Origin: a virus
Virus record (IMG/VR): IMGVR_UViG_3300048922_000258
Coordinates: 1-25,278 of that record
Length of the DNA stretch: 25,278 bases
Strand: one strand, 5' to 3'
Shown here: piece by piece, positions 1 through 25,278 of the stretch
Numbering within the stretch: position 1 is the stretch's first letter
Layout of the letters: the number at the start of each line of letters is the position of its first letter
Translations under genes and position numbers: made by a program
The notes under the pieces: generated by a model
Databases searched by the model: none
Told to the model about the DNA's origin: nothing
What the model saw: only the letters and a program-made list of their open reading frames with translations

Positions 1-465
1 GGTTTCGAGGTCGATGCCTCGCAGTCACTGGCGCTCGGTCGCTTCGGCAGCCTGGAGCTGTCTGCCTTTGCCGACCTGGTGAAGAACAAGGCCGACCATC
101 CCGATGCGCTGCGTGCCCATAACGATGGCGAATACCTGCCCAACATGCCGACCAACCGCTACGGCGCCACCGTGCAATGGCAGCGCGAAGGCTGGAAGGC
201 GCAGCTGTCCAGCACCTACTACGACGCGCAGAAGTACCTGGGCCGAAACGTCAGCGAGGAAGTGCCGCTGGATGCCTTCAACCTGGTCGACCTGCAATTG
301 AGCCGGGAGATTCCGCTGCGCACCACCGCCGTCGCCGGCCTTGAGGTGTTCATCAATGGCAGCAACCTGCTCAACGAGGAAGCGCGCCCGCACAACTCGC
401 CGCTGAAGTACATTGCGCCGCTGCCGGGGCGAGGCTTCCAGGTGGGGGTGACCGTGCGGCTCTGA
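1..465 (+). CDS. TonB-dependent outer-membrane receptor, C-terminal part
   Basis: The reading frame is open from base 1 to the TGA at 463-465, so only the last 154 residues are present and the 5' end lies outside the window. The protein shows alternating amphipathic strands of an outer-membrane beta-barrel, with aromatic girdle residues (NRYGATVQWQ, STYYDAQKY). It ends with a typical receptor C-terminus: a conserved NGSNLLNEEARPHNSP segment, then IAPLPGRGFQVGV and a final hydrophobic strand. The NLLNEEAR...HNSPLKYIAPLPGR pattern recalls zinc/iron-type (ZnuD-like) TonB receptors; that substrate is an inference. It would import a metal or chelate across the outer membrane using TonB-ExbB-ExbD. 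This is chromosomal flank, not phage. Confidence 0.85.
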   Translation, partial: GFEVDASQSLALGRFGSLELSAFADLVKNKADHPDALRAHNDGEYLPNMPTNRYGATVQWQREGWKAQLSSTYYDAQKYLGRNVSEEVPLDAFNLVDLQLSREIPLRTTAVAGLEVFINGSNLLNEEARPHNSPLKYIAPLPGRGFQVGVTVRL

Positions 466-485
466 GTTTTTCCCTCTGCAGCCAC

Positions 486-519
486 ACAACGCCCGCGGAC
501 GATGGTCCGCGGGCGTTGT
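486..519 (+). terminator. Strong hairpin terminator after the receptor gene
   Basis: A 15-bp perfect stem (ACAACGCCCGCGGAC against its complement) with a GATG loop lies 20 bases after the receptor stop. The following CTTCC tract is only moderately T-rich. The hairpin sits between the converging ends of the plus-strand receptor and the minus-strand receptor remnant, so it may serve both directions. Confidence 0.8.
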
Positions 520-537
520 CTTCCTGCGATTACCGCA

Positions 538-620
538 TCAGTAACTGCCGCGCAGGGTCAGCATCCAGTTGCGTCGTTCGCCGTAGTAGTTGCCCAGCGT
601 GGACGTTGCAGTCTTGTAGC
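538..620 (-). pseudogene. C-terminal remnant of a second TonB-dependent receptor
   Basis: Read on the minus strand, this segment encodes about 27 residues (SYKTATSTLGNYYGERRNWM, then LTLRGSY) followed by TGA at 538-540. This is the hallmark end of a TonB-dependent receptor: a tyrosine-rich last turn, then a short final beta strand ending in an aromatic residue. No upstream coding in this frame continues past about 620, where the PDZ gene ends. The rest of the gene is therefore missing, probably lost when the 621-1571 segment was joined here. It is too short for an ORF caller. The family assignment rests on the C-terminal motif only. Confidence 0.55.
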
Positions 621-1571
621 TCACTGGTTCAACAGCTTGCTTTTCTGAGAATCGAACTCAGCCTGCGTCAAGATGCCCTTTTCCTTGAGCGACAAAAGCT
701 TGGCCAACTCGTCGGCAACCGACAGAGCTGTTGCGGGGCTGCTGCTTGCCGCTGGCGCCTCGACGGCACTCGCAACCTGCGCAACTGTCGGGCGGTAGTC
801 ACGGTCGACGGTCAGCGTCATCGCAGCCCCGTCGCGAATCACATTGAGTTGATAGGTCGGCGTCCTCGCCGCCTTTGCCATAACGTCCAGGAAGTCGCTA
901 TCGGTCTTGAACTTCTTTCCGGCTACGGCGGAAATGACGTCGCCCGCGCTTAGACCCGCTCGCTCGGCCGCTCCACCTTCCGTCACCTCCGCCACGTAGT
1001 AGACAGCGCCCCTGCCTTGCGGAGTGACCTTTCCCAGGACCCCGAGAACTGCATGGTTTGGAAACGACGTTCCCGCCGGGAACGAGCCCCCCGCGCTGAT
1101 CAGGAAGTTCATGATGCTGTTATGGAAATCCGCACCGGAGAATGGAGCACGCTGCATCTGACCGAAGGCCATCTGCGTTTCCATCCAACCCGATGCCTGC
1201 ACACGGGAGATGCCAGAAATTTCACTGACGTTGAAGCGGAAGAAACGTCGCGGAGGCGTTGAGTAGCTGTTCCCAAGCAGCATCTGCCCCATGATGGATT
1301 GTCCTGTGCTGAGCGGTGACTCGCAGACAACTTCCGTATCGCTGCTGCTCACAACTATCCACTGAACATCCATGCACTTGCTGGACAAGCGGGACGCTGC
1401 CTGAGATGCCTTGCTCGAGAACACCGCCTCTGGCGCGCCGCTCGGAGTCACAGCAAACAGCTGAGAGCCCGCCGCGGCGAACGGGAGAAGGATACCCCCA
1501 ACAGAAAAACTACAGTCCGTATCGTCATGTGCGCTCCCCCTAGAGCATTTGACGTCGAGAATGGTCGCCAT
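621..1571 (-). CDS. Exported PDZ- and SHOCT-domain protein, signal peptide apparently frameshifted
   Basis: The uninterrupted frame runs from ATG at 1571 to TGA at 621-623. A central PDZ domain (GGAAERAGLSAGDVISAVAG, then a TYQLNVIRDG strand) is followed by an Ala/Ser linker and a C-terminal SHOCT motif (ADELAKLLSLKEKGILTQAE). SHOCT helices commonly mediate oligomerisation, and PDZ modules bind peptide C-termini. The natural start is probably ATG 1528: it has a strong AGGGGGAG ribosome site at 1535-1542 and opens MTIRTVVFLLG, an ideal signal-peptide beginning. That frame stops within 30 codons. Adding one G to the five-G run at 1495-1499 would join it to ILLPFAAAGSQLFA in the main frame and give a complete signal peptide. 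The gene is therefore frameshifted, phase-variable or affected by a sequencing error. No catalytic protease domain is visible. Confidence 0.65.
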   Translation of the reverse strand: MATILDVKCSRGSAHDDTDCSFSVGGILLPFAAAGSQLFAVTPSGAPEAVFSSKASQAASRLSSKCMDVQWIVVSSSDTEVVCESPLSTGQSIMGQMLLGNSYSTPPRRFFRFNVSEISGISRVQASGWMETQMAFGQMQRAPFSGADFHNSIMNFLISAGGSFPAGTSFPNHAVLGVLGKVTPQGRGAVYYVAEVTEGGAAERAGLSAGDVISAVAGKKFKTDSDFLDVMAKAARTPTYQLNVIRDGAAMTLTVDRDYRPTVAQVASAVEAPAASSSPATALSVADELAKLLSLKEKGILTQAEFDSQKSKLLNQ

Positions 1572-1672
1572 ACTAGCGCCTTTGCCTGCATCTGCAGCTG
1601 GAGATCAGCTGCACCGCTCCGACCCAGCGGCATGGCGCGACGATGGACCGACGCATTGTCTTGGCGCACAAC

Positions 1673-1705
1673 GAAAAACGCCCGCAGATCTGAGATCTGC
1701 GGGCG
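1673..1705 (-). terminator. Minus-strand rho-independent terminator
   Basis: A 12-bp perfect stem (CGCCCGCAGATC / GATCTGCGGGCG, 1679-1705) with a three-base loop is followed on the minus strand by CGTTTTT. It is oriented to stop transcription arriving from the right, yet no minus-strand gene lies to its right before the integrase. It looks like the terminator of a gene whose body has been displaced by the prophage. Confidence 0.65.
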
Positions 1706-1877
1706 CCTTCTTGTATCTGGCGGAGCGAGAGTCCGATTTCAGGGGGTTCCTTGGCTTTCGTGCGCCTTCGTGGAACCAGTCTCAGCCCTTGCGCCAGCTA
1801 CGTTTCACCATCCGGTCTGGTTCGCACGCCTTCGCGGAAAGCCGCGTCATCTGGGCGGGTACATGGATGGGTAGGAA
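1706..1877. other. Presumed left prophage attachment and integrase promoter region
   Basis: This non-coding stretch separates the chromosomal terminator from the integrase. Read on the minus strand, its left end is GACTCTCGCTCCGCCAGATAC just before the terminator, reminiscent of a tRNA acceptor end with CCA. A canonical T-arm cannot be completed, so a tRNA target is only a possibility. Inverted repeats are visible (GGTTCC/GGAACC near 1746-1777 and GAACCAG/CTGGTTC near 1773-1822), as is a near-repeat CGTGCGCCTTCGTGG/CGCACGCCTTCGCGG. These are plausible recombinase or excisionase arm sites. The core cannot be fixed without the right end. Confidence 0.35.
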
Positions 1878-3062
1878 ATGGGTTTGAAGATCAATCGCCT
1901 GACGGCGAGACGGGTTGCTACGGTGACAGAGCCTGGATACCACGCAGACGGCGGTGGCCTGTACCTACAGGTTACCGCCTCCGGGGCAAAGAGCTGGGTG
2001 TTCCGATATCGCTTTGAGGGGAGGCGCCCAGAAATGGGACTTGGCCCGCTGCATGTTATTGGCTTGGCCGATGCGCGGGTGGCGGCTGATGCCGCTAGGA
2101 AGTTGGTTCAAGCCGGGCAAGATCCGCTTGCGGGGAGGCGTGCAGCCGCCGTGGCCACATCCTCGGTTCCCACCTTCTGGGAGGCGGCTGTCGCATACAT
2201 CGCGGAACGGCAGGCGGGCTGGACGAACCCGAAGCATGCGGGCCAATGGACAAGCACACTGGAGACCTACGCCAAGCCGGTGCTGGGAGACCTGAGGGTT
2301 GATCGAATCGAGACAGACCACGTCCTGGCCGTACTCAGGCCCATTTGGGCAACCAAGACGGAGACGGCCAGCCGGGTCAGACAGCGAGTGGAGGCCGTGC
2401 TGGACTCGGCTACGGTCCAGAAGAAGCGAACAGGCGATAACCCTGCCCGCTGGCGCGGTCATCTGGCTGTGATCCTTCCGAAGCCCACCGCCGTCACAAA
2501 GGTCGAGAATTTCGCCGCCCTACCGTATGCGGAGCTTCCCAGCTTCATGGTCGCCCTAAGATCCCGCCACGGCGAGGCAGCGCGCGCCTTGGAGTTCACC
2601 ATCTACACGGCCGCCCGAACCAGCATGACTCTTGGCGCGGTTCCAAGAGAGGTGGACCTTGCGTCAGGTACGTGGACCGTCCCATGGGACAGGATGAAGG
2701 GCAAGGTCGAGCACACAATCCCCCTCTCGCCGCCGGCATTGACGTTGGCGCGGCAGCGCATGGATCGGCCATTGCTTTTCCCCAACGACCTCACATCTGA
2801 GCCACTGAGCGAGAACGCGATGCTTGCGCTCCTGAAGCGCATGGACTACGGGCATATTACCGTCCATGGGTTCAGATCGACCTTTAAAGACTGGGCCAGC
2901 GAGATTAGCGACTTCCCAGACGACCTCTCGGAAGCAGCGCTCGCCCATAAGATTCGGGACAAGGCGAAGGCAGCCTACAAGCGTGGGACGATGATTGCGA
3001 AGCGGCGGGCACTGATGAACGCATGGGCGGCCTACTGCCTCAACATGAAGTCGCCCTTCTGA
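1878..3062 (+). CDS. int: P4-type tyrosine integrase
   Basis: This site-specific recombinase integrates and excises the prophage. The N-terminus (residues 1-90) is the DUF4102 arm-binding domain of P4-like integrases (HADGGGLYLQVTASGAKSWV). A core-binding helical region covers about 98-190 and the catalytic domain about 215-390. The full catalytic set is visible: Arg247 (TAARTS), Lys274 or Lys276 in RMKGKVEH, His330-x-x-Arg333 (HGFRST), His357 (ALAHK) and Tyr367 (AAYKRG). The 394-aa length is normal. The start is ATG 1878 with AGGA just upstream. The segment after the first Arg reads TSMTLGAVPREVD, where the family usually has TGE..GARW.EID; this is a local divergence that leaves the catalytic residues intact. 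The gene faces into the prophage. Confidence 0.95.
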   Translation: MGLKINRLTARRVATVTEPGYHADGGGLYLQVTASGAKSWVFRYRFEGRRPEMGLGPLHVIGLADARVAADAARKLVQAGQDPLAGRRAAAVATSSVPTFWEAAVAYIAERQAGWTNPKHAGQWTSTLETYAKPVLGDLRVDRIETDHVLAVLRPIWATKTETASRVRQRVEAVLDSATVQKKRTGDNPARWRGHLAVILPKPTAVTKVENFAALPYAELPSFMVALRSRHGEAARALEFTIYTAARTSMTLGAVPREVDLASGTWTVPWDRMKGKVEHTIPLSPPALTLARQRMDRPLLFPNDLTSEPLSENAMLALLKRMDYGHITVHGFRSTFKDWASEISDFPDDLSEAALAHKIRDKAKAAYKRGTMIAKRRALMNAWAAYCLNMKSPF

Positions 3063-3130
3063 CAAATGCTGGAGGCACTTGCAGCGGGACAATGCGTGTG
3101 CGACTCTCCCGCCGTTCAAAGGGACTTGAG

Positions 3131-3559
3131 ATGATGACAGTGCTCGCTTATTCGGCCGACATTGCTGAACTGATTCAAGGTGTTGCGTGTCCGCCAGCAG
3201 ACGCTGTGGACGAAGCACGCGATTGCTATCGATTCGTCCATGATCCAATGGGCGCAAGCTCTTTCATTCCGGTGGGCAAACTCAATCCGCGCCGAATGAA
3301 TAACTCGCCTGAAAACGTCATTTGCAGCATGCTCGCACTTTCATTTTTCTCAAACGATACTCTAGCGCGCAAGAGATACAGCGCTATTATCAAAAGTCAT
3401 CCAATGGCCAAGAAATCGCTTGGCACGCATATCGCCATAGGAAAAATCGAGATAGGCGATGGCCAATCGACTGTGCCAGATGGTAACAGTCATTTTGATT
3501 TCCACCCGCATCAAGGTATTGATCTACCGGCTCGATTTACAGTCATCGGTGAGCTGTGA
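3131..3559 (+). CDS. Unknown protein, first gene of an accessory two-gene cassette
   Basis: This is a 142-aa protein of unknown function. I chose ATG 3131 because AAAGGGA at 3118-3124 sits at good ribosome-site spacing. The frame stays open back to 3023, inside the integrase, but those extra codons read like antisense or overlap. Visible features are an NVICSMLALSFFSND segment, an ARKRYSAIIKSHPMAKKSLG basic stretch, and a His/Asp-rich end (DGNSHFDFHPHQGIDL) that could bind metal. There is no signal peptide or membrane segment. The gene overlaps the next one by a single base (TGATG), so the two are translationally coupled and probably act together. Base composition is visibly more AT-rich than in the phage structural genes, as expected for recently acquired cargo. 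It lies directly downstream of int. Confidence 0.75.
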   Translation: MMTVLAYSADIAELIQGVACPPADAVDEARDCYRFVHDPMGASSFIPVGKLNPRRMNNSPENVICSMLALSFFSNDTLARKRYSAIIKSHPMAKKSLGTHIAIGKIEIGDGQSTVPDGNSHFDFHPHQGIDLPARFTVIGEL

Positions 3560-4620
3560 TGGCAAATCCGAATGCTGCCATGCGCAAGATTGCAGGAAGG
3601 GCGTTCAAGGGCAATGAGTTGCCGACGTTCACCTGGAACGCGGACCTAGTCTACTTCGACGGCCCGTTCATTAGCCTCTTCAAATCAGATCGCGACGAAG
3701 ACGCATTGTTCGTCTGGATGGACTGCGACCGACGCAAAAATCGCTGGTGCATCATTCAAGTCGCGCGCACCACTTTGCGGCAATATTTGGATGGGAGCAT
3801 CCCACTGCTTGACGTGCTAAGTCGCGCAGGCGACCTTTATTTCTACGACATAGGAGCGTCGGGGAAACGAAGTAACTTTGTAGTCGCACCGCTGGCCAAC
3901 GTGCCGGTCGACTACCTACCTGCCCCTGACTCTTATCTGGATTTAGATTACGCCACTGAAGCGGCACATCAACTTGCGACGGAACAGACGAGTCTATGTA
4001 AGTTCCACGTGGATGGCGACCTGTACCTGGAGGACGTATCCAGCCTCACCAAGATTATAAATCAGCTCTACTCATTTCATTACGGACTTGCCTACGGCCA
4101 CAGAACGGCCGTTCACAACAAGCTTTCCGAGATCATGTCGAGCTGGCGCGGCGGAATAAATGCCGTAAATATCTTCTCTGGATTACGGAGTGTCATCCCC
4201 TCCATTCATCGCCCTAAGATAAACAAGCTGCAGTACGCATCACCCGGTTCCATCGAGCTTGACGCACTCCCGCACTTAGCAAAGCATATTGAAGATTCTA
4301 TTCGAAGCATCAGCACGGACGATGAATTCGAAAAAACTCAAAAGCTTTATGATGATGCCTATACTTATTTCAAAAAAGAGAAACTTTCTGGGTTTGACGA
4401 CCACAGCTCGTCTCGGGCGACCAACCTAAGCCCTGCACAGGCAAGCCAACTTGAACTGTTTTGCGACGCATTCTTCGATGCCTTTCAATGGAATGCCCAC
4501 AAAACTACGTTCACAAGCCTCGATAATAGCCCTCTCTCCAGGCTACGCGTGTTGCTAGCATATTACCGTCGCGCGAGACAGATCGTCTACATGATGAACG
4601 CCGGCAAGGTAAAACTTTAG
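3559..4620 (+). CDS. DUF6575-like protein, second gene of the accessory cassette
   Basis: The start is ATG 3559, overlapping the previous stop (GTG 3556 is an alternative), with GGTGAG just upstream. The product is about 353 aa. Its N-terminal third (residues about 20-125) follows a pattern I recall for the uncharacterised DUF6575 family: LVYFDGPFISLFKS, then ALFVWMDCD...RWCIIQVARTTL, a DGSIPLLDVL segment, and a proline-rich LANVPVDYLPAPDS. The remainder is mostly helical with no recognised catalytic motif, and ends in a basic YYRRARQIVYMMNAGKVKL tail. No signal peptide or transmembrane segment is evident. Position beside an integrase, coupling to a small partner and low GC fit a self-contained lysogenic-conversion or phage-defence module. 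That role is inference; the DUF assignment is from memory. Confidence 0.7.
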   Translation: MANPNAAMRKIAGRAFKGNELPTFTWNADLVYFDGPFISLFKSDRDEDALFVWMDCDRRKNRWCIIQVARTTLRQYLDGSIPLLDVLSRAGDLYFYDIGASGKRSNFVVAPLANVPVDYLPAPDSYLDLDYATEAAHQLATEQTSLCKFHVDGDLYLEDVSSLTKIINQLYSFHYGLAYGHRTAVHNKLSEIMSSWRGGINAVNIFSGLRSVIPSIHRPKINKLQYASPGSIELDALPHLAKHIEDSIRSISTDDEFEKTQKLYDDAYTYFKKEKLSGFDDHSSSRATNLSPAQASQLELFCDAFFDAFQWNAHKTTFTSLDNSPLSRLRVLLAYYRRARQIVYMMNAGKVKL

Positions 4621-4708
4621 ATTGGAATTTAATGGGCCATTCAACCTGGCACAGCAACCTACACCAGCACAATCTGGACAATTGACTTAGGCACTTATCT
4701 GGTGGCGT

Positions 4709-5191
4709 ATGGATGTGTTCGCAGTACTGTTTATCTTGAGCGCCGCAACCAACTCAGCACACCCGGCAAGTGAGGAGATCGCTGCGGCGGTTGCGGAAGC
4801 CACAGAAGCAGCGAATAGCTATGCCGACTGTGCCGGATGGTGGGACTTCATGTCTGCCATAGAAGGTGCGGCTGAGCGACCCGCTTCTGCTGAGCAGCTT
4901 AGGAACGTAGCAAACGGAGCGCAGACTGCTGCCTTATGGTTACACGCGCAGGCATACGCCTTGACCGCAAAGAAGCCGGCTCGATATGGGACCTGGCTAC
5001 CACTTGTTGCGCCGCGAAGGGCAGCAGCTTCTACGAGAGCTGCTGCTATGGTCGAACAAGGAGATGTTGAGTTTATGCGCGCTGAAGGTAAACGGTGCCA
5101 AGCCATGCTTGAAGGACAGCAGCACGCCATAGATGAAATACGCAAGGATTCCGTTCAGAGCGAATTGGACTCGCTGACCTCGGAGGGCTAG
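4709..5191 (+). CDS. Small possibly exported alanine-rich protein of unknown function
   Basis: This is a 160-aa product starting at ATG 4709. The first 16 residues (MDVFAVLFILSAATNS) are hydrophobic and could be a signal peptide, but the usual basic residue before the hydrophobic core is missing. The mature part is helical and Ala/Glu-rich with two cysteines (CAGWW and KRCQAM), and ends in a charged tail. The ribosome site (GGTGG) is weak. It lies 88 bases after the DUF6575-like gene with no clear terminator between them, so it could be a third gene of that unit or an independent moron. I do not recognise the family. Confidence 0.55.
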   Translation: MDVFAVLFILSAATNSAHPASEEIAAAVAEATEAANSYADCAGWWDFMSAIEGAAERPASAEQLRNVANGAQTAALWLHAQAYALTAKKPARYGTWLPLVAPRRAAASTRAAAMVEQGDVEFMRAEGKRCQAMLEGQQHAIDEIRKDSVQSELDSLTSEG

Positions 5192-5368
5192 AGCCGCCTT
5201 TAACGCGTTAACTCTGCGGATAAGCGCACTGCGTGTGCCAGGCGGCTTAGAAGTCTGCCTGACTCTGGGCCCGAATCAAAGACTTGCATTGAATCGATTT
5301 CTGGAAGCCGCCCGCCTGAGCCGTTGCGGCACAAGGGGCCTATCAGGAGTTTTCTGGAAGCAAAGCCG

Positions 5369-5749
5369 TCAGATACGAGGGTGCTGCCGCCCGCTCGCGC
5401 TTAACCGCCCCTTCCTCGGATCCGTCGCCCTGGGCTTGGTCTCCGCGGGCGGCCGGATCGGCTGCAGCGCCGCCATCACCCGGGCGGACGCGGCAGCAGC
5501 CGCCTCGTCCAGCCGCCGCGCCTGCTGCTGTTGCTCGCGGGTCGGGGGCAAGCCCGGCAGAGGCGTGGCCGGCGCGATGGGCGTGCTGTCGGTCAGGGGG
5601 TCCACGGCCTCGCGCAGCGGCAGGCCCGGGTAGAGCCCCACCGCACACCAGTGCTCAGCCAAGCGCCTATCCTGGCGCACGCTATCAGCTGTCACGAACC
5701 GTCCCTGCTCGGCGTCCCTACCTTTGAGTGGACCGACTCCGGCCCACAC
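5369..5749 (-). pseudogene. Truncated paralogue of the 6269-6775 gene
   Basis: The frame encodes 126 aa whose middle (LAEHWCAVGLYPGLPLREAV, then TPLPGLPPTREQQQQARRLD and AAAAASARVMAALQPIRPPA) matches the gene at 6269-6775 almost residue for residue. The N-terminal third of the longer copy, including its tryptophan-rich start, is absent. It is replaced by about 17 unrelated codons that run up to the AhpD-like gene. The C-terminal dozen residues also differ. It is most likely a decaying or recombined copy, although the frame is intact and expression cannot be excluded. Function is unknown for both copies. Confidence 0.55.
5401..5685. repeat. Direct repeat, left copy (with 6301-6585)
   Basis: This stretch aligns to 6301-6585 at a constant offset of exactly 900 bases with no visible gap. 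For example, 5461-5520 matches 6361-6420 at 57 of 60 positions. Similarity falls to background on both sides. The two copies bracket the AhpD-like gene. Confidence 0.9.
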
Positions 5750-5771
5750 TTAGAGGAAAAGGACGTTAGAA

Positions 5772-6230
5772 ATGAACCGAGCGAACTGGTTTGTGGTCTC
5801 TCCCGAGGGTGCCAAAGCGGTTGGACAGCTCCATCACTTTGTGACCACCGGCACATCGTTGCCCTCAAAATTGATCCACCTGGTGTTCTTGCGCGTTTCT
5901 CAACTGAATGGATGCGCGCACTGCATAGACATCCACACACGCGATCTACTCAAGGAAGGCTTGCCCTTCGACACAATCACCCTTCTGCCTGTTTGGCACG
6001 AAGCCGCGTACCTGTTCTCGGAGCAAGAGCGCGCCGCGTTGGCATGGTCTGAGGAAGTGACGCTTGTCAGCGAGACCCACGCATCTGACGAGGCGTACCA
6101 GGCCGTGGCCGCAGCCTTCAGCGAGAAGGACCTTGTCGACCTCACGCTCACCATCGCGGCAATGAACGCGATCAATCGGCTAGGCGTGAGCTTCAGGCTC
6201 AAGCCCCGGGCCAAGCCCGCTACCGAGTAA
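5772..6230 (+). CDS. AhpD-like carboxymuconolactone decarboxylase family protein
   Basis: This 152-aa protein belongs to the AhpD/CMD alpha-helical family, whose members use a CxxC pair to reduce peroxides. The diagnostic segment is LNGCAHCIDIHTRDL, with Cys48, Cys51 and His55 in the family arrangement and an upstream helix LIHLVFLRVSQ. The C-terminus carries the second conserved helix (DLTLTIAAMNAINRLGVSFR). The length is usual for the single-domain form. ATG 5772 is preceded by AAAAGGA at suitable spacing. It would act in the cytoplasm as an alkylhydroperoxidase or thiol oxidoreductase; the substrate cannot be told. It is cargo rather than a phage function: it is flanked by two copies of a phage-type gene and faces opposite to both. 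No peroxiredoxin partner is nearby. Confidence 0.85.
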   Translation: MNRANWFVVSPEGAKAVGQLHHFVTTGTSLPSKLIHLVFLRVSQLNGCAHCIDIHTRDLLKEGLPFDTITLLPVWHEAAYLFSEQERAALAWSEEVTLVSETHASDEAYQAVAAAFSEKDLVDLTLTIAAMNAINRLGVSFRLKPRAKPATE

Positions 6231-6268
6231 CGACACCGGCGAGCGCTGGGCATTGGCCCAGCGCCGCG

Positions 6269-6775
6269 TCAGCGCCGCTTTGATCCGACTTTTGTCTCCC
6301 TCAACCGAGCCTTAGCGGGATCCGTCAGTCGGGGCTTTGCCTCCGCCGGCGGCCGGATCGGCTCCAGCGCCGCCATCACCCGGGCGGACGCGGCAGCAGC
6401 CGCCTCGTCCAGCCGCTGGGCCTGCTGCTGTTGCTCGCGGGTCGGCGGCAAGCCAAGCAACGGCGGACGCGGAATGATGGGTGTGCTGTCGGTAAGGCGG
6501 ACAACTGCCTCGCGCAGCGGCAGGTCCGGATACAGCCTGGCCGCGCACCATCGCTCGGCGAAGCGCTTCCCCTGACGCAGGCTGACCACTCTTACGCTCT
6601 TGGTCTGCCACATCTTCAACGCATTGAGCGTCATGCGTAGGCCGCCAGCGCGATCAGGGGTCAGGCTGGCCACCTCCCGGCCATTCCACCACAAGCTCCA
6701 CCGGTCACCCATCTGCACCCAGCCCGAAGGGATGGGAGCAGTGCGGAAACCTTGGTAGCCGAGGGAAGGAAGCAT
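6269..6775 (-). CDS. Hypothetical prophage protein, full-length copy of a duplicated gene
   Basis: This is a 168-aa product from ATG 6775. The N-terminal half is compact and tryptophan-rich (GWVQMGDRWSLWWNGREVASL), with beta-hairpin spacing. A basic helix follows (LRQGKRFAERWCAARLYP), then a proline-rich linker, a glutamine/alanine helix (REQQQQAQRLDEAAAAASA) and a basic C-terminus. The mix of a small N-terminal fold and a helical basic tail could suit a nucleic-acid or protein-binding adaptor, but I do not recognise the family. No strong ribosome site precedes the ATG. The truncated relative at 5369-5749 indicates a tandem duplication. The gene runs in the same direction as the Ntn-hydrolase candidate immediately upstream (stop at 6820) and is probably co-transcribed with it. 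Confidence 0.65.
   Translation of the reverse strand: MLPSLGYQGFRTAPIPSGWVQMGDRWSLWWNGREVASLTPDRAGGLRMTLNALKMWQTKSVRVVSLRQGKRFAERWCAARLYPDLPLREAVVRLTDSTPIIPRPPLLGLPPTREQQQQAQRLDEAAAAASARVMAALEPIRPPAEAKPRLTDPAKARLRETKVGSKRR
6301..6585. repeat. Direct repeat, right copy (with 5401-5685)
   Basis: This is the counterpart of 5401-5685 at a fixed 900-base offset. It falls inside the intact gene 6269-6775 and covers its central and C-terminal coding part. Confidence 0.9.
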
Positions 6776-6819
6776 GCCGAGCAGCTTACGCCTCGCCGTC
6801 GCACAGCCTGCGACCTGTC

Positions 6820-7434
6820 TTAGACCTCACCTAGGTCCCGTATGAACGATTCGCCCTTCCTCAAAACCGTCGCGAGCAACCGCCCGCCCGCAACCTGCCG
6901 GCCGCTGACCTTATTCAGCCAAGCCGCTTGGATCCGACCAGCGGTCAATACGTCCTCCGGCGCAAAGCTGTCCGGCCTACCCCGCAGCGGCTCTCCAGGG
7001 GAAGCCAGCCCCCCTTCCAGCCGCTGCACCCGCGTAGGCTCCTCGCTGACACTTTTGGCATACGCTGTCGCCACCATGCGGTTCGCCTGCGGCGACCACC
7101 CACCCAGGACAAGCTCCGTCCCCATTTCCGACCGTCCAATCCCTGCGTCCTGCGCGGCCTTCTCGTAGGCGGGCCACAGCTGGTCAACGACCAGCCCAAG
7201 CTCCCTGCCGAGCTGCTCCATGGTGAAGTCCGCGCGGAAGCTAGCTTGCAGGGCAAGTTCGTAAATAAGGAGAAAGAACCGCGCGCTCCCGCGCGTCGCG
7301 AGCACCAGATTGTGTTGCGGGATCAGCAGCGCCTTAGCGCCGGCCGACTTGGCTGCAGTGCGCGTGTCCTCGGCCAGCGTGTCGACGGCGACAAGCAGTT
7401 GATCCGGCGATAGCAAAACGTTGAGGATGCTCAA
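6820..7434 (-). CDS. Proteasome/HslV-like Ntn-hydrolase candidate
   Basis: This is a 204-aa product. The only usable start after an in-frame TGA (7459-7461) is TTG at 7434; no good ribosome site precedes it. After removal of Met the chain begins Ser-Ile-Leu-Asn. Numbered from that Ser, Asp lies at 17 (LLVAVDT) and Lys at 33 (SAGAKALLI), the exact spacing of Thr1, Asp17 and Lys33 in proteasome beta subunits and HslV. The surrounding pattern also fits: strand, DG-like turn, strand LVAVD, then AKALLIPQHNLVLATRGSARFF, matching the family's KKV..I...I.GT.AG.AAD and leading into a helix. A later LVLGGWSPQANRMVATAY resembles the family's central strands. It could be an amidohydrolase or protease with a serine nucleophile; partner and substrate are unknown. 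The fold call is by eye. Confidence 0.55.
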   Translation of the reverse strand: MSILNVLLSPDQLLVAVDTLAEDTRTAAKSAGAKALLIPQHNLVLATRGSARFFLLIYELALQASFRADFTMEQLGRELGLVVDQLWPAYEKAAQDAGIGRSEMGTELVLGGWSPQANRMVATAYAKSVSEEPTRVQRLEGGLASPGEPLRGRPDSFAPEDVLTAGRIQAAWLNKVSGRQVAGGRLLATVLRKGESFIRDLGEV

Positions 7435-7499
7435 GGCTCGGGTCCGTTTGGGGCCGACTCACTATTGCCGCAACTCAACCGTCTGTCTATGGAGGCCCC

Positions 7500-7784
7500 A
7501 TGCTCACCGCCCCCCCGCTGGCGCATCGCCTTGAACAGGTCGAAGCGCAACTGGAGGCCCAAAGTGGCTACATCAAGGCACTGGAATATGGCTTGCGCGC
7601 GACCATTGCAGCGCATCCCGCCAGTCAGACACTTTCTCTGCTCTGGGCCAACATGCTGCCCCATATTTCGGAGCAACATGCCGGCTTAGGAAGCTGCGAT
7701 TTTAATACTGCGCTCCAGCGAAGCCTGAGGCTCGTCGGAGCGCAGATTGACGAGTCAGCGCCTACTCACTCCACCGACGCGTAG
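7500..7784 (+). CDS. Small coiled-coil protein of unknown function
   Basis: This is a 94-aa product from ATG 7500, with GGAGG at 7491-7495 four bases upstream. Residues 9-35 (RLEQVEAQLEAQSGYIKALE) form a heptad-like helix suited to dimerisation. The rest is a short mixed segment with LLWANMLPHISEQ. No known domain is recognised. It is divergent from the Ntn-hydrolase candidate and converges on the BLUF gene, overlapping its 3' end by 19 bases. An 82-codon minus-strand frame across the same DNA is less convincing, because this strand has the better ribosome site. Confidence 0.6.
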   Translation: MLTAPPLAHRLEQVEAQLEAQSGYIKALEYGLRATIAAHPASQTLSLLWANMLPHISEQHAGLGSCDFNTALQRSLRLVGAQIDESAPTHSTDA

Positions 7785-8215
7785 TGCGAAACAATGCCAG
7801 TCAGGAAGTCGATTGCAGTCGGGTTCCTGCCACGCGGGTCGCCCCGGAGTTTGAACCCAGTCCAATCCGCAGTTGCAAGACGCCCCACCTCTGCAGCTTC
7901 GGCCGGCAGCCATTTCATCGGCCAGAACGGCAAGCGCCGCGTAGCAACATTCCCCCGGTGAAGCTCCATGATTTCGCTGTGGCTGCTTGAACCGAGAACC
8001 CGTGAATAGGCCACATCCACGCCATCAGCCGGCCCCTCGATGTACTGCAAAAAGCGGGCTCCATCGAACAGCACAACACCGGTGACACCGGCTTCCAGAT
8101 TAAATCGAGCAGCGTCGTCAACTAGCTCGCACAACTTACTGCTATGCAACCCAAGCGCGTCTCCAGCGATCCCGGCCGTTGCTACGCTCACATACACCAC
8201 CGCCTTAATAGGCAC
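7766..8215 (-). CDS. BLUF-domain blue-light sensor protein
   Basis: This is a stand-alone BLUF domain that would bind FAD and sense blue light. GTG 8215 is chosen because AAGGAG (8226-8231) lies about ten bases upstream; GTG 8221 is possible. That gives 149 aa, whereas the open frame runs back to 8293. Key flavin-site residues are all present: Tyr8 (AVVYVS), Asn39 (ARFNLEAGVTG) and Gln57 (RFLQYIEGP). Asn39-Gly46-Gln57 has the same spacing as Asn45-Gly52-Gln63 of AppA, and the later FWPM matches the AppA Trp104/Met106 pair. The first loop is about seven residues longer than in AppA. No output domain is attached, so signalling would need a partner. It is divergent from the SRAP gene. Confidence 0.88.
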   Translation of the reverse strand: MPIKAVVYVSVATAGIAGDALGLHSSKLCELVDDAARFNLEAGVTGVVLFDGARFLQYIEGPADGVDVAYSRVLGSSSHSEIMELHRGNVATRRLPFWPMKWLPAEAAEVGRLATADWTGFKLRGDPRGRNPTAIDFLTGIVSHYASVE

Positions 8216-8364
8216 GCGCACATCTCTCCTTGCTAGATCCCCCCCGAGCCCAGCCCCGGAACCGTACCATCTAAAACAGATCGTATGGCTCAATCTGGTG
8301 AAAATGTGCGCTCCATCCCGAACGATTCACGTAGCGGGGACACCCTCAGCCTCACTCTTCAGCT

Positions 8365-9030
8365 ATGTGCGGAAGATTCGTTCAGCTCCCCGTTGTCGAC
8401 TTTGGCCAGCCCGGTCTGGCTGACCTCGCCCCCGGCTTGGCCAGCATCGAACCGAGCTACAACCTCGCCCCGACCCAGCGGGCCTCGATCATCCTCGACC
8501 GCGGCGAAGGGCGGCAGGTCACCCGGATGGCCTGGGGCCTGCTGCCGTTCTGGGCCAAGGCCAAGGGCCTGCAGGGCAAGACCATTAACGCTCGCATCGA
8601 GACGGTGGCCGAGAAGAACGCCTTCAGGACCGCCTTCAAGAAGCGCCGCTGCGTCATCCCCATGGCCGGGTACTACGAATGGTCGGTGAGCCCGGAGGAC
8701 GGGAAGAAGGATCCATGGTTCATCCACGCCGCCGGGCCGCTGCTGGCGGCCGGCCTGTGGGAAGACAGCAGCCCGCTTCTGCCCGACGGCAACCTGGGCA
8801 CCTTCACCATCATCACCGGCGACAGCAGCGGCGTCTCGGCGGATATCCACGACCGAATGCCGGTCTGGTTGCAGGCCGGTCAGATCGATGACTGGATGAC
8901 CGCCAGCGCCGGTGATGCCATGGCCATGCTCCTGGCCAGCGAACCGCCGGCCATGGAGGCCTACCGCGTCAGCCGCGCGGTCAACACCCCGCGCAACAAC
9001 ACCGAGGGGCTGTTGGAGCCTGTGGCTTAA
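8365..9030 (+). CDS. SRAP/YedK-HMCES family abasic-site processing protein
   Basis: Family members cap abasic sites in single-stranded DNA by a thiazolidine crosslink to Cys2. The mature N-terminus MCGRF places the catalytic cysteine correctly and fixes the start at 8365, although no ribosome site is visible upstream. Further hallmarks are YNLAPTQ (residues 32-38), INARIET (about 74-80, with the active-site Asn), CVIPMAGYYEW with the catalytic Glu (about 96-106), and DIHDRMPVW with the active-site His (about 160). The 221-aa length is typical. Older annotation calls this an SOS response-associated peptidase. In a prophage it could protect phage or host DNA during damage or replication; that is inference. 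Its stop overlaps the stop of the converging 65-aa gene. Confidence 0.93.
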   Translation: MCGRFVQLPVVDFGQPGLADLAPGLASIEPSYNLAPTQRASIILDRGEGRQVTRMAWGLLPFWAKAKGLQGKTINARIETVAEKNAFRTAFKKRRCVIPMAGYYEWSVSPEDGKKDPWFIHAAGPLLAAGLWEDSSPLLPDGNLGTFTIITGDSSGVSADIHDRMPVWLQAGQIDDWMTASAGDAMAMLLASEPPAMEAYRVSRAVNTPRNNTEGLLEPVA

Positions 9031-9224
9031 ACCTGCGGTTGGGCAACAATCTCCTCGGCGCCCAGGTCGTACTCGGCCGCCGTCACGTACGGGGCCGCGG
9101 CCTGCGGGGAAACGAAGAAGTTGAAGATGGCACCGGAGCCATCGATCGCGCGGAAGATCAACTGCACCTTCCCCGGGTTATCCGCGTTCTCGATCTTCTG
9201 GTACAGCTGTGCACGTGCAAGCAT
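9027..9224 (-). CDS. Small hypothetical protein after the tail-fibre gene
   Basis: This is a 65-aa product. ATG 9224 has AGGAGA (9231-9236) at ideal spacing; upstream in-frame codons back to 9269 lie in the terminator and are rejected. The sequence has alternating strands (KVQLIFRAI, GAIFNFFV) and an acidic C-terminus, with no known motif. It lies just beyond the terminator of the tail-fibre gene, so it depends on read-through or its own promoter. It could be a fibre chaperone or a cargo gene; neither can be shown. Confidence 0.6.
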   Translation of the reverse strand: MLARAQLYQKIENADNPGKVQLIFRAIDGSGAIFNFFVSPQAAAPYVTAAEYDLGAEEIVAQPQV

Positions 9225-9240
9225 GGTGTATCTCCTGTAG

Positions 9241-9267
9241 AAAAAGCGGGGCAAGAGCCAGCCCCGC
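9241..9267 (-). terminator. Terminator of the late (tail) operon
   Basis: On the minus strand, GCGGGGC, an eight-base loop and GCCCCGC are followed directly by TTTTT (the AAAAA at 9241-9245). It begins six bases after the tail-fibre stop, so it is a convincing end of the late transcript. Confidence 0.85.
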
Positions 9268-9272
9268 ATGGC

Positions 9273-12200
9273 TTACTGCTCGATGGACACAATCGACAGG
9301 CTCTGGGTGATGTTCTGACTATCAAAGCTTCCCGACTGGTGGGTCACATTCTGTTCGGTGAAGCTGACGATCTCGGCACGATAGCTGCGCCGCGTGGTGC
9401 CATTGACGTTGTCGTTAAGTGTCACCGACGCGTTCCACACAGAATCCGCAATGTCGGGCCCATCTGTTTCGTTGCGGATGTCCACGCTGCCAGTGATCTG
9501 GATCTGCTGCCATAGCGCTTCACCTTGACCGTCCAGCTGACGATAAAGGTTTATGACACCACCGTTGCTGCCAGCACCTGCAACGAAACCCTGAGATCCA
9601 AGCGCAGTTTTCCTGCGGATGTGTCGTCGGTTGAAGCCGACCACCACCTGCTTGTTCCGTCCGTTGGTATCGAACGGGCCTACTAGCACGCTTGTGCCAA
9701 TCGTCTGCGTGGTCGTGGACTGTGCCGCATTGCGCAGGATACCGGCAGCGATGGAGCCGCCCCAATACGCGTTACCGTTGCGATCCATCCACATGGTGGC
9801 GTTGGCCTTGTTGGCGTTGGCCGCTCCCACGTTGGGACCGAAGTAATCGATCAACCCGTCAGCACCAAAGTTGTTGCCGATGATGCGCTGCGAGTTGCCC
9901 GACCACACGCGCAGATAGCCCTGCGTCATTTCAAAACCGTCAGCACCGCCTGGCGTGAGAATGTTGACCGCATTCGCCAGGATGTTGAGCGCCGAAGTTT
10001 GCCCAGTGATACCCAGCTGCATACCGGCGCTGATGCCGTTGGCCTGCACTGCCAAGTTCCACTGAGCAGACGCCTGATCGCCAGGCTCATACGGCGGTGG
10101 TTTAGTGGCACCCGCTGCGACTTCGCACACCATCGGGTATACGATCCAGAAGTATGGATCACTCTCGTTGTTGCCGCTGATCTGCACAATCAACCTACCG
10201 CGAACAGTACCCTGCGGCGGCGAACCGATGAAGAAGTCTCGCGGGTACTGTGCGAGGCTCGCATTGCTCTGGCCACGTGGCGGGTTAATCGACGTTCCCA
10301 TGTAGCCGACAACCTTTCCTTGGAAGTCAACGCATTCCACAAGCAGCTGACTGCGGCACCGGTGAGTGTTGACATAGGCTGAGACGCAATAGGTCTTGGC
10401 AACATCAAGCGGGAACGAATGGTTCTGCATCGCCACGTTGTCAGCTGCGCCAACGTTGTAATAGCCCGATTTGCGCGATCCCAGCGCCGATTTGACTCCG
10501 AAAGGTATGTAAGGAATGCTCCCGCCACCGGGCAGAGGATCGCCAAGTTCCTGCCAGCCGGATGGATTCCAATCCCAGCCCCACCCAGTGCGATCCCAAT
10601 TCGGGAAGCTGCTGTTGGGAATCAGATTGCCACCACCACCTTGATTGTTGACCTGCACGCGCATTTCTTGCACGACAGATGCATCAGCCTTACCGGCGAC
10701 CGATGCTTGCACGCCGCTGATCAAACTGGCCTGAGCATTGATCTGCTCACCCTGCTGAGTGACGGTGGCGGTCAAGGAGTTGACGCCACTTGCCGCCGCG
10801 TTAGCAGTCAGAGCAGCGTTGTATCCCTCAGTCGCGTCCTGCAACACGATGTCATCGAACTCAATGTTCGCGCCATTGTTGGCTGTGCTGGAGACTGCAA
10901 CCTGCAGGACTGCCTGATTCTTGCCCTCGGGAACGGTCAAGTAACCCGAGATCCTGACGTAAGAGCCGAACGGAATGTTCGCAGCACTGATCGTGGCGAA
11001 GTTGGGATAGCTCAACCCCGTATTGTTCAAGCTCTGCGCCATACGCAGCTGCGCGCTGCCTGCCGTGTCGTTCACGCCGGATCGAGTAACCCATGCCTCG
11101 GCGTAGTACACCCGACCGGGCGTAACGTCGAATGTCTGCAGCGGCGCGGATCGCGTCCCACCACCATCCAACTTCATGCGGAGAGAGCGTGATCCTGTCC
11201 GACCATTGGCGACAACGACCGCATAGTTGCCGACCGAGAAGCCTTCCGCCTTCGCTTCAAAGCTGCCGTCAAGGAACATGTTGTTCCCAGCCCGATTGGC
11301 TTGCTCCAGGTTCGCAGCGACGGTCGTGACTGCTTGTCCCTGTGCGCTAACTACTCCCTGCAGGTTGGCGACGGTTCCAGTCAGCGTTGCAGTTGCGGAT
11401 GCGTTGGAAGCCCCTTGGGCTTGAATTTCATCAATAGACGGCTTGTAGCCACTGGCAACACTACCCGCCTCCAACTGGACGTTGTCCCATTCGACCCACT
11501 GGTCCGGAGCGTTCGTGCCATACGCGCGGATGTAAACACGGGCGCTCACGGCCGCCGCCGGGGCATTTGCGGTCGTGAACGTACGCCGCATCCACCCGCC
11601 AGCGGTAATGGTCTGATTCCCTGGCGTTCCGGTATACGAAATGACAGCGCCACTGCTGTCGCGCCAAGCCACTTGAAGGAACCAGCGCGTACCAACCGTG
11701 CCGCGCAAGTACGCCGACAAGGTCACTGGCTGACCAGGAATAATCTTCGATGGCAGGATCGTCTGGTTGGTCTGGAACTCCCAGTAGCCAGTGGTCGGTA
11801 CGTTGGCCATGTCCCAGCGAGCCGCCTTTGAACTGCTGGGAAGCGCCGAATCGACGTAAGTACGCGTCACCACCCCGCTGCCGAGCCCAGCGCTTGAGCC
11901 TGCCCACCCCGCAGCGCCGCCACCTCCGCTCTCAAAACCGCTGTTACCCAGCAAGTTGTCTCCGCCGACACTGGCCAGAGACGCCGACACGTTGGTGATC
12001 GCATTGCCCACGCTGGCAATGTCGTTGCCTTGCAGCGTGACCTGGGACTGCAGCAACTGCAGCGCCGAGTTGCTCGCCTTTCCCTCAACGTCCGTGCGCA
12101 GCGCACTGATCAGATTGGCCTGGGCGCTGATCTGACCACCTTGGATCTGAACGGTATTGCTCAGGGCCTGCAGCCCATCCGCGTTGGCAAGTACGTCCGT

Positions 12201-14120
12201 CACCTCCTCAACCATCACGTCGTCAACGCGCAGCACACCTGCGGTGTGGTCGCAGACGATGTTCAGCCGAAGCGCCGAGATGGTAGTGGCGGTTACCACC
12301 GACTCAACCTTTGTCCAGTCGGTGCGCCCCGCGGCAAACGCCAGGCCCGCGACCAGACCACCGTCTTGGTTTCCAATTCGCACCTTGCCGTTTCCGGAGC
12401 TGCCGTTGTAGTCGGCGTCTGTCTGGTAGTAGGCGCTCACGCGGTACTTCTTGCCGGTGAACACCGGCATGTTGGCACCACCATTTGCATTGATAGTGCG
12501 GATGCCCGACGCGCCAAGGACCCGCAGGCACTTCCCGGTGCGACCCTCAGCCACCACTGCCACTGTAGGCGTATTGGGGAATGTCCAGCCGCCGTCGTGC
12601 TCGAAGCTGCCGTCGAGCACCATATTGCTTCCCTGAGCAATCAGCCCTGGCAACTTCGCATTGACCGCCGTCACGGCCTGACTGAGGGCCGCAACGTCGC
12701 TCACCCTGGCCAGTGCCTCTTCGGTCACCGACGCCGCGGTGGCAAGGCCGCCGGCGCCGGCGGGCATGCGCGCCTCCATCAAGCTGATGCGCTGCACCTG
12801 CGCGCTGTCGGCGGCCACTCGCGCTTTCAACTCTTCATAGGCGAGGCCTGCCGTCAGCTGTAGCGGATCCGTGCCGGTGTAGTTGCCCCGCAGCTGCACA
12901 GCCAGGGTGTTGCGCTGGCTCGCCTCCGCAGCGATCGCGTTGGTGCGAGCAACCGTCTCGGCCTGCACCAGCGCCACAGACGCGCCCGGCGTCGGGCGGC
13001 CGACCGCCACCCAGTCCACCAGGTAGTAGTTCGCCACCGCCTGCGCCACGCCCGGCTGCAGGCGGATCCGGTCGACGGTGCCCGGCCACCAGGCAATGTC
13101 CTGCACATCCACCGTGGCCACGCCGTTGGCGTCCCACGCCGGCTCGGCGATGGACACGCGCTTCTGCGTGTTCCAGGCCTGATCGGTCGGCGTGATCCAC
13201 TGCAGGAAGCCGGCCCACGTCGGCGAGCCAACTCGCTTCACGCGCAGCTTCACGAAGCGGTATGCGCTGCCGTCCACGGCTAGCGCCGCCGGCGACTGCA
13301 CCCACGGGGTCGCCGCGGCATTGGCCGGCCGCAGCCAGCCGTCCACCAGCGTCGGCGTGCCATTGCCGGTCCAGCCCTCCACCGTCTGGTCGAAATACCA
13401 GATGGACCGGCTGTCGAACTGCGTGCCGCTGCCGGCGGCCACCTCGGCTACCTGGCGAGCGAGGGATTCGACCGCGCTCTGCCGGGTCTGCTGCTCCAGG
13501 CTGATCGCAGCCTCGCGGGCCAGCTTCTCGTTCAGCACCGCATCGGCCCGGGCACGCGCCTCGTCGGCGATGCCCTGCATGGCTTCGGCGTACTGCTGCT
13601 GGCGCAGAGTCGCCTCGGCCAGCAGATCCTGCGCAGCCTGCGCCATGGCAGCCGCTCGGGCCGCGGCTTCGGCAGCGTCGGCCCGCATGCGTGCCAGGGT
13701 CTCGGCGGCCAGCTTCTCCTGCTGCTCCACCAGGTCGGCAGTGGTGGTAGGCGGGGTGGCCTCCACCGTGCTGCCGGCACCGGGCTTGCCGCGCACGGTC
13801 GGGGTGATCCGGAACCACCACTTCTGGCCGCTGCCGTCGCTGTAGAGGTAGCGGGTCTCGGCGGTCCGGTGAATCTCGGTCCACGGACCTTGCGCGGACG
13901 GCCCGCGCTCGATCACGTAGACCACGCCTTCCTGGTCAACAGCCGCCCACTCCAGCAGTACGCCATCGGCCACCGGGTTCGGGGTAACCCCGTCCACCGG
14001 CGGCACGGCGGCTGCCTTGTACGGCATCGGAAACCAGTTGGCGTAGCGCGGCGCGGCCGGCGACGGGGAGGGCAAAGCGCTCCCGCCGATATCCACCAGC
14101 GTGAGTTTCCGTTGCAGCAT
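9273..14120 (-). CDS. Modular tail fibre / tail-tip receptor-binding protein
   Basis: This 1615-aa protein starts at ATG 14120 with GAGG upstream. An N-terminal fibronectin-III-like module lies at about 45-125 (VLLEWAAVDQEGVVYVIERG). A long alanine-rich coiled coil follows at about 126-225. Then come five jelly-roll, carbohydrate-binding-like modules starting near residues 235, 497, 718, 943 and 1163; the last four open with near-identical signatures (NMVLDGSFE, NLLGNSGFES, NMFLDGSFE, NLIPNSSFP). They are separated by helical stalk segments of repeated form (VTLQGNDIASV, VTQQGEQINAQ). A GpJ-like C-terminal part (QWNLAVQANGISAGMQLGIT) precedes a terminal beta domain. It presumably projects from the tail tip and binds a surface glycan. 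The large GpJ hub portion is missing here; the 18908-20875 gene may supply it. Confidence 0.88.
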   Translation of the reverse strand: MLQRKLTLVDIGGSALPSPSPAAPRYANWFPMPYKAAAVPPVDGVTPNPVADGVLLEWAAVDQEGVVYVIERGPSAQGPWTEIHRTAETRYLYSDGSGQKWWFRITPTVRGKPGAGSTVEATPPTTTADLVEQQEKLAAETLARMRADAAEAAARAAAMAQAAQDLLAEATLRQQQYAEAMQGIADEARARADAVLNEKLAREAAISLEQQTRQSAVESLARQVAEVAAGSGTQFDSRSIWYFDQTVEGWTGNGTPTLVDGWLRPANAAATPWVQSPAALAVDGSAYRFVKLRVKRVGSPTWAGFLQWITPTDQAWNTQKRVSIAEPAWDANGVATVDVQDIAWWPGTVDRIRLQPGVAQAVANYYLVDWVAVGRPTPGASVALVQAETVARTNAIAAEASQRNTLAVQLRGNYTGTDPLQLTAGLAYEELKARVAADSAQVQRISLMEARMPAGAGGLATAASVTEEALARVSDVAALSQAVTAVNAKLPGLIAQGSNMVLDGSFEHDGGWTFPNTPTVAVVAEGRTGKCLRVLGASGIRTINANGGANMPVFTGKKYRVSAYYQTDADYNGSSGNGKVRIGNQDGGLVAGLAFAAGRTDWTKVESVVTATTISALRLNIVCDHTAGVLRVDDVMVEEVTDVLANADGLQALSNTVQIQGGQISAQANLISALRTDVEGKASNSALQLLQSQVTLQGNDIASVGNAITNVSASLASVGGDNLLGNSGFESGGGGAAGWAGSSAGLGSGVVTRTYVDSALPSSSKAARWDMANVPTTGYWEFQTNQTILPSKIIPGQPVTLSAYLRGTVGTRWFLQVAWRDSSGAVISYTGTPGNQTITAGGWMRRTFTTANAPAAAVSARVYIRAYGTNAPDQWVEWDNVQLEAGSVASGYKPSIDEIQAQGASNASATATLTGTVANLQGVVSAQGQAVTTVAANLEQANRAGNNMFLDGSFEAKAEGFSVGNYAVVVANGRTGSRSLRMKLDGGGTRSAPLQTFDVTPGRVYYAEAWVTRSGVNDTAGSAQLRMAQSLNNTGLSYPNFATISAANIPFGSYVRISGYLTVPEGKNQAVLQVAVSSTANNGANIEFDDIVLQDATEGYNAALTANAAASGVNSLTATVTQQGEQINAQASLISGVQASVAGKADASVVQEMRVQVNNQGGGGNLIPNSSFPNWDRTGWGWDWNPSGWQELGDPLPGGGSIPYIPFGVKSALGSRKSGYYNVGAADNVAMQNHSFPLDVAKTYCVSAYVNTHRCRSQLLVECVDFQGKVVGYMGTSINPPRGQSNASLAQYPRDFFIGSPPQGTVRGRLIVQISGNNESDPYFWIVYPMVCEVAAGATKPPPYEPGDQASAQWNLAVQANGISAGMQLGITGQTSALNILANAVNILTPGGADGFEMTQGYLRVWSGNSQRIIGNNFGADGLIDYFGPNVGAANANKANATMWMDRNGNAYWGGSIAAGILRNAAQSTTTQTIGTSVLVGPFDTNGRNKQVVVGFNRRHIRRKTALGSQGFVAGAGSNGGVINLYRQLDGQGEALWQQIQITGSVDIRNETDGPDIADSVWNASVTLNDNVNGTTRRSYRAEIVSFTEQNVTHQSGSFDSQNITQSLSIVSIEQ

Positions 14121-14128
14121 GAGTTACC

Positions 14129-17100
14129 TCACATGGCGTTGAGCGATTGACGCAAGGCAGAGCTGGCCGACGAGCGGACGCCCTGCGTGGTGGTGGAAAG
14201 CAGGTCTTGGAGCAGGCCTTTCACGTCGGCCAGGAGCGCGTTGCTCTGCTGCACCGCGGTCGTGGTCGCGGCCTGGCCGTCGTTGTTCACGACCAGGTCG
14301 AACACGGCGCGGCTGAAGTTGTCCGGGAGGGCTTCGATTGCATCGGCCAAGGCCCCCATGCTGGTGCCGTCCTCCATATCGAGGTCGCCCACCTTCATGC
14401 CGCCGATCAGGCCAGTGACCTGGTCGTAGAGGCCGTTGTAGTCCTTGCCGCTGGCGTAGAGGTTCCGGCCAAAGCCCAAGGCCGCCTGAGCGGCCGCCTG
14501 CGCCGCGCTGGTGTCGCCGCCGGACACGGCGCGCTCCAGCTCCTTCATCGCCTCGCTGAGCTTCTCCTGGTCCGTCAGGGGCGACAGGTCGCTGATGGAA
14601 AGGCCGTACTGCATGGCCTTCTTGTCCTTGTCGATCTGCGCCTGCAGCTTGCCCATGTTCGTGGCGCGCAGCGCCTCGATCTTGGCCAGGTCCTCCGCGC
14701 GGGCGCCGGACAGGCCCAGTGCCTTGGCGTAGTCGTTGGCCGACTTCACCTGCTGGCGATAGGTTCGCTCGATGCTGAGCGCCTGCTGCTGGTAGCTCGA
14801 CAGGTCGCCGGTCAGGAGCTGGGTCGACACGTCGGCCATCAGCGTGGCGTAGTTGCCCAGCAGCCCGGTGACCTTCTGCACCTGGGTGGCCAGGTCCGTG
14901 CCGGCCACGCTGGCCAGATCCTGGAAGTAGTCAACGGCCTTGTTGACCTTCTCGATCTCCAGCCCATTCAGCGCGCGCCCGAGCTGGTCCGCATTGCCCA
15001 CGGCCAGCTCGATGGAGGCACCCAACGCAGTGAACACGTCAGAAGCTTCGAAGTAGCCGTCCAGCTGCCCGCCGAAGCCCGCCGCGTTCACAGCCTCGGA
15101 GAACAGGCGATTAGTCATGTCGGCCAGATAGGCCTCCAGCTGCGCCTTCGCCTCGGCCGAGTCCGCCGACAGCTGCAGCTTGCCCAGAGACACCTTGACC
15201 CCGGCCAGCTGCCCGGACAGGTCCACGCCGAGCTGCTTGGCCAGGTCAGTGGCCGCGCCGCGAACCTGCCGCGCAGCCATGTCGAACGTACGATCAATGC
15301 CAGGATCAAGCGCCGCGTACTGCGTCCACTTCTTGTCGCTGCGGAACAGTCCGCCCTTGGCCTTGATATCGGCGTAGGACTGGCCGCTGAAACCACCGAA
15401 CCCGTAGTCGCCCGTAATGCCCTGGCCGGTTACCTTTGGCGCGCTACGGCCGAACAGCTTCGCGTGGATGCTGGACCCCGACAGGATCGATGCCACCTTG
15501 TCGTTGAACCCCAGGCCGCGGAACCCCTTGTCGGCCAGCCCCACGGCACCGGCCGTGGCAATCTTGCCCGCCCAGCTTTCGCCGTTGGCAATGTCCCAGC
15601 CCTGATCGAACAGTTCGGCGTTCTTCATCATGCCGGCCACGATCCAGCCGATGATCGGGACCGCCGCTGCCGCAGACGATGCGGCACCGGCGCCCGCGGC
15701 AGCCGTTCCCCCGGCCGCCGATGCGCCACCGCCGGCGAACGCGGCGATGTTGTTGCCGAAGCCCATCAGGCTGCCAGCGCTGACACCACTACTCGCGGCG
15801 CCAGCTGCTGCGCCAAACAGGCCCTGCCCCTGCGACAGCAGCCCTGCCACGCTGCTCAGGTTCTGGCCACCAGCTGCAGATCCGTTGCCGCCGAACAGGC
15901 CCATGATGCTCTGCAGGCTCAGTCCACCGCCCTGCCCGTTGATCCCGTTCATGATCTGCGTCTGGATCGGAATCACGATCTTTTGCTTGAGGATCTCCGC
16001 GATCATGTCGCGCATCCCGCGCTTTGCGACGTTCTTCAGGTCATCCCACAGGTTGTGGAAGTTCCGGAGGCCATCCGCGGCGAAGTCGGCGAACGCATCA
16101 ACGCCATCAGCCGCGACCGACACGATGACGTTGGCCAAGGCCTCAGCGTTCGCCGCAGCCTCCTCGATCTGGATGGAAAGCTCGGCAGCTGCAGCTGCCG
16201 CGTCCAGCATGGCCCGCTCGTATTCCGCGTAGCTGCTGGCACCCTTGGCCAGAGCCAGCGCGTCCTGACCGCCGGCAGCCTCCGCTGCCTTCCGCAGCTC
16301 CTCGCGCATGTCCTTCTCGTTCACCAGCTTGCGGCGATAAAGCTCGCGTGCCCTGCCAACCTTGCCGAGCATGTCCAGCTCGGAGCCGAAGGTGGCCAGC
16401 AGCTGCTCCGGGCCGCCCATGGCCTTCTCGACCTCGGCCGCAACCTTGGCGTACTCCAAGGCGCTCTGGCCCATCAGCACGTTGGCATCGGCCTGCTCGA
16501 TGTTGCCCTTCGCCAACAGCGCGTTGTACTCGGCCATGTTGCCCAGGTGCTTGGCCATGGCCTCTGCAAGAGGGCCCTGCATCGCGCCGGCGGCTTCGTC
16601 GGCCTGCTGCTTGTAGCGGGCGATTTCCTCAGCACGACGCTTCGCGTCGGCATCGGCCTTGTCGCGCGCCCCTTTGTCGATGTTCCCGGTCGGCTTGTAG
16701 CCCACCGCATTCGATTTCAGCGCCGAATCCGGCAGCATCTGTCCGTTGTCGATCAGCGTGACCTGCGGGCCGTAGCGGCGGGTCAGCTCGCGCTGAATAC
16801 GCAGGCGCTCTGCCAGCAGCCTTTCGGCCTCCTTGTCTCGCTCCGGCGATGGGGCCTCCACGGTCAACAGCAGTTTGCGGCGGGCGAACAAGTCGCCCAT
16901 CTGCTCGTTCAGGGCATCCTCGGTTGCATCGTTCAGCGCGCCGGCCGATGCCCCTTCCAGCGCCTGCAGCTCGGCGTACCGCCCAATCAGGTTGACGATC
17001 TGGACCGCGCCTTCTGCCATCTGGCCGGTCAGCTCAGCCACCCATTTGGTAGCGGTGGCAAAGGCGTTTCGCGTTTGCTGCGAGGCCATGAACTCGGTCA

Positions 17101-17851
17101 GATTGTTGAGCGTTGGCAGCAGTTCCTCCGCCACACTGACCTTCAAGCCCATCATTGCCAGGTCGGCCTCCTGCGTGATCTCGCGCAGCCGGTTTGTCGC
17201 CTTCGTGGTCTTGCTGTCGATGATGGCGCCGGCAGCCTCAGCGGCGTCGCCCCACTGGCGGAATCCAGCGCTGTTGTTTCGCAGCAGCGGAATCAGCATC
17301 GATGAATCGCTGGCGATGGCCTCCATGTAGAAGGTCAGCTCGGACTGCGAAAGGTTCGCGCGCTCCAGGCTGTTGAAGTACATTCCCAGCGCATCCGGCC
17401 CAGAAAGCTTCCGCATCTGCTCGGCGGTCACGCCCGTACGGCGAGCGATGTTGTCGAAGAAATCGGCCATCGCGCCGCCGCCCGTCCGGACGTAATCGCC
17501 GATCTTGTCCTGCACATCCTTCAGGATATCCGCCAGCTTTTCGTGGCTGATGCCCACGACGTTTGCACCGGCTGCCATCCGCTGAAACGCTTCGGACGTG
17601 CTACCCGACAGGGTCGCCATCCGGTCGTACTGCACGCTCAGGTCGGCGACCTGCCGAGACCAGGCAACGGCCGCAGCCGTGGTCGTGGTCAGGCCAGACG
17701 AGATCGCCAGGCCGATGGCCGTCCCCGCCCTCCGCGCTACGGCCTGCATGCGGTCCATGGACTGCGAGAACTGGCGCTCTGCCTTGCCTGCGTCCTTCAC
17801 GAATGAGCCCGTCTTCATCAAGAGGTCGACGGTGAGGGTGTAGAGGGACAT
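14129..17851 (-). CDS. Tail length tape measure protein
   Basis: This 1240-aa protein sets tail length by spanning the growing tail tube. ATG 17851 is preceded by GGAG (17857-17860); the GTG at 17881 lies in the upstream hairpin and is rejected. The N-terminus (KTGSFVKDAGKAERQFSQSM) and the following helical repeats are typical of the family. A tape-measure core covers about 30-260. Long Ala/Glu/Lys coiled regions follow, and a Gly/Ala-rich hydrophobic stretch near 640-730 (GASAAGGTAAAGAGAASSAA) probably passes the membrane during DNA entry. At the usual 0.15 nm per residue the tail would be about 185 nm. It overlaps nothing and ends 8 bases before the fibre start, indicating co-transcription. 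Confidence 0.93.
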   Translation of the reverse strand: MSLYTLTVDLLMKTGSFVKDAGKAERQFSQSMDRMQAVARRAGTAIGLAISSGLTTTTAAAVAWSRQVADLSVQYDRMATLSGSTSEAFQRMAAGANVVGISHEKLADILKDVQDKIGDYVRTGGGAMADFFDNIARRTGVTAEQMRKLSGPDALGMYFNSLERANLSQSELTFYMEAIASDSSMLIPLLRNNSAGFRQWGDAAEAAGAIIDSKTTKATNRLREITQEADLAMMGLKVSVAEELLPTLNNLTEFMASQQTRNAFATATKWVAELTGQMAEGAVQIVNLIGRYAELQALEGASAGALNDATEDALNEQMGDLFARRKLLLTVEAPSPERDKEAERLLAERLRIQRELTRRYGPQVTLIDNGQMLPDSALKSNAVGYKPTGNIDKGARDKADADAKRRAEEIARYKQQADEAAGAMQGPLAEAMAKHLGNMAEYNALLAKGNIEQADANVLMGQSALEYAKVAAEVEKAMGGPEQLLATFGSELDMLGKVGRARELYRRKLVNEKDMREELRKAAEAAGGQDALALAKGASSYAEYERAMLDAAAAAAELSIQIEEAAANAEALANVIVSVAADGVDAFADFAADGLRNFHNLWDDLKNVAKRGMRDMIAEILKQKIVIPIQTQIMNGINGQGGGLSLQSIMGLFGGNGSAAGGQNLSSVAGLLSQGQGLFGAAAGAASSGVSAGSLMGFGNNIAAFAGGGASAAGGTAAAGAGAASSAAAAVPIIGWIVAGMMKNAELFDQGWDIANGESWAGKIATAGAVGLADKGFRGLGFNDKVASILSGSSIHAKLFGRSAPKVTGQGITGDYGFGGFSGQSYADIKAKGGLFRSDKKWTQYAALDPGIDRTFDMAARQVRGAATDLAKQLGVDLSGQLAGVKVSLGKLQLSADSAEAKAQLEAYLADMTNRLFSEAVNAAGFGGQLDGYFEASDVFTALGASIELAVGNADQLGRALNGLEIEKVNKAVDYFQDLASVAGTDLATQVQKVTGLLGNYATLMADVSTQLLTGDLSSYQQQALSIERTYRQQVKSANDYAKALGLSGARAEDLAKIEALRATNMGKLQAQIDKDKKAMQYGLSISDLSPLTDQEKLSEAMKELERAVSGGDTSAAQAAAQAALGFGRNLYASGKDYNGLYDQVTGLIGGMKVGDLDMEDGTSMGALADAIEALPDNFSRAVFDLVVNNDGQAATTTAVQQSNALLADVKGLLQDLLSTTTQGVRSSASSALRQSLNAM

Positions 17852-17870
17852 GTCGGCTCCAGAAACGAGA

Positions 17871-17893
17871 AAGCCCCGCACTAGGCGGGGCTT
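17871..17893. terminator. Hairpin just ahead of the tape-measure gene
   Basis: AAGCCCCGC and GCGGGGCTT form a nine-bp stem with a five-base loop. The T-run is better on the plus side (TTTT at 17892-17895) than on the minus side. It lies inside the late transcript, 20 bases before the tape-measure start, so it may attenuate or protect the mRNA rather than end it. Confidence 0.55.
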
Positions 17894-17916
17894 TTGGTTG
17901 GGGGCCGGAGAACCGG

Positions 17917-18084
17917 CTATTCACCCATGGTTTTTGAATGGTGGCGCTCTGCCTGGATCACGCGAGCGAGTGCAACGAGGAATACGCCGAATGCAATAGC
18001 ACCGACCCCCATGGTTCCCTGGGTGAGCATAAGCAGCCCGGCCAGCGCGGCCAGTAGCCCAAGAACGGCCAGCACGATATACAT
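17917..18084 (-). CDS. 55-aa two-helix membrane protein
   Basis: This short gene is easily missed. ATG 18084 is preceded by GAGGGGG and TAG lies at 17917-17919. The product begins MYIVLAVLGLLAALAGLLML, one transmembrane helix, followed by a short TQGTMG loop. A second hydrophobic helix comes next (VGAIAFGVFLVALARV), then a basic, charged tail (IQAERHHSKTMGE). Both helices and the positive tail resemble small holin-like or superinfection-exclusion proteins, but no lysis genes are near. It lies between the 254-aa tail-tip gene and the tape measure on the same strand, with a hairpin after it. Confidence 0.65.
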   Translation of the reverse strand: MYIVLAVLGLLAALAGLLMLTQGTMGVGAIAFGVFLVALARVIQAERHHSKTMGE

Positions 18085-18138
18085 CGATCCCCCTCAACTG
18101 TGGTTGTGGGGGAATGATGCCGTCGTTCCACGCGGGGA

Positions 18139-18903
18139 TCAGGCCGGCACTTCCTCAAACTCCATGGTGCCGGAGAAGTAGTTGCGACTGATGTTCTCGG
18201 TGCTGGGCAGCTGGGTCGGGTAGCCATAGATGGCCGAGCGCGCCGCGAGCGCCGCGCTGAATGCCTTCGTCGCAATGTCCCTGTACTGCGGAACTACGCA
18301 GGACCGGCGCCGTCCCGCCATCGCCGCCGCGACCGTTTCCCAGTCCACGCCACCGGCCAAGCCGGCGCCGCGGACGACCTCGGTCGACCTGCCAGATAGG
18401 GAGCACGTCATCCGCCGATACAACGCGCCGTCCACCGTGTTCAACTGCCCGCCCTTGGTCCTGGTGTGGGCGCTGCTGTCGACCAGGACCACGCCCCAGC
18501 CGTCGCTGATTCCAACGTCGACCGCGCGGAAGATTGCGATCTCCCCTATATCGACGTTAGTGTCCGTCGTGACGACCTCGACAGACACCACCGACAGCGC
18601 CGCTGTTCCTTGAGGAAACAGCCAGGCGCACACGCTGCCGTCCGGCAGCTTGATGGTCGTGCCCACCGCGCCGGCGGCTCGCACCTGCACACCGGCCGGC
18701 ACGCTCAGGCCGAGAACAGCCACGATGCCCGGCACGATGGCCTGCGAGAGCGTGACCGTCACCGCCAGAGAGCCGGTGCGCCTGATGCGCGATGCACGCC
18801 CCGGCTTGCCGTCGAACAGCGCCGAGCCCTGATCCGCGGTGAGCCAGGTGCCGCCGGTGAGCGTTGCCGTGGTGACCGCCGGCATACCAAATCCAATGAG
18901 CAT
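18139..18903 (-). CDS. Putative tail-tip / baseplate protein
   Basis: This is a 254-aa product from ATG 18903, four bases after the stop of the preceding 655-aa gene, so the two are in one unit. It is rich in beta strands and glycine. The N-terminal half (GSLAVTVTLSQAIVPGIVAV) looks like a beta-sandwich. The C-terminal part (STENISRNYFSGTMEFEEVP) has the strand-turn pattern seen in distal-tail or baseplate wedge proteins. No enzymatic motif is seen. Location next to the hub candidate and before the tape measure supports a tail-tip structural role, perhaps distal-tail-like. This rests mostly on context. Confidence 0.6.
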   Translation of the reverse strand: MLIGFGMPAVTTATLTGGTWLTADQGSALFDGKPGRASRIRRTGSLAVTVTLSQAIVPGIVAVLGLSVPAGVQVRAAGAVGTTIKLPDGSVCAWLFPQGTAALSVVSVEVVTTDTNVDIGEIAIFRAVDVGISDGWGVVLVDSSAHTRTKGGQLNTVDGALYRRMTCSLSGRSTEVVRGAGLAGGVDWETVAAAMAGRRRSCVVPQYRDIATKAFSAALAARSAIYGYPTQLPSTENISRNYFSGTMEFEEVPA

Positions 18904-18907
18904 GCCG

Positions 18908-20875
18908 CTACCCCCACACCGTCAGAACCACATCCCCCGTGGCCGGGTTTCGCTCGACCCGGCGCACCAGCACCGGCTTGCCATCGGCAAGGCCGTACCT
19001 GCCATAGGTCAGCCGGCCAACCTGCCCTGGCAGCGGCGCCAACTGTTGGTCGCCGCGCACGGTGACCTGGTAGAAGAACCGCTGCTGCCGGTAGATGGCC
19101 ACCACCCTGTCGATCTCGGTCTGCGCATCGGCCGCGTTCCAGAACAGGGAAATGACGGGGTCGGCCGCATCGGCGCGGCGGTAGTGCGCATCCAGCGGGC
19201 CGGCGGCGTACACCTGGCCGCGGTACAGCGCGGTCAGCTCGTCCCGCCTCGCCTGCGGCACATCCACCACGTCGGTCACCAAATCCGAAGCCCCAAGAGC
19301 CTGAGCGTTGGGCCGGTAGGCCATCCGCCGCGTGAGGTTCGGCGCGTCATCGGGCACGCCCACCAGGTCCGAAGACATATCGTCCTCGGACAGATCGAAA
19401 GCCATCTGGCCGGCGTAGCTCTCCGGTGCCACCACGCGGACGAACCGCAGCACGCCTGTCGCGTCCTGGTAGCAGCCCGTGCCGAAGCTGGGCAGCATGG
19501 CGTTCAACGCATCCCGGCCGGTCACCGCCGCGCCGGCGTAGTATCCGATCCCGGCATAGCTGGTTGCGGTGTCTACGGCCTGGCAGTCCGACAGGGACCA
19601 CGCGCCGCTTCCCAGCCTGCCCATCACATCAGCGACCGCGGCGGCCAGCGACGCCGGTGCCATGGCGACCCCGATGCTGGACAGGTCGGCAAGTACCGGC
19701 ATTTCCGGCGGAGACTTCATCAGCAGCTGCTGGCCATCCGGCGACGCGGTGAACGTATCTGGCTCCATGAGGTCGCCGCGATCTATCACCGCGTTTACGA
19801 ACACGCGGCCGTCTGCGACGAACATTGCCGTGGCATCGGAATTACCTGCAACTGCCGGGACACTGGCCACGGCCCCGATCACCACCGGCTGTGGCTTCCA
19901 TGCGAGAGATTCCACGTTGGGCAGGAACACGCCGCGGTTGAGGGTCTGCCCCAGGTAGTCGTGGGCGTCCCGCAGGTGCAGGGTCTTGCTGCCGTCGTCG
20001 TTGATCTCGATCTGATCGATCGCGCAGCGGAACACGGGCATCGCGTCGGCGAGCATCCCGGACTCATCCACCATCAGGATCCGTACCGCCTCGCCAGAGG
20101 CGCCCGACAGTGCAAGAGCATCAAGCGCGCCCTCAGCGTCCACGACCACGCACTGTGCCGCCGCAGTCTGCGACACCGGGTCGCCGCCCCAAGGCCAGAA
20201 GCTCAACTCCTGCACCAGGTTGACGCCCTCGGCCACAAGCCCCTCAAACCGGGCATTGGCTGGGGTGTCGCTTGGTGCGCTGAGCCAGTCAGCATCGGCC
20301 AGTCGGACCGGCTCTACGGCAACGGCATCCAGCCTCCAGCCGGCGGCGGCCGCTTCGCTTCGCGGCGCCCACTGACCCGCGTTGACGGCCACGCACAGGC
20401 CGCCCGCCTTGGTGGCGGCCAGGCCCGCCGCGAAATGCAGCGGGCCACTCAGCAGCAGATCGCGCTGGTGGACCAGCGCACCGTTCAGGTAGAGCTGCAG
20501 GCGGGACGGGCTGCCGAACGCTACCCGCAGGCCCACGATATCGCCATGGGTGACCAGTGGCAGACCGGTGGCGATAGCTCCCACGCCCTGCAGCAGGCGA
20601 CCGGTAGCCAGCTCCCAGCCGATGCCGTTGGCGTTGGAACCCGGCGACTGGCTGAGCGATGCAGACGGCGTCACAAACCCCACGACCGCGGCGAGGGCGT
20701 CATCGCCCCAGACGGCGAATTCCACCCCAACCGTGCCGCTGCCCAGCGCGAAGTCCGAGCGCGCGCACCTTGCGCCGTTCGCGGCGGCCGTCGTGGCGAG
20801 AGTCAGCCCCCCATCGCGCGCAGCGAGCAGAGGGCCAATGGGGAGCGCCGAGAAGCGCCCGAAAGTATCGGCCAT
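18908..20875 (-). CDS. Tail hub candidate with N-terminal SPRY-like domain
   Basis: This is a 655-aa product from ATG 20875, three bases after the G-T chaperone stop. Residues about 25-190 resemble a B30.2/SPRY beta-sandwich: SGTVGVEFAVW, GIGWELATGRLLQG, then the diagnostic GDIVGLRV...RLQLYLNGALV and a closing VNAGQW strand. The rest contains a mixed alpha/beta region with repeated strand-turn elements (LHLRDAHDYLGQTLNRGVFL) and ends in beta hairpins (RVERNPATGDVVLTVWG), as in tail hub or baseplate proteins of siphoviruses. It likely forms the tail tip together with the 254-aa protein and the fibre. SPRY domains bind proteins or glycans, so the N-terminus may contribute to host recognition. 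The hub role is inferred from size, order and lack of another candidate. Confidence 0.7.
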   Translation of the reverse strand: MADTFGRFSALPIGPLLAARDGGLTLATTAAANGARCARSDFALGSGTVGVEFAVWGDDALAAVVGFVTPSASLSQSPGSNANGIGWELATGRLLQGVGAIATGLPLVTHGDIVGLRVAFGSPSRLQLYLNGALVHQRDLLLSGPLHFAAGLAATKAGGLCVAVNAGQWAPRSEAAAAGWRLDAVAVEPVRLADADWLSAPSDTPANARFEGLVAEGVNLVQELSFWPWGGDPVSQTAAAQCVVVDAEGALDALALSGASGEAVRILMVDESGMLADAMPVFRCAIDQIEINDDGSKTLHLRDAHDYLGQTLNRGVFLPNVESLAWKPQPVVIGAVASVPAVAGNSDATAMFVADGRVFVNAVIDRGDLMEPDTFTASPDGQQLLMKSPPEMPVLADLSSIGVAMAPASLAAAVADVMGRLGSGAWSLSDCQAVDTATSYAGIGYYAGAAVTGRDALNAMLPSFGTGCYQDATGVLRFVRVVAPESYAGQMAFDLSEDDMSSDLVGVPDDAPNLTRRMAYRPNAQALGASDLVTDVVDVPQARRDELTALYRGQVYAAGPLDAHYRRADAADPVISLFWNAADAQTEIDRVVAIYRQQRFFYQVTVRGDQQLAPLPGQVGRLTYGRYGLADGKPVLVRRVERNPATGDVVLTVWG

Positions 20876-20878
20876 GGG

Positions 20879-21178
20879 TTATCTCAGAGAGTCAAACCAG
20901 TCCTGCGCCTCGTCGTCGTCAGATCGAGGGACGAGGGTCTCCAGGAACTGCTGCATGCTGTGCTTGGTGCCACCCTGGCTGTGCACAGCGGTGATGTAGG
21001 CGACGAGCGCAGCGGGCTTCTGGTGGATGCTGACGGGGTCGATGGGGTTCCGCTTGTTGAACTCCCACCACCACAGGAACTCCCTGCGCGACATGGTGGC
21101 GCGAAGCTCGGCCACCGTGCGGTGCAGGTGCCCGGCCAGGACGTGCCAGAACCAGTCCTCGCCGCGCTTCCTTAGCCG
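20879..21178 (-). CDS. Tail assembly chaperone T-part, made as a G-T fusion by -1 frameshifting
   Basis: This frame has no good start of its own: the first GTG (21115) falls inside a conserved domain. Read in the -1 frame from 21178 it continues RLRKRGEDWFWHVLAGHLHR, then TVAELRATMSRREFLWWWEF, a segment recognisable as the T domain of tail chaperones. The last in-frame G-protein codon is AAC at the slippery site; 99 further codons follow. The fused product is about 222 aa. As in lambda, the G-T protein would bring tail tube subunits to the tape measure and be absent from the finished tail. Confidence 0.8.
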   Translation of the reverse strand, partial: RLRKRGEDWFWHVLAGHLHRTVAELRATMSRREFLWWWEFNKRNPIDPVSIHQKPAALVAYITAVHSQGGTKHSMQQFLETLVPRSDDDEAQDWFDSLR

Positions 21179-21546
21179 TTTCCCGCTTCTTCCTGCAGCG
21201 CATCGGCGTCACTGCCGAAGCCTGCATGCTTGAGCGCGATGGACTGCAGGCTGGCCGCCACCTTGGGCTTGAGCTGGCCGGCCTGCTGCTCGGTCAGGAC
21301 GCGCTTGCCGTCCTCGTCGCAGATCGTGGCCGCGATCAGCTTGGCGCGGTCCCCGGAGGCGTACAGGTTGCGGAACTCGGTATCCGGCAGCGCGCGCACG
21401 TAGAACTGCGCCTTACTGCCATCCGGCAGCTCGATGGTATCCTGCTGCACATCCTTCGCCGCGAACATGCCGGCGTTGGTGAATGCCTGGAGGATGCTCA
21501 CCGGCTCCAGCGGCTGGGCTTCGGTGGTTTCGTTGGTCTTGCTCAT
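21172..21546 (-). CDS. Tail assembly chaperone G-part
   Basis: This is a 124-aa product from ATG 21546, with AAGGAAA upstream. It has the usual chaperone composition: an acidic, unstructured N-terminus (MSKTNETTEAQPLEP), a beta-hairpin with ELPDGSKAQFYVRALPDTEF and a helical C-terminus ending EEAGNG. It matches the tail assembly chaperone family that lies between tail tube and tape measure in most siphoviruses. The stop TAA (21172-21174) follows closely after the slippery heptamer, so most ribosomes end here and a minority extend into the T-part. Confidence 0.85.
   Translation of the reverse strand: MSKTNETTEAQPLEPVSILQAFTNAGMFAAKDVQQDTIELPDGSKAQFYVRALPDTEFRNLYASGDRAKLIAATICDEDGKRVLTEQQAGQLKPKVAASLQSIALKHAGFGSDADALQEEAGNG
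21178..21184 (-). promoter_or_regulatory. -1 ribosomal frameshift slippery site GGGAAAC
   Basis: Minus-strand GGGAAAC is read as G GGA AAC in the G frame, an exact X XXY YYZ heptamer. It is placed two codons before the G stop. A -1 shift opens the T frame through its whole conserved domain. Lambda uses GGGAAAG at the same place. Confidence 0.88.
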
Positions 21547-21570
21547 TGGCCGTTTCCTTGAATGGCGACA

Positions 21571-21647
21571 GGGCGCGCGGGCCGCGCACGGCTAACACGC
21601 GGAGTTTCCGCGCGCCCCGTCAGAGAACTGGCCCGCCGAAGCGGGCC
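21571..21647 (-). terminator. Two hairpins between tail tube and chaperone genes
   Basis: GGCCCGC-CGAA-GCGGGCC (21630-21647) and a longer stem of GGGCGCGCGG (21571-21580) with CCGCGCGCCC (from 21608) both lie in the 127-base gap. Neither is followed by a T-run on the minus strand. They are better read as attenuators or mRNA stabilisers that make tail tube far more abundant than chaperone. Confidence 0.5.
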
Positions 21648-21673
21648 ATTCGTTTGCAAGCCGTTGCCGACAC

Positions 21674-22153
21674 TTACGGGCTGGCGGCGGGCCGGTTGGT
21701 CTTGACCGCACCCGAGCCGCGGATGGTGATCGTTGCCTTCCAGACATCGTTGTCCTGACTGGTCACCGCGAAGTTCTGCACGAACCCATCGAACTGCTTG
21801 GAGAGCACAGTGGTCGGCGGCGTGATCTTGCCGGCCACCGCCACCGGCTTGGCGACGCCCTCCGTCTCGCTGAGAGGTGCCGTCACCAGCCAGTTCACGT
21901 TCGCGCCGGTCTCATGCAGCTTCTCGATCTTCTCGTGATCAACGCTGTCGTAAATGATCTCGATGCTGGTGCTGCCGGTCTGCTTGCGGCCAGCAACGAA
22001 CTGATCCCAGTCATCGTCGTAGTCGGAAATATCGATCTCCGACGCCTGGCCATCGGGGAAGCCGACCGAGCGCAGACGGGTCACCTTGATGACCTCGGTC
22101 AGGGCGATGGCGACGAAGAGTTGCGAGTGCTTCGATTTGATTACATTTCCCAT
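21674..22153 (-). CDS. Major tail tube protein
   Basis: This is a 159-aa product from ATG 22153, with AAGGAG upstream. The N-terminal half has strand-rich tube-protein character (SQLFVAIALTEVIKVTRLRS), an acidic loop (ISDYDDDWDQFV) and a beta-sheet C-terminus (NDVWKATITIRGSGAV). Length, composition and position directly before the chaperones fit the siphovirus tail tube family (lambda gpV type). It would polymerise into hexameric rings around the tape measure. Confidence 0.85.
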   Translation of the reverse strand: MGNVIKSKHSQLFVAIALTEVIKVTRLRSVGFPDGQASEIDISDYDDDWDQFVAGRKQTGSTSIEIIYDSVDHEKIEKLHETGANVNWLVTAPLSETEGVAKPVAVAGKITPPTTVLSKQFDGFVQNFAVTSQDNDVWKATITIRGSGAVKTNRPAASP

Positions 22154-22188
22154 TGTCTAACTCCTTGAAGCCCTTTCACGGGCGGAAA

Positions 22189-22225
22189 GCCGTCTAACGC
22201 TTGACGGCGTCTTCTGGTATATATT
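22189..22225 (+). promoter_or_regulatory. Possible promoter and inverted repeat of the moron gene
   Basis: GCCGTC-N8-GACGGC (22189-22208) is followed by TGGTATATATT, an extended -10 type element (TGG at 22215, TATATA at 22218-22223). TTGACG at 22201 is too close to serve as a standard -35. The region is AT-rich relative to its neighbours and faces the plus-strand gene at 22257. Confidence 0.35.
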
Positions 22226-22256
22226 CGCCATCCACCAAAAATCAGGGAAAAGAGGA

Positions 22257-22775
22257 ATGGACCCCAGCCCTAGAAACGAACAACCTGAAAGCGTAGCTTT
22301 GGATCAGATGTCCTATCCAGCCACAGCCGCTTCCCGTAGAACGTCCGAACAGATACGCAATGCGGTTGCAGTGATAATGCTGATCGCGACTGTCGCTGCG
22401 ATAATTGGCGCGCTTGGTGCGGACGGCATTGCAACCAAGCGAACCGCTTGGGAAAGCGTCGAACTATCCTTTGCAGTCGGATCGTTTTTTGCTTTGGGGC
22501 CAGGCTTGTTCCTTGGTGCTCTTTTTGATCTTGGCGGTCACCCATTCAAAGCGTTGTGGGAATGGGGATCCTATGAGTCAGCGTTCTTCTACTTCTGCGT
22601 TGCAGCAATCGGCTTCGTAATTGCTGTGGTAACTGTCGTTATGGTCAATCATTACCTCACGACAGTTTTTTCCCCTAGCGAGCTTTTAATATCTCTGGTT
22701 GCCGGATCACTGACAGGAGCAACGGTGGTTCCCTCTGTCTTGGGCCTAATGCCTCGAGCACCCTCGAGAAGCTAG
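22257..22775 (+). CDS. Four-helix membrane protein on the opposite strand within the late operon (moron)
   Basis: This is a 172-aa product from ATG 22257, with AGGG about nine bases upstream. After a hydrophilic N-terminus, four hydrophobic helices are visible: about 35-56 (AVAVIMLIATVAAIIGALGA), 70-92 (ELSFAVGSFFALGPGLFLGA), 108-132 (AFFYFCVAAIGFVIAVVTVV) and 143-163 (LLISLVAGSLTGATVVPSVL). No enzymatic motif is recognised. It is the only plus-strand gene inside the head-tail block, has lower GC than its neighbours, and its TAG shares the CTAG palindrome with the stop of the tail terminator. This is the layout of a moron expressed in the lysogen. A superinfection-exclusion or host-envelope role is plausible but unproven. 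Confidence 0.8.
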   Translation: MDPSPRNEQPESVALDQMSYPATAASRRTSEQIRNAVAVIMLIATVAAIIGALGADGIATKRTAWESVELSFAVGSFFALGPGLFLGALFDLGGHPFKALWEWGSYESAFFYFCVAAIGFVIAVVTVVMVNHYLTTVFSPSELLISLVAGSLTGATVVPSVLGLMPRAPSRS

Positions 22776-23134
22776 CGCAGCTGCAGCAGCCGCACGTCGA
22801 AGGAAATGCCCATCGCGCCGGTATCGTCGCTATCGGGCGTCGGGTTGTACGACTCAATGCTGCCGACGCGCTCAACCACGTCGCGAATGGCAACGGCCAC
22901 CCCGTTGGCCTGACTGAGGCTGTCACCCCATACGGTCAGCCGGACACGCCAGCCGTCGGCCGGTGGCGCTTCGGACAGCATCGCAGTAGGTGAACCGCCG
23001 ACCACCTCCCATGTCGCGTAGGGGAGCTGCGTATGCTGGGGCGCATTACCAGGCCACAGCCTGACGGGATCGCCAAGCAACTGCCGGACCGCCTCAGCGC
23101 CCTCCAGCAGCGATTGAACCAGAGGAACCATCAT
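22772..23134 (-). CDS. Tail terminator / completion protein (DUF3168-like)
   Basis: ATG 23134 overlaps the upstream stop as ATGA; the frame is open further upstream but only as an overlap. The product is about 120 aa and starts MMVPLVQSLLEG. The PYATWEVVGG motif, followed by VRLTVWGDSLSQANGVAVAI and a final strand (ISFDVRLLQL), is the usual DUF3168 signature. The family caps the tail tube and joins it to the neck. It is the last gene before the inserted moron. Confidence 0.82.
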   Translation of the reverse strand: MMVPLVQSLLEGAEAVRQLLGDPVRLWPGNAPQHTQLPYATWEVVGGSPTAMLSEAPPADGWRVRLTVWGDSLSQANGVAVAIRDVVERVGSIESYNPTPDSDDTGAMGISFDVRLLQLR

Positions 23135-23634
23135 CGCCAGCCATCCTTTTTCAGTTGCTTGTCGAGTGCCGCCCAAGTCTCGTCGATGACCACCTGTGCA
23201 GCCTCCGGTCCCTTGGCTTCACCCGCGGGCGTCAGGAACGGAGAGGCCCGAGTCTTCTTCGTCCCGAACTCAACAAAGCGCCAGTAATAGGCCCAGCCGG
23301 CTTCCTCGTAGACTTTTCCGACGCGGCCATTGCGCCGGTTGCGTTTGGTGTTGGCGTACTTTCGGCGGCGGCCAGTCTTCACCCCAACGGTGAAGTACTC
23401 ACCGCCCACACCCACGCCTGCACGCTGTCGGCTTTTGGCATTGGCTCTGCGGGTCACGATCTGCGAGGCCATGAACCCTGACTCGCTCGGAGCCCGCCGC
23501 CGGGCATCATCCCGTATGATATTGCCGCCCTTGCGCATCCCGGTCTGAACCACTCTGCCCTGGATCGCCTTGGGCATATCCCGTAGCGAGCGCAGCAGGC
23601 CCTCCAGCCCATCGACCGATATCTGGTCAGCCAT
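23131..23634 (-). CDS. HK97 gp10-like neck/tail-completion protein
   Basis: This is a 167-aa product from ATG 23634, overlapping the head-closure gene by eight bases. It has the gp10 family layout: an N-terminal helix (LEGLLRSLRDMPKAIQGRVV), an RRAPSESGFM segment, a basic middle (TGRRRKYANTKRNRRNGRVG), and the diagnostic YYWRFVEFGTKK followed by RASPFLTPA. The family is thought to act at the head-tail joint or in tail completion. Confidence 0.88.
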   Translation of the reverse strand: MADQISVDGLEGLLRSLRDMPKAIQGRVVQTGMRKGGNIIRDDARRRAPSESGFMASQIVTRRANAKSRQRAGVGVGGEYFTVGVKTGRRRKYANTKRNRRNGRVGKVYEEAGWAYYWRFVEFGTKKTRASPFLTPAGEAKGPEAAQVVIDETWAALDKQLKKDGWR

Positions 23635-23962
23635 TGCTCAGACCTGCCACGGCGATTATCGCCATCTCGCTGCCGTCGTTGCTGGGGGCTATGCTCTTGA
23701 TGTCGAAGTTCCGGCCCCGGAACACGATTCGCCACTGCGGATCAACGTTTCTCGGCCGGATATCGAACCGCACCTGCTCCCTGTAGCGCTCCGCACCTGC
23801 AGCCACAGCCTCGGTTGTCGCTGCAAGGTTGTTGATCGCCTTCGCCCAGATCGACACGACCTCAACCCAGGTCGCTTTGTCCGGGCCGCCCAGAGGGTCG
23901 CGCGTCACGGTCTTGCGCTCAAGCCGGATGCGATGCTGCAGGTCCCCATCTTGAAGCGTCAT
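23627..23962 (-). CDS. Head closure / head-tail adaptor protein
   Basis: This is a 111-aa product from ATG 23962, overlapping the previous stop as ATGA. DLQHRIRLERKTVTRDPLGG, then WAKAINNL, a YREQVRFDIRPR strand and WRIVFRGRNFDIKSI are typical of the SPP1 gp16-like head-tail joining family. It binds beneath the connector and helps seal the DNA-filled head. Confidence 0.87.
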   Translation of the reverse strand: MTLQDGDLQHRIRLERKTVTRDPLGGPDKATWVEVVSIWAKAINNLAATTEAVAAGAERYREQVRFDIRPRNVDPQWRIVFRGRNFDIKSIAPSNDGSEMAIIAVAGLSNG

Positions 23963-24438
23963 GGCATCATCACCCTTCGATAGGGGCGCAGGAGACTCCT
24001 GGCGCCCAGGGGAAGCTCGACCGCCGGAGCTCCAACGACCACGTCTGACCGGTTCGCGTACAGATGGCCCACGGTGAGCAACACCGCCGAGACAATGCTA
24101 GGGTTGACGACCGCCCCGTGGACGCTGGCCTCAGCGGCCTGCACGGCCTCCTGATAGGCAACTTTCGCAATCCGAACGGTCGCTGTGCGCTCCTCGTCGC
24201 TCTCGATGAAAACCGCATCGGCCAGGGACTGGTCCCTGGCATTAGCTGCCTCCCTCACTGATGCCGGATACAGCGCCCTCGCAGCGGCCAAGTCATCGGC
24301 ACTCTCGTAGACCCTGCGATTGAGGTACGCCTGCGCGGCGTCGATTGCGCCGGCAATAGCATCCTGCAACTGCTCCACCGGGTAGTCCGCCTCCACCCGC
24401 ACATGCGAGCGGGCCTGTGCGATAGAGACGATGGCCAT
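23959..24438 (-). CDS. Head-tail connector (gp6-like)
   Basis: This is a 159-aa product from ATG 24438, one base after the previous stop. MAIVSIAQARSHVRVEADYP starts the four-helix gp6-like fold, and AVLLTVGHLYANRSDVVVG then AVELPLGARSLLRPYR close it. A charged insert of about 60 residues between the helices (ARALYPASVREAANARDQSL and beyond) is longer than in compact HK97 gp6 proteins. The protein forms a ring under the portal. Confidence 0.87.
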   Translation of the reverse strand: MAIVSIAQARSHVRVEADYPVEQLQDAIAGAIDAAQAYLNRRVYESADDLAAARALYPASVREAANARDQSLADAVFIESDEERTATVRIAKVAYQEAVQAAEASVHGAVVNPSIVSAVLLTVGHLYANRSDVVVGAPAVELPLGARSLLRPYRRVMMP

Positions 24439-24439
24439 A

Positions 24440-24955
24440 TCAGTCCTTCTTGCCCTCGGCCAGTGCGGCGGCCAACTTCTCCACGCCCCAGCGCTTGTCG
24501 AATGGGATGTTCGACGCTTCCAGCTTCACGATCAGAGCGGCCTTCGCGTCGGTTGGCGTTTCATCTGCAACCGCTGCTGCAGCGACAGCCGCGGCAGTGG
24601 CTGCGGCCTTCTTCTCATCTGCCTCAGCGGACAGGCGCTGCACGACTTCGGCGATTGCCGATTCCCGCGTGGCCACACTCAGCGCGTTCCAGTCCTCGGC
24701 AGAAAGGCCCGAGGAGCCATGCGCGAGCGCAACCACGTCGCCAAGCAGGACCTCGACGCCTTCTTCGAAGTGGAACTGTGCAGGCTGCAGATCCGATCCC
24801 AAGAGGATCGTCGCGGGCGCCGGGCTCAGCGTGATTGCGCCGACGGAAAGCGCGCCGGCCTCCAGCTCAGGCGGGCACGGATCACCGACAGCGAACTGAA
24901 CAGGATAGATCTCACCTTTCGGCACTCCACGAAAGGGCTTGATGAAATGTGCCAT
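24440..24955 (-). CDS. HeH/LEM-like protein next to the capsid gene
   Basis: This is a 171-aa product from ATG 24955, with GGGAG upstream. The N-terminal half is beta-rich with phage-decoration style turns (GAITLSPAPATILLGSDLQP). A long alanine linker (KKAAATAAAVAAAAVADETP) leads to a C-terminal HeH-like helix-extended-helix (IVKLEASNIPFDKRWGVEKL). Such linked HeH modules often bind nucleic acid in phage and bacterial proteins. It could be a capsid accessory or DNA-packaging helper; context is the main support. Confidence 0.7.
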   Translation of the reverse strand: MAHFIKPFRGVPKGEIYPVQFAVGDPCPPELEAGALSVGAITLSPAPATILLGSDLQPAQFHFEEGVEVLLGDVVALAHGSSGLSAEDWNALSVATRESAIAEVVQRLSAEADEKKAAATAAAVAAAAVADETPTDAKAALIVKLEASNIPFDKRWGVEKLAAALAEGKKD

Positions 24956-24981
24956 TGCGGCTCCCAGATCAAAGGTTGGAA

Positions 24982-25006
24982 ACCGGGCGGCGCTACGCCG
25001 CCCGGT
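24982..25006 (-). terminator. Hairpin after the major capsid gene
   Basis: ACCGGGCGGCG-CTA-CGCCGCCCGGT is an 11-bp perfect stem 14 bases after the capsid stop. Only TTTCC follows on the minus strand, so it is probably a partial terminator that favours capsid mRNA. Confidence 0.6.
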
Positions 25007-25020
25007 AGTTGTAAGCCCGA

Positions 25021-25278
25021 TTACTCGGCGATCTTGAGGGCGCGCATCGGCTCGGGGTTGTGCACGCCGCCGCCCACGCGCTTGGTGGTGTAGAACATCA
25101 CGTACGGCTTGTTGGTGTACGGATCGCGCAGCACGCGCACGCCCTTGCGGTCGTACACGGTGTAGGTCTGCTTGAAGTCGCCGAACAGCACCGCGGTCGC
25201 GTTCGCGGCCACATCCGGGATGGCGGCCACGTCCTGCACCGCGAAGCCAGCCAGGGTGGACGGCTGACCCGCCACCAG
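25021..25278 (-). CDS. Major capsid protein, HK97 fold, C-terminal part
   Basis: The frame is open to the window edge, so only the last 85 residues are visible. The apparent start at 25275 is an internal GTG. LAGFAVQDVAAIPDV, AVLFGDFKQTYTVYDRKGV and RVGGGVHNPEPMRALKI are textbook C-terminal elements of HK97-fold capsids: a P-domain strand, the GD..Y.i.dr turn, and the R.gG.v...a...lk ending. It forms the icosahedral shell. Confidence 0.92.
   Translation of the reverse strand: MVAGQPSTLAGFAVQDVAAIPDVAANATAVLFGDFKQTYTVYDRKGVRVLRDPYTNKPYVMFYTTKRVGGGVHNPEPMRALKIAE

Follow-up and report, generated by a model that had tools for sequence, protein, structure and literature searches.

IMG/VR record IMGVR_UViG_3300048922_000258, a viral sequence 25,278 bases long (its full length is here called the window), carries a minus-strand open reading frame, 7434..6820, whose product begins with Met-Ser and, after Met removal, has Ser1, Asp17, and Lys33 at exactly the positions given in a preliminary description of this DNA. 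The question raised by this locus is whether a prophage encodes a working proteasome-like hydrolase and, if so, to which branch of that family it belongs and what it does. We favor, as the probable answer, an active serine Ntn hydrolase of the proteasome-like family, encoded by an accessory (moron) gene that Stenotrophomonas prophages transcribe independently.

In 2021, Fuchs, Alva and Lupas described 22 new proteasome-like clusters, including the phage-borne PPH and AAH, whose function is unknown (PMC8665760). The definition of the family does not demand hydrolytic activity on peptides, and a propeptide is absent from its members other than 20S beta and HslV (PMC8665760). Two features first regarded as unusual are therefore less so: a propeptide-free nucleophile is normal outside 20S beta and HslV, and a phage-borne location has precedents in PPH and AAH.

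Coding region and catalytic residues

The gene starts with TTG at 7434, ends with a stop codon at 6820-6822, and encodes 204 amino acids, with mature Ser1/Asp17/Lys33 and a putative oxyanion Gly48. The TTG start, remarked upon early as uncommon, is indeed a minority state in the family (9 TTG, 1 GTG, and 42 ATG in 52 members). This ORF alone, among the 177 window ORFs of at least 50 amino acids, combines S/T/C at position 1 with D at 17 and K at 33, and residue shuffling leads to an expectation of 0.015 ORFs per window with such spacing. Judged from the spacing alone, a chance origin is unlikely but not excluded; the doubt is removed by conservation among homologues. The same Met-Ser start is found in about 75 full-length homologues from Stenotrophomonas prophages and genomes, and Ser2, Asp18, and Lys34 of the precursor (mature Ser1, Asp17, and Lys33) are invariant in 52/52 aligned close members, so that a chance match is ruled out by the shared start, the invariance of the triad, and the shuffling count together.

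The homologue alignment originally proposed as a check gives the same answer at greater distance. Across 12 sequences whose identity falls as low as 20-31%, S2, D18, and K34 are again invariant, in a set with only 12 invariant columns (M1, S2, L4, D18, T19, K34, A46, G49, G112, P146, G183, and G184). Precursor G49, which corresponds to mature Gly48, occupies the oxyanion glycine position, with a one-residue shift relative to Gly47 of the proteasome (PMC8665760). Counting against our reading, auxiliary 20S residues of the Asp166/Ser169 type are not evident in the hydrolase, where an Ala stands before the GG motif. Median dN/dS is 0.15 over 1084 pairs of hydrolase genes, with dS near saturation, and the 52 members differ by synonymous changes in their catalytic-site codons (GAC/GAT 29/23, AAG/AAA 48/4, and AGC/AGT 50/2). 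By these sequence comparisons, the minus-strand ORF has the marks of a real gene under purifying selection.

The same data bear on whether the protein might be a catalytically dead pseudo-hydrolase serving as an inhibitor or scaffold, the inhibitor type having been suggested in the preliminary description. The proteasome itself has inactive members, namely its alpha subunits and several of its beta subunits, and the best fold matches of the hydrolase model include inactive proteasome subunits; however, relatives at 85% to 20% identity retain Ser1, Asp17, Lys33, and Gly48 without exception. Because the triad and Gly48 do not vary, the catalytic codons turn over synonymously, and dN/dS is 0.15, we regard a pseudo-enzyme as highly improbable.

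A distant relative, L231 (G686 C1:1600258-1600866), which also scores on phrog_13702, has Thr1 with Asp17 and Lys33, and possibly links the Ser1 and Thr1 proteasome-like families.

Predicted fold

An AlphaFold model of the hydrolase, built from the 52-sequence alignment, reached a pLDDT of 88.1 and a pTM of 0.85. Foldseek searches with this model matched 20S proteasome beta chains with E-values down to 6e-8, and VIA-align gave Z 16.9 over 173 residues (2.8 A) against 20S beta and Z 16.6 over 180 residues against Anbu 5nyw. Model residue 2 (Ser1) superposes on chain residue 1, the catalytic Thr, in structures such as 5lex_K and 5nyw_C, which would place a serine nucleophile in the Thr1 position of 20S beta and Anbu, as had been proposed. 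A second model, of a phrog_13702 member at 20% identity (pLDDT 85.1), shows the same fold, with Z 16.9 against 20S and Z 16.3 against Anbu, although the two models are not fully independent, as the alignment of the second contains the first family. The alpha-beta-beta-alpha core of the proteasome beta type is present in both, and the structure prediction and Foldseek search suggested as a check thus bear out the expected core and its 20S beta matches. A search of a viral structure library also found a few uncharacterized phage proteins that fold similarly, one of them from Vibrio phage phi 3. With AlphaFold, Foldseek, and VIA-align in agreement, the proteasome-like Ntn fold first postulated for this protein is well supported as a prediction.

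Searches of Pfam, NCBIfam, and PDB sequences with the hydrolase returned no informative match, and membership in the family therefore rests on predicted structure together with active-site conservation. When compared with HslV and Anbu in small profile-profile tests, the hydrolase showed no link to either, but this comparison is uninformative, since the positive control also failed, the same tests not having joined HslV to Anbu.

The fold matches also weigh on a different chemistry. Ser1 Ntn enzymes beyond the proteasome include acylases, and the protein might accordingly be an Ntn-clan amidase or acylase with a small-molecule substrate (a metabolite, signal, or antibiotic), whose amide it would cut to the benefit of the lysogen. 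Moron-type expression would suit such a benefit, and the host genomes already own HslV and Anbu. Yet the top structural matches are all proteasome beta and Anbu rather than acylases, and the hydrolase is compact, without a substrate-pocket domain; we consider this alternative unlikely.

In the hydrolase model, helices 51-65 and 72-96 (H1 and H2) are both present, a single helix (159-177) lies between the last core strands, ahead of the GG motif and its strand, and the chain terminates in strand 195-203, with 204 as the last residue and no C-terminal H5 extension. The H3 segment is modeled as a proline-rich loop (SPGEPLRGRPDSFA; local pLDDT about 69-89), and this region is nearly the same in the phrog_13702 member, being helical at residues 142-145 only. 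In 20S beta, the helix pair H3-H4, which follows the Ser129 loop, makes ring-ring contacts (PMC8665760). The replacement of H3 by a loop therefore suggests a monomer or an assembly unlike the canonical stacked double ring, and we hold with moderate confidence that the hydrolase would not form the usual double ring.

Loss of H3 also speaks for a protein ligase or transpeptidase in place of a hydrolase, since connectase, a known proteasome-like homologue from archaea, is a monomeric ligase and provides a precedent (PMC8665760). The hydrolase nevertheless keeps H1/H2 and lacks the two-helix insertion of connectase, and a ligase of this kind appears very improbable.

Comparison with known proteasome-like systems

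The hydrolase belongs to the same kind as the phage-borne proteasome homologues already known. Like PPH and AAH, it is a proteasome-like Ntn protein of tailed phages or prophages with no linked AAA+ partner; no AAA+ unfoldase was seen among the recurrent neighbors checked, a classified subset. PPH differs in being about 140 residues long and without H2, whereas the hydrolase has 204 residues, with H1 and H2 and without H3, and its size and H2 rule out identity with PPH. Helices H1-H4 occur in all clusters except connectase and PPH/RPC (PMC8665760). GPH, DPH, and AAH, compared by description only, are thus stated to have H1-H4, which argues against membership of the hydrolase in any of them if its predicted H3 loss is real.

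Anbu (5nyw and 5nyg) shares the fold, the nucleophile freed by Met removal, and the D17/K33 pattern, but it starts with Thr1, has a C-terminal H5 helix that serves its split ring, and matches PF00227. None of these features is found in the hydrolase, and the lack of H5 in the model rules out an Anbu. HslV has the same catalytic layout of Nuc1/Asp17/Lys33, but it is a chromosomal Thr1 protein that works with HslU and matches PF00227, whereas the hydrolase is prophage-borne. An HslV is excluded by Ser1, the absence of a PF00227 match, and the absence of an unfoldase among the neighbors classified. The S. maltophilia host carries PF00227 genes of its own. Connectase is ruled out by the presence of H1/H2 and the lack of a two-helix insertion after S3, and a 20S beta or double-ring type is disfavored by the model, in which the H3 region is a loop and the H3-H4 pair is missing. 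The hydrolase family appears to be new: it is unnamed in the databases checked, has no Pfam or NCBIfam model, and is predicted to have a proline-rich loop in place of H3.

Family distribution and database naming

Close full-length relatives, at 59-85% identity, were found on about 80 IMG/VR contigs, and those in reference genomes occur in Stenotrophomonas species. Sampled searches of other Gammaproteobacteria and Pseudomonadota added almost no further relatives, indicating that this is mainly a Stenotrophomonas prophage gene. Of 50,697 phage records none matched the family, none of 72,556 plasmid records did so convincingly, and viral contigs searched from L173 and L175, two of the catalogued loci, yielded no further relatives. 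The gene is sometimes present in two copies per genome. Copies L067 and L068 contain a frameshift, and in one contig (C86 of G281) the gene is split into two same-strand pieces, L170 (residues 1-55) and L171 (residues 54-204), with about 8.4 kb between them, a pattern resembling disruption by an inserted element. Since some copies are frameshifted or split, the gene is dispensable.

The wider family includes phrog_13702, labeled terminase large subunit in PHROGs, which, with all 27 members tested, matches the hydrolase in sequence at 1e-6 over the N-terminal half. The two have sequence family, fold, and catalytic residues in common, but the phrog_13702 members seen (L172 and L173) overlap or abut a tape measure gene, directly behind it, whereas the window hydrolase gene is a separately promoted moron; other divergent members lie at other prophage or chromosomal sites. 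Because the modeled member adopts an Ntn fold and the genes of members are located behind that for the tape measure, the terminase label is rejected, and on the evidence of the model phrog_13702 appears to be a proteasome-like Ntn family whose present name is an error.

Promoter and genomic context

A candidate sigma-70-type promoter for the hydrolase gene lies on the minus strand at 7461..7489, where TAGACA (7489-7484) is separated by a 17-nt spacer from AATAGT (7466-7461), 26 nt from the start codon. It is the sole promoter-like site within 5200-9300. A matching -35/-10 pair is found at nearly the same place in about 70/78 relatives, despite variable flanks, and in 56/78 loci the spacer is exactly 17 nt and the start codon lies 25-26 nt away. 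The short 5′ leader (7435..7460, minus strand) has no obvious Shine-Dalgarno sequence and may form a weak hairpin. In many relatives, the interval from the -10 box to the start codon holds a variable inverted repeat, as at 7435-7460. The case for a conserved leader hairpin is weak, as is its covariation (61.5% of cells paired).

The tail operon ends on the minus strand at 9273..17881, with the tape measure gene at 17881-14129 and a large product at 14120-9273, inferred from its position and carbohydrate-binding domains to be a tail-tip/receptor-type protein. Just past this operon, an intrinsic-terminator-like hairpin (9246..9267, minus strand) parts it from an accessory segment bounded on its other side by a plus-strand tyrosine integrase gene (1878..3062). 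Directly after the integrase gene lies the anti-phage system PD-T4-10 (3023..4620, plus strand; A 3023-3559, B 3556-4620; PADLOC E 1.6e-37 and 1.3e-120). Apart from PD-T4-10 A/B, the segment contains a BLUF protein, SRAP, small unknowns, and phrog_26768, and relatives carry different genes in the corresponding segment, among them those for a Mrr-type nuclease, a BstA-like KilA-N protein, and a PDC-S52 candidate. This swapped-gene segment between tail genes and integrase has the layout of a moron/defense hotspot, in accord with the prophage accessory location proposed initially.

The downstream neighbor of the hydrolase gene, phrog_26768 (6269..6775, minus strand), is frequent but not obligate, and a divergent gene of 94 aa (7500..7784, plus strand) occupies the same position in about 35 relatives. 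A protein with a BLUF blue-light sensor domain is encoded at 7766-8293, and about 30 relatives likewise have a homologue close to the hydrolase gene. Direct 300-nt copies, 80% alike, at 5395-5694 and 6295-6594 represent a phrog_26768 gene fragment 900 nt from the full copy and suggest cassette exchange between prophages. One relative (L144:6916-7980) carries, downstream of the hydrolase gene, a ClpP/SDH-type serine protease-like gene that scores below Pfam's cut-off, giving this locus a second protease-like gene.

This arrangement bears on a virion- or tail-related role, such as a maturation protease or assembly factor. Such a role would agree with the position of the window gene beside the tail operon and with the overlapping or abutting tape measure genes of L172 and L173 in the wider family. 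Against it, the terminator parts the hydrolase gene from the tail operon, and the gene has its own promoter and is one of many swapped accessory genes, which leaves this role distinctly unlikely. The hotspot also brings up a proteasome-fold enzyme acting outside any ring, that is, a prophage serine Ntn protease or ligase modifying a host or invading-phage protein, for instance as a superinfection or anti-phage effector. PADLOC gave no match for the hydrolase protein itself. We treat this effector role as possible, if rather doubtful.

Proposed function and significance

Our best reading remains that the hydrolase acts on peptide bonds as a lysogenic-conversion enzyme and is probably not a canonical double-ring protease. 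By the chemistry of the family, host methionine aminopeptidase would remove Met, Ser being a small second residue, and thereby free the amine and hydroxyl of Ser1. Lys33 and Asp17 would activate Ser1, Gly48 would contribute the oxyanion hole, and an amide bond, most likely a peptide bond, would be cut through an acyl-enzyme. Its working form would probably be a monomer or some assembly different from a stacked double ring. More tentatively, the enzyme may be made in the lysogen and act on a host or incoming-phage protein, in lysogenic conversion or superinfection. Moron-driven lysogenic conversion is known in S. maltophilia phages (PMC6469090). Counting against such a role, phrog_13702 relatives lie directly behind the tape measure gene, where it is less natural.

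The hydrolase adds to the proteasome-like family an unnamed and apparently catalytic phage branch, in which Ser1 is invariant and the ring-contact helix is, by prediction, lost; this combination would make it a simple test case for proteasome relatives without rings or unfoldases. The analysis also corrects what appears to be a wrong terminase label for phrog_13702, and it points to a moron with a promoter candidate and a known catalytic residue in prophages of a common opportunistic bacterium.
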